Under the pieces are notes generated by a model. That model was not told the DNA's origin, did not search any database, and was given only the letters and a program-made list of their open reading frames with translations. Shown piece by piece: positions 1 to 44,012 of a DNA stretch of 44,012 bases (position 1 is the first letter of the stretch; every line of letters starts with the position of its first letter). The stretch spans positions 1 through 44,012 of the forward strand of contig JAICSO010000032.1 of assembly GCA_025936825.1 (NCBI GenBank), read 5' to 3'. The position numbers were made by a program, and so were the translations under genes. Origin of the DNA: Terriglobales bacterium (GTDB lineage Bacteria > Acidobacteriota > Terriglobia > Terriglobales > Acidobacteriaceae).

Positions 1-633
1 CGTTGGCAGATTTCGTTCGCACTCCCCGGAACGCAGAGCTTCATAGATTTGCCGGTCGAGTTCGCGTGGGAGGGAGCGCGGGAACAAGCGGGCCTGCGAT
101 TTCTGGAAGCATCCCCAAAGGCAATGCAGCAGCTGCGGGAATGGCTCCAGCAGAACTCAACAGAAGTCGAGCCCGAGGACCCTCCGATCCGTTGCCAGCT
201 CACGGACTTGAGCTTGGGTGGATGCTATCTCGAGATACCTTCTCCCTTTCCGCTGTCCACCCGCATTACGCTCTCCATGCGGGCGGCAGGAATCGAAGTC
301 CGCGCCCAGGGCGTTGTACGTGTGATGCACCCGGACAAGGGAATGGGCGTGGAATTCAAACTAAGTACAGCAGAGCATCGCGGCGCGGTCGAGAAATTCC
401 TTGCAGTTTTGACTGAGAACAGGGGCTTATTGCCGGAATTGCTGGTGCAACCGGAAGGGCTGGAGACAGCAGCGATCTTATCGGCGCCTCTCGCCGCGCG
501 TGGCGAAGACCCATTATTGCAACTATTTTATGGAGAGACCTTATCCGCAGATGACTTCCATGACGCACTGCGCCAGCAGCGAGGAGTCCCGCTCGGAATT
601 GCGCAAAGCGCGGGGGCCGGAGCGCAGGCCTGA
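1..633 (+). CDS. PilZ-domain protein, copy 1 (5' end outside window)
   Basis: This is a cytoplasmic protein of the PilZ family, which usually binds cyclic di-GMP and controls surface polysaccharide or motility. The frame is open from base 1 (RWQISFALPG...) with no start or stop before it, so the gene begins left of the window; the TTG at 49 is only an internal codon. The best PilZ match is the stretch DLSLGGCYLEI followed by strands ending GVVRVMHPDKGMGVEF, which is the D/N-x-S-x-x-G core plus the closing G-x-x-F. The part before it looks like the end of another PilZ-like beta domain, so this may be a two-domain protein. I do not see the RxxxR c-di-GMP arginines; they may lie upstream or be absent. 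It converges on the sulfotransferase-like gene with 21 bases between the stops. A damaged paralogue lies at 2287-2997. Confidence 0.72.
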   Translation, partial: RWQISFALPGTQSFIDLPVEFAWEGAREQAGLRFLEASPKAMQQLREWLQQNSTEVEPEDPPIRCQLTDLSLGGCYLEIPSPFPLSTRITLSMRAAGIEVRAQGVVRVMHPDKGMGVEFKLSTAEHRGAVEKFLAVLTENRGLLPELLVQPEGLETAAILSAPLAARGEDPLLQLFYGETLSADDFHDALRQQRGVPLGIAQSAGAGAQA

Positions 634-654
634 GCTCTTGTCCAGTTCACAACT

Positions 655-2190
655 TCATTTCTGCCACGTGACACCCGGGTACAGGCTGGGAATTCGGAAG
701 CCACGATAGGCATATTCACCGGTAACTGTCATTTGCCAGACAATCTCTGGACTGGATCGGGTCACTTCGGTGATCAGCGATACCAACGGGTTGAAGGGAC
801 CTGTGCTGTCAAAGATATTGTAGGGTTGGCTGCTATCGAACTCCACGTTTCCGTTCCTTAAGACTGTAACGCTGCCTCCCCAGAGGGAGAAGAAGCCTGG
901 AAGGTATTGCCACTGCACGGTGGCAGTTTTTGGTGTCGTGCCTTCATCGATCTGCAAGATTGCGGCCCGAGTGTAGCAGGGGGGCGCGGTGCTTGACGAT
1001 CCGCATGCGACACCCGTGGAATCCATTCTGAAATTTCCGTTATCAAAGACGGACAGAGTGGACTGAGAACCCTTGACTGTCAAAATACTCGGATTGTGCT
1101 GGGCATAAAACCACTGGCTTGGATCACCGCCCATGATTGCGAAATCGCCTTGGTTGCCTAACCTCCACAAGATGTTCCCTGAACCTGTACCGTTCGCGTA
1201 ATCAAGCTTAAGAATCCAGCATTGCCCACGCATGGAGAGCAGCAGATTTCCGTCTGCAGTGTAAACAAGCGCATTGGAATGGGTCCAATCCGGCAATCCA
1301 AATATGTGGCGATTGATATCGAGATGGTCAAATGCTGACCAAGCCCATACCACGTCGCCAATGGGATCAATGTCCAGCACGACATCTCCAGCCACGTCGA
1401 TGGTTCCATAACCGTTTGCGGTCACGCTTTTTGTGATCTGAGCCAGCCCGATCCAGTGCCCGTTAGGAAGCACCAGCATATCGTGGTGCAAGGCATCGAG
1501 TGGCGGCCAGGAATATCCGTGGGCTTGAAGCGACGCATTGAGTTGATCAAGAGTAACCCGCCGGATCGAATTGCAGGCGAGGTCCACCTCTTCCAATGCG
1601 TTGCCACGCATGAACATGAAATGGCCATTGTCCATCGGCTTGAGAGGAATTGCTTCGCCGGGGCAGTACCAGATGACATTGCCGTCAAGATCGGTCGCCA
1701 CACCCTGCAGTCCGCCGGTCGGAGTGTTAACCAAGCTAAGCATCTCTACGCCTCCTGCCGTGGCACCGGCCTGGGAGATCGGGCGAGTCACGCTGATTTG
1801 AGGTAGCGGCAGCGAGGAGGGAATTGCCCCGGTCGTGAAAGTGTGGTCCTGATCCACCCATGGGCCACTGGGAGAGTCCACGTGCGCCCGCATGTGGTAG
1901 GTGGTTTCTTGCAACATTCCTGCCACGAGGATGTTCATGTGTACACTACCGGTCGTGCCCACGGTTTCACTCACGATCGAGGTCTGCCGTCCGTAGTGGG
2001 TGTCGGTTCCAAATTCGACCCAAGCCGTAAACCCTTGATGGAAGTGAGTAATGCCGTATTGCGCGACTAATGGGTGGGTAGTTGGGGTCACCGACGTCAC
2101 GAAAGGAGCGAAGCTGGACGTGGCGCAGCCAGTGCAGACCGCAAGTAGGATACCGATAACGGAACAGCAAACAAGTTGCCGATGAGCCAA
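655..2190 (-). CDS. Arylsulfotransferase (ASST)-like lipoprotein, copy 1
   Basis: This is a secreted beta-propeller protein resembling the arylsulfotransferase (ASST) family, whose members transfer sulfate between phenolic compounds in the periplasm. The N-terminus has a hydrophobic signal ending in CTGC-ATSS, a near-lipobox. A fibronectin-like module of about 90 residues follows (WVEFGTDTHYGR ... YHMRAHV ... HTFTTG). The propeller holds the family's His-rich motifs LHHDMLVLPNGHW, DWTHSNALVYTADGNLL and FYAQHNPS; the ASST catalytic histidine belongs to this set, but I cannot assign it without alignment. The start is a TTG with a purine-rich AAAGGGGG about 11 bases upstream. The gene is paralogous along its whole length to the one at 3088-4698 and tail-to-tail with a PilZ gene. 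Substrate is unknown; some acidobacterial members may be structural rather than enzymatic. Confidence 0.75.
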   Translation of the reverse strand: MAHRQLVCCSVIGILLAVCTGCATSSFAPFVTSVTPTTHPLVAQYGITHFHQGFTAWVEFGTDTHYGRQTSIVSETVGTTGSVHMNILVAGMLQETTYHMRAHVDSPSGPWVDQDHTFTTGAIPSSLPLPQISVTRPISQAGATAGGVEMLSLVNTPTGGLQGVATDLDGNVIWYCPGEAIPLKPMDNGHFMFMRGNALEEVDLACNSIRRVTLDQLNASLQAHGYSWPPLDALHHDMLVLPNGHWIGLAQITKSVTANGYGTIDVAGDVVLDIDPIGDVVWAWSAFDHLDINRHIFGLPDWTHSNALVYTADGNLLLSMRGQCWILKLDYANGTGSGNILWRLGNQGDFAIMGGDPSQWFYAQHNPSILTVKGSQSTLSVFDNGNFRMDSTGVACGSSSTAPPCYTRAAILQIDEGTTPKTATVQWQYLPGFFSLWGGSVTVLRNGNVEFDSSQPYNIFDSTGPFNPLVSLITEVTRSSPEIVWQMTVTGEYAYRGFRIPSLYPGVTWQK

Positions 2191-2227
2191 GGTCTGGGAT
2201 GCCCCCTTTATTTAAGTAAACATTGTA

Positions 2228-2241
2228 AGCGCACCTTTATG
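2228..2241 (-). promoter_or_regulatory. 14-base leader box shared by both ASST-like genes (copy 1)
   Basis: The plus-strand sequence AGCGCACCTTTATG lies 38 bases upstream of the TTG start of the first ASST-like gene. The identical 14 bases lie upstream of the second copy at 4717-4730. It could be part of a promoter, a 5' leader element, or just sequence not yet diverged since duplication. Confidence 0.35.
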
Positions 2242-2286
2242 GCTCAGAGGGGGGCATGTGTCAAGGATCCCAGGCTCGGCGATAGC

Positions 2287-2997
2287 ATGAGAGTTACTAC
2301 CATTGGCGTGAGCGAGGGTGGCATGGCGGTTCGCCTGCCGAAGAGACAGCGTCCAAGCGGGCGCTGGCAGATTTCGTACGCACTCCCGGAACGAACGTTT
2401 CATTGATCTGCCTGCCGAATTCGCATGGGAGGAGCGCGGGAACAAGCGGGCCTGCGATTCCTGGAAACATCTCCGCAGGCTATGCAGCAATTGCGGGAAT
2501 GGCTGCAGCAGAACTCATCAGAGGTCGAACCAGAGGACCCTCCGATCTACTGCCAGCTGACGGATCTCAGTTTGGGTGGATGCTACCTCGAGATAGCTTC
2601 GCCCTTTCCGCTCTCCACGCGCATTGCGCTTTCTACGCGTGCGGCAGGAGTCGAAGTCCGCGCTCAGGGCGTTGTGCGTGTGATGCACCCGGACAAGGGA
2701 ATGGGCGTGGAATTCAAATTGAGTACGCCCGAGCATCGCGTTGCGTTCGAGAAATTTCTTGCCGTGTTGACTGAGAACAGGGGGCTGTTGCCGGAGTTAC
2801 TGGTGCAACCGGAAGGGTTAGAGAGGGATTCGACCGTGGCTACGCTGGCGGCAGGAAATGTTGAGGATCCGTTGCTGGAACTGTTCCATGGGGAACCGTT
2901 GTCCGTGGAAGATTTCCAGGCGGCGCTTCGTCAACAGCGTGCAGTCCCTATCCTCCCAGCCGAAAGGGCACTGGCTGGAGCGGCAGGCACAGATTGA
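2287..2997 (+). pseudogene. PilZ-domain protein, copy 2 (frameshifted, truncated)
   Basis: This is a paralogue of the PilZ gene at the left edge. An N-terminal piece reads MRVTTIGVSEGGMAVRLP...GRWQISYALP and then meets a stop at 2404-2406. Compared base by base with copy 1, the second copy has lost one C in the CTCCCCGGAA run (near 2387) and one G in the GGGAGGGAGCG run (near 2432), so the reading frame changes twice. The C-terminal PilZ domain stays open from an ATG at 2425 (MGGAREQAGLRF) to 2997 and keeps DLSLGGCYLEI and GMGVEF. The sequence before 2287 matches the leader region of the sulfotransferase-like gene rather than a PilZ start, so the copy also seems cut at its 5' end. The fragment from 2425 could still be translated as a one-domain PilZ protein, but no good ribosome site precedes it. 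Confidence 0.65.
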
Positions 2998-3087
2998 CTG
3001 CGCGTGTGCCGCAAATGCGCGCGCCACTTCATTTCCGGAACTCCGTTTTGGGAAGCCACTGAATCGGAAATCGTACGAACATCAACA

Positions 3088-4698
3088 CTACTTTTTCCAT
3101 TCGATACCGGGGTATAGACTCGGCATTCGATAGCCACGATAGGTGCTAACGCCGCCAGTAACATTCATCTGCCAGACGAGTTGGGTGTTGTCATGAGTTA
3201 CCTCACTGATTTGCCCTCCGGTAACGGGGCCGAAGGGTGCGCTGCTGTCGAACTCGAGGTCACCATTGGTCAGAGTGCCAATACTGCCTCCCCAAAAGGA
3301 AAAAAAACCGGGCAGATATTGCCACTCTATCTTGGCAGTCATGGCGCCCTCGTCTACGTTGAAAATTGCGGCTCGGGAATAGCAATTCGATGGCGGCGCA
3401 AATGTGCACTGTACTCCGTTAGAATCGACCCGAAAATCGCCATTGTCATAGACAGCCAAAGTGAATTGCGGACCGTTCGCGCTTAACATGTTCGGGAAGT
3501 GTTGCGCATAAAACCACTGGCTCGAGTCACCGTTTGTTAAAGTGAATTTCGCAAAGCTCTGGTCTTCTCCCGGAAGCACTTCACCCAGTCTCCACAAGAT
3601 GTCACCGGCGCCCGTGCCATTCGCGTAGTCGAGTTTCAGAATCCAGCTCTGGTGTCGCATGGAGACAAGCAGATTGCCGTCGGCCGTGTAAACCAGAGCG
3701 TTCGAGTGCGTCCAGTCGGGCAATCCAAAGTAAGGATGCCGATTGACGTCCAAGTGATCGAAAGCCGACCACGCCCACGCAACATTTCCATCCAAATCGA
3801 TGTCAAGCACCGCGTCGCCGACGACATTTGTGGTGCCAGGGTACCCAGGCAAATCCGTGAAACTTTTAGCGATTTGCGCAAGCGCGATCCAATGGCCATT
3901 GGGCAGAACTAATACATCGTGGTGCAATTGGTTTCCGCCTAGTAGTCCCAACGGTGGCGGAACGATGAAAGAATAGCCACTGGCTTGAAGCGACTGATTG
4001 ATTTGATCCACAGAAATATGGCGGATCACCTTGCAGGATAGATCGATTTCCTCCAGAGAGGAATTCCGAACAATGATGAAGTCTCCATTTTGCATAGGTT
4101 TGACAGGGAACGCGAAACCGGGGCAGTACCAGATGATATTTCCCTGGAGGTCGACCGCCACAGCCTGTACGGCTGCATTTTCATTTGCATTGGAGGTGAG
4201 GCTGAGCAATTCCACGCCGGGTGCGGGGGTGAGCCCCGGGGTAGGGAGGGTAACGGTGATGGCTGGAAACTGCACAATGGAAGGTGAAGATGGAGGCTGC
4301 GCGCTCACCGGCCCGGGGAGGGCACCGGTGGTAAAAGTGTGATCGTCATCGACAAATGAGCCGGTTGGCGTCTCAACATGTGCGCGCATGTGGTACGTGG
4401 TCTGCGGCAGCATACCAGCCACCAGAACGTTCACAACGGCGTTGCCAGGAACGCTGCCGGAGTCACTCACTTCCGACGTCCGGCGCCCGTACGTGGTATC
4501 GGTTCCAAATTCCACCCAGGCCGAGAAGCCGGGTTGATAGTGCCTGACGCTGTATTGGGCTACAAGCGGATTCGCGGTTGGCGTAACACCAGTCTCATAT
4601 GGAATGTAGTTCGAAGTGGCACAGCCCAGCGAAGCGATGGTCAAGACGGCAGCGCAAAAAAAGAATGCAACTCGCGTGTGAGTCAAAGTCTGGGACAC
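3088..4698 (-). CDS. Arylsulfotransferase (ASST)-like lipoprotein, copy 2
   Basis: This is the second copy of the secreted ASST-like propeller. It has the same order as copy 1: signal ending ASLGC-ATSN (near-lipobox), fibronectin-like module (WVEFGTDTTYGRR ... YHMRAHV ... HTFTTG), then the propeller with LHHDVLVLPNGHW, DWTHSNALVYTADGNLL, WILKLDYANGTGAGDILW and FYAQHFPN. It is about 25 residues longer, mostly a Pro/Ser-rich linker after the first module and an insert before the GDSSQW segment. The GTG at 4698 sits inside an AAGGTG that would make a good ribosome site for the TTG at 4686, and the TTG matches the start chosen for copy 1; the shorter form is therefore likely. Both copies keep the histidine motifs, so both may be active. 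It converges on the damaged PilZ copy, 90 bases apart. Confidence 0.75.
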   Translation of the reverse strand: MSQTLTHTRVAFFFCAAVLTIASLGCATSNYIPYETGVTPTANPLVAQYSVRHYQPGFSAWVEFGTDTTYGRRTSEVSDSGSVPGNAVVNVLVAGMLPQTTYHMRAHVETPTGSFVDDDHTFTTGALPGPVSAQPPSSPSIVQFPAITVTLPTPGLTPAPGVELLSLTSNANENAAVQAVAVDLQGNIIWYCPGFAFPVKPMQNGDFIIVRNSSLEEIDLSCKVIRHISVDQINQSLQASGYSFIVPPPLGLLGGNQLHHDVLVLPNGHWIALAQIAKSFTDLPGYPGTTNVVGDAVLDIDLDGNVAWAWSAFDHLDVNRHPYFGLPDWTHSNALVYTADGNLLVSMRHQSWILKLDYANGTGAGDILWRLGEVLPGEDQSFAKFTLTNGDSSQWFYAQHFPNMLSANGPQFTLAVYDNGDFRVDSNGVQCTFAPPSNCYSRAAIFNVDEGAMTAKIEWQYLPGFFSFWGGSIGTLTNGDLEFDSSAPFGPVTGGQISEVTHDNTQLVWQMNVTGGVSTYRGYRMPSLYPGIEWKK

Positions 4699-4716
4699 CT
4701 TTTCTAGGAAGTTTAA

Positions 4717-4730
4717 AGCGCACCTTTATG
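4717..4730 (-). promoter_or_regulatory. 14-base leader box shared by both ASST-like genes (copy 2)
   Basis: This is an exact copy of the 14-base element found upstream of the first ASST-like gene, here 18 to 30 bases before the possible starts. Surrounding bases differ more than the box does, which hints at constraint but does not prove it. Confidence 0.35.
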
Positions 4731-4865
4731 TCGCATCCCGGGGCCTTATGTCAAGTGGCGTTCCATAAACAGGGGCTTTATCGAGCGAGGCCGGTGTCTA
4801 GAACTGACTGCGGCTGAGCAGAGCATAGCGTAGTTCAATGATCGGCGGGTTTAATCTTTACGTTT

Positions 4866-5318
4866 TCAGGGAGCCACTGTCACGGCTGTGCTGCCGTTGA
4901 TGCCGGTCGCCTCGATGATCTCGCCAGAAATCGTCTGCTTGCCCGAAGTCTTTAGAACAAAGCCATTCGTCCAGGTGTGAGAACCAGCATCGGCCCGAGT
5001 GAAATAGTAGTCGCCCGGGAGGACGGCTGCCGGATCGGAACTGGTAAAGTGAACGCGGTTGTTGATGATTGTGTCCCGATCCGAGCCGATCATGACAGTA
5101 ACGGTAATAGTAAAGGCCATACCTGCCGTCGTCGTCGAGGGAGCCGTGAAGTTCAGCGTGGCATGCCGTGTACCGCAACCGCCACTGGCCAGTGCCAATA
5201 CCGCAACCCCTAGCGTACACAATTGGCTTACCACCCGAGCATTTGCGAATCGCGGGCACTCTGATTGGCTTAAGGTCCTCGCCTCTACCTGGATCGCGTC
5301 CGCATTTGCATCGCACAC
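4866..5318 (-). CDS. Small secreted protein with an Ig-like domain
   Basis: A secreted protein of about 150 residues. A basic N-terminus is followed by a hydrophobic segment (VVSQLCTLGVAVLALA) ending SGGC-GTRH, a weak lipobox. The mature part is one Ig-like beta sandwich of the type often repeated in large bacterial surface proteins: an alternating-strand segment with AGMAFTITVTV, a VHFTSSDPAAVLPGDYYFT segment, and LKTSGKQTISGE...STAVTVAP at the end. Length and composition fit a single-domain adhesin-like or structural lipoprotein. An overlapping frame of similar length lacks a signal and is rejected. The gene lies upstream of the duplicated ASST-like genes on the same strand, with a 167-base gap. 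Confidence 0.6.
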   Translation of the reverse strand: MCDANADAIQVEARTLSQSECPRFANARVVSQLCTLGVAVLALASGGCGTRHATLNFTAPSTTTAGMAFTITVTVMIGSDRDTIINNRVHFTSSDPAAVLPGDYYFTRADAGSHTWTNGFVLKTSGKQTISGEIIEATGINGSTAVTVAP

Positions 5319-5372
5319 TTGCTTTCTCTCCTAAGAACAGGGATGCACAGAGGCTCTCGACCCCATCGCCTT

Positions 5373-6419
5373 CTATTCCGTAGCGTGATGACGGGGCTTT
5401 CCGAGGCGGACGTTCATTCCAAACATCGGTCCATAAACGTTGATCCCATAGTTCACGAATTGTGGTTCGGACAAATAACCGTTGGAGATATGCATGTAGT
5501 TCATACCAGCCGAGAAGGAGTATTTAGAATTCAGGTTGTATCGAATTCCGGCGCCCATGTTGTAGGTGAAGGTGAGATTCTGGCCTTGGGCCCACAACAC
5601 ACCCAGGGGTTCCTTCGCGTCAATCATTCCCGCACCGCCGCGTTCTTCGAAGAAGGGTACGACCCTCCAGTTTCGGTAAACAAAATTTCGGCGAATTCCG
5701 AACATAAATGCGTAGTAATGTGTCTCGGGCCCCCTCGGAATCGGTGTAATGGAGCCGCTGAAGGTGAAATCCATATTGCCGCGGAAAACCCAGCGCCAGC
5801 CAACATTAGTCACATGCCAACGCAAAGAAGCAATAATCGGCACCAAAGTATATTTCAGCGGTGTCATATTATAGCTATCTCCGACTGCAAAATCGTAGAC
5901 AAAGGGAATGTTGATCGGATGCCAGCCGACGTCCAGGCCGAACTCCAATCTATTCCTGTAATAAATATCCTGGTTGAAATCAGGACGTTGAGGGTGAAGA
6001 ACAACTCCGCCCGGCGATTCCTTCTGATTCTGCTCGGCGGAGTCGGCATTTACCGAGTCGAGTGCCATAGAGGGGATCAAAGCCAACATCGGCGGCTCCA
6101 AACCGAGCCGTGCGGCACTCTGAGAGTTCGTGTAGGCGTAATACATGGGAGTGTGCCAGGGCCCAGGTTCGGAGCCAATCTGATAAGACTCAGGCCTTGA
6201 GAATGCCTGAATACGGTGATTGTCAATATTCCTTGAACTTTCATCATCGCTGAATGTTTGGAAGTCGAAGGATGGAGCCGAACTGGATTGGGCTTGGAGT
6301 GCGGTCGCTGACGCTATCACAACAAGTAGAGCGAAAGCTAAGTTTTTCCGGCCAACGAGGGGTTCCCAATTGAGCAGGTGCATGTGGCAAGAATCATTCC
6401 ATGGCAGTACTCGCCGCAT
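5373..6419 (-). CDS. PagL-like lipid A 3-O-deacylase (outer-membrane barrel)
   Basis: This is probably an outer-membrane beta-barrel esterase of the PagL/acyloxyacyl hydrolase family, which removes an acyl chain from lipid A. The start at 6419 is chosen because AAGGGAG sits five bases upstream. The N-terminus has a signal peptide (LAFALLVVIASATALQAQ). The C-terminal half is a run of amphipathic strands typical of a small barrel, ending NVYGPMFGMNVRLG. Near the end is MNYMHISNGY, matching the H-x-S-N of PagL, where His and Ser are catalytic. The third PagL residue, a Glu 14 positions after the His, is not obvious at that spacing. About 120 residues between signal and barrel are extra compared with the short PagL of Pseudomonas. 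It shares orientation with the PAP2-Wzi gene, 147 bases downstream of it. Confidence 0.62.
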   Translation of the reverse strand: MRRVLPWNDSCHMHLLNWEPLVGRKNLAFALLVVIASATALQAQSSSAPSFDFQTFSDDESSRNIDNHRIQAFSRPESYQIGSEPGPWHTPMYYAYTNSQSAARLGLEPPMLALIPSMALDSVNADSAEQNQKESPGGVVLHPQRPDFNQDIYYRNRLEFGLDVGWHPINIPFVYDFAVGDSYNMTPLKYTLVPIIASLRWHVTNVGWRWVFRGNMDFTFSGSITPIPRGPETHYYAFMFGIRRNFVYRNWRVVPFFEERGGAGMIDAKEPLGVLWAQGQNLTFTYNMGAGIRYNLNSKYSFSAGMNYMHISNGYLSEPQFVNYGINVYGPMFGMNVRLGKPRHHATE

Positions 6420-6566
6420 CCAACTCCCTTCCCTGCGGAATCGAATCTTATACCACAGTCGAACTGAAGCGAGACAGAGCCCACCGGCCAAGGTGATAGA
6501 TAGAAAGACTCAGACGGCACTGAGCGGCTGCTGGGCAGAACACCGCGTATAAACCTGGGAGTGATT

Positions 6567-9146
6567 TCAATGTTTGTGGGGGGTGGGCCAGAAGCTGAAC
6601 TGGACGGAGGCGGCGACGTCGGACTGCCGGTTGGTTGCCAGGAACGGAATCTGCCAGCGTTCGTATTGCATATTGGCCGTGACGCGAAATCCACGGCTTG
6701 TGAGGATGTCCGCATTCACCGCAACGTCATTCTGTGTTCCGCCTTCGGGGATGTAGCCTGGATCTAGTTTTCTGTGGCGGAGTTCTAGACCGATTTTGCT
6801 TCGAGCTGACAGCCAATAATTCGCACGAACTTGTTCGCCTTGTGCGGAGCGTCCGATCCACGTCCCCATTAGCCGTCCATCGTTGGTATATCCACTGTTG
6901 TATTGAGCGTTGGTATAAATGCAAATTCCACAGAAAGCGATCGGGTTGGTATATCCGCCTTCCACTCGCAGGTCCAGCTTTGAGACTCCGGGAACCTTTG
7001 CCACATAGAGTCCTGCTTGAGAAGCGTTCCGCCGCATGTAGGGAATAGGGGAAGGCTCGTCCTCACTCAATGTCTCGCCATAGAACGTGAGCCAATTGCG
7101 GAGCCCTGGAAAACGATAGGAGAAGTCGGCAGCCGTTCGTCCATCGCCCAGAACATCACCGTGATAATGCCGGCCAAAGCTGGCATCCAAGAAAGTCGTG
7201 ATCGTGAGCGGGTTTCCCGGCCCCCCGTACACCGTGGTCTTTGACATTCCGAACTCAAAATTCGGAGTCACTTTCAATGTTAGTTTTCCTCCACTAAGAA
7301 AGGGCTGGGGGTGTAAGTTCAGACCATACTGCCCCAGAAGAGTACGAGTGGTCGTACCGGTATAGACGGTGGTTTGGAACTGCAGATCAGTCATGTGCCC
7401 GATGAACCCTTCAATGCGCATATCGCCCAGATAGCGGAAAACCCAAGGCAAGCGAAAGGGGGTCACGCGATTCACCGTCAACATATTGTTCACGGGCGCG
7501 GCATTGTCTGAAAAGATCATGGTTCCGCCTTCGCTGGGCCCCCACCAAGAACTCTTTTTTCCGAAAGAGAACTGCCAGTTGCCGAGGTTGAGCCCAAGAT
7601 ATGTATCCAGAAGGCGAAAGCGGCTTATGGAGGCGGCGGGTAGGGCCGGGCCCGTCGGCCAAGCGTCAGTGCTGTTGAAGAAGTTAAGCACCGACTGGGT
7701 TGGGGCCGGGCCCGATGGCGCGTATTGATATTCTCCGCGCACGTAAAGGACCAGCGGGCCTGCGGTGGCCCAGCCTGAAGCGCCATCCGCGGCATTAAAG
7801 CCATTTTGGTAGGGACGTCCGTAGTCGTTGAGTAGTGTCTGTCCGAAGTGGTAGTTGTCAGTGAGCGGAGTCCCCGATATTCCGAGAAAACGCGAGTAAA
7901 CCGACTCTAATTGCGCGTTGATATTCCGTTCGCCGGCGGTCAGTTCTGATTCGAAACCAAACTCTTTGGACAGAGCATGATAGATATTTTGAACTTCATT
8001 TGGAGTGTCCGTGTCGCCGGGGTTGTGCTTGGCGGCTTCCGCTACCAGTCGTACGCATTCCAGGCGAGTCCAGGGACGCAAACTCAGGGATTCTGTTTCG
8101 ATATAACCGAGTCCTGCAAGTCTCTCCAGGGCGGGATAGACCCAGCTATCGAGCGGTACATAACTGGATCCCATGTTTCGCGTCTTCTGCAGAGGGGGTT
8201 CCTGATCCTCCTCTACTTTGTAAAACTTTCCATACCTTGCGATCTCGGCATCGCTGTAGTGGGAGTGAGCATGGAAGACCTGGTATCCCATGTACCAACC
8301 CAGAGCGCTACCTATAAGGACATCGGAAGCGAAGTGCTTTTGGCCCGCCCAGCGCGCAGCGCTGACGCTTCCTGCCATGCCGTAGGCCAACAACTGAGTT
8401 AGGGGGCCGGGATATTCATGAGCGATTACACTGGCAATAGCCCAGCTCACCGAGGCGTGGGTCGACGGGAAGGAGTCTCCGCTAACAAAAAAACGTCCTG
8501 TCCCCGAGCCTGTGAACGGGCGTTCTCGTCCGGCAGCGTACTTAAAGACTTCGGTATCCACAAAGGCTCCCATGGCCGCCTCTCCAGCGAGGATGCCGGT
8601 TTCGCGTTTCTGATCATCGTTCTGGAAATGGCCCAACAGAAACAACCCGCCACCGCTCGCTGCCAATGCAGCTACTCCTGCATTGGAGTAAGAGACACCG
8701 TGAGAAACCGTACTCTTGCTCGTGGGAACGTGGGTCTCGATCGTTCCGTCGGCCTTAATCAGCAGACCTCCGACGAGAATGGAAGGCAGCGCCCAGTCCC
8801 ATTGCTTTTCTGAAAAATAGAGAGGCGCAGTCCAAAAGTCTTTTTGATCGAAAAATAAATTCTTGGGAAGCGATTTGACGTCTACAGGAGCCAGGTCGAA
8901 GTTGGATGTTCTGCCCTGTTGAGTCTTCGCTGTTGAGTCCTTGTCGTCACCTGCGGTGGACTGTGCTGAAGCCAAACCGCAGCTTACCAAGACGAGCAGC
9001 AGCCAGAGTGTGAGAAGAATCCGGAGTCGGGGAAGAAAAGTCCCCTCCCGAGCAGCAATAGTCCTCCTCATGTGCTCGAGAATGGGAGCCTCGTAGAATT
9101 GCTCCGATTGCACACTGGGAATTTGCCGAACACAGAAACCATTCAT
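6567..9146 (-). CDS. PAP2 phosphatase fused to Wzi-type capsule assembly barrel
   Basis: This is a two-domain exported protein of about 830-860 residues. After a signal segment (ILLTLWLLLVLVSCGLASAQ, which holds both a lipobox LVSC and a possible ASA-Q cleavage site) comes a PAP2 phosphatase domain with all three motifs: KYAAGRERP (K-x6-RP), FPSTHAS (P-S-x-H) and ARWAGQKHFASD (R-x5-H-x3-D). The C-terminal half, from about residue 340, resembles the Wzi outer-membrane barrel that anchors capsule, with FGKKSSWWGPSEGG, a strand-rich body and a final aromatic strand ending VQFSFWP. PAP2 enzymes often recycle undecaprenyl pyrophosphate, which would suit polysaccharide assembly. The start is uncertain: the ATG at 9071 (MRRTIAAREG) sits nearer the signal, and neither start has a clear ribosome site. 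It is divergent from the Wzz gene. Confidence 0.8.
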   Translation of the reverse strand: MNGFCVRQIPSVQSEQFYEAPILEHMRRTIAAREGTFLPRLRILLTLWLLLVLVSCGLASAQSTAGDDKDSTAKTQQGRTSNFDLAPVDVKSLPKNLFFDQKDFWTAPLYFSEKQWDWALPSILVGGLLIKADGTIETHVPTSKSTVSHGVSYSNAGVAALAASGGGLFLLGHFQNDDQKRETGILAGEAAMGAFVDTEVFKYAAGRERPFTGSGTGRFFVSGDSFPSTHASVSWAIASVIAHEYPGPLTQLLAYGMAGSVSAARWAGQKHFASDVLIGSALGWYMGYQVFHAHSHYSDAEIARYGKFYKVEEDQEPPLQKTRNMGSSYVPLDSWVYPALERLAGLGYIETESLSLRPWTRLECVRLVAEAAKHNPGDTDTPNEVQNIYHALSKEFGFESELTAGERNINAQLESVYSRFLGISGTPLTDNYHFGQTLLNDYGRPYQNGFNAADGASGWATAGPLVLYVRGEYQYAPSGPAPTQSVLNFFNSTDAWPTGPALPAASISRFRLLDTYLGLNLGNWQFSFGKKSSWWGPSEGGTMIFSDNAAPVNNMLTVNRVTPFRLPWVFRYLGDMRIEGFIGHMTDLQFQTTVYTGTTTRTLLGQYGLNLHPQPFLSGGKLTLKVTPNFEFGMSKTTVYGGPGNPLTITTFLDASFGRHYHGDVLGDGRTAADFSYRFPGLRNWLTFYGETLSEDEPSPIPYMRRNASQAGLYVAKVPGVSKLDLRVEGGYTNPIAFCGICIYTNAQYNSGYTNDGRLMGTWIGRSAQGEQVRANYWLSARSKIGLELRHRKLDPGYIPEGGTQNDVAVNADILTSRGFRVTANMQYERWQIPFLATNRQSDVAASVQFSFWPTPHKH

Positions 9147-9309
9147 TTCAAGGGAGAGATATTAGCCCATCCAACCTAGCATAAAACTGCCTTTTGCTGG
9201 AATGTACGACGTGGTCAGGTGTCGGGTCCGAGTTGCGTGAGCTCTGAACGAAACGCGCCAATCTGTCGTAAAATCGAGGAACCCCCAATGCCGAGGTCAT
9301 AATTAAAGA

Positions 9310-10584
9310 GTGCCGACCCATACGGAAATGATGCCGCAGGCTCATCCGTTGCTGGATGAAGAAAGCGCCAGCGTCCCTGAAGCCGCGGCTACTGAGGTTT
9401 CGCTCCTCGACATTGCAGTTCTGCTGATGCAGCACAAGCGCTTCATCGCGCGTTTTGTGTTAGGTGCTGCGGTCCTTGCTGCGGCGATTGCTCTGGTTCT
9501 GCCAGTCACTTACGAAGCCAATATCGTTCTGCTGCCTCCTGCCCAAAGTTCATCCATGGCTTCGGCTTTGCTGGGGCAGTTAGGTGGGCTAGGTGCTCTG
9601 GGCTCGCTTTCCTCGCTTGCTGGTGGCTTGGGGATGAAGACTCCAGCGGACATGTATGTGTCGTTGCTGAAGAGCCGCACGGTCGAGGACGCGACGATTC
9701 GGCGCTTTGACCTCATGAAGGAATACCGTCTCAAACGCATTTCGGATACCCGGAAGGAGTTTGAAAGGCGCACCAACGTGGTTGCAGGAGCCAAGGACGG
9801 GTTGATCCGGATTACGATCCAGGACCGAGATGCGACACGAGCCGCAGAATTGGCCAACGGCTACGTGGACGAGTTCAGAAAGCTCTCCGCCAGCCTCGCC
9901 ATCACCGAAGCTGCCCGACGACGGGTGTTCTTCGAGCAGCAATTGCGGGATGCGCGAGAGAAACTTACCAAGGCCGAAGAGGCCATGAGGAAAACGCAGC
10001 AATCGACAGGTGTTTTGCAGATTGATAGCCAGGCGCGGGCGCTGATCGAGTCTACGGCCGTGTTGCGGGCGCAAGTTGCCGCAAAAACCGTGCAGATCCA
10101 GGGTATGAGGTCTTTCGCTACCGAGGACAATCCCGAACTCGTGCTGGCAAAGCAACAGCTTGCTGCATTGGAGTCACAGCTGGAACAGTTGGCGGGATCG
10201 CAGAAGGACACTGGGTCTGACATCGTATTGTCCAAAGGCAGAGTGACGGGAGCCGGCCTGGAATACCTTCGCCGCTACCGAGACCTCAAATATAACGAGA
10301 CGGTTTTCGAGTTGCTGGCGAAGGCACTCGAAATCGCCAAGCTCGACGAGGCGCGCGAGGGAGAAATTGTGCAGGTGGTAGATGCTGCCGTGCCTCCGGA
10401 CAAGAAGGCGTCTCCGCACAGGACTCTCATCGTGATCGTGATGACAGTTCTCGCATTCTTTTTCGTGGTGTTATGGATCTTCATCCGACGTAGTTTTGAG
10501 CAAACTCTGAGGCTCCCGGAGAACCGCGAACGAATACTTGCACTCAAGCACTATTGGAAGGGAAAGCCGGAAAGAGCTTCCTAG
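9310..10584 (+). CDS. Wzz-type polysaccharide chain-length determinant
   Basis: This is an inner-membrane protein that regulates polymer length in Wzy-dependent pathways. It has the standard plan: a cytoplasmic start (SLLDIAVLLMQHKRFIARF), a first membrane helix at about residues 45-62, a large periplasmic region with long coiled coil (about 195-300, rich in EQQLRDAREKLTKAEEAMRK-type heptads), and a second helix near residues 377-395 (LIVIVMTVLAFFFVVLWIF). A Gly/Leu/Ser-rich loop (about 85-105) follows the first strand. There is no C-terminal kinase domain or Tyr cluster, so it is a Wzz and not a Wzc. The start is the GTG at 9310, or the ATG at 9328 after GGAA. It opens the plus-strand run to the radical SAM and export genes. 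Confidence 0.85.
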   Translation: MPTHTEMMPQAHPLLDEESASVPEAAATEVSLLDIAVLLMQHKRFIARFVLGAAVLAAAIALVLPVTYEANIVLLPPAQSSSMASALLGQLGGLGALGSLSSLAGGLGMKTPADMYVSLLKSRTVEDATIRRFDLMKEYRLKRISDTRKEFERRTNVVAGAKDGLIRITIQDRDATRAAELANGYVDEFRKLSASLAITEAARRRVFFEQQLRDAREKLTKAEEAMRKTQQSTGVLQIDSQARALIESTAVLRAQVAAKTVQIQGMRSFATEDNPELVLAKQQLAALESQLEQLAGSQKDTGSDIVLSKGRVTGAGLEYLRRYRDLKYNETVFELLAKALEIAKLDEAREGEIVQVVDAAVPPDKKASPHRTLIVIVMTVLAFFFVVLWIFIRRSFEQTLRLPENRERILALKHYWKGKPERAS

Positions 10585-10696
10585 GGCGGCAGCAACCACC
10601 AGGAATGATTATTGTCCCCAGGTATTAGCACCGGATGAACACTTTTGGGGCGAAAACCGCCTGCCGTGCGGCAAACCTCTGCTATACTCCTGCCTA

Positions 10697-12253
10697 ATGC
10701 GTGTCTTGTTTCTGAATCCTCCGTTTCATCCTCGCTTTTCGCGTGAGCAGCGCAGTCCAGCTGTCACGAAGAGCGGGACGCTGTACTACCCCAAATGGCT
10801 GTCCACTGCTGCTGGTGTGGCGATCAGGAACGGACACGATGTGGACTTGGTGGATTCCCCAGCCGCCGGGTGCACAATCCAGGCGGTAATTGACCGTATT
10901 GCGCGGAATAATGTCCAAGCAGTGGTGTGCGATACTTCCACGCCCAGTATTCTCAACGATGTCAGTGTTATTGAGGCGCTGGTGGCGGCAAAGCCTTCAC
11001 TTCACGTTCTGCTGGTCGGGCGGCATGTCTCGGCGTTGCCCAAAGAGACCTTGGCGATGTCAAGGGCGCTCGAGGGAGTCGCCATCCGGGAGTACGAGTA
11101 CACCGTGCGGGATTGGCTGGCGGCGAAAGCCTGCGGGGCCGATCTTTCCGATATTGAGGGTTTGGCTTGGCGCAATCGTGGCGGTGAAATTACGGTCAAT
11201 TCTCCGCGTCCTCCGATTGAAAACCTGGACGAACTGCCTTTTGTGTCAGAGGTGTACAAGCGCTTCCTGCACACACCCGATTACTTCTATGGCCACTCCC
11301 TCTGGCCTTTAGTCGTGTTCGACACCAGCCGAGGGTGTCCCTATCACTGCTCTTTCTGCGTGTATCCGCAGACTTTTAGCGGACACCGGATGCGTTACCG
11401 CTCGGTGGCGAATGTCGCCGACGAATTCGATTTCGTGGCGCGCGAAATGCCCGAGATCAAGACGGTGATGCTGGAAGACGATACCTTCATCATCAGCAAA
11501 CCGCGGACGCTGGAGTTGGCCAAAGAACTAATCCGCCGCGGGAATAAACTCCCCTTTGACGCCAACTGCCGTGCTGATATTGGTGCCGACCCGGAATTGC
11601 TCTCAACTCTGCATAGGGCCGGGGCCCGGCTTTTCTGCGTCGGGTTCGAAAGCGGCGATGTGGAAGTGATCCACGGCATGAAGAAGAACAACGATGATCG
11701 TCGCGATGCCAAATATCACGAGGAGGCGCATCGTTTCGTGCGCCGCTGCCAGGAATCGGGCATCATGGTGCACGGTTGCTTCATGGTTGGAAACCTTAAC
11801 GAGACACCGGCCAGTATGAACAAGACGCTGGCGTTCGCGAAGAAACTGAAACCCGATACGGCCCAATTCTTTCCAATCATGGTTTATCCGGGAACGACCG
11901 CGTATCAGGAAGCCAAAGATCGAAAATACATCCAAATCGAGAATTGGGGAGGTTGGCTGACCAAAGATGGGCTTCACAATAGCGTTGTGAATCTGCCCAA
12001 TATCACACACGAGCAACTGGTCAGTTTTTGTGACCGCGCGCGGCGGAGTTTCTACCTGAGTCCGAGCTACGTTCTCTATAAGGTCAAACAGTCCCTGAGA
12101 GATCGGCGGGAGTTCCAGCGCAACCTGAAAGGTTTCCTCACTCTATCCAAATATTTACTGCGCGGCAGCCAGCACGAGAAGTCGGGAGTTGCCCATCCAA
12201 CTCAGGGTGATGGTCATCTGACACAGATCACAAGCACGCAAGCCGGAGACTGA
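10697..12253 (+). CDS. B12-binding radical SAM protein
   Basis: This is a cobalamin-binding radical SAM enzyme. The ATG at 10697 is chosen because translation from there begins with the standard MRVLFLNPPF of this class; upstream sequence is not conserved in character. An N-terminal Rossmann-like B12 domain (about 1-145, with DVDLVDSPA and HVLLVGRHVSALP) precedes the radical SAM barrel, whose [4Fe-4S] motif is RGCPYHCSFC (C-x3-C-x2-C) near residue 218. Further barrel features are MLEDDTFI, DANCRADIG and CVGFESGD. HpnJ of hopanoid synthesis has a similar layout and a similar YP-x-WL motif early on, but no other hopanoid genes are here. In this context it may modify a sugar, a lipid carrier or a lipid anchor; that is inference. 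It lies between Wzz and the export gene, same strand. Confidence 0.78.
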   Translation: MRVLFLNPPFHPRFSREQRSPAVTKSGTLYYPKWLSTAAGVAIRNGHDVDLVDSPAAGCTIQAVIDRIARNNVQAVVCDTSTPSILNDVSVIEALVAAKPSLHVLLVGRHVSALPKETLAMSRALEGVAIREYEYTVRDWLAAKACGADLSDIEGLAWRNRGGEITVNSPRPPIENLDELPFVSEVYKRFLHTPDYFYGHSLWPLVVFDTSRGCPYHCSFCVYPQTFSGHRMRYRSVANVADEFDFVAREMPEIKTVMLEDDTFIISKPRTLELAKELIRRGNKLPFDANCRADIGADPELLSTLHRAGARLFCVGFESGDVEVIHGMKKNNDDRRDAKYHEEAHRFVRRCQESGIMVHGCFMVGNLNETPASMNKTLAFAKKLKPDTAQFFPIMVYPGTTAYQEAKDRKYIQIENWGGWLTKDGLHNSVVNLPNITHEQLVSFCDRARRSFYLSPSYVLYKVKQSLRDRREFQRNLKGFLTLSKYLLRGSQHEKSGVAHPTQGDGHLTQITSTQAGD

Positions 12254-12490
12254 TTTCTGGGCGCCCTCACGTCCCGAAAACTCGCGCATTTGGGAGTGGG
12301 CGAGGGCGATTTGGGAGTTGCGACTGCGTCTGCTGCGGCCGCGTTCGAAATATGGGCCTGAATTGCTGCCATTATTGAACGACTCTTCATTCCTGCCACA
12401 AACCGTGCCACGTCCGACATCAATATCGATGCAGGATGCGCCGTATTGATAGAATACGGCTTGTTGTCGTGGGTAGGGTCCGTTAAATCG

Positions 12491-15118
12491 ATGATGAGAG
12501 AACTTCGTCTGCTCGGAGGATTGTGCGTCGTCTGCACGTTTGTCGCATTATCGTTTTCGCAAAGCGGAAATGATTCATCTGCTCCTGGCCAAACGCCCTT
12601 CAGTGGTGTGGACTGTAACGATCCTTTCCAGGCATCTAGCCCCGAGTGCATGTCGCAGAGCCAAGGTTCCGCGGCCTCTCGCACCGGAAGCTATGCGACC
12701 GCGCCGGAGAGTGTGCCGCAATTAAAGTCTCTGCCCGACACCAATCAGAGCCAATTTCCCCCAGGCGCGACGCCGCCCAATCCTCCACAAGGAGCGAAAC
12801 ATGCGGTGGTGCCGGAAACCGAGTTCGAGCAGATGGTGGCGGATTCTGCGGGACGGCCCCTGCCATTGTTCGGACAGGCACTTTTTGAGCAGCCCCCCAG
12901 CACTTTTGCGCCGCTGGATACGTTGCAGATCCCGAGTGATTACGTTATAGGCCCGGGAGATCAGCTGGAGATCAAGATTTGGGGCCAGCTTGAGGCTAAC
13001 CTGCGTGTGACGGTCGATCGCGGTGGGCAGATTTATATTCCTCGAGTTGGGGACGTATCTGTAGCGGGTGTGCACTATGGCGAACTCGAGAAATACCTGA
13101 AGAACGAAGTGTCAAGGATATTCCGCAATTTTAATCTCACGGCTAACCTGGGACACCTTCGCTCAATTCAGGTACTAGTAGTCGGCAACGCGCGTTATCC
13201 AGGGACTTATACGATCAGTTCGCTAAGTACGCTGGTGAATGCGATCTTTGCATCCGGAGGTCCGAATCCCCAAGGATCCTTGCGACACATCCAGGTGCGC
13301 CGAGATGGAACGGCGATCACAGATTTCGATTTCTACGATCTGCTGATCAAGGGGGATAAGTCCAAAGATGTACATCTCCAGCCGGGCGATGTTCTCTTCA
13401 TTCCTCCGGTCGGCGCTCTGGCGGCCATCTCCGGATCTGTAAATACGCCTGCAATTTACGAACTGAAGGGTAATTCCACGCTGAGCGACTTGATCGAGAT
13501 TGCGGGCGGGCTGAGCAGTCTGGCCGATACGGGCAGGATCACGATCGAACGCCTATTGGATCACCAGTCTCGCAAGACGCTGGAATTTCCTTATGATGAT
13601 GCGTCTCGATCCGCCGCAGTTCAGGACGGCGATATTGTTCGGGTTTTTTCCATTGTGCCGAGCTTTCAAGATACGGTGACGCTGCGAGGCAACGTCGCGA
13701 ATCCCGGGCGTTACGCATGGAAAGCGGGCATGCGCGTTCGAGATCTCATTCCCAATGCTGACGCCTTATTGACCCGGCGTTACTGGCTGGATCGCGCCGC
13801 GATCGGCACTGGCCGCGCGACCGAATATCCGGTCGGACAACAACCTCCCGCGCAGGTGCGCTGCCTGCCGATAACGTCGGCAGGCGGTTCCCAAGGTTCT
13901 GCCGCACAGCAGCCAAGTGTTAGCGCCTTCTCCAGTGGCGCGCAACCAGCGACAGTGCCGATGGAAAGCGCAGTCGCAACAAACTCGACGGAGCAGTCGA
14001 ATGTGGTTTACGTCCCCTGCGGGCCGGGTCAGCAAACGCCTGCGGGGCCCGAGAATGCCGCGGATCGCGTGGCCCTAGGCAATCGCGGAACCGCTGAAAT
14101 GCACACAGAGATTGCGGCGACACAGCGGACCGCCAACAGCCTAACCGCCGAACTACGGCGTTATGCCCCGGAGATCAATTGGGATTACGCGATCATTCAG
14201 CGCGTCAATCCGACAGATCTGAGTTCCAAGCTGATCTGGATGAGCCCACGCAAAGCCGTATTGGAACACGATGATGCCAGCAATCTCGAATTGCAGTCAG
14301 GAGACATTGTCACGATTTTCTCGCAGCGGGACATCAGCTTGCCGCAAGACGAGCGCTCGCGCTATGTAGTTCTGGAAGGCGAGGTGAAGCGACCTGGCGT
14401 TTACAAACTTGAGGTGAATGAAACTCTGCACTCGGTACTGCAGCGGGCCGGTGGACTGACGCCGAATGCGTATATGTATGGATCGCAGCTGCTGCGCGAG
14501 TCGGCTCGCATTGAGCAGCAGAACAGCCTGGACCAGTTGGTGCACACGATGGAAGTGCAAGTGCGTCAGTCCGCGCTTTCGATTGCGGCAACTGCGGCCG
14601 GCGGAGACGCCCAGGCCCTAGCGCAACTGCAAGAGGGAATCGTCTCTCAGCTTCGGGCGGTGCGAGCGACCGGGCGCGTCGCTCTTCCGGTGAAACCTTC
14701 CGATAAGAAGCTGACACAGTTTCCGGACATGCTGATGGAAGACAACGACCGGCTCATTATTCCGCATACTCCGTCGACCGTGTCCGTCGTCGGAAATGTA
14801 TACAACCCGGGCTCGTTTATCTATGATCCGCGCACGAGTAGCGGCGGTTACCTGGAAATGGCGGGTAAAGGGAAACCGCAATCCGACCTGCACCATGCCT
14901 TCGTGCTGCGAGCCAATGGCGTTGTCGTCGCGGCAAACAATGTGAATGGAGCATTCACCGGCGCAAAATTCGAGCACCTGCGTTTGTATCCTGGAGACGA
15001 GATCATCGTGCCTTACAAGCTGCCTACCGGCGCCTTCGTGCGTGGATTGCGCGACTGGAGCCAGATCACATCGCAACTGGCAATCACCGCCGCAGCTCTG
15101 GCTGTCGTGGTTCCGTAG
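12491..15118 (+). CDS. Multi-SLBB polysaccharide export protein (Wza/OPX type)
   Basis: This is an outer-membrane/periplasmic polysaccharide export protein of about 875 residues, much longer than E. coli Wza (about 380). From the ATG at 12491 there is a signal (LLGGLCVVCTFVALSFSQ), a Pro/Ser/Gln-rich stretch of some 110 residues, then the export domain (DYVIGPGDQLEIKIWG ... GQIYIPRVGDVSVAG, about residues 150-225). Five SLBB-like units follow, each starting with a V-x-G-x-V-x-x-P-G-x-Y pattern: GNARYPGTY, GSVNTPAIY, GNVANPGRY, GEVKRPGVY and GNVYNPGSF. A low-complexity Gly/Ala/Gln insert separates the third and fourth. The C-terminus has a hydrophobic helix (LAITAAALAVVVP), fitting an OPX of the long kind that spans the periplasm without a Wzc partner. 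It ends 22 bases from the convergent propeller gene. Confidence 0.85.
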   Translation: MMRELRLLGGLCVVCTFVALSFSQSGNDSSAPGQTPFSGVDCNDPFQASSPECMSQSQGSAASRTGSYATAPESVPQLKSLPDTNQSQFPPGATPPNPPQGAKHAVVPETEFEQMVADSAGRPLPLFGQALFEQPPSTFAPLDTLQIPSDYVIGPGDQLEIKIWGQLEANLRVTVDRGGQIYIPRVGDVSVAGVHYGELEKYLKNEVSRIFRNFNLTANLGHLRSIQVLVVGNARYPGTYTISSLSTLVNAIFASGGPNPQGSLRHIQVRRDGTAITDFDFYDLLIKGDKSKDVHLQPGDVLFIPPVGALAAISGSVNTPAIYELKGNSTLSDLIEIAGGLSSLADTGRITIERLLDHQSRKTLEFPYDDASRSAAVQDGDIVRVFSIVPSFQDTVTLRGNVANPGRYAWKAGMRVRDLIPNADALLTRRYWLDRAAIGTGRATEYPVGQQPPAQVRCLPITSAGGSQGSAAQQPSVSAFSSGAQPATVPMESAVATNSTEQSNVVYVPCGPGQQTPAGPENAADRVALGNRGTAEMHTEIAATQRTANSLTAELRRYAPEINWDYAIIQRVNPTDLSSKLIWMSPRKAVLEHDDASNLELQSGDIVTIFSQRDISLPQDERSRYVVLEGEVKRPGVYKLEVNETLHSVLQRAGGLTPNAYMYGSQLLRESARIEQQNSLDQLVHTMEVQVRQSALSIAATAAGGDAQALAQLQEGIVSQLRAVRATGRVALPVKPSDKKLTQFPDMLMEDNDRLIIPHTPSTVSVVGNVYNPGSFIYDPRTSSGGYLEMAGKGKPQSDLHHAFVLRANGVVVAANNVNGAFTGAKFEHLRLYPGDEIIVPYKLPTGAFVRGLRDWSQITSQLAITAAALAVVVP

Positions 15119-15140
15119 GAGTCTTTCAACCGGCACAGAA

Positions 15141-16628
15141 TCAAGGCAGGATATATCCCAGGAGTAGATCCGTTTCCTGACCTTCGCATTTGGGATCATG
15201 GCTGGCGAATTTATCGCGACCGGTGCTGCAGCGGTACAGTGGTAGCAAATGCAAACCGAAAACCGGCTGCGGGTATGCATAGCCTGCAGTACCTAGAATT
15301 CTCTGGCCTTCGCACGCGCTATCGAGCGATACGAAGTAGTCTGTTCGCTCCGCTTTGCAGCTATACAGGGGTACCGTCCCCTGAACCCAGTTACCATAGA
15401 GGTGGCCAAGAGCGCGCTCCAGTTGGAAGGCGCTATCAGGACTAACCCAACCCGTAGTCACTTCGTGTACGGTTCCGTTGAAATAGCGATTGAGAGAGAG
15501 TTTTGCTTCGCTGCTCGTGGACCACTCCGTAGGAAATAAAATCCAGTTGGAAGTGTCGGCCGATTCCGCAGCTTCCTTTGGCGTTGCTTCCCACTTGGGA
15601 GCTGGATAAGAGATGGATACATACATCTGGATCTTGTTGTGAGGGGTCAGATTGAGGTTGCCGTACGGATCGCGGACGAACGCGGCTATAAAATTCGCTT
15701 CGAAACCAGTAGCGTTGGTGTCGATTGTCGCCAGATGTTGCCAGCCCGAGCCGCCACTCAACAGCGCGTGCTCGGAGATTTTATACAGTTCGACTCCATA
15801 ATTGCCGCGCTCCTGTACTCCTCCCGTGGACGAAATTGGCCGGCCTGGGCGATTGAAGACAGCATACCACTCACCTTTGTTCGGATCGTAAGCCATATCT
15901 CCCCAGCCGGGCTCCGGATTGTCCGGGTTCAATCCATTGGTGGTGATTGTGCCTTGGACCTTAAAATGCACCCCATCGCTCGAAACGGCAGCGACGTGGT
16001 GTGCAGTAGGAAAGGTATCTTCGTAATACATCCACAGCGCGGACTTATGATCGTCATTGTGCAGTACGGGTTGACCAACGCCGTAGCCTCGCCGCGAGGT
16101 TGAGGGAATCACGGGATGTGGGAATTTCGTCCACGAGATGCCGTCATTGGAAAATGCCACGCCAATACTGTTGTCCAACCCGTCAGGCGATGCAGTGCCT
16201 ACGTAATACATCGCGTAGGTATACGTCTTCCCATTGCCGAGAGGGTTCCGGAACTTGCCGGCAATCACCTTTGGATTACAGGTAAAAGCGGAATCCCATG
16301 CACCGGCAGTTTCCTCGAGAACCAATCTGGTCCCATCGTTCTTAGGAGTGTTCAGATGAATCGATTGATAATAGATGGCATCGGACTGCCGAGAGCTATC
16401 TCCCGGATTGTTCCCTTCGCTGCACCACCAAAATCGCCGCGTGCCTTCCGATTCAATGATAGACGGCGAATAGTTGTATCGCCCAATGTTGCCGACAGCC
16501 CCTTTGGGCAAGTGCCGAGGTGCGCCACAAGCGGCGCTTAGGAGCATGGCGCCGAGAGCTAAACAACACTTAACGACAGCGAAAAGACGATTCGCGGTAG
16601 CGGTCATCGTGGCATGTGCAAAATCCAA
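15141..16628 (-). CDS. Secreted beta-propeller protein with two C-terminal Cys repeats
   Basis: This is a secreted, probably lipid-anchored protein. The signal ends AMLLSAAC-GAPR; the second Met (16607, MTATANRL) is an equally good start. The body resembles the five-bladed propeller of GH43/GH130-like glycosidases: RFWWCSEG, AMYYVGTASPDG, VAFSNDGISWTKF, WMYYEDT, AAVSSDGVHF and GWGDMAYDPNKGEWYAVFNRPG, where acidic residues recur at blade starts. The C-terminal 75 residues are two repeats of the pattern PLYxC...D.F.S.D..CEGQ..LG..Y, which could bind carbohydrate. I cannot name a substrate. It is the last gene of the minus-strand polysaccharide block, so trimming or binding of the secreted polymer is plausible. 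It may equally be a non-catalytic lectin. Confidence 0.55.
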   Translation of the reverse strand: MDFAHATMTATANRLFAVVKCCLALGAMLLSAACGAPRHLPKGAVGNIGRYNYSPSIIESEGTRRFWWCSEGNNPGDSSRQSDAIYYQSIHLNTPKNDGTRLVLEETAGAWDSAFTCNPKVIAGKFRNPLGNGKTYTYAMYYVGTASPDGLDNSIGVAFSNDGISWTKFPHPVIPSTSRRGYGVGQPVLHNDDHKSALWMYYEDTFPTAHHVAAVSSDGVHFKVQGTITTNGLNPDNPEPGWGDMAYDPNKGEWYAVFNRPGRPISSTGGVQERGNYGVELYKISEHALLSGGSGWQHLATIDTNATGFEANFIAAFVRDPYGNLNLTPHNKIQMYVSISYPAPKWEATPKEAAESADTSNWILFPTEWSTSSEAKLSLNRYFNGTVHEVTTGWVSPDSAFQLERALGHLYGNWVQGTVPLYSCKAERTDYFVSLDSACEGQRILGTAGYAYPQPVFGLHLLPLYRCSTGRDKFASHDPKCEGQETDLLLGYILP

Positions 16629-16836
16629 GAGATCTGGGACATCGACAATCTTTTACTTTGCATTGCGATAGAGATCAAGCTCTTTTTTGAGATGGGAAAA
16701 TGCCAGGAAGCCGTTTTTGGGCGGCGCGTGCTTCTCGAATTAAGGTTGGCTCTAGACACCGCCGCTTTCGTGCTAATCAAGAGGAGCGAGCGAGAATGCA
16801 CCCAAAGTGCGAGATATCAGTTGCTGCGTCTTGTGA

Positions 16837-18144
16837 TCATCGTTTTGGCACTGCCGACGAAGATAGCCTTCCAGTAGCAGCAATCAGAGTCAAGCTTGGC
16901 GCGTTTGTCCGCACGTACGACCATAAGAGCGCGAGCATCAACCAGAACAGAGGCTCCGTTTCCGTTTGGTAGGTCAGGTTGAAGACAAGAATCGCAGCGA
17001 TCGCACATATCGAACTCCTCCTGCCAAATATTGGATAGCCGAGGAGAAACAGGAGAGCAATGAATGCGGGCAATCCCATTTCAGCAAGAGTAGTAATGTA
17101 CAGACTATGAAAGTTGCCGCGCTTGTCGTCTCCAAAGAAATCCGCCAGGACTTTGGGTGCAGCAGCGTATCCGATGCCGGTCATCACCGTCTTGCTTGAG
17201 CTCGCCCATGTATTGAGACCTCGTTCAATCAGTAGTATGTGACTTTCTCCGGAACTCCCCGTATCCATTGACAGCTTTGCAGAAATGGCATCCGAGATCT
17301 CCCACGCCTCTGCCACTACCGTCAATTCTTGCTGGTACTTGATAAAGAACAGCAATCCGAGTGCAAGAATTGCTACCAGGCCGGTTAGGACGCGCCGGGA
17401 CACCAGACGCGACCAGAATTGTTTGGAGGCGATATGATAGGCCAACCAACATAGAACGCCCGACCGCGATAAGGTCAGAAATACGAGAACTGCGATTGCA
17501 AAACGAAGAGCGGGCGCGTAGCGCCACTTGGCCGAAAACCTGTCGATCAGGGCTAAATACATCGTGAGCACGAATCCCGAGCGGTTCGCGTCATAGGCAG
17601 TTCCGGACAGCGTCGGTATCCAAGGCCCTATGGAACTGGTGGCGAACGTGGTTTCCAGCCACGGGCCACTTCGCTGGGCAGTCATGACGATGCCATGCGT
17701 CCAGGCTATGCACTCCCCAATGACAAAGATGGCATAAGCGATCAGGGCAAAAGTAACAGAACGTACGATCAGCTTTTCCTGTTCCGGTTCGTTCAAGACC
17801 TGCAGCGAAATGCAGTATCCCAAGGCGGCTACCAGGAGTAGATCACAAAAAGCCACTAGCCCCCGTTCCGGGTCAAGGCCGATCGGGATCGAAAAAAGAG
17901 TAAAAAGCAGAAAAAGGCTGGAAGCGGCAACGAAAGGGATCTGCCGCCGCATTTCGGGGGTAACTGAAAGTCGAAACATGATACTTGGCTGGCTGCGGAA
18001 GAGGCCAAGTATGACGACCAGCGGCGCTAGAACCAGAAACGGAGTGAGTGTGAACGGACCGCGCCCCGCAAACAGATCGATGCGGTCTGCATCAGCTAAG
18101 CCGATGCATCCGATCAGGCAAACGTATTGTAGTTTTCGCAACAT
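16837..18144 (-). CDS. O-antigen polymerase/ligase-like membrane protein (Wzy/WaaL)
   Basis: This is a polytopic inner-membrane protein of 435 residues with about ten to twelve hydrophobic helices, the hallmark of O-antigen polymerases and ligases. A large periplasmic loop lies at about residues 255-325 and contains ESHILLIERGLNTW followed by TGIGYAAAPKVL and NFHSLYITTLAEMGLPAFIALL. The G-x-G and H-S/N-x-Y-x-x-x-L-x-E-x-G pattern is the Wzy_C signature. The protein sits inside a Wzx/Wzz-containing locus, which favours a Wzy-type polymerase; a ligase is the alternative and sequence alone rarely separates them. The gene is 92 bases downstream of a glycosyltransferase and 208 bases upstream of the propeller gene. 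Confidence 0.8.
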   Translation of the reverse strand: MLRKLQYVCLIGCIGLADADRIDLFAGRGPFTLTPFLVLAPLVVILGLFRSQPSIMFRLSVTPEMRRQIPFVAASSLFLLFTLFSIPIGLDPERGLVAFCDLLLVAALGYCISLQVLNEPEQEKLIVRSVTFALIAYAIFVIGECIAWTHGIVMTAQRSGPWLETTFATSSIGPWIPTLSGTAYDANRSGFVLTMYLALIDRFSAKWRYAPALRFAIAVLVFLTLSRSGVLCWLAYHIASKQFWSRLVSRRVLTGLVAILALGLLFFIKYQQELTVVAEAWEISDAISAKLSMDTGSSGESHILLIERGLNTWASSSKTVMTGIGYAAAPKVLADFFGDDKRGNFHSLYITTLAEMGLPAFIALLFLLGYPIFGRRSSICAIAAILVFNLTYQTETEPLFWLMLALLWSYVRTNAPSLTLIAATGRLSSSAVPKR

Positions 18145-18237
18145 CTGCCGGAGATCACAAGCATTCTTCGCTCGTACACGGGGCGGCTGGCGAACTCGGT
18201 CCGGCGACAGAAGTGGGCCACAGTCCTCTGCCGCGCA

Positions 18238-18978
18238 TCACCGATGCAAACCCCTCTTCTTGCGCCGGCCTCCCCTCCAGAGTGCTAGCAGCCCGAACAA
18301 CATCTGAGATCTCATTTTAAATCGGGTATAGTTTCCTAACTTGACGCGCCCCGTCACATTGCTTGCGTGTCGGCGGTAAGCCACTAAAGGTTCAGGGATG
18401 TATTGTGTCTTACCCCGTATTAACGCGTTCACGCAGCCGATCCAGGTGTCATGATGCACAAGCCTTCCGGGCGGGAACGGCAACGCCGTTTCCAGCAGAA
18501 CGGAGCGAAAGGCCATTGTGCATCCGTGGAATTTTCCGATCAGCAGGTTCGACCATAATCCGCTCTGAAATTTGCCGCGCTTCGCATAAAAAGAAGCCCC
18601 GATTGTGGCGCCGCCCTCGTCAATGAGCATGGCGTCGCTCGTCACCAGCATTAGGGCCGGATCATTGGCGAATGCCTCAAGTACCGTCTCAACCTTTTGT
18701 GGAAGCCAAAGATCATCTTGATCGCTGAGAAAGACGATCCGCCCCGAGGAGCGGGAGAGTGCAGTCTCGAAGGTACGCAGGACTCCTTGATTCTCTGGAT
18801 TTCTTATCAACACGACGCGAGAGTCTCGCAGGGCAGCGACCTCTTCGCACGTGGCATCGGTTGAAGCGTCATCAACGACAATGATCTCGTCCTCATCGGA
18901 CAGCTGGGGGAGGATTGAGCGCAATTGAAGACCGATGTAGCTTTCCCCCTGATAGGCTGCCATGCAGACCGAAAGCAT
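18238..18978 (-). CDS. GT2 family glycosyltransferase
   Basis: This is a cytoplasmic GT-A glycosyltransferase of about 246 residues. The start at 18978 gives MLSVCMAAYQGESYIGLQL, the normal beginning of this fold; a longer frame to 19068 adds 30 residues without family character. Motifs in order are IIVVDDASTDAT (nucleotide binding), NQGVLRTFETAL, and FLSDQDDLWLP, where DQDD is the metal-binding DxD. An MAFRSVLLETALPFPP-type acceptor loop and a VAYRRHASNVTG segment follow. It resembles the GT2 rhamnosyltransferase-like enzymes of O-antigen loci. It is close in plan to the plus-strand GT2 at 19361-20335, from which it is divergently oriented, suggesting an old duplication with inversion. Confidence 0.82.
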   Translation of the reverse strand: MLSVCMAAYQGESYIGLQLRSILPQLSDEDEIIVVDDASTDATCEEVAALRDSRVVLIRNPENQGVLRTFETALSRSSGRIVFLSDQDDLWLPQKVETVLEAFANDPALMLVTSDAMLIDEGGATIGASFYAKRGKFQSGLWSNLLIGKFHGCTMAFRSVLLETALPFPPGRLVHHDTWIGCVNALIRGKTQYIPEPLVAYRRHASNVTGRVKLGNYTRFKMRSQMLFGLLALWRGGRRKKRGLHR

Positions 18979-19349
18979 TGGCCGAGTGCTCAATGCCCTC
19001 GGACTCCCGCACAGAGCGTCTGGTCTATGCTCATATCCGCGATTTCCTGTATTGATTAGTGAGGTCACGGGATTGGCAAATCGGCAGCAGATTCCTTAAT
19101 CCAGGCCCAGAGGCCAAGCCGCGGACGAGTACATACCACAATTATAATAGGGCTGAGCGGCCAAAGTGCGACCAGGTCGTAACGTGCTTTCGGTCGGATT
19201 GCCTTACACTTTAGCCAAGAAATCTGTATCGGCGGCTGCGGTCGTCCGAAGAGCCAAAGGCGAGTATGAACGCGGTCTGAAGCGTCGCGACCGCGCAGCA
19301 GCAATCGCCCCCAGGTTTCCCAAGGGCCGGGAGACCTGGGGCACTCTGT

Positions 19350-19357
19350 AAGGAGGT
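19350..19357 (+). promoter_or_regulatory. Strong ribosome site deciding a TTG start
   Basis: AAGGAGGT lies three bases before the TTG at 19361, a close complement of the 16S rRNA 3' end. It fixes the start of the plus-strand GT2 gene at TTG and not at the later ATG at 19385. Confidence 0.7.
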
Positions 19358-19360
19358 ACG

Positions 19361-20335
19361 TTGCGTCTGACCATTTCCGTGGCCATGTGCACCTTTAATG
19401 GCGCGCGGTTCCTTGCCACACAACTGAAGAGCATTGCGGACCAGGAGCGCCCCCCGGACGAAATCGTCATCTGCGATGATGGTTCTTCCGATGGCTCGAT
19501 TGAAATCTTGAGGGAGTTCGCTCACTGTGCTCCATTCCCCACCCAAGTCGTCGTCAACGAGGATAACTTGGGTTCCACCAGGAATTTTGAGAAGGCGATT
19601 TCTCTCTGCAAAGGTGCAGTAGTCGCGCTGGCAGACCAGGACGATGTTTGGTACAGACACAAACTCGGTTGCATCGAGGACGCTTTCCTGCAGTCTACGG
19701 AAACAGCTTTGGCCTTCAGCGACGCCGATTTAATCGATGACGATTCACAGTGTGTACCGGGGCACCTCTGGCCGACATTTGCATTTGATCGCGCCGAACA
19801 ACGCAAATGCGCAAGTGGCGACGCGTTGGCCGTTTTGCTGAAGCACCCGGTAGTGACCGGCGCCACGATGGCCTTCCGCAGGGACTATTTCGAACTTTTC
19901 GCCCCGATCCCTGCAAGCCAGATTCATGACAGGTGGATATCCCTCTTATTGGCTGTCCAGGGAAAGTTTGCTGTCATTTCGGACCGGTTGATTCAGTATC
20001 GCCAGCATGCCGGACAGCAAGTCGGGCCAGGGCCACGGACCCTCCAGGAGCGAACGCAACGGGCCATGCTCACTACCGCGAGTTTCTATCGCGCTGAAGT
20101 GGAACGTTTCCAGGAATTCCGCAAACGCCTGGAAGAGCACAGCGGTGGATTCAGCAACAGCCGACGGGCGCTTCCTGAGGTTTCAAGAAAAATTTCTCAT
20201 CTTGAACACCGCGCCGGATTGCCGGCGAGTAGGGTGGCGCGCATACCTGCGATGTTACGACAAACACTGAACGGCGATTATTGGCGTTACTCTACCGGGT
20301 GGAGCAGCATCGCCAAAGATCTGTTACTGCCCTAG
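19361..20335 (+). CDS. GT2 family glycosyltransferase (plus strand)
   Basis: This is a GT-A glycosyltransferase of 324 residues. It starts at TTG with an almost ideal ribosome site. Motifs: ISVAMCTFNGARFL, IVICDDGSSDGS, NLGSTRNFEKAI, ALADQDDVWYRHK (DxD-type metal site DQDD), FSDADLIDDD, VTGATMAFRRDYF and IQYRQHAGQQVG. A basic C-terminal tail of some 80 residues has no membrane helix. It is the only gene of the 15-32 kb block on the plus strand. It faces a divergent GT2 across a 382-base gap counted to the 18978 start, and ends 50 bases from a convergent one. The orientation points to separate acquisition or local inversion; the strong ribosome site suggests its own efficient translation. Confidence 0.82.
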   Translation: MRLTISVAMCTFNGARFLATQLKSIADQERPPDEIVICDDGSSDGSIEILREFAHCAPFPTQVVVNEDNLGSTRNFEKAISLCKGAVVALADQDDVWYRHKLGCIEDAFLQSTETALAFSDADLIDDDSQCVPGHLWPTFAFDRAEQRKCASGDALAVLLKHPVVTGATMAFRRDYFELFAPIPASQIHDRWISLLLAVQGKFAVISDRLIQYRQHAGQQVGPGPRTLQERTQRAMLTTASFYRAEVERFQEFRKRLEEHSGGFSNSRRALPEVSRKISHLEHRAGLPASRVARIPAMLRQTLNGDYWRYSTGWSSIAKDLLLP

Positions 20336-20385
20336 ATGACATGGCCAGCGCCTGCGAGAAAGAGCACCCCGCGATGGCTCATGCG

Positions 20386-21261
20386 CTACAGCCGTTCTCG
20401 TTTACCCATTCTTCCGGTCAGGCCGTCCCAGGTTCCAATTAGGAAGCTCCAAAACTGCTGCGCTCGATTCTGCTCGGCTATCAGGCAAACCAGCATCTCA
20501 TGTATTTGCCGATAAAGGGCTCTCAACACCCAAGCCGGAAAAGAGAATAGATAGCTGCGATAGAGGGCGATGGAATTTCGCGAAATGTAATAACGCCTCA
20601 TCGCGTCGTGCCGGCTGTGCGGGAATGCGCGACCTAAGACCCTGAGTTCTGCCGGGTTTCCCGGAGAATGCCACAGTTTGGCTCGATTTGACTGCGCGAT
20701 CAGAAAGCCCGCGGCCCGGACACGGAAAGCGTATTCCCAGTCCACAAGATCAATGAAATATTCCGACGCGAACCATCCGATTCTGTCGAAAATCCATACC
20801 GGCATAAGGGATCCCGAAGTCATGGGAAAGATTGGACTGCCGTCCACGGCGCGTGGTATGTGCAGCTCGATTCCTGTTTTCGGGTCCACGTAGCGAGGAT
20901 GAATCGAAGCTAGACGTTCGCGGGCGGCGTGCGTGTCCCATGCCTCGAACATTTGTTCTATGAATCCGGGCGTCACGGCGCTGTCCTGGTCGAAGAGAAT
21001 CACCCAACGATACTGCTGGTCTATTGCCCATCGAACCCCTTGGTTTAGCGCTTCAGCAATGCCCAAGTTAACGCTGTTCTCGATCAGGTGAAAACGAAGC
21101 GCTGAGCTCGCTGCACGCACTGGACTGATCTCATCATCAGTGGACGCGTTGTCGATCACAACCAATCTCTGCACCTGCGGCAGAATATTGCGCAAGTGCT
21201 CAACCACCGTTTCATTAGGCCGATATGTAACAACTACGGCGCAGACAGGTTGGATGCTCAT
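20386..21261 (-). CDS. GT2 glycosyltransferase, rhamnosyltransferase-like
   Basis: This is a GT2 enzyme of about 291 residues starting MSIQPVCAVVVTYRPNE; an ATG seven codons upstream at 21282 is possible but has GGAGG directly against it. Motifs are LVVIDNASTDD, NLGIAEALNQGVRWA and WVILFDQDSAVTPGFIEQM, with DQDS as metal site. The region SGSLMPVWIFDRIGWF...FIDLVDWEYAFRVRAAGF and the downstream RRYYISRN are typical of rhamnosyltransferases of the WbbL/RfbF kind. Transfer of rhamnose or another 6-deoxyhexose would fit the GDP-deoxysugar genes nearby, but the sugar is not provable from sequence. It is in line with the GT2 at 21347 upstream. Confidence 0.8.
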   Translation of the reverse strand: MSIQPVCAVVVTYRPNETVVEHLRNILPQVQRLVVIDNASTDDEISPVRAASSALRFHLIENSVNLGIAEALNQGVRWAIDQQYRWVILFDQDSAVTPGFIEQMFEAWDTHAARERLASIHPRYVDPKTGIELHIPRAVDGSPIFPMTSGSLMPVWIFDRIGWFASEYFIDLVDWEYAFRVRAAGFLIAQSNRAKLWHSPGNPAELRVLGRAFPHSRHDAMRRYYISRNSIALYRSYLFSFPAWVLRALYRQIHEMLVCLIAEQNRAQQFWSFLIGTWDGLTGRMGKRERL

Positions 21262-21346
21262 TGTGCCCGCTTGTGAACGCATCCTCCACACTTCATCTGA
21301 AAACAATTTCTCCGACAAGGTTGAGCAGGTCGAGGCAAAATATCGA

Positions 21347-22381
21347 TTATCCCACCAAGCGGGAGTTGGTGGAGATCTTGGCTGATTTGCGGAAGGCCTG
21401 AAGTGTACCGGCGGCAACACCCATTAGCTGCGCACAAGCTCGCAACGCCAATAGTGCCGGAGAGAGGAGTCCAATGATGGGATCTTTCACTATGGCACGA
21501 GCTGCGAACGGCAGCGTGCTGAGCAAAAATCCCCCTACGACAAGAATGGAGCTGGGCATCGCCGGCCGCAGTGCCAGGTCCATGCCGGCCGCAAGCAGCA
21601 GGGCGGGAGCAAAAAGAAGCTGGAGCTTCATGAGTTGTGGTGTGTGGCTGTCTCTAAAGGCCTTTATCGGATTTTTTCGTACCGCCAGCACACGCCAATA
21701 TGCAAACTTATACTTCTTCCTGAGATAGCGCGGAATGCTATCAGGATGGGTGTGATGGACCACAGCAGCGGGGACAAATTTCATTTTCCAGCCAAGCGAC
21801 GACATGCGATACGAAAGTTCGATGTCTTCAGCGCACGCCACAGGAAAGGAAGTATCATAACCATTCATCTGCAGAAAGCGATCACGGCGAAACCCTGCTG
21901 AGTAGGTGTCTATAAAGTCAATCGACGCAAGACGAGCCATGGAGCGGTATCGATCTTCATATTCGATTTGCACAAAACGCGCGGCGAGACTCTTTTGTGT
22001 AGTGCAGTAAATGCCCTTTACCCCCACTACTTCCGGATCATCGAAGGGCGCCATCATGGCGGATATCCAATCCGGGGTTACAACGCAATCGTCGTCCGTG
22101 AATAGAATGATTTGGCCGTTTGCCTCCCTGGCACCGCGATTACGAGCTGCCGCAGGTCCGGCGTTCGCCTGATTGATGAGACGTACACGTGGGTAACGGG
22201 CAACAACATCCACCGTATTGTCCGTGGACCCGTCGTTGACGACCAGAATCTCCGGATCGTACTCTGCGGTGTGATTGACGAGCGCGTCGAGGCAATCTCC
22301 AATCCGAGACGCGCCGTTCAAGGTGGGAATGATGATCGACACTGACATCGTGTCGCCGGGTCTCTTTCCAACGAGAGTCAT
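21347..22381 (-). CDS. GT2 glycosyltransferase with C-terminal membrane helices
   Basis: This is a GT-A enzyme: VSIIIPTLNGASRIGDCL, EILVVNDGSTDNT, NAGPAAARNRGA and ILFTDDDCVVTPDWI (metal site DDD). Further on, YSAGFRRDRFLQMNGYD and CAEDIELSYRMSSLGWKM contain the ED motif that supplies the catalytic base in this class. The last 100 residues hold two or three hydrophobic segments (LLFAPALLLAAGMDLAL, SILVVGGFLLSTLPF, IIGLLSPALLALRACA), so it is probably membrane attached. The start is 22381 or the ATG at 22348 (MSVSIIIPT), and no ribosome site decides. It follows the C-methyltransferase gene by 32 bases and is likely in the same transcript. Confidence 0.82.
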   Translation of the reverse strand: MTLVGKRPGDTMSVSIIIPTLNGASRIGDCLDALVNHTAEYDPEILVVNDGSTDNTVDVVARYPRVRLINQANAGPAAARNRGAREANGQIILFTDDDCVVTPDWISAMMAPFDDPEVVGVKGIYCTTQKSLAARFVQIEYEDRYRSMARLASIDFIDTYSAGFRRDRFLQMNGYDTSFPVACAEDIELSYRMSSLGWKMKFVPAAVVHHTHPDSIPRYLRKKYKFAYWRVLAVRKNPIKAFRDSHTPQLMKLQLLFAPALLLAAGMDLALRPAMPSSILVVGGFLLSTLPFAARAIVKDPIIGLLSPALLALRACAQLMGVAAGTLQAFRKSAKISTNSRLVG

Positions 22382-22413
22382 CTCGGGAAATTCAGCTCGA
22401 AAGGCATGTGCGC

Positions 22414-23667
22414 TCAGACAAGCCCAAAACGGGGAAGAGGCAGAATAAATCTGCCGGTTGACGCCAAGTAGGCCTGCTCCCTACGCTTGAACTCCTCAAT
22501 GAAATGCCACGGAAGTACAAGGAAGTAGTCCGGTTTCGCAGCGCGGGCTTCCGCTTCGGAAATGATTGGGATGCGAGTACCGACGGTTACCTTCCCCCAT
22601 TTGTCCGGATTGCGCTCGGCGGCCGCCTCGATGATTGAGTGGTCCAATTCGAAATACTGAAGCATCGTGTTTCCCTTGGTTGACGCGCCGTACACGAAGA
22701 CTTTCTTTTTCCTTTTGACTTCGTCCTTGATAAACCCGGAAACCTGCTCTTTGATTTGCGCGACTCGCGCCGCAAACTCCAGGTACGGGGTCGTCGTGTC
22801 CAAGCCCAGATCCGCTTCTGCTTTTCGCAGCTTGCAGACGCGCTCCGCAGCTTGCCGCCGATAAGTTTCATCCCCAAAGGCGTTGGCATCTGCGTCACGA
22901 TTGCGAATGTACGCACGGATACTGCCACCGTTGACATCGTTCAGTTGGGCATCGACAATCGATAAGCCGTGCAAGTCTACAACATATTCAAGAGCTTGCA
23001 GCGAATAATACTCTAGGTGCTCATGGCAGATGTTTCCGAAATCATTCTGCTCGAGCATCAGCGGCAGATAACTCATCTGCATGATCCAGAGGCCGTCCGG
23101 ATGCATAACTCGCTTAATATCGGCGACGAATTTTCGTGGTGTTTCCAGGTCATAGAACATCGCAATGGATGTGACAACCTTCGGACGGTGCTTGGCCAGT
23201 TTGCTGTCTGACAAAAAAACATCCGCGTCAAAAAATCCGACCAGCACTTGGTCAGCGACTTTCCGCGATAACACGGCAAGGTTTTGCGCTGGATCGAAGC
23301 CGATCTTGTGCAACCCGGGCACCTGATAGGAGCCGAGAAGCGTGCCATCGTTGCAGCCGATGTCGAGAACAGAGTCGCCCGCCCGCAAGTGCATCAGCTT
23401 CGCCGCGGAGCCCGAAATGTCTGCCAGCGCATCTCGCATGGTCTGGTTTGTCCCTGAGCGATACCAATATTCCTGGTACATCATGTCCCCTGGCACCGTG
23501 TGCTGCAGTTGGAGTAGTCGGCACTGCCGGCAAAGGACAAGCTCTAATGGAGCCTTCGGCCCATCGGGCTGATCAGGTGGCAGGAAAGTGGAGACGTACT
23601 GCTCCCCCAACGAAAGAATTGGATCAAGTGGACCCGCGCAAACTCGGCAACAATTCCAGGTCTTCAT
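22414..23667 (-). CDS. NDP-sugar C-methyltransferase
   Basis: This has the three-part plan of sugar C-methyltransferases such as TylCIII and NovU. An N-terminal zinc-binding unit has CRVCAGPL and CRQCRLLQ (C-x2-C twice). A SAM-binding methyltransferase core follows with SVLDIGCNDGTLL and a post-core FGNICHEHLEYYSLQALEY segment holding the His/Glu/Tyr active-site region of the family. The C-terminal Rossmann-like domain reads KKKVFVYGASTKGNTMLQYF. These enzymes methylate C3 of 4-keto-6-deoxy sugars. Length (417) is normal. The start is the ATG at 23667; a TTG directly before it is the alternative. Directly upstream is a Gmd-like dehydratase (17 bases), so the substrate is probably a GDP-4-keto-6-deoxyhexose. 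Confidence 0.82.
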   Translation of the reverse strand: MKTWNCCRVCAGPLDPILSLGEQYVSTFLPPDQPDGPKAPLELVLCRQCRLLQLQHTVPGDMMYQEYWYRSGTNQTMRDALADISGSAAKLMHLRAGDSVLDIGCNDGTLLGSYQVPGLHKIGFDPAQNLAVLSRKVADQVLVGFFDADVFLSDSKLAKHRPKVVTSIAMFYDLETPRKFVADIKRVMHPDGLWIMQMSYLPLMLEQNDFGNICHEHLEYYSLQALEYVVDLHGLSIVDAQLNDVNGGSIRAYIRNRDADANAFGDETYRRQAAERVCKLRKAEADLGLDTTTPYLEFAARVAQIKEQVSGFIKDEVKRKKKVFVYGASTKGNTMLQYFELDHSIIEAAAERNPDKWGKVTVGTRIPIISEAEARAAKPDYFLVLPWHFIEEFKRREQAYLASTGRFILPLPRFGLV

Positions 23668-23684
23668 CAACTAATTTGGTCTCC

Positions 23685-24671
23685 TCACGAAAACTTTGAG
23701 GACGAAGGATCTGTTTCAAGACTCTCCGCCAGCAATTTTAGATCGGCATCCACCAGCATCTTAACTAATTGCTCAAAGCTCACGCTGGGAGCCCACCCGA
23801 GAATACGTTTTGCTTTCGTTGCGTCTCCCAACAATAGAACAGATTCCGGCCCGCGCAACTCCTCGCGACCTTGCACGACGTAATCTTCATAACTCAGACC
23901 GACATGGGAAAAAGCTATCTCGCAGAATTCGCGCACCGAGTGCGCTTCTCCGGTCGCCACGATGTAGTCTTCCGGGGTTGGTTGCTGCAACATCAGCCAC
24001 ATGGCGCGAACGTAATCTCCGGCGAAGCCCCAGTCGCGCCTCGAATCAAGATTGCCGAGGCGGAGGTCGCCGGCCAACCCAAGCTTGATCATCGCCGCCC
24101 CGTGAGAAATCTTTCGCGTGACGAATTCCATGCCTCGGCGAGGACTTTCGTGATTGTACAGAATGCAGGAGCATGCAAAAACCCCGCGTTGCTCACGGTA
24201 AATCGAGGTCGTCCACTGGGCGAATGCTTTGGCAACTCCATATGGATTTCTGGGCTGAATGGGCGTGGATTCATTCTGTGGTGTAATGACCGCGTTGCCG
24301 AAGATTTCGCTACTGGAGGCTTGCAGGACCCGTATTCCGCGGTTGACCCGGTGCACCACCTCCAGCAGTGCCAGGGCAGCTACGCCGTTGAGCTCTGCGG
24401 TAGCTATAGGATCAGACCACAATTGCTTGCTGGAGGCACGCGCCGCAAGGTTGTAGATCTCATCAGGCTCATAGGTACAAACAATTTTCTCAATAGACGT
24501 CTCATCAAGCGAGGCATTCTCAACAATCTCAATCCTTTCCCGAATGTGAAAAATGTTCTCAGCCTTTTGGCCCCGCATAATTCCAACCACACGATAGCCG
24601 TGGGCGAGGAGAAGCTCTGCCAGGTAGCTTCCATCCTGACCACCAATACCAGTAATCAAGGCTGTCTTCAT
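23685..24671 (-). CDS. GDP-mannose 4,6-dehydratase-like SDR enzyme (second copy)
   Basis: This is an extended short-chain dehydrogenase of 328 residues. It has the Rossmann motif [26 protein letters not shown], the active-site SSSEIFGNA with the Ser/Glu pair, NPYGVAKAF (Y-x3-K) and [16 protein letters not shown], a Gmd signature. Compared with the canonical Gmd at 29383-30408 it lacks the RRSS-NTSR cofactor loop and is shorter after the first strand, having IMRGQKAENIFHIRERIEI. It may be a second dehydratase, or a reductase/epimerase acting on the product of the first. Its start codon overlaps the stop of the upstream GT4 gene (ATGA), so the two are translationally coupled. Confidence 0.78.
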   Translation of the reverse strand: MKTALITGIGGQDGSYLAELLLAHGYRVVGIMRGQKAENIFHIRERIEIVENASLDETSIEKIVCTYEPDEIYNLAARASSKQLWSDPIATAELNGVAALALLEVVHRVNRGIRVLQASSSEIFGNAVITPQNESTPIQPRNPYGVAKAFAQWTTSIYREQRGVFACSCILYNHESPRRGMEFVTRKISHGAAMIKLGLAGDLRLGNLDSRRDWGFAGDYVRAMWLMLQQPTPEDYIVATGEAHSVREFCEIAFSHVGLSYEDYVVQGREELRGPESVLLLGDATKAKRILGWAPSVSFEQLVKMLVDADLKLLAESLETDPSSSKFS

Positions 24672-25873
24672 GCCGAACTCAAGTTAGTTCTTTTGCCGTT
24701 CATCAACCGCTCGACGATTTGCTCCAGCTTGGCACTACTGTTTTCCCACGAAAAGTTGTCGCGCACAAAGCGCTGACCATTCTGGGAGAGCTCATTCCAC
24801 TCCTCCGCAGATAACAGGGAAACGACCCGGTCAGCGAACTCTCGCGGATCGTCGGCTACATACAGGTGCTGGCCTGCAACTGCACCAATGCCATAGTTCC
24901 CGGCAGAGGTGGTAACCACTGGAGTACCGCAGGCCAGAGCTTCTAGGATCTTTGTCTGAGCCCCGATCCGCAGCCGCACAGGACAGACGCTCACCATTGC
25001 TTCTCGAAGATACGTACGAACACCCGGCACGAACCCTGTGACCTTGATCCGCGGATCGCGAGCCCATTTTCGAACTGTTGCGACTGGGTTTGCTCCAACC
25101 AGCCAAAGATTCGCTGATGGATCTCGTTGGCAGATCAACGGAAAGATATCTCTGCAGAAGAACTCAACCGCATCTACATTTGGCGGGTGATACATGTTCC
25201 CCGTCATTACAATCATTCCTTTTCGGCGATTGAAATTTGGAGAGTACGCGCTTTCCTGGTCCACGCCGTGCGGCACAAAGTCCGCAGATGCTCCCGGCAC
25301 TGCGTTCATATAATCTTTGGCATCTTCTCGATTCACGAAGGTGACGCAACCAAACTTCTTCGCATGCCTCTCGTCGTAACGTCTGAGTTGACGAATGCGT
25401 TGGCGATAGAGTGGCCTGCAATACCAAGGAAACATAGACAACATCTTTTCGGTCTTCAATGCCGGAGGATCCTCCAGGCTCCACACTGTCGGTCCGGAGT
25501 ACGAATCTGGCCGGAATTGTGCCGCCTGTATCGTCTGGAACAGGGCGATGTCGTAATATCCACCGGCAAGTCGCTCAGCGACAACTCTGGACATCTCAGA
25601 ACAGCGAGCGCGAGAGATCTCCCGAAGCGGATCGACAAACACTCGACTCACCATCGAAAGTACTACTCGCCAGCGCGCTGGGCGCGTGACAAGTAGGATC
25701 TTATTGCACCAGCACGGCAATTCGCCCAAATCGCTCGACTCCGCTCGATCTTTAAACGAAATCAGATCGATGGTATGGCGAGCGGACAATACCCTTATCT
25801 GGTTGAGCGTAATGACTGCGCTCCCGATCCGAGGCGGATGCGGTGCTGCAGGTGAGACAAATAGTATTCTCAT
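24668..25873 (-). CDS. GT4 family glycosyltransferase
   Basis: This is a GT-B glycosyltransferase of about 401 residues. The ATG at 25873 is chosen because it overlaps the stop of the upstream GT4 gene (ATGA) and gives MRILFVSPAAPHPPRIGSA. The N-domain contains TIDLISFKDRAE and an LEDPPALKTEKM segment. The C-domain has a GMIVMTGNMYHPPNVDAV strand-loop, LWLVGANP, RIKVTGFVPGVRTYLREA and GAQTKILEALACGTPVVTT, the usual donor-binding E-x7-E region, of which the second Glu is visible in KILEALA. Donor and acceptor are unknown. It is the second of four coupled minus-strand genes (GT4, GT4, Gmd-like, C-methyltransferase), which likely make and transfer one sugar of the repeat unit. Confidence 0.8.
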   Translation of the reverse strand: MRILFVSPAAPHPPRIGSAVITLNQIRVLSARHTIDLISFKDRAESSDLGELPCWCNKILLVTRPARWRVVLSMVSRVFVDPLREISRARCSEMSRVVAERLAGGYYDIALFQTIQAAQFRPDSYSGPTVWSLEDPPALKTEKMLSMFPWYCRPLYRQRIRQLRRYDERHAKKFGCVTFVNREDAKDYMNAVPGASADFVPHGVDQESAYSPNFNRRKGMIVMTGNMYHPPNVDAVEFFCRDIFPLICQRDPSANLWLVGANPVATVRKWARDPRIKVTGFVPGVRTYLREAMVSVCPVRLRIGAQTKILEALACGTPVVTTSAGNYGIGAVAGQHLYVADDPREFADRVVSLLSAEEWNELSQNGQRFVRDNFSWENSSAKLEQIVERLMNGKRTNLSSA

Positions 25874-27003
25874 TTCGGGGCGAGGACCCCAGCCAGAGAA
25901 TTTTCCATAGCGCGGGGAGCAACCGCGCGGTAGAGCGAGAGATGGGCTTGCGCAATCAAATCCCACTCACGATGCAGTCCGAGTCGACTCGCTTCGTTCC
26001 TCCTGCCGATATACATGGCAAGGGCATTTCGCATATCGGCGGCGTCATTCGGACGCGCATAGTAGACATTCTCGTCTGAAACGTAGCCATGCTGCTCTCG
26101 CGAGGTAGTTAGGACAAATGTACCCTGTGAGATCGCTGCGCGGATCGAGGTATTCCACATCCCTCCGCCATCTTTGAACGGCAAAATGATCGCGTCTGCC
26201 GCAGCGAGAATCCGCCCCACTTCATCGGCGGGCAAATAGCCAGTTACGCTTACCTTTCCGGCCCACGGAGGGTACTTTGCCTGTTCGAGAATCGACGCTT
26301 GATATCGATCGGCGGCATTCAAATCCGAAATAAACACGAGGTGGTGTTGCCCGGGATCTGCTACCTGGAATAGCAACTCCGTGCCCCTGTCTGGATATGC
26401 AAACCCAAAGAAGGCAAGCAGCCGAGAATCATCCAATGAAAACCGCGAGCGAATGATAGATCGTTCCTCGGCGGACACTTGAGTGGGCGGAATTGTGGAA
26501 GCATTCGGGATGAACTTGGTGTACTTTCGACGATTGAGGCTGCGGTACAAGGGCTGCATGTTATCGATGTATTCCGGCCGGACCACAATCAATCCACCGG
26601 ACAAGAGAGAATTCGGAAGCAAGCGGGGGGTCATGCGTCGAGAGTCATAACCATGCCAAGTCTGTACGACTGGGATGCCCGCCATCCGAAAGAACACCGG
26701 CAGCAGCCAGGGCAGATAGCGTTGCCCATAGCCCTGGGTAGGATATTGAATGTGCATTAGGTCAGGTTTCCAGCGCCGAACCGCCACCATAATGCGCCCA
26801 ATGTCGCTTGGTGCCCAGCCACGGCATATCGGAAATACTTCAAACTCAAAATCGCAGGGTTTCGGCGTCGCAGATACGTCGGTGAGAACTGCGACGACGT
26901 TCGTCTTTTCCTGACGAGTGAGTGCTTTGGCAAGATGAGCTGTGTAGTCACCCACGCCGCACTTCATCGGCGGTAGCGAGCCGGAAATAAGCAAAACCCT
27001 CAT
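25870..27003 (-). CDS. GT4 family glycosyltransferase
   Basis: This is a GT-B enzyme of 377 residues starting MRVLLISGSLPPMKCGVGDY at 27003; the frame continues upstream to 27132 but has no family character there and would overlap the methyltransferase. The N-domain shows the Gly-rich CGVGDYTAHLAKAL loop and MHIQYPTQGYG. The C-domain has LAFFGFAYPDRGTELLF, KVSVTGYLPADEVGRILAAAD, ILPFKDGGGMWNTSIRAAI and QGTFVLTTS. It lacks a clear E-x7-E, having an S-x-R-A-A-I segment instead, as some GT4 members do. It overlaps the next GT4 gene by four bases, and follows the methyltransferase gene by 37 bases. Confidence 0.78.
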   Translation of the reverse strand: MRVLLISGSLPPMKCGVGDYTAHLAKALTRQEKTNVVAVLTDVSATPKPCDFEFEVFPICRGWAPSDIGRIMVAVRRWKPDLMHIQYPTQGYGQRYLPWLLPVFFRMAGIPVVQTWHGYDSRRMTPRLLPNSLLSGGLIVVRPEYIDNMQPLYRSLNRRKYTKFIPNASTIPPTQVSAEERSIIRSRFSLDDSRLLAFFGFAYPDRGTELLFQVADPGQHHLVFISDLNAADRYQASILEQAKYPPWAGKVSVTGYLPADEVGRILAAADAIILPFKDGGGMWNTSIRAAISQGTFVLTTSREQHGYVSDENVYYARPNDAADMRNALAMYIGRRNEASRLGLHREWDLIAQAHLSLYRAVAPRAMENSLAGVLAPK

Positions 27004-27040
27004 GTGGGAGCCACTACCGGAACCGTTCTCACTGTGTAAC

Positions 27041-27754
27041 TCACGTCGTCTTTCGTAAGACGAGCCATGCGAACGTGTAATCCCTTTCAGCAGAGCGGAT
27101 CGGTTTCTCTGCGCTGTCCAAACCGATGTCACCAGGTGGAACTAGGGCATATTTAGCCGCTTTTTCAATGAATATGCGCACCTCCTCTGCGGAAAAAATC
27201 CTCCAATCCATGCCGAAAATCTTTATGCCGTCGCTATTGATTTTCTCTGGCCAGTAGTCGAACGAGGCAACAAAGTATCCACCGGGACGAAGCAGCCGGG
27301 AAAGTTCTCGAAGAAGAGCGTGGCCTTGGTATCCATGCTCGATGACAGAAATAGCGGTGATGATGTCAAAAGATTCGTTCGAGAACGGCGTATGCATGAA
27401 ATCGGCGACTTCGTAGCGCACAGAACTAGCGTACGGCATAGCCTTTATATTCGGGTTTAGATCAACGCCGGCCAGGTTGCAGTAATTCAGCTTGTGCAGA
27501 ATGCATGGAACTTCAGACGCGAAGGCGCCCATGTCCAGAATGGAAGCGTCGCGAGCCACGTGCTTTTCAATGAACGTGACCGTCTTGAGGACGTCCCAGC
27601 TTTTCAGTTCATCGCCCACTTCAATTGCGCCGGGGAGGTTGCGTTTGCGGCCCAAACGCTTCCACCAGGGAGTCGTAAAGGAAAGCTTCCTCCGGTTCAA
27701 TTCGCGGCGCGCGAGCTTGATGTCACTCCTTGATTTCAGTACTTCGACGCACAT
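27041..27754 (-). CDS. Class I SAM-dependent methyltransferase
   Basis: This is a cytoplasmic methyltransferase of 237 residues. The SAM fold is seen in ASILDMGAFASEVP (motif I, an unusual D-M-G-A-F version of the usual D-x-G-x-G), LAGVDLNPN (acidic end of strand 2), SFDIITAISVIEH (motif IV region) and LLRPGGYFVASFDYW. The C-terminal piece includes EVRIFIEKAAKY. It resembles the small methyltransferases that decorate polysaccharide sugars or cap chains. Substrate is unknown. The ATG at 27754 has no strong ribosome site. It sits between flippase and GT4 genes, all on the minus strand. Confidence 0.75.
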   Translation of the reverse strand: MCVEVLKSRSDIKLARRELNRRKLSFTTPWWKRLGRKRNLPGAIEVGDELKSWDVLKTVTFIEKHVARDASILDMGAFASEVPCILHKLNYCNLAGVDLNPNIKAMPYASSVRYEVADFMHTPFSNESFDIITAISVIEHGYQGHALLRELSRLLRPGGYFVASFDYWPEKINSDGIKIFGMDWRIFSAEEVRIFIEKAAKYALVPPGDIGLDSAEKPIRSAERDYTFAWLVLRKTT

Positions 27755-27806
27755 TATCTAGGTCCGGCGTTTCCGAATGGCTATCTATTAATTTGACATT
27801 ATAGAG

Positions 27807-29366
27807 CTAAGAGGCAGATGGTTTTGCGAGCAAACTGCAGCGTATCTGCGGCGCTACCGACGTTGCCGCCAATAATGCTGCCAGCAGAACGAGTAAGAGC
27901 ACCCCCAACGTCACTAGAGGTGGCATGGGCGTACTGACAAAAACTCGTGCCAGACCGACCACCAGCACTGAAGCTGCTAACGGGGGAGCTATGTCCTGCA
28001 GAAACCACTTCGTCATCTCCTGTCGAAGCAAGCGGCGATGAGTCAATGGAACCCCAATGAGCATATTGACGAGCTGCAGGCCCAGGAAAACGTATGCCGC
28101 GCCAATTGGCCCATAGTGCTTTGCCATAAACCAAACCCCAGGGACGACGATGATGGTGAGAAATATCGTGATCTTCAGTCCCAGGCTGGTCCACCCGTAC
28201 GCGAGTTGCAACGTGAACGGCAAGAACATCAGCCCGTTGATCGCTGCTGCGAGTACGAGAATGCTTGCGATCGGACCAGCATTTCGCGCCACTTCCGGGT
28301 TTCTGGTCCATAGCTGCAGGACTTCCGCCGAAAAGAGAGCGAGAACCGCAGTGAGGGGGATGATGAGAAGCAACATCAACTGAGTGCTCTTATGGTACAG
28401 GCGGATAATTGCTGCTTCGTCGCCTTGTGCTACGAGTGCCGAAAACTGCGGAAATATGGTGTTGAACACCGACGAGACGATCAAAACCAAGCCGGTTCCA
28501 AAAACTCCCGCAATGGTATAGTAGCCAAAAACCTTCAAGTCAAGGACTCGGCTGAGAACGAGCTTATCGGCTTGCCCCAGAATTAGCGAGAAGGTGGCGA
28601 TTCCGCTGATGCCAGCCGCGAAGTACCCTATGTTTCGGAGCAACTTAGGTCGCAGCTGAGGAGAGCGACTTCCTTCAGGCAAGCTCTTCCAAAAAAACAT
28701 CGTCCAAACCAGCACCATCACTGCATTCGTTGCGACGAGCCAAAGAAAGAAAACGTGAATCGTCGGGGAAATGAGCCAGAGCGCAACGACAGCTCCGCCG
28801 TTCGTCGCTGTCGACCCCAGGATGCGCAGCAGGTTGAAGAGCACCTGCTTTCGCAGTCCGGTCAGGCCACCTTGATAGAAGCTCATTGGCCATTGGAAGA
28901 AAGCCAAAACACCCATCAGAGTTACTGCCTCCCTCAGGCCACGAGCCGGTATCCCGTTGGCCTTGATCCAATGGCCCGCAATCCAAGGAGCCGCAGCGAT
29001 CAATGCTAGGGAAATCAGAACTCCAATCAACCAGTAGCCCACCTCCAGCGTACGCACGAGATCGCGCGCATCGTTGGCCTTTTCCGGTTCAACCGAATAA
29101 CGGGCCATCTCGCGATTCATCGTGGGGCTGAGGCCGAGATCTAGGATCTGAAGCATCGCCTGCAGCATCAGGTAAAAGCCCACCAAGCCGTACGCCTCGA
29201 CCCCCATGAACTTGACGTACAGGGGAATGCAGACCAATTGCACGAGCATGGCCCAGGCGGACCCCATCAGATTCGCCGCCAGGTTCAGCTTCAGCCCTGA
29301 AACGTATTTAGAATTGCGGACGAATATCATGAGTCCGCGCCCACTCATGCAAATCGTCATATCCAA
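27807..29366 (-). CDS. Wzx-type polysaccharide flippase
   Basis: This is a polytopic membrane protein of about 505-519 residues with around fourteen hydrophobic helices, as expected of Wzx/MATE-like exporters that flip lipid-linked repeat units to the periplasm. Characteristic pieces are NLAANLMGSAWAMLVQLVCIPLYVKFMGVEAYGL at the start (helix 1 with the LGxxxYG-like turn), FSLILGQADKLVLSRVLDLKVFGYYTIA in the middle (helix 7-8, D-K-L-x-L), and paired helices up to ALLAATSVAPQ. Starts at 29366 (TTG), 29360, 29348 and 29330 are all possible. It lies 16 bases after gmd and so is probably in the same operon. Confidence 0.82.
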   Translation of the reverse strand: MDMTICMSGRGLMIFVRNSKYVSGLKLNLAANLMGSAWAMLVQLVCIPLYVKFMGVEAYGLVGFYLMLQAMLQILDLGLSPTMNREMARYSVEPEKANDARDLVRTLEVGYWLIGVLISLALIAAAPWIAGHWIKANGIPARGLREAVTLMGVLAFFQWPMSFYQGGLTGLRKQVLFNLLRILGSTATNGGAVVALWLISPTIHVFFLWLVATNAVMVLVWTMFFWKSLPEGSRSPQLRPKLLRNIGYFAAGISGIATFSLILGQADKLVLSRVLDLKVFGYYTIAGVFGTGLVLIVSSVFNTIFPQFSALVAQGDEAAIIRLYHKSTQLMLLLIIPLTAVLALFSAEVLQLWTRNPEVARNAGPIASILVLAAAINGLMFLPFTLQLAYGWTSLGLKITIFLTIIVVPGVWFMAKHYGPIGAAYVFLGLQLVNMLIGVPLTHRRLLRQEMTKWFLQDIAPPLAASVLVVGLARVFVSTPMPPLVTLGVLLLVLLAALLAATSVAPQIRCSLLAKPSAS

Positions 29367-29382
29367 TTAGAAATTCTGGTAT

Positions 29383-30408
29383 TCACTCGGGGGAAAGGGT
29401 CCGGGCTGCCAGCCGGCCGTCGATTTGGTCGGCAAGCAGCTTGATATCAGCGTCGACCATCAACTTGACCAGATCCTGGAGTTTAACTTTGGGCCGCCAA
29501 CCGAACGTCCTTTCGGCTTTACTGGCATCGCCCTGCAGAAGGTCAACTTCGTTCGGACGAAAATATTTGGGATCGATTTCAACGTATTTTTCCCAGTCGA
29601 GCCCTACAAAATCAAAAGCGATCTGCACGAACTCTCGAACGGTATGAGTTTCGCCTGTGGCCACAACGAAATCGTCGGGCTCCTCCAGTTGCATGATCCG
29701 CCACATCGCCTCCACGTATTCAGGCGCGTAGCCCCAGTCCCGCCTAGCATCCAGATTGCCGAGGTAAAGCCGCTGTTGTAAGCCAGCGGAAATCCTCGCA
29801 ACTGCCCGGGTGATCTTCCGACTGACGAAGGTTTCTCCTCGGCGGGGTGACTCATGATTGAAGAGAATGCCGTTGCACGTGAACAGTCCATACCCCTCAC
29901 GGTAGTTGACCGTTGTCCAATAGGCATACAGTTTCGAACAGCCGTAGGGGCTGCAAGGCCGAAAGGGTGTAGTCTCGCTTTGCGGAGTCTCGACGGCTTT
30001 GCCGTACATTTCGCTACTCGATGCTTGATAAAACTTGGTCTTGATTCCCGTTTCCCGAATGGCTTCCAGTAAGCGGACGGTGCCCAACGCCGTGATATCG
30101 CCGGTGTATTCAGGGATCTCAAAGCTCACCAAAACATGGCTTTGAGCGCCGAGATTGTAGATTTCATCCGGCTGAAGGCGATAAAGGAGTCTGACCAAGC
30201 TTGTCGAGTCGGAAAGATCGGCGAAATGCAACAGTAGGCGGGCGTTGCGCTCATGCCAGTCCGGGAGAACGTCGTCAATCCGCGATGTATTGAAACTGCT
30301 CGACCGACGCTTAATGCCATGGACTACGTACCCTTTGTTGAGCAGCAGTTCAGCCAAATAGGAACCGTCTTGTCCTGTAATTCCTGTGATCAACGCCGTT
30401 TTTGCCAT
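29383..30408 (-). CDS. gmd: GDP-mannose 4,6-dehydratase
   Basis: This enzyme converts GDP-D-mannose to GDP-4-keto-6-deoxy-D-mannose, the precursor of fucose, rhamnose and related sugars. All diagnostic motifs are present: [16 protein letters not shown] (NADP binding), [12 protein letters not shown] (cofactor loop), [26 protein letters not shown] (catalytic Ser/Glu), [12 protein letters not shown] (Y-x3-K), [16 protein letters not shown] and [12 protein letters not shown]. The length of 341 is normal. The ATG at 30408 has AAGG four bases upstream. The distal genes that would finish the sugar (second dehydratase/reductase, C-methyltransferase) are on the same strand, 5 kb downstream. Confidence 0.95.
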
Positions 30409-30653
30409 TAACCTTGCGCCTTAGAATCCAAGTCCTGACCATCAAGTGCCAGCTCCACGGATTACCGAACGATCTCTGGCCACATCATTTCTGGTTTTCG
30501 CGAGGTGTTGCGGGCACCTGAAAAAGAATACACCAAGAAGCTGACGGAAAGGAGGTGAACTGCCTCTTAAAAGCACAAGATGCATGCATTTCGACTGTAG
30601 ATGATCTAGCGCAGAAGGCCAGGATTTAAAACATTCATTTCACGATACGAGGC

Positions 30654-32030
30654 CTAATATCCGTTCGTGCCTGTAAAAGCGACGAATGCGGTACGAAAAA
30701 TGATCTGCAGATCCATTCCGAAGCTCCAATTGCGCATGTAGTAGAGATCATACTGGAGCCGGTCCGAGATGGAGGTGTCGCCGCGCAGGCCGTTTATTTG
30801 TGCCCATCCGGTCATCCCAACGTGGCATCGATGGCGCATGTTGTATTTCTCAAAATCTTCCCCAAATTTGGCGACGTAGTAGGGGCGCTCCGGGCGAGGC
30901 CCAACCAAACTCATCTCACCTCGAACAACGTTCAAGAGCTGTGGTAGTTCATCGAGGCTGAATCGGCGCAAAACCGCCCCGATCACGGTGCACCGGGGAT
31001 CATTTTTGGTGGTCCACAGTCTATCGCTTTCGCTCTTGCTACTGCACTGCATTGTGCGGAATTTAAGCAAAGTGAAAGATTTACCATGCCGTCCAATGCG
31101 TTCCTGACGAAACAAAATCGGCCCGGGGGAACTGATCTTTACGACTGTCGCAATGGCAATGAGGAGCGGACTCAGCAATACGAGCCCCAACGAGGCTGCA
31201 ATCAGGTCAAAGCCCCTCTTCACGACGGTATAAGCGAAGCTCTCCACAGGTGAAATTGCCAGATTCATCATCTGCAATCGACCGGCCTGGAACAGCTTGC
31301 TGCCAAATGATAACCGCGGACCAAGATCGAACACCGCGCGGATGGGCTTGCCTAGACCTTCCAGCATCTCGATAGCGTTGGAGAGATTGAGATAGGACGA
31401 AGGGGGTACGGCCACAACGACCTCGTCCACATTCAACTGTCTTGTTTGCAGAGGCTCCGCCACAGCGATGACCGGTGCATCGTCTACTAAGACCGTCTGG
31501 CCCGGAAGTTGCAAGTAAGCCTCCACTTTGCAGTCGAAAAAGGGAATGCGACGGAGGAGTTTGACATACCTCTTGGCATACTGATCAGTGCCAACGATCA
31601 GCAGCCTTTCACATTTTCGCGGCCAGATCGTCGAAGCGGAAGTGAGGCGAAAGAAGTTCCTTGCTGCCACTACTAGTAGAAAGAGTATGACGTTCGTAAC
31701 AAACAGGAATGTACGAGAAATAATCAACTGACGGACGAAGACCAGCAGGGCCGTTTGCAGCAAGAAAGTAGTAAAGCACGCAAAAAATGCTGCTCGAATC
31801 CCGGTGTACTCCCAGAACAGGTCGGCGATGGTGGAGAGCTTGGAGTAGTTGGCGGCGAGAATCCAAGCCAATTCAGTAAATAGGAAGAGAATCACATAGT
31901 GTTGCCTCGCGGGGACATCTAAACTGAACGAGCTAAACCGCAGGTATCCGCACATCCCAAACGAGAACAATGGAAGCAGATAAACCAGTACACGGAGCGA
32001 GAGATTGTAAACGTACACTCGTGACATCAT
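30654..32030 (-). CDS. Undecaprenyl-phosphate sugar phosphotransferase (WcaJ/WbaP type)
   Basis: This is the initiating enzyme of the polysaccharide pathway; it moves a sugar-1-phosphate onto undecaprenyl phosphate in the inner membrane. It has four N-terminal membrane helices (about residues 10-120), a Rossmann-like segment (ERLLIVGTDQYAKRYVKLL, then EVVVAVPPSSY), and a re-entrant helix after KRGFD (SLGLVLLSPLLIAIATVV). The catalytic PGT domain follows with LFRQERIGRHGKSF, LLKFRTM, FSLDELPQLLNVVRGEM (the DE of the active site), LVGPRPERP, GMTGWAQINGLRG and YDLYYMRNWS. Length 458 is typical. It lies at the promoter-proximal end of the minus-strand block, 245 bases before gmd. The first sugar may be glucose or galactose; the sequence does not tell. 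Confidence 0.92.
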   Translation of the reverse strand: MMSRVYVYNLSLRVLVYLLPLFSFGMCGYLRFSSFSLDVPARQHYVILFLFTELAWILAANYSKLSTIADLFWEYTGIRAAFFACFTTFLLQTALLVFVRQLIISRTFLFVTNVILFLLVVAARNFFRLTSASTIWPRKCERLLIVGTDQYAKRYVKLLRRIPFFDCKVEAYLQLPGQTVLVDDAPVIAVAEPLQTRQLNVDEVVVAVPPSSYLNLSNAIEMLEGLGKPIRAVFDLGPRLSFGSKLFQAGRLQMMNLAISPVESFAYTVVKRGFDLIAASLGLVLLSPLLIAIATVVKISSPGPILFRQERIGRHGKSFTLLKFRTMQCSSKSESDRLWTTKNDPRCTVIGAVLRRFSLDELPQLLNVVRGEMSLVGPRPERPYYVAKFGEDFEKYNMRHRCHVGMTGWAQINGLRGDTSISDRLQYDLYYMRNWSFGMDLQIIFRTAFVAFTGTNGY

Positions 32031-32709
32031 CTACACAGTCTCCGACGGCCTTACGATCCAACTTCGCAAATCGACCCGCGCATGCTGACCTACGCTTGCG
32101 AGAATGCTCGGTACAAACGCATCTTCCTGTGAATGTTGCGTAAGAAGTGTAACAATCTTTGTCGTATTCTCCTCATTTCTGGCAAGAATAAAACCCAGCC
32201 ACAGCCAAAACAAGGCTCAAATTGGAATTAGAACTCCGATTCGGATCCGGAACGCTACTCTGAATACCTGAGTTTTCCAGGAACATAACGATTTTGTGTT
32301 TGTTCTGGGATCGGAATCGGCGAAAGGAATTCTCCTTCCAATCGCCTTTCGGACGCACCAGCAAATGCATGCAGTTCAATTCAGGTGAGCACGCAGCGGA
32401 CCGGGAGGGGAAGCACATCCATATCGGACGTGATTCTAGGGCCGACTGGGTTCACCGAAGCGGGAATTCTATGATCTCCCACGTCCTTTCGCAAGTGATT
32501 CTCTAGGCACCGCCGTCCGTGGTCGGTACGCAGTTGCGGTTTTTTTCCGGGAAGCCTTCGTTTGAGGCTCGGCGGGGCGGCCGACTCAAGGCTACGACGC
32601 ATCGGGACGGACTGTCAGTTGAAATCTCAATCTAGAGATAGCGCGTTAATTGGCGGTTCCATCCAATCCCCCCGAGCGAATCCTGCATCTTACGTTCCTG
32701 CCACCCTGT
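32031..32709. other. Intergenic region upstream of the polysaccharide block
   Basis: This holds 679 bases with no convincing gene. It separates the minus-strand initiating-transferase gene from the plus-strand phosphoesterase pseudogene, so it should contain promoters facing both ways. The part nearest the transferase gene is AT-rich (32140-32300). The far part is GC-rich and includes a hairpin at 32562-32589. I could not place a promoter with confidence. Confidence 0.5.
32562..32589. other. GC-rich hairpin
   Basis: TTGAG-gc-TCGGC pairs with GCCGA-CTCAA around a GGGGCG loop, giving a ten-pair stem with a two-base bulge. It is not followed by a T-run on either strand, so an intrinsic terminator is unlikely. 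It may be a leader structure or a protein-binding site. Confidence 0.4.
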
Positions 32710-34115
32710 ATGGCGAACGTCGGCCGAATGACCCGAAGCGCGTTATTTTGTCTCCTACTCCTGCTCGTCTCAGCGACCGCTCTTTTGCTGGCTCTCAACG
32801 CGTGCGGCTATCCAACCACGCCTGCTCGTCTCGGGCAAGGGAAGCTCCTGCACATCGTAATAGTCGTGCAAGAGAACCGTACTCCCGACAACCTATTCCA
32901 CGATCCAGTATTGATGGCAAGAGGGGCGGATATTGCAAGCGTAGCCAGTATATCCTCGGGCTCTAAGGTTCCGCTTGAGCCCACGCCCCTCGGCGTCGGA
33001 TATGACCTGAGCCACGCTCACGAGGCCTTTCTGCTGACGTACGATGGCGGGAAGATGGATGGGCGCCGATAAAATCAGAGTCTTTTGCGACATCCCTCCC
33101 TGTAATAATGCCGCATTCAAGTACGTTCGAGCCCCCGATATAGCTCCCTACTTTCAAATGGCAGAGCAATATACCTTCGGCGATCGTATGTTTCAAACCA
33201 ATCAAGGCCCCGGTTTTCCTGCTTACCGGTTCCTTATCTCCGGCACATCGGCTCCTACCGAAGGCAGCCATCTGTTTGCAGCCGAGAATACAAATATTGC
33301 CTTTGTCGGTGGCTGTAACGCTCCTCTAGTGGCCAGTGTGCCTCTGATCGGTCCGGATGGAAAAGAAGGCGCGCACATCTTTCCCTGCTTCGAGCATGCA
33401 ACCCTTACCGACGAACTCGATTCGAGAGGTCTCTCGTGGCGCTAGACAGTATGGGCATCCGCGTAACCCAGCGACTGCAGCCGGAACACATGTTCGATAA
33501 GGTTCAGGATGCTCCCGAAGTCATGGTTGAGGTGGGAAATGTATGCCGGCCTGGCATAAGGCGAGATGACGATCAGCGGCACGCGGAAGCCATACACATA
33601 TCCCGATCCCCAACTTTTGCCATCATTAATGATCTTTGGCGGCGGTACATGATCGTACCAGTCACCCCAATCGTCCCAAGTGACAATTATCGCCGTGTTG
33701 GACCAGAACGGGCTGTTGCCAATGGCGTTAACAATGGAGGCAACCCAAGAGGGACCACCAGCTGCATTGGAGAGACCAGGATGATCGGAATACTGCCCTG
33801 CAGGTGTGATCCAAGTCACGGCCGAAAGGCTGCCATTCCTTATATCCGTGAGAAATTGCTTCGACGGAATGATCACGTGTCTCCAGGCTTCGCCGGTGCA
33901 GACAAACTCGCCGTTTTCTTTACGTGGTTGGCACATGTGCCGGATGGCATTCGGGGCACTCCAAATAGAGTTTGGGGTGGGCGCATAGTAGTGACTTGTC
34001 GGACTGTTTCAGCTTCGCCCAAACGCCTCTGCAGTTCAAAAGCATCGAAGCGTCTCTGAACGCGGAGTACTTCATCAACGATACGAGCGTGCCTGAGGAT
34101 CCAGATAGCGACTGA
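32710..34115 (+). pseudogene. Phosphoesterase (phospholipase C/acid phosphatase type), broken by frameshift and inversion
   Basis: This is a secreted metal-dependent phosphoesterase of the phospholipase C/AcpA superfamily, in three pieces. Piece 1 (32710-33072) has a signal ending LLLALNAC and HIVIVVQENRTPDNLFHD, the family's ENR-x-x-DNLF active-site start. One extra G in the GGG at 33060-33062 shifts the frame; translation resumes as GADKIRVFCDIPP and TFGDRMFQTNQGPGFPAYRF, ending RGLSWR at 33442. The expected next residues, YYAPTPNSIWSAPNAIRHMC, are found on the opposite strand, running from 33990 down to 33448 (ITPAGQYSDHPG, TWDDWGDWYDHV, VPLIVISPYAR, HDFGSILNLIEHVF, LGYADAHT). The C-terminus (DLSDCFSFAQTPLQF ... 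PEDPDSD, stop) is back on the plus strand at 33993-34115. The gene cannot make a whole enzyme. Confidence 0.88.
33448..33990 (-). other. Inverted middle segment of the phosphoesterase gene
   Basis: This 543-base block (181 codons) reads in the phosphoesterase frame only on the minus strand, while both flanks read on the plus strand. Turning it round restores SWR-YYAP at the left and DAHT-(S)DLSDCF at the right, apart from five extra bases (TAGAC, 33443-33447) and about one lost base at the right join. No inverted repeat longer than about five bases is visible at the ends, so it looks like a repair scar and not a recombinase-driven switch. Confidence 0.85.
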
Positions 34116-34232
34116 CACGCAAAGTTCGTGACGCGCTAATCCTAGGTTTCGATGTGGTTTAAACGGTAATACTCCTCGCGGCCGACGGTTTGGCTAAACC
34201 AATGACTGAGAATCTCAAACCACGCTGAGTGT

Positions 34233-34446
34233 TCAGGCGGTATCGATCTCTTTTGCGACGATGCCCTCAAGATTGTTTTCGCCTTTCGGCCGGAACAGCT
34301 CGCTACCGTCTAACTCGATGTGATCGACCTGAAGGAGACGCTCGCCTCGGCTCAAGCGTCTTTCGTGCGCTGCCATGTAGTTCGTGAAAGTCATAGCAGG
34401 AGCAGCAGAACGACTGCCCGTTGCGGCATTCGACGGCGACAGTCAT
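34233..34446 (-). pseudogene. Remnant of an ATP-dependent DNA ligase (LigD-type)
   Basis: This is a decayed fragment too short to be a gene. In one minus-strand frame from 34446 it reads MTVAVECRNGQSF followed by YDFHELHG, matching the G-x-x-SF and FDLLxLxG strands of the ligase adenylation domain with a deletion between them. In the neighbouring frame from 34394 it reads RRLSRGERLLQVDHIELDG, then ENNLEGIVAKEID and a stop, matching the ligase stretch before and including motif IV (LEGIVAK). Nothing of the nucleotidyl Lys motif or the C-terminal domain is left. At least one frameshift lies between the two parts. Confidence 0.5.
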
Positions 34447-34554
34447 CGCAAATCGAGAGCCGCCTTACCGGTTGAGAATAGAAGCTCGGATGCCCAACGC
34501 AGTACAGTGAACGACTGGTGTGCAGACACTTTCGGCTAGATGTTCGGCATTCGA

Positions 34555-35619
34555 CTACTTTACGCGCTTCGCATAGAGGGATCGCATGTACGATGTGACA
34601 TTGTTAATGGAGCCCGTCATGACCCACGTACGGTACGTATTCTCGCCTGCTGATACGGTATCCGGGCCGTAGACAGCGGCGAGCTTCGACGTACTGAAGT
34701 CGCCGGGGCCGGTTCCTGGTTTCTGCTTGCACTCCGCAACCTTTGTGAGGTTCCAAAGCGTGAAGTAATTTACGGAACCACCCTCGCTCCTGTTAACACC
34801 ATAGATGGCCATCGCGTGGGCGGTCGAAACGTCGGTGCCATCAGAGACGATGACCCCCCCGAAACCAAATGTCTTGTAAGAGTATCCTTTAGGTGGCTTG
34901 GTCGCGCACCCATCCGGAACTTGAGCGCTGACTGGCGTGAGCGTTTGCTTCGCCGCATCATAGGTCCAGTAGACGTTGAATTTTCCTGGAACATAGATAC
35001 TTGGGATTTCGACTTGCGCCTTTGGAAGCGATTTGGGGATGTCGAGTTTGACATACGTCGAATACTGCCCCACCGGGCCTAGGTTGTTGAAATTCAGGGT
35101 GAGATCCTTCCCCATGAGAACATCCTTCCACACGACGGGGTGGCCCGGTGCACCGCCAAAGTTCTGAGGATTAAACTCGAGAGGGATTGCACGCGAGCTT
35201 TGCGTATTTCCCCGGTTGGACAGCGAGTAAAGTGGCGAGCCCTTGCGGTCAGCTCGCCTCGAAAAGGCATCTCCCGCCTCGGTGGGGTTCGAGTTCTTGG
35301 CATCGCCAGGAAAGAGAGACGACTGCATTTCGCGCCCGAGATCCCACGTATTGATGAATTCAATCCCGTTCCAAACCCACGACCACACCGAACCGCCCGC
35401 CGCCGGATTGGATCGGATGGTGACACCACCTGCAGTGAGGGAGCGCAGCGAGGACGACCGGAGATTGTCTTTTCGGACGGGTTTGGGAGCACGCTCCAAA
35501 CGATCCAGCCGCACCGACGATCCAGCCGTCTGGCTCCAGAGAACCTCAGGAAGTTCTGCGCATGCGGTCAGCGCAAGGGCACCCAATACACTCACGCGCC
35601 ACACAGTCCGAAAAAACAT
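34555..35619 (-). CDS. Lipoprotein of unknown function
   Basis: This is a predicted lipoprotein of 354 residues with a clear lipobox (VLGALALTAC-AEL). I do not recognise its family. The mature part is rich in aromatic beta-strand segments: WSWVWNGIEFINTWDLGREMQ near residue 80, a PLEFNPQNFGGAPGHPVVW stretch, a YVKLDIPKSLPKAQVEIPSIY strand pair, and GVNRSEGGSVNYFTLWNLTK near residue 285. This composition suggests a beta-sandwich or jelly-roll, possibly sugar-binding. It stands alone, with pseudogenes to the left and a long gene-free stretch to the right. The ATG at 35619 has GGAGGG a few bases upstream on its strand, supporting the start. Confidence 0.6.
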   Translation of the reverse strand: MFFRTVWRVSVLGALALTACAELPEVLWSQTAGSSVRLDRLERAPKPVRKDNLRSSSLRSLTAGGVTIRSNPAAGGSVWSWVWNGIEFINTWDLGREMQSSLFPGDAKNSNPTEAGDAFSRRADRKGSPLYSLSNRGNTQSSRAIPLEFNPQNFGGAPGHPVVWKDVLMGKDLTLNFNNLGPVGQYSTYVKLDIPKSLPKAQVEIPSIYVPGKFNVYWTYDAAKQTLTPVSAQVPDGCATKPPKGYSYKTFGFGGVIVSDGTDVSTAHAMAIYGVNRSEGGSVNYFTLWNLTKVAECKQKPGTGPGDFSTSKLAAVYGPDTVSAGENTYRTWVMTGSINNVTSYMRSLYAKRVK

Positions 35620-36794
35620 ATTGCCCTCCGTAACGCTGCGTCCTGTCTACCTTGCACAGTCACGTACCGGATACTAAGGGTACTGTCAGAGACGCGGCGC
35701 GTCGAGCGTAATTTAATTTCAACGGGGTACTCTTCGCAATAGCACAATCGATGTTTGGGAATGTGAGTAACATTCGTGGGATAGCCGAGGACGAGATCTA
35801 GATGCCCTAGATGCTTAACAAAGCGCAAAGTTCCGAGTCCAGGCGGTAAAGCACGCGCCAACCTATCACCAGAGCGCCGGAAGGAAATCGCCAAGAGGGC
35901 ATCAAGACAGCGCCCGCGAAGGTCTGCAGCAACAACGCGGCGGAACGGAAAAAAGGACGCAGCCAATCGGGTTCCTTACACTGGGGCTCTCAGCGAGCTC
36001 CTTCAGAAACTATTTTAAACATTTTTAAACATTCGCAGACACAACCACGATAATCCCTTCGCGCAAGTCTGCAGTGTACGAAAAATTTCGTGTGAATCTG
36101 GCCTATGTAGGGGGCCGGTGCCAAGGGCGATCCGAGAGCTTCGTGCGTTGTTATCGAACCCTGTCGGTAATTGTTGCCACGCTTACGGCAACCGCATTGA
36201 GTGTCAGGCCGAAGTTTGTAACGTGAGCAACAACCACTTGCGTCATGCCCGATAGCTTGTGAGCGATAGGGCTCCGCGGGAACGTGTGATCTGGAGAAGC
36301 GCATCTCACAATGTCCCGCAGCAGGGACGGGAACCCGCCGTAGGTATCTCCGAATGATGCTGCAGTATCTCCCTTCGCAGGCATTAAGGACTTTTCCTGG
36401 TGGCCTAGGTCCAGTCTTCAGTAGCGGCCATCGGATCCACAAAGGGTAGGCACACCGCGAGCGGTTTCAACACTGCGCTGGCATTCCTGGCTTGCATGTC
36501 ACTGCTTGACGGACACCTCCGCAATCAAAACTTGGTGATGCGACAGGTAAATGTCTGAAAAATTCGGGAAGTGCTACGGCACGCGCACCATCGAAATGAC
36601 GGTATTCTCAGCTTCCTCAGAAGCATCAATAGGCTGTAGGCCAAAAGACTGTGTGATACTTATTGCAAAGCCGAATCGGGCGAGGCTGTACAAACAGTTG
36701 AACTGACTCAAACTAGGACCGTGAATCTGAAGCTTTTACAAACAAAAAGCGGGTTCGGTGCAGTAAACGTCAGATCAGCAGGTTGGGCGAAAAT
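35620..36794. other. Long stretch without a convincing gene
   Basis: Over 1.1 kb without a recognisable protein. Open frames on the minus strand (35592-35966 and 35990-36442) have no family resemblance, no ribosome site and an Arg/Cys-rich composition typical of non-coding frames. Visible structure is a short AT-rich tandem unit (TTTTAAACAT twice, 36013-36032). The stretch ends at the left tRNA-Leu-like sequence. Confidence 0.45.
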
Positions 36795-36884
36795 GCCGGG
36801 CTGGCGAAATTGGCGGACGCGGCGGACTTAAAATCCGTAGGGCCCGAAAGGCCTGTGGGGGTTCGATTCCCCTTCCCAGCACCA
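36795..36884 (+). tRNA. tRNA-Leu (UAA) with acceptor-stem mismatches, possibly degenerate
   Basis: This is a 90-base class II tRNA with a UAA anticodon in CTTAAAA, a long variable arm (GGGCCCGAAAGGCCT), T-loop GTTCGATTC and encoded CCA. It differs from the copy at 42691 at seven positions. The acceptor strands GCCGGGC and TCCCAGC pair imperfectly: positions 3-70 give C-A and 7-66 give C-T. The anticodon and T stems gain G-T pairs. The right copy pairs perfectly, so this one is likely a decaying duplicate or the left boundary of an inserted element. It may still be weakly functional. Confidence 0.75.
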
Positions 36885-37005
36885 CGACTTTTGGCCGGAT
36901 GACAATCGCCCTCGTTTTCGTTCTCCGCGCCTCATGGATTGGGATTTCGGCGTTTTCTGCAAATTGGACGTACGCTTCCTCAGGATCAGAACTCTTGAGC
37001 AATTT

Positions 37006-37230
37006 TCAGCGGTGCTTTGCCGCATGACAAAACGAACACAGCGTAATCAGGTTCGCCTCCGAATCGTCTCCCAGACGGCTTCGGAATTTCTCGTGGTGCA
37101 CTTCTAGATTCGACATCGTCCCGCAGGATTGACAGCGCCAGCCATCGCGACACAGGACCTGCTGCCGCAGCCTCACATAGGACGCAACATCTAGTCGCAA
37201 TCGCGGGACTCTTGGCCGATTTGAACTCAT
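37006..37230 (-). CDS. HNH endonuclease (small)
   Basis: This is a 74-residue nuclease of the phage/mobile HNH type. It has two zinc-binding pairs (CQSCG and CSFCH) and the HNH core LEVHHEKFRSRLGDDSEANLITLC, then HAAKH at the end. The basic N-terminus (RPRVPRLRLDVASYVRLR) would bind DNA. The ATG overlaps the stop of the upstream gene by four bases, so it is the last gene of the recombination operon. Such small HNH proteins are often found near the packaging or recombination genes of phages. Confidence 0.85.
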   Translation of the reverse strand: MSSNRPRVPRLRLDVASYVRLRQQVLCRDGWRCQSCGTMSNLEVHHEKFRSRLGDDSEANLITLCSFCHAAKHR

Positions 37231-37925
37231 AACGCCTTCTCGGTCACACCTTCGAGAAATGCCTGCCTCTGCTCTTCGTGCAAAAATCTGAAGAATTTCG
37301 TCATCGAAAATAAGAGTGTTTCAGGATCTCCATTGTCCAGGTTGGCTCCCGCCAAAAAGTCCGCGCAGATCATTTCTAGACAGTAGCCCCGGGATCGATC
37401 AGTCCCCAGCATCAGAGCTGCTGTTTCGATCGCTTTCTCAACGACCGGGATTTGGCTCTCGTATACTTTGAAGTAGACAATCTCCCAAGGTTCCGTCTCC
37501 CGCCCCGTCAGTTCCCGCTCGACCTCCTTCTTGAAGTCCTCCTTCGGCATCTGCCGGGCTTTGTGCAACCAGGTTGCACAATCGAAGTTCTGCTTGTCCC
37601 GCCTTGCGAGCTTCACCAGCTCGATCCCCTTCGCCCATCCCACTTCCTTGAGCTGTTTCCTCGCCTGCGGTGGCAGATTTTCATGGATCGACATCAGGTA
37701 GTACGCCTTCCGCCTCGATTCGGGAAAACGCCTTTGTAGAAATTCGTCGAAACACTTCAAACTCTCCAGCCGCCAGTACTGTCCCGCCCGCACCTCGCAC
37801 AGGAAGCGCCCAAGCTCCACAAACTTGGTATCACGTTCCGTCTCCTTCCGCTGTTCCCATGCCAGAATCTCGTCAATCTTGACCAGCACAAATTCAGCGC
37901 GACGTCGATTGAACTTCGGCGGCAT
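37227..37925 (-). CDS. Unknown protein of the recombination operon
   Basis: A 232-residue protein starting MPPKFNRRRAEFVLV at 37925; an in-frame extension to 38021 overlaps the nuclease gene and looks non-coding. I do not recognise a named family. The first half is helical, with LGRFLCEVRAGQYWRLESLKCFDEFLQRRF and RKAYYLMSIHENLP; this resembles the DNA-binding helical N-domain that precedes HNH nucleases in some acidobacterial and myxobacterial proteins. The middle has ATWLHKARQMPKEDFKKEVE. The C-terminal part (EMICADFLAG, FFRFLHEEQRQAFLEGV) may be a separate helical bundle. With the small HNH gene overlapping its stop, the two could be halves of a split HNH protein. Confidence 0.6.
   Translation of the reverse strand: MPPKFNRRRAEFVLVKIDEILAWEQRKETERDTKFVELGRFLCEVRAGQYWRLESLKCFDEFLQRRFPESRRKAYYLMSIHENLPPQARKQLKEVGWAKGIELVKLARRDKQNFDCATWLHKARQMPKEDFKKEVERELTGRETEPWEIVYFKVYESQIPVVEKAIETAALMLGTDRSRGYCLEMICADFLAGANLDNGDPETLLFSMTKFFRFLHEEQRQAFLEGVTEKAL
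37562..37578. repeat. 17-base inverted-repeat motif, copy 1 (inside a gene)
   Basis: TGTGCAACCAGGTTGCA, identical to 42220-42236. Here it belongs to a longer perfect palindrome with 9-base arms (37561-37581: TTGTGCAAC-CAG-GTTGCACAA) within the unknown gene of the recombination operon. Confidence 0.6.
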
Positions 37926-37935
37926 AGGCGGATAT

Positions 37936-38739
37936 TCAGTAATTAAGCTCGTTAAGCCAATCAAAACTGTCGGCTCCTGGACGGCGTACGAGAGTGGCGT
38001 CAGCGATTTCCTGTTTTCCAAGGCAGAGTTCTACATACGGACAGCTCGTACACGGATTCTGCGGAAAACGGATCCCACTGTGCGGCAGAAAGTCCGCCGA
38101 CTCGATTCGCCGGATCGTGCTCTCTACTAACCTGCCAAACTCCAGGCGCTGTTCGTCGCTGATGGTGGTGCGTAGGTACTGAACCTCGACCAAGCTCTTG
38201 CGGACGAAAACAACCTGCGCGACTTCCGCAATACCCGTTATCCATGAGTAGCAGACCAGTTGCGGGTCGAGGGATAGCAAGCCCTCCGGTTCTTCCGGGT
38301 AGCGACTGGAGCTGGTTTTCCACTCGATGAGGCACCGCCTGCGGTCGAGTTTTCCAATGGCATCGATATAGGCGACGAAGTCGTTGCTGTCGCTGATGCT
38401 ATGACTGAACTTCACGTGCAGATCTCTCTGAGGCTGGTTGATCTGCACGCGACCGTCTTGGCAGAAGCGGGTCAAGAGCATGATTCCTTGCTGAAGCATC
38501 CGATCCCAGGAGTCTCGGTTGGAGTATTGCAAGCGTTCGTTCTGGGAAGCAGACCACTCGGCGAACAATACGGCTCCCGGATCCTCTCGACGAAAGAGCG
38601 CGCCCAAGGCCCGCTCGAAGGCGCGACCGAAGAGCATCGCGGCTCGCGTGTCTTTCTCTTTCCAGCCATCCAGATACCGATGCCGATAGCGCCGCGGACA
38701 GGAGAGGTATTGGCTGATCTGGGTGTAACTGTAGGTCAT
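37936..38739 (-). CDS. PD-(D/E)XK nuclease with likely [4Fe-4S] cluster (Cas4/RecB-like)
   Basis: This is a nuclease of about 267 residues. The start is the ATG at 38739, which shares one base with the upstream stop (TGATG) and has AGGTGG before it. The N-terminus YTQISQYLSCPRRYRHRY is the QxxxY-CPR-type opening of RecB/AddB/Cas4 proteins and supplies the first cluster Cys. The nuclease core is FVAYIDAIGKLDRRRCLIEWKTSS, that is the D then E-x-K active site. The second cluster part is NPCTSCPYVELCLGK (C-x2-C-x5-C), completing four cysteines. The role is probably 5'-3' or single-strand exonuclease work next to an annealing protein, as in phage recombination systems. No CRISPR array or cas1/2 gene lies nearby. 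Confidence 0.8.
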   Translation of the reverse strand: MTYSYTQISQYLSCPRRYRHRYLDGWKEKDTRAAMLFGRAFERALGALFRREDPGAVLFAEWSASQNERLQYSNRDSWDRMLQQGIMLLTRFCQDGRVQINQPQRDLHVKFSHSISDSNDFVAYIDAIGKLDRRRCLIEWKTSSSRYPEEPEGLLSLDPQLVCYSWITGIAEVAQVVFVRKSLVEVQYLRTTISDEQRLEFGRLVESTIRRIESADFLPHSGIRFPQNPCTSCPYVELCLGKQEIADATLVRRPGADSFDWLNELNY

Positions 38740-39167
38740 CAGGCCACCTGCGGGTTGTCCAGGTTGGCGGGAGAAAGTTCTTCCCAACGCCCAGCAGGAG
38801 CAAAGCCATCGAGCCGGAGCAGGGAAGTGCCGTTAAGGACGATTTGACTGATTTTGACCACACCTTTAAGACCTACGAGTTGCGTTTCGTCCACCTCGTC
38901 GCGCCCAAGCAGTTCGCTGTCGTAGCCAAAGTCCCGCAAGAACCAGTTCAGCTTCCACAGAGCTTTCGGGCTGCAATACAGTCTGCTCGAGAGAGTGAGA
39001 CCAGCAAATCGGCTGGGCTCGAGAACTGCAAGAGCCAGCGTGTAATGAGGCTTTGGTGACTGCCGACGAAACTGGACTCGTTGGACCCGAACAAGGAACA
39101 CTCCGTCGGGGATCTGGTCGGCAGCACTGCGATCGGCGGCGTGTAGACCAGTGATCTGGCGTTTCAT
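38739..39167 (-). CDS. Small protein, candidate ssDNA-binding partner
   Basis: A 142-residue protein from the ATG at 39167, which overlaps the stop of the annealing-protein gene (ATGA). It has a beta-rich centre (DGVFLVRVQRVQFRR, YTLALAVLEPSRFAGLTLSSRLY) and a helix KALWKLNWFLRDFGYD. It ends with VGLKGVVKISQIVLNGTSLLRLDGFAP, a strand pair followed by a Gly turn. The order resembles phage DUF669-type proteins and other OB-fold ssDNA binders that sit between annealing protein and exonuclease genes. Similarity is by layout and position, not by clear motif. Confidence 0.5.
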   Translation of the reverse strand: MKRQITGLHAADRSAADQIPDGVFLVRVQRVQFRRQSPKPHYTLALAVLEPSRFAGLTLSSRLYCSPKALWKLNWFLRDFGYDSELLGRDEVDETQLVGLKGVVKISQIVLNGTSLLRLDGFAPAGRWEELSPANLDNPQVA

Positions 39168-39931
39168 GCGGCGCCTTCCTTCTGGCCGAGATAGCTGTTG
39201 AGCTGGCACAGCAAAGCATTGCGATCTTTCTCGGCCCAGTCGGACAGGTGGGCAACGAAATTCTCGACCTGCTCGCGCGTGGCGTCGCGAAGTGTCTTAA
39301 CGGAACAGAAATCCGTCGCATAGGACTTGACGAGATTGGGGTCGAGCTGATGTAGGCGGATGACATGGTAGAGGCGGTCACGAACTGTACGCCCGCTCCC
39401 GTTCCCGTTGGCAGGCTGTGGCGGCAGTTCCTTCGATTCTTCAGACTGCGGGGGCTCGGCCCTCGCACCGACCTCTTCAATCGAGCAGATGCCGATGCCG
39501 TAAGCTTTGCGGAGCGCACGATTGACGGCACGCGTTTCCGCCACGCGCATCTCGGCGCCCTGAACTAGAGTGGAGACATTGGAGGGATCAGCGTCGCCGT
39601 AGCCTACAAATCCTGCGCACGTTCGTGACTTGTACGCGGTCGCCTTGAATGCATATCGCCGATTGAGCGCGTCCGAAAACTCAGATATCGGTTGAACCTG
39701 AATGCCTCGACATCGCTTGCGTGCTGCGAGCCGGATCAGACCTGTGTGAGTCACGTACCATCCTCCACTAAGGCTGAGAAGATCGCCTGATTGCATCGAT
39801 AGCCCAAAGTTCCTGGTCAGCTCGCGTAGTTGTTCAAGCAGTCTTGGCGAAAGTGCTTCGGCACCGAGCACGCTCTTGGCGAAACTAATGTTCTTGTCGA
39901 TATCACGTCTGCCTTTATTCTTCTTGTCCAC
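39164..39931 (-). CDS. Candidate single-strand annealing protein (Rad52/ERF-like)
   Basis: A 255-residue protein, first in a five-gene minus-strand operon. The N-domain contains SGDLLSLSGGWYVTHTGLIRLAARKRC followed by a strand-rich part (RYAFKATAYKSRTCAGFVGYGDADPSNVS) and a helix with GAEMRVAETRAVNRALRKAYGIGICS. That last segment resembles the A-x-T-x-A-x-x-R-A-L-R-x-x-G core of Rad52/ERF-type annealing proteins. A charged linker with SEESKELPPQPANGNGSG leads to a C-terminal helical tail (SYATDFCSVKTLRDATREQVENFVAHL) like that of phage ERF/RecT proteins. The assignment rests on this pattern and on the neighbouring nuclease; no motif is absolutely diagnostic. Confidence 0.5.
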   Translation of the reverse strand: MDKKNKGRRDIDKNISFAKSVLGAEALSPRLLEQLRELTRNFGLSMQSGDLLSLSGGWYVTHTGLIRLAARKRCRGIQVQPISEFSDALNRRYAFKATAYKSRTCAGFVGYGDADPSNVSTLVQGAEMRVAETRAVNRALRKAYGIGICSIEEVGARAEPPQSEESKELPPQPANGNGSGRTVRDRLYHVIRLHQLDPNLVKSYATDFCSVKTLRDATREQVENFVAHLSDWAEKDRNALLCQLNSYLGQKEGAA

Positions 39932-39940
39932 GAATCACCT

Positions 39941-39999
39941 CTAAGACACAAAGTTAGTTAGACAATGTTGAACAATTGTGAACCATGTTAGACACTAAC
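39941..39999. promoter_or_regulatory. Operator-like repeats in the divergent promoter of the recombination operon
   Basis: The 125-base divergent gap before the annealing-protein gene (-) and the RHH gene (+) has repeated TTAG/CTAA half-sites. GTTAG-ACA-CTAAC (39987-39999) is a perfect inverted repeat. CTAA and TTAG also face each other at 39941-39957, TTAGACA recurs near 39957, and an ACAATTGT palindrome lies near 39973. Ribbon-helix-helix proteins bind short repeats like these, so autoregulation of both directions is a fair guess. Confidence 0.45.
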
Positions 40000-40056
40000 G
40001 TCAAGGGAATAGTGATTTACTCCGGAGCGGGTAAAGCTTAAAATCCGGCGCCAGTG

Positions 40057-40260
40057 ATGGCAAAAAAGGACGAACGTATAGGGCTGAGGCTTCCGAAGGA
40101 GATAAAAGTCGATTTGCAGAACATTGCGGAGAAAGAAGGGCGAAGTCTGGGTCAGATTTGCGAGTTGTTGCTTTGGGGCGGGATCCTTGAGTATGAAAGA
40201 ATTGGGCCGGACTATCTTCGCCGACTTTTAGCACGGGCGGGAGCTAAGGGAAGCAAGTAA
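40057..40260 (+). CDS. Ribbon-helix-helix (CopG-like) DNA-binding protein
   Basis: This is a 67-residue protein, start ATG 40057 (a GTG lies just before it). The strand ERIGLRLPKEIKVDLQNIAEKEGRSLGQICELLLWGGI is the complete RHH fold: a beta strand with alternating polar residues, then two helices with a Gly turn. A basic tail (RRLLARAGAKGSK) follows. It lies divergent from the recombination operon with operator-like repeats between them, and is probably the element's own repressor. An antitoxin role is possible but no toxin gene is paired with it. Confidence 0.75.
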   Translation: MAKKDERIGLRLPKEIKVDLQNIAEKEGRSLGQICELLLWGGILEYERIGPDYLRRLLARAGAKGSK

Positions 40261-40443
40261 TTTTAGGCCCCCTGCTTGCTGTGGGAGTCTCCGACGTTTT
40301 GTGTGATCAAATCGACGGGAAACAAGACCGTTTCCAAGTACGTCAAGAACAAGTTACGCCGCTAACCATTCAAGGTTTTTTACAACAGAACGACTCACTC
40401 CGTCTAAACTAGGCTTCGAATAGTCTTAATCAGATGATCGAAC

Positions 40444-40851
40444 TTGGCTGATAGTAAAAAGCCCGCAAGGAAGCGTGTGTACCCGAGAATACGAAGGCCC
40501 AAAACAAAGCCAAAAAATCTCGAAAGTCGCTTGGAGCGGATAGAACAGGAACTCTCGCAAATTGAAGAAAAGCGACAACTGGCGAGCTGTATATGCGGTG
40601 TCGAGGGTGGCATTGTTACGATCGCTCGGGGAATGGAAGCAGAATTCAGAAAGGAAATGAACCGCCCCTGTCCGGTTCATGGATTTCGTGAACTGTTTAT
40701 CATCCATGCAATCGAAGTTGAGCCTGGCGACTTTTCTTCCCCTGCCAAGGAAATCGAATATCCTGAAGTCAATGCCCTTCTGGAGGAATATGAGCGTCGC
40801 TTAGCGGAATCCAAACGAGCAAATTCGCTGGGAGCCATATTTCAGGTTTGA
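40444..40851 (+). CDS. Small coiled-coil protein with a CxC...CPVH motif (paralogue A)
   Basis: A 135-residue protein of no named family. A basic N-terminus (KKPARKRVYPRIRRPKTKPK) leads into a coiled coil (LESRLERIEQELSQIEEKR). Then come CICG and, about 40 residues later, CPVHGFRE, together a C-x-C...C-x-x-H set that could bind zinc. It ends with EVNALLEEYERRLAESKRA. The protein at 41070-41408 has the same order and spacing. The only start in frame is the TTG at 40444, with no clear ribosome site. Both lie on the plus strand of the island. Confidence 0.55.
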   Translation: MADSKKPARKRVYPRIRRPKTKPKNLESRLERIEQELSQIEEKRQLASCICGVEGGIVTIARGMEAEFRKEMNRPCPVHGFRELFIIHAIEVEPGDFSSPAKEIEYPEVNALLEEYERRLAESKRANSLGAIFQV

Positions 40852-41069
40852 TTGTTGGGGCGCTGGAGTTTCGGAGATTCTGCTCACGATTGGAACGGGG
40901 CCTAGGCGCCTATCTAAAACGCCACATCAGAGCCGACCCGCAATAGTCCTGCTTGTTACCGAAGTCACATCAACAACCCGCGTCTGATCATCTACGATTC
41001 TCATGAGCGTTCTCGTCGCCACTGGCGCTCTGAAAATTCACCCGTGGTCAGGAGTTGTTTTGGAAACGC

Positions 41070-41408
41070 ATGCCGAGTAACTTCGAAAAACGCCTAGCGA
41101 AAATTGAGGAAGCTCTGGCCAGGAAGGCCAAGGAAGAGGAGTTTGCCAAATGCAACTGTGGGGACCCAAATGGGGTGTTTCGGCCCCGCCTGGGAGTTGG
41201 CATGGTGTCAGAGCTGAGAGCGGAGTTAGACCTGACGTGCCCAGTCCATCCAGTGCGGCGACTGAGTCGAGTGCTGTGGTTCGTCAGGATCGGCGTAGAT
41301 GGCAAGCGCATACCAGATCCGAAGATGGATCCCATACTCGAGGAGTACGATCGGCGTCGCGGCGCTCAGTTCAAAAACTCTTTGGAGGCTGATGCTAAAG
41401 ACGTCTAA
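41070..41408 (+). CDS. Small coiled-coil protein with a CxC...CPVH motif (paralogue B)
   Basis: A 112-residue protein starting MPSNFEKRLAKIEEALARKA; GGAA lies four bases before the ATG, and a TTG at 41055 is the alternative. The same plan as paralogue A is seen: coiled coil, CNCGDPNG, a variable stretch with GMVSELRAELDL, CPVHPVRRLSRV, and a final EEYDRRRGAQF helix. A C-x-C plus C-P-V-H set again suggests one zinc site. Its stop overlaps the next gene by 17 bases, so the two are probably translated together. Confidence 0.6.
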   Translation: MPSNFEKRLAKIEEALARKAKEEEFAKCNCGDPNGVFRPRLGVGMVSELRAELDLTCPVHPVRRLSRVLWFVRIGVDGKRIPDPKMDPILEEYDRRRGAQFKNSLEADAKDV

Positions 41409-41772
41409 CTCGATGTGCCAGGCCCTGACCAAGAAAGGCAAGCCCTGCCGTGCCGCCGCCACCGAAGGCGGACTCTGCTTCTTTCATGCTAATCCCAATA
41501 AAGCCGTGGAGCTCGGCCGAATCGGTGGGAGGAGAAACGGCAAGTCTCCAGTTGGAAGCGAGCCACTACCCAACTTGGATAGCGCGGCGGCGGTGCGCGA
41601 TACCGTCAATCGGCTGATCACTGACGTCTACGCCGGCAAACTGCATCCGAGGATCGCCACGGGCCTCGCGCCGTTGATGCAGCTCCAACTTCGAGTGCTT
41701 GAGAAAATGGACCTCGAACAGCGACTCACGAAAATCGAAAGACAGTTGAAGGCGATGTCGGAGAATCGGTAA
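41392..41772 (+). CDS. Small Cys/His protein of a mobile-element family
   Basis: A 126-residue protein starting at the ATG 41392, with GGAGG three bases upstream. The N-terminal motif CQALTKKGKPCRAAATEGGLCFFH is a Cys...Cys...Cys-x2-His set found in many small acidobacterial and actinobacterial proteins near phage-like genes. IGGRRNGK follows, then a helical half (DTVNRLITDVYAGKLHPRIATGLAPLMQL) and a coiled coil (LEKMDLEQRLTKIERQLKAM). The role is unknown; a DNA-binding or packaging-related function is only a guess from where such proteins occur. Confidence 0.65.
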   Translation: MLKTSNSMCQALTKKGKPCRAAATEGGLCFFHANPNKAVELGRIGGRRNGKSPVGSEPLPNLDSAAAVRDTVNRLITDVYAGKLHPRIATGLAPLMQLQLRVLEKMDLEQRLTKIERQLKAMSENR

Positions 41773-41807
41773 AGATACCGATTTGAGGAGTAATTTGTGC
41801 CGCAATC

Positions 41808-41993
41808 CTAAGTGACCCATGCCGCCTCAGGGTGTCCGTATAGGTACCGGACATTGCGCCACAAGGGATCAGTCGTCAGCAACGAGATGCCCTCCGCGGT
41901 GGCCTGCGCAATCAGAATATGATCGAAGGGATCCTTACGAAGCTCCGGCAGGAGCGGGCTATTCAGCAACTGCGTGGCGTCGAAAGCTGGCAT
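41808..41993 (-). pseudogene. C-terminal remnant of a VapC-type PIN-domain toxin
   Basis: About 60 residues match the last third of PIN-domain ribonucleases: LPELRKDPFDHILIAQATAEGISLLTTDPLW, where the acidic DPFD and TTDP positions belong to the PIN active site. The first half of the domain, which bears the first catalytic Asp, is missing, and I see no antitoxin gene next to it. The fragment is therefore probably a leftover of a toxin-antitoxin pair. Confidence 0.65.
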
Positions 41994-42690
41994 CGAGCGG
42001 CACCTGCCAAGCTGAAAGGGCAGTTCCGAGCGGCCTGGGTAGGATCGGCAGCCTACTGACGAATAGTGTCATGGAATACTGTCGGTGAAGAGAAGCCGTC
42101 GAGCCATACTGCGATGAAAACGACTTCATGTTTTACCGATTCATGGCTTTCACCGCTTAGGCATTACGGTTGGATCACCCAACGAGGCTGAATTGTGGGA
42201 ATGGTCTTTTCCAGTCTTGTGTGCAACCAGGTTGCATAACGACAGATGGTGATCGAAAACATAGTTCGAACAGAAGCCCCGGGGGAGTGGTACCTCAGTT
42301 GCGACAAGTGATCGCGGGCGGACGCGGAGTATGGTGGCCGAGTCGAATCAACCAAAGTTTTTGCCGACCTGAAGCGGTTGAGCCATACGGCCATATCGAT
42401 AGCTCATCGTGCCCGATAATTATGGCTTCGTACCGCTTAAGCCATACGGCGGTGAAGTGTCAGTGGGGTCACTTACAATCGATTGACGGTTTTGCCGTCC
42501 TTGATAACGGCATTCTCGTACATGCGATGAATCTCGCGCCATAATCAAATTCTTCCCTGTCTTACGACACGCGCACGTTCTAGTCATTCGATGGGGCGCT
42601 ACGCGGTCGTAAACGCGACCTTCAATTTGTCCGCAACGCCCGTTGCGTGATCGGCGGCTCGGTGTCGTTACGCTAGAATAAAGCCGCAGG
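41994..42690. other. Non-coding right end of the island with degenerate short repeats
   Basis: This 697-base stretch has no convincing gene. It carries four degenerate copies of a roughly 20-25-base unit around AGCCATACGG: near 42095-42115, 42148-42168, 42371-42390 and 42431-42449. Two of these extend to a longer common stretch (ATGGCTT...CCGCTTA). An inverted repeat TGCAAC-CAG-GTTGCA lies at 42222-42236. The region abuts the intact tRNA-Leu. Confidence 0.45.
42220..42236. repeat. 17-base inverted-repeat motif, copy 2
   Basis: Exact second copy of the 17-base motif, in the non-coding right end of the island. On the minus strand both copies translate in one frame to ATWLH, so this may instead be a small leftover of a paralogous gene. 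Confidence 0.55.
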
Positions 42691-42780
42691 GCCGGGATGG
42701 CGAAATTGGCAGACGCAGCGGACTTAAAATCCGCAGGGCCCAAAAGGCCTGTGGGGGTTCGATTCCCCCTCCCGGCACCA
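42691..42780 (+). tRNA. tRNA-Leu (UAA)
   Basis: This is a complete 90-base class II tRNA. The acceptor strands GCCGGGA and TCCCGGC pair at all seven positions, the discriminator is A and CCA is encoded. The anticodon loop CTTAAAA gives UAA, the anticodon stem is GCGGA/TCCGC, the variable arm is GGGCCCAAAAGGCCT, and the T arm is GGGGG-TTCGATT-CCCCC. It is the sound version of the sequence at 36795-36884 and marks the right end of the island. Confidence 0.95.
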
Positions 42781-42974
42781 GCCATCGGCGCATTTGCTTC
42801 CACGATCTTGTCAACGCCCGCGCGTCAACTGGTTGCGGAAATCAGCTGGGTGGGCGTGCGAACGCGATCAGCCGAGCTGAACTGCGGCGGTCTCAAATGC
42901 GGCGTGGTTTGCTCGACGCAATCTCTGCAAGCAGAAAATAGAGTTCCAGACGTCGCTCCTACCCAAAAGATAGA

Positions 42975-44012
42975 TTAAAAACTTAGGATAGAGGCTTTCG
43001 CACGCACTTGGGTTAGAGGGGCACGTCTCTGCTTGGGGGCTTTGCTCTTAACGGGGGCGACATTAGTTCGCTGACTCTGCCCAGGGTCCAGCGCAAATGC
43101 CAGCAGCACATTTCCCGCCATCGCGTTGGTATAGCCGGTGTTCACGAACAGCATACTGTTGAGAATGGCCGGGCCGGCGCCGTTCAGGGAGCCGCCGTGG
43201 GCGTGGACTCCATTCGTCGTCTTGAAATCCTGCCCAGTGTCGAAATCCCAGATCACCTGCCCGTTGCGGGTATCGTGGGCTCGTAGGTGGCCGTCTAAAG
43301 AGCCGGCGAAGAGGATTCCCGGAATCAGAGTTGGAGGCGCCATTTGAGCGGGACTGCAGCCGTACTGTCCGGCACAGGCGGGCTTGGGCGGGGCTACATG
43401 CCAGATTTTCCTGCCGGTCTGGAGGTCGAGCGCGAACACTCCTCCACCTACATTGGGATTATCGAAATCGAAGTCTGAAACTGGGAAGTAAGCATAATGG
43501 CTGTTCGCGGCTCCTCCCCATTCCACGCCCCCCAGCGGACCGCCTTTTGCGACTCGCGTCCGCCATAAAATGCGGCCATGTCGGTCGGGATCCAGTGCGT
43601 AGATCACGCCCGATTTCTGGGCGGCCAAAACTATCCGGCGGCCATCTGGAAGTGTTTTCAGCATGGGAGGGGCGCCGAAGTCGTAATCATTTCCACGCTC
43701 CGGGGGGCAATTATCTTTTTTCTCGGCCACGCATCCGCTATTCCAGACATCCTTTGGCATGAGTTGGCGGGCCCACAGCTTTGTGCCGGATCGGATATCG
43801 AATGCAACCACCGCATCCGACATGCTGGTGGGCGGATCGGAATAGTTATTCCCCGTGGCGACATAGATTGCGTGCCCCTGCAGGTCGAGCGTAGGAGAAG
43901 ACCAGACCGCAGCCCCGGAAGGTCCAAAGTACTGGACTCCCTGGGAATTTTTGCGGGTAGGCTTGACCTCTTCGGTAATGGTGGACGCCTTCCAGACCTG
44001 CTGTCCGGTGGA
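42975..44012 (-). CDS. PQQ-type beta-propeller dehydrogenase-like protein (partial, 5' end outside window)
   Basis: This is the C-terminal part of a periplasmic eight-bladed propeller protein of the PQQ-dependent dehydrogenase type. The frame stays open to base 44012 (TGQQVWKAST..., then VWSSPTLDLQGHAIYVATGNN), so the start lies to the right. Repeated blade motifs A-x-D-x-x-T/S-G-x-x-x-W are clear: AFDIRSGTKLWARQL, ALDLQTGRKIWHV and AHDTRNGQVIWDFDTG. The blade KSGVIYALDPDRHGRILW is another. NNYSDPP and SDAVVAFD are near the active-site face in polyvinyl-alcohol-dehydrogenase-like members. The C-terminus ends in a Lys/Arg-rich tail with no cytochrome motif. Substrate unknown. Confidence 0.75.
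   Translation of the reverse strand, partial: STGQQVWKASTITEEVKPTRKNSQGVQYFGPSGAAVWSSPTLDLQGHAIYVATGNNYSDPPTSMSDAVVAFDIRSGTKLWARQLMPKDVWNSGCVAEKKDNCPPERGNDYDFGAPPMLKTLPDGRRIVLAAQKSGVIYALDPDRHGRILWRTRVAKGGPLGGVEWGGAANSHYAYFPVSDFDFDNPNVGGGVFALDLQTGRKIWHVAPPKPACAGQYGCSPAQMAPPTLIPGILFAGSLDGHLRAHDTRNGQVIWDFDTGQDFKTTNGVHAHGGSLNGAGPAILNSMLFVNTGYTNAMAGNVLLAFALDPGQSQRTNVAPVKSKAPKQRRAPLTQVRAKASILSF

Follow-up and report, generated by a model that had tools for sequence, protein, structure and literature searches.

Composition of the locus

The analyzed window comprises the entire contig C105, 44,012 bases long, which belongs to a draft genome of 6.54 Mb with 141 contigs and 99.67% completeness. At 32710-34115 four coding stretches, here named P0001 to P0004, follow each other (Table 1). 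Judged from their sequences, these stretches are parts of one gene of the PF04185 phosphoesterase family. P0002 and P0003 scored 30.2 and 121.9 bits against the Pfam profile, both above its cut-off of 23. P0001 and P0004, searched singly, had no Pfam match, and both matched the same relatives as P0002 and P0003. The product of the original gene was probably a secreted phosphoesterase of the PF04185 family (acid phosphatase / phospholipase C superfamily). Among structures, P0003 matched the acid phosphatase PDB 2d1g (E 4.2e-17) and, more weakly, five phospholipase C chains. Scores against TIGR03397 (acid phosphatase) and TIGR03396 (PC-phospholipase C) stayed under the curated cut-offs, as would those of fragments, which the pieces are. 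P0001 additionally carries the sequence LLLALNAC, a putative lipoprotein signal. Opposite the coding strand of the flipped segment, the plus strand is open over 207 codons (33436-34059); this antisense frame had no Pfam match.

Table 1. Features of the interrupted gene, in window coordinates
Feature	Position	Strand	Basis
P0001, N-terminal part of the putative phosphoesterase pseudogene	32710-33060	+	translation; tblastn matches in relatives, among them L021 (52% identity, E 4.9e-31)
One-base frameshift, approximate place	33061	+	window changes frame; pieces contiguous in relatives
P0002, middle part, PF04185 profile positions 98-182, ends in SWR	33062-33442	+, other frame	Pfam (E 3.3e-7); tblastn
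Left-junction five bases, without counterpart in closest relatives	33443-33447	+	junction comparison
P0003, inverted segment of 543 bases, 181 codons without stop, PF04185 profile positions 226-355, holds WDDWGDWYDH	33448-33990	-	Pfam (E 4.5e-35); tblastn
Right-junction two bases, where relatives have three or six	33991-33992	+	junction comparison
P0004, C-terminal part (DLSDCF...PDSD) and stop codon	33993-34115	+	translation; tblastn

Neighboring genes and relatives of the locus

A large polysaccharide cluster spans 6567-32030 of the window, with Wzi-like, Wzz-like and SLBB export genes, glycosyltransferases, an O-antigen ligase and a sugar transferase. Beyond it two arylsulfotransferase genes are located at 655-2190 and 3088-4698. 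On the other side of the broken gene, a 354-codon frame (34555-35619) had no Pfam match, and among 40 other genomes a single one contained a recognizable relative. A PD-(D/E)XK nuclease gene at 37936-38787 has three more nearly full-length copies in the genome (66-69% identity); copies also occur in two genomes of the same genus, G003 and G004, and one G003 copy contains a stop codon. The suggestion that the nuclease gene at 37.9-38.8 kb is itself broken was rejected, since frames of similar length occur in relatives.

The flipped segment matched the host genome at a single place and is thus single-copy. Its best match among the relatives was found in genome G051 with 66% identity (65% by tblastn), and the same-genus genome G003 carried a match at 63% (58% by tblastn). 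The closest relatives with named records were acidobacterial metagenome genomes with 47-50% identity at eight loci, recorded as Acidobacteriaceae, Candidatus Sulfotelmatobacter and Acidobacteria, which makes an acidobacterium the most likely host. On the DNA level only short stretches of the locus were recovered in five of the seven other genomes of the genus, and no match was found in the remaining two.

Besides the phosphoesterase, only four frames of the window had matches when eight relative stretches were compared. Three were in L079 (two glycosyltransferases and one flippase-like frame) and one, a radical-SAM frame, in L084, with identities of 19-27%. The relatives therefore show the order within the phosphoesterase gene and do not represent the same locus. 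In L079 (G034:C10 1147000-1166000) the phosphoesterase gene is located within a few kb of the flippase-like and glycosyltransferase-like frames, and the window likewise has its phosphoesterase gene near a polysaccharide cluster. In L084 (G013:C29 60000-79000) the flipped piece was matched five times within 13 kb, a local expansion of the family.

Order and orientation of the pieces

Each piece was compared separately by tblastn with 56 fetched loci, four loci overlapping the window's own gene having been left out, and matches were obtained in 53 of them. After removal of two duplicate loci, and with the proviso that the two collections may in part sample the same species, P0002 and P0003 were located on one strand in all 30 loci matching both, and P0003 and P0004 in all 12. 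P0002 and P0003 abutted without a gap in 15 of the 30 loci; in the other 15 they ranged from a 27-base overlap to a distance of 45 bases, a spread which arises in part because local alignments end early. The spacing between P0003 and P0004 was three bases in seven loci and six bases in five. In total, 11 loci contained all four pieces.

The reverse comparison gave the same picture. When proteins of 15 relatives were used as queries on the window, 14 produced neighboring matches on opposite strands, with the full plus-minus-plus pattern in eight and plus-minus only in six. The single query without a pattern was a fragment of 66 residues taken in the wrong frame. Since P0003 matched relatives at E values as low as 1.9e-74 and the PF04185 profile at 4.5e-35, a chance resemblance is excluded.

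These results bear out most of a first-pass annotation of this DNA made from the letters alone. It had described N- and C-terminal parts on the plus strand with 181 minus-strand codons between them, and its coordinates proved exact to the base. Its assignment to the phosphoesterases agrees with the profile scores, and its proposal that flipping 33448-33990 restores the expected order is upheld by the uniform strand of the pieces in the relatives. That homologues might naturally lack the inverted segment had been named as a refutation, but the relatives carry the segment in place. The statement that the active-site half lies in the inverted part stood in part: WDDWGDWYDH is found there, whereas the motif ENRTPDN (ENRTPDNLFHD), presumably catalytic and part of the active site as well, belongs to P0001.

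Frameshift and state of the reading frame

Upstream of the inversion the gene is interrupted a second time. In five relatives (L019, L021, L022, L023 and L026) P0001 and P0002 join directly in the same frame, and the window shifts frame near 33061, so that the separate one-base break reported earlier for this place was confirmed as a frameshift. Instead of the single uninterrupted frame of the relatives, the gene thus changes frame near 33061 and strand at 33443-33992. Because of this interrupted frame we class it as a presumed pseudogene and not as a working PF04185 member. A loss of function would be expected to follow from the inversion and the frameshift.

If the gene is dead, its decay is recent, because none of the 465 codons of the four pieces is a stop (the final stop left out). 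Under simulated neutral change, the share of runs in which all pieces remained free of stops was 5.6% at 8% change and 2.8% at 10%. Among 55 columns invariant in 14 relatives three were changed in the window (2/16 in P0002 and 1/39 in P0003), with the FPAHQ histidine and one WDDWGG glycine among them. Tested in the same way, two of the 14 relatives deviated at three and five columns and the other 12 at zero to two. With the six closest relatives as the reference, the window differed at 5/51 and 6/75 columns and lay inside their own range (2-6/53-57 and 1-14/76-90). The changed invariant columns hence lend weak support to a relaxed constraint. On this reading of the sequence, the gene appears to be a dying or dead, recently broken phosphoesterase pseudogene.

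Outside the contig 13 other PF04185 matches were found; two of them fall into a single 752-codon frame on C14. The genome accordingly has 12 other PF04185 genes, whose frames are free of stops and span 309-752 codons; given these, the broken gene may have been redundant.

Junctions of the inverted segment

At the left junction the window has five bases where the 15 abutting relatives have none, and at the right junction two bases where relatives have three or six. Judged by this spacing, the earlier description of a five-base addition and about one lost base was a fair one.

Exact inverted repeats shared by the two junctions reached at most 4 nt within 15 nt, 5 nt within 30 nt and 7 nt within both 60 and 100 nt. 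Random pairs at the same spacing did as well or better in 275, 284, 174 and 271 of 300 cases, respectively. No inverted repeats beyond chance were therefore present at the segment ends within 15-100 nt of the junctions. Junctions of this kind, lacking repeats and showing small gains or losses of bases, are expected of an inversion by end joining. A hairpin at the break point was considered as well and rejected: in L017 a 5-bp perfect hairpin has the left junction in its loop, but such a hairpin was absent there in all six other relatives. Loops of 5-bp perfect hairpins take up 1.8% of the bases of L017 and 3.2% of those of the window.

Origin of the inversion

We consider it very probable that the window carries a real, accidental and non-switching in-place inversion of 543 bases, accompanied by an independent one-base frameshift. 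The inversion is probably irreversible. Its most likely origin would be a pair of double-strand breaks spaced about 545 bases from each other, or one break and a template switch, with end joining then sealing in the middle fragment in reverse orientation. End joining would explain why a few bases were gained or lost at the junctions and why repeats are absent. A Ku gene (PF02735) is present, with one match in the genome on C32 (E 1.8e-49), which means that end joining could occur here, not that it did. Based on the absence of repeats and the presence of Ku, we put end joining as the repair pathway at about even odds.

An assembly artefact, with the segment built into the contig in the wrong orientation, appears unlikely. 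The genome is a draft of 141 contigs; however, the segment is single-copy and not bounded by inverted repeats, which leaves little cause for an assembler error, and a simple mis-orientation would not create the bases gained and lost at the junctions relative to the relatives. The separate frameshift in the same gene also speaks for real damage, though that frameshift too could be an error. We hold it to be very unlikely that a since-departed transposable element, or recombination between copies now lost, turned the segment around. The few extra junction bases could be the footprint of such an event, but it would have required two near-clean excisions, the junctions show no repeats beyond chance, and Pfam scans of 50 window frames or pieces (110 frames listed) revealed no transposase.

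A programmed switch requires repeats and a recombinase. The genome contains six resolvase-type (PF00239) and 26 tyrosine recombinase (PF00589) matches, none of the six and none of the 26 on C105. These matches elsewhere could be cited for a reversible switch, in which a recombinase flips an intragenic inverton, as could the position of the inversion, which is in place, intragenic and sharp-ended. The nearby polysaccharide cluster would fit too, as invertons often adjoin surface-modification genes according to PMC11892184. The same paper describes inverted repeats of 10-40 nt on either side of invertons, whereas the ends here share 4-7 nt, not above chance, and no such recombinase was matched on the contig. 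Furthermore, there are net extra bases at the junctions compared with the relatives, and flipping the segment back would leave the frameshift near 33061 uncured. Because flanking repeats are missing and flipping cannot cure the frameshift, we regard such a switch as very unlikely.

A further reading would be that the segment flips in living cells without flanking repeats, or that the lineage is prone to Ku-dependent repeat-less inversions within genes. We judge this highly unlikely; if true, these bacteria would repeatedly lose genes through in-place inversion. A scan for other in-place inversions compared 1508 reading frames of the genome and the 15 proteins of relatives with 2.39 Mb (36% of the genome). 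Non-self matches were obtained for 689 queries and yielded 32 opposite-strand pairs, 31 of which were proteins of relatives on the present gene. The remaining pair, at the cut edge of a stretch and with matches 1000 bases apart, was judged ordinary and taken for two neighboring genes. No clear second inversion was thus found in this 36% of the genome, in a scan of low power, as the genome's own paralogs missed the window's own case.

An accidental inversion of this kind is an unusually legible example of a gene broken in place without repeats, and its legibility is owed to the still undecayed state of the gene. Examples like this are easily missed: a gene caller would report short frames, and maybe the 207-codon antisense frame. 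The present case alone is a single pseudogene; a systematic search could measure how much gene loss takes this route in Ku-bearing bacteria.

Comparison with known systems

The locus resembles the PF04185 phosphoesterase family in that P0002 and P0003 match its profile. It differs from working members by the split of the gene through inversion and frameshift and by three altered family-invariant residues. With invertons, and intragenic invertons in particular, it shares an in-place inversion within a gene. Unlike these, it lacks flanking repeats above the chance level, its contig gave no recombinase match, its junctions contain additional bases, and a frameshift disables the gene further.

Small inversions without repeats, produced by illegitimate recombination or end joining, form a class of their own. 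The absence of repeats, small gains or losses at the junctions and a broken gene are features of this class, and the same features were found here, with no evident difference from the class. The inversion is therefore a known kind of event, of which this locus is a clean new case.
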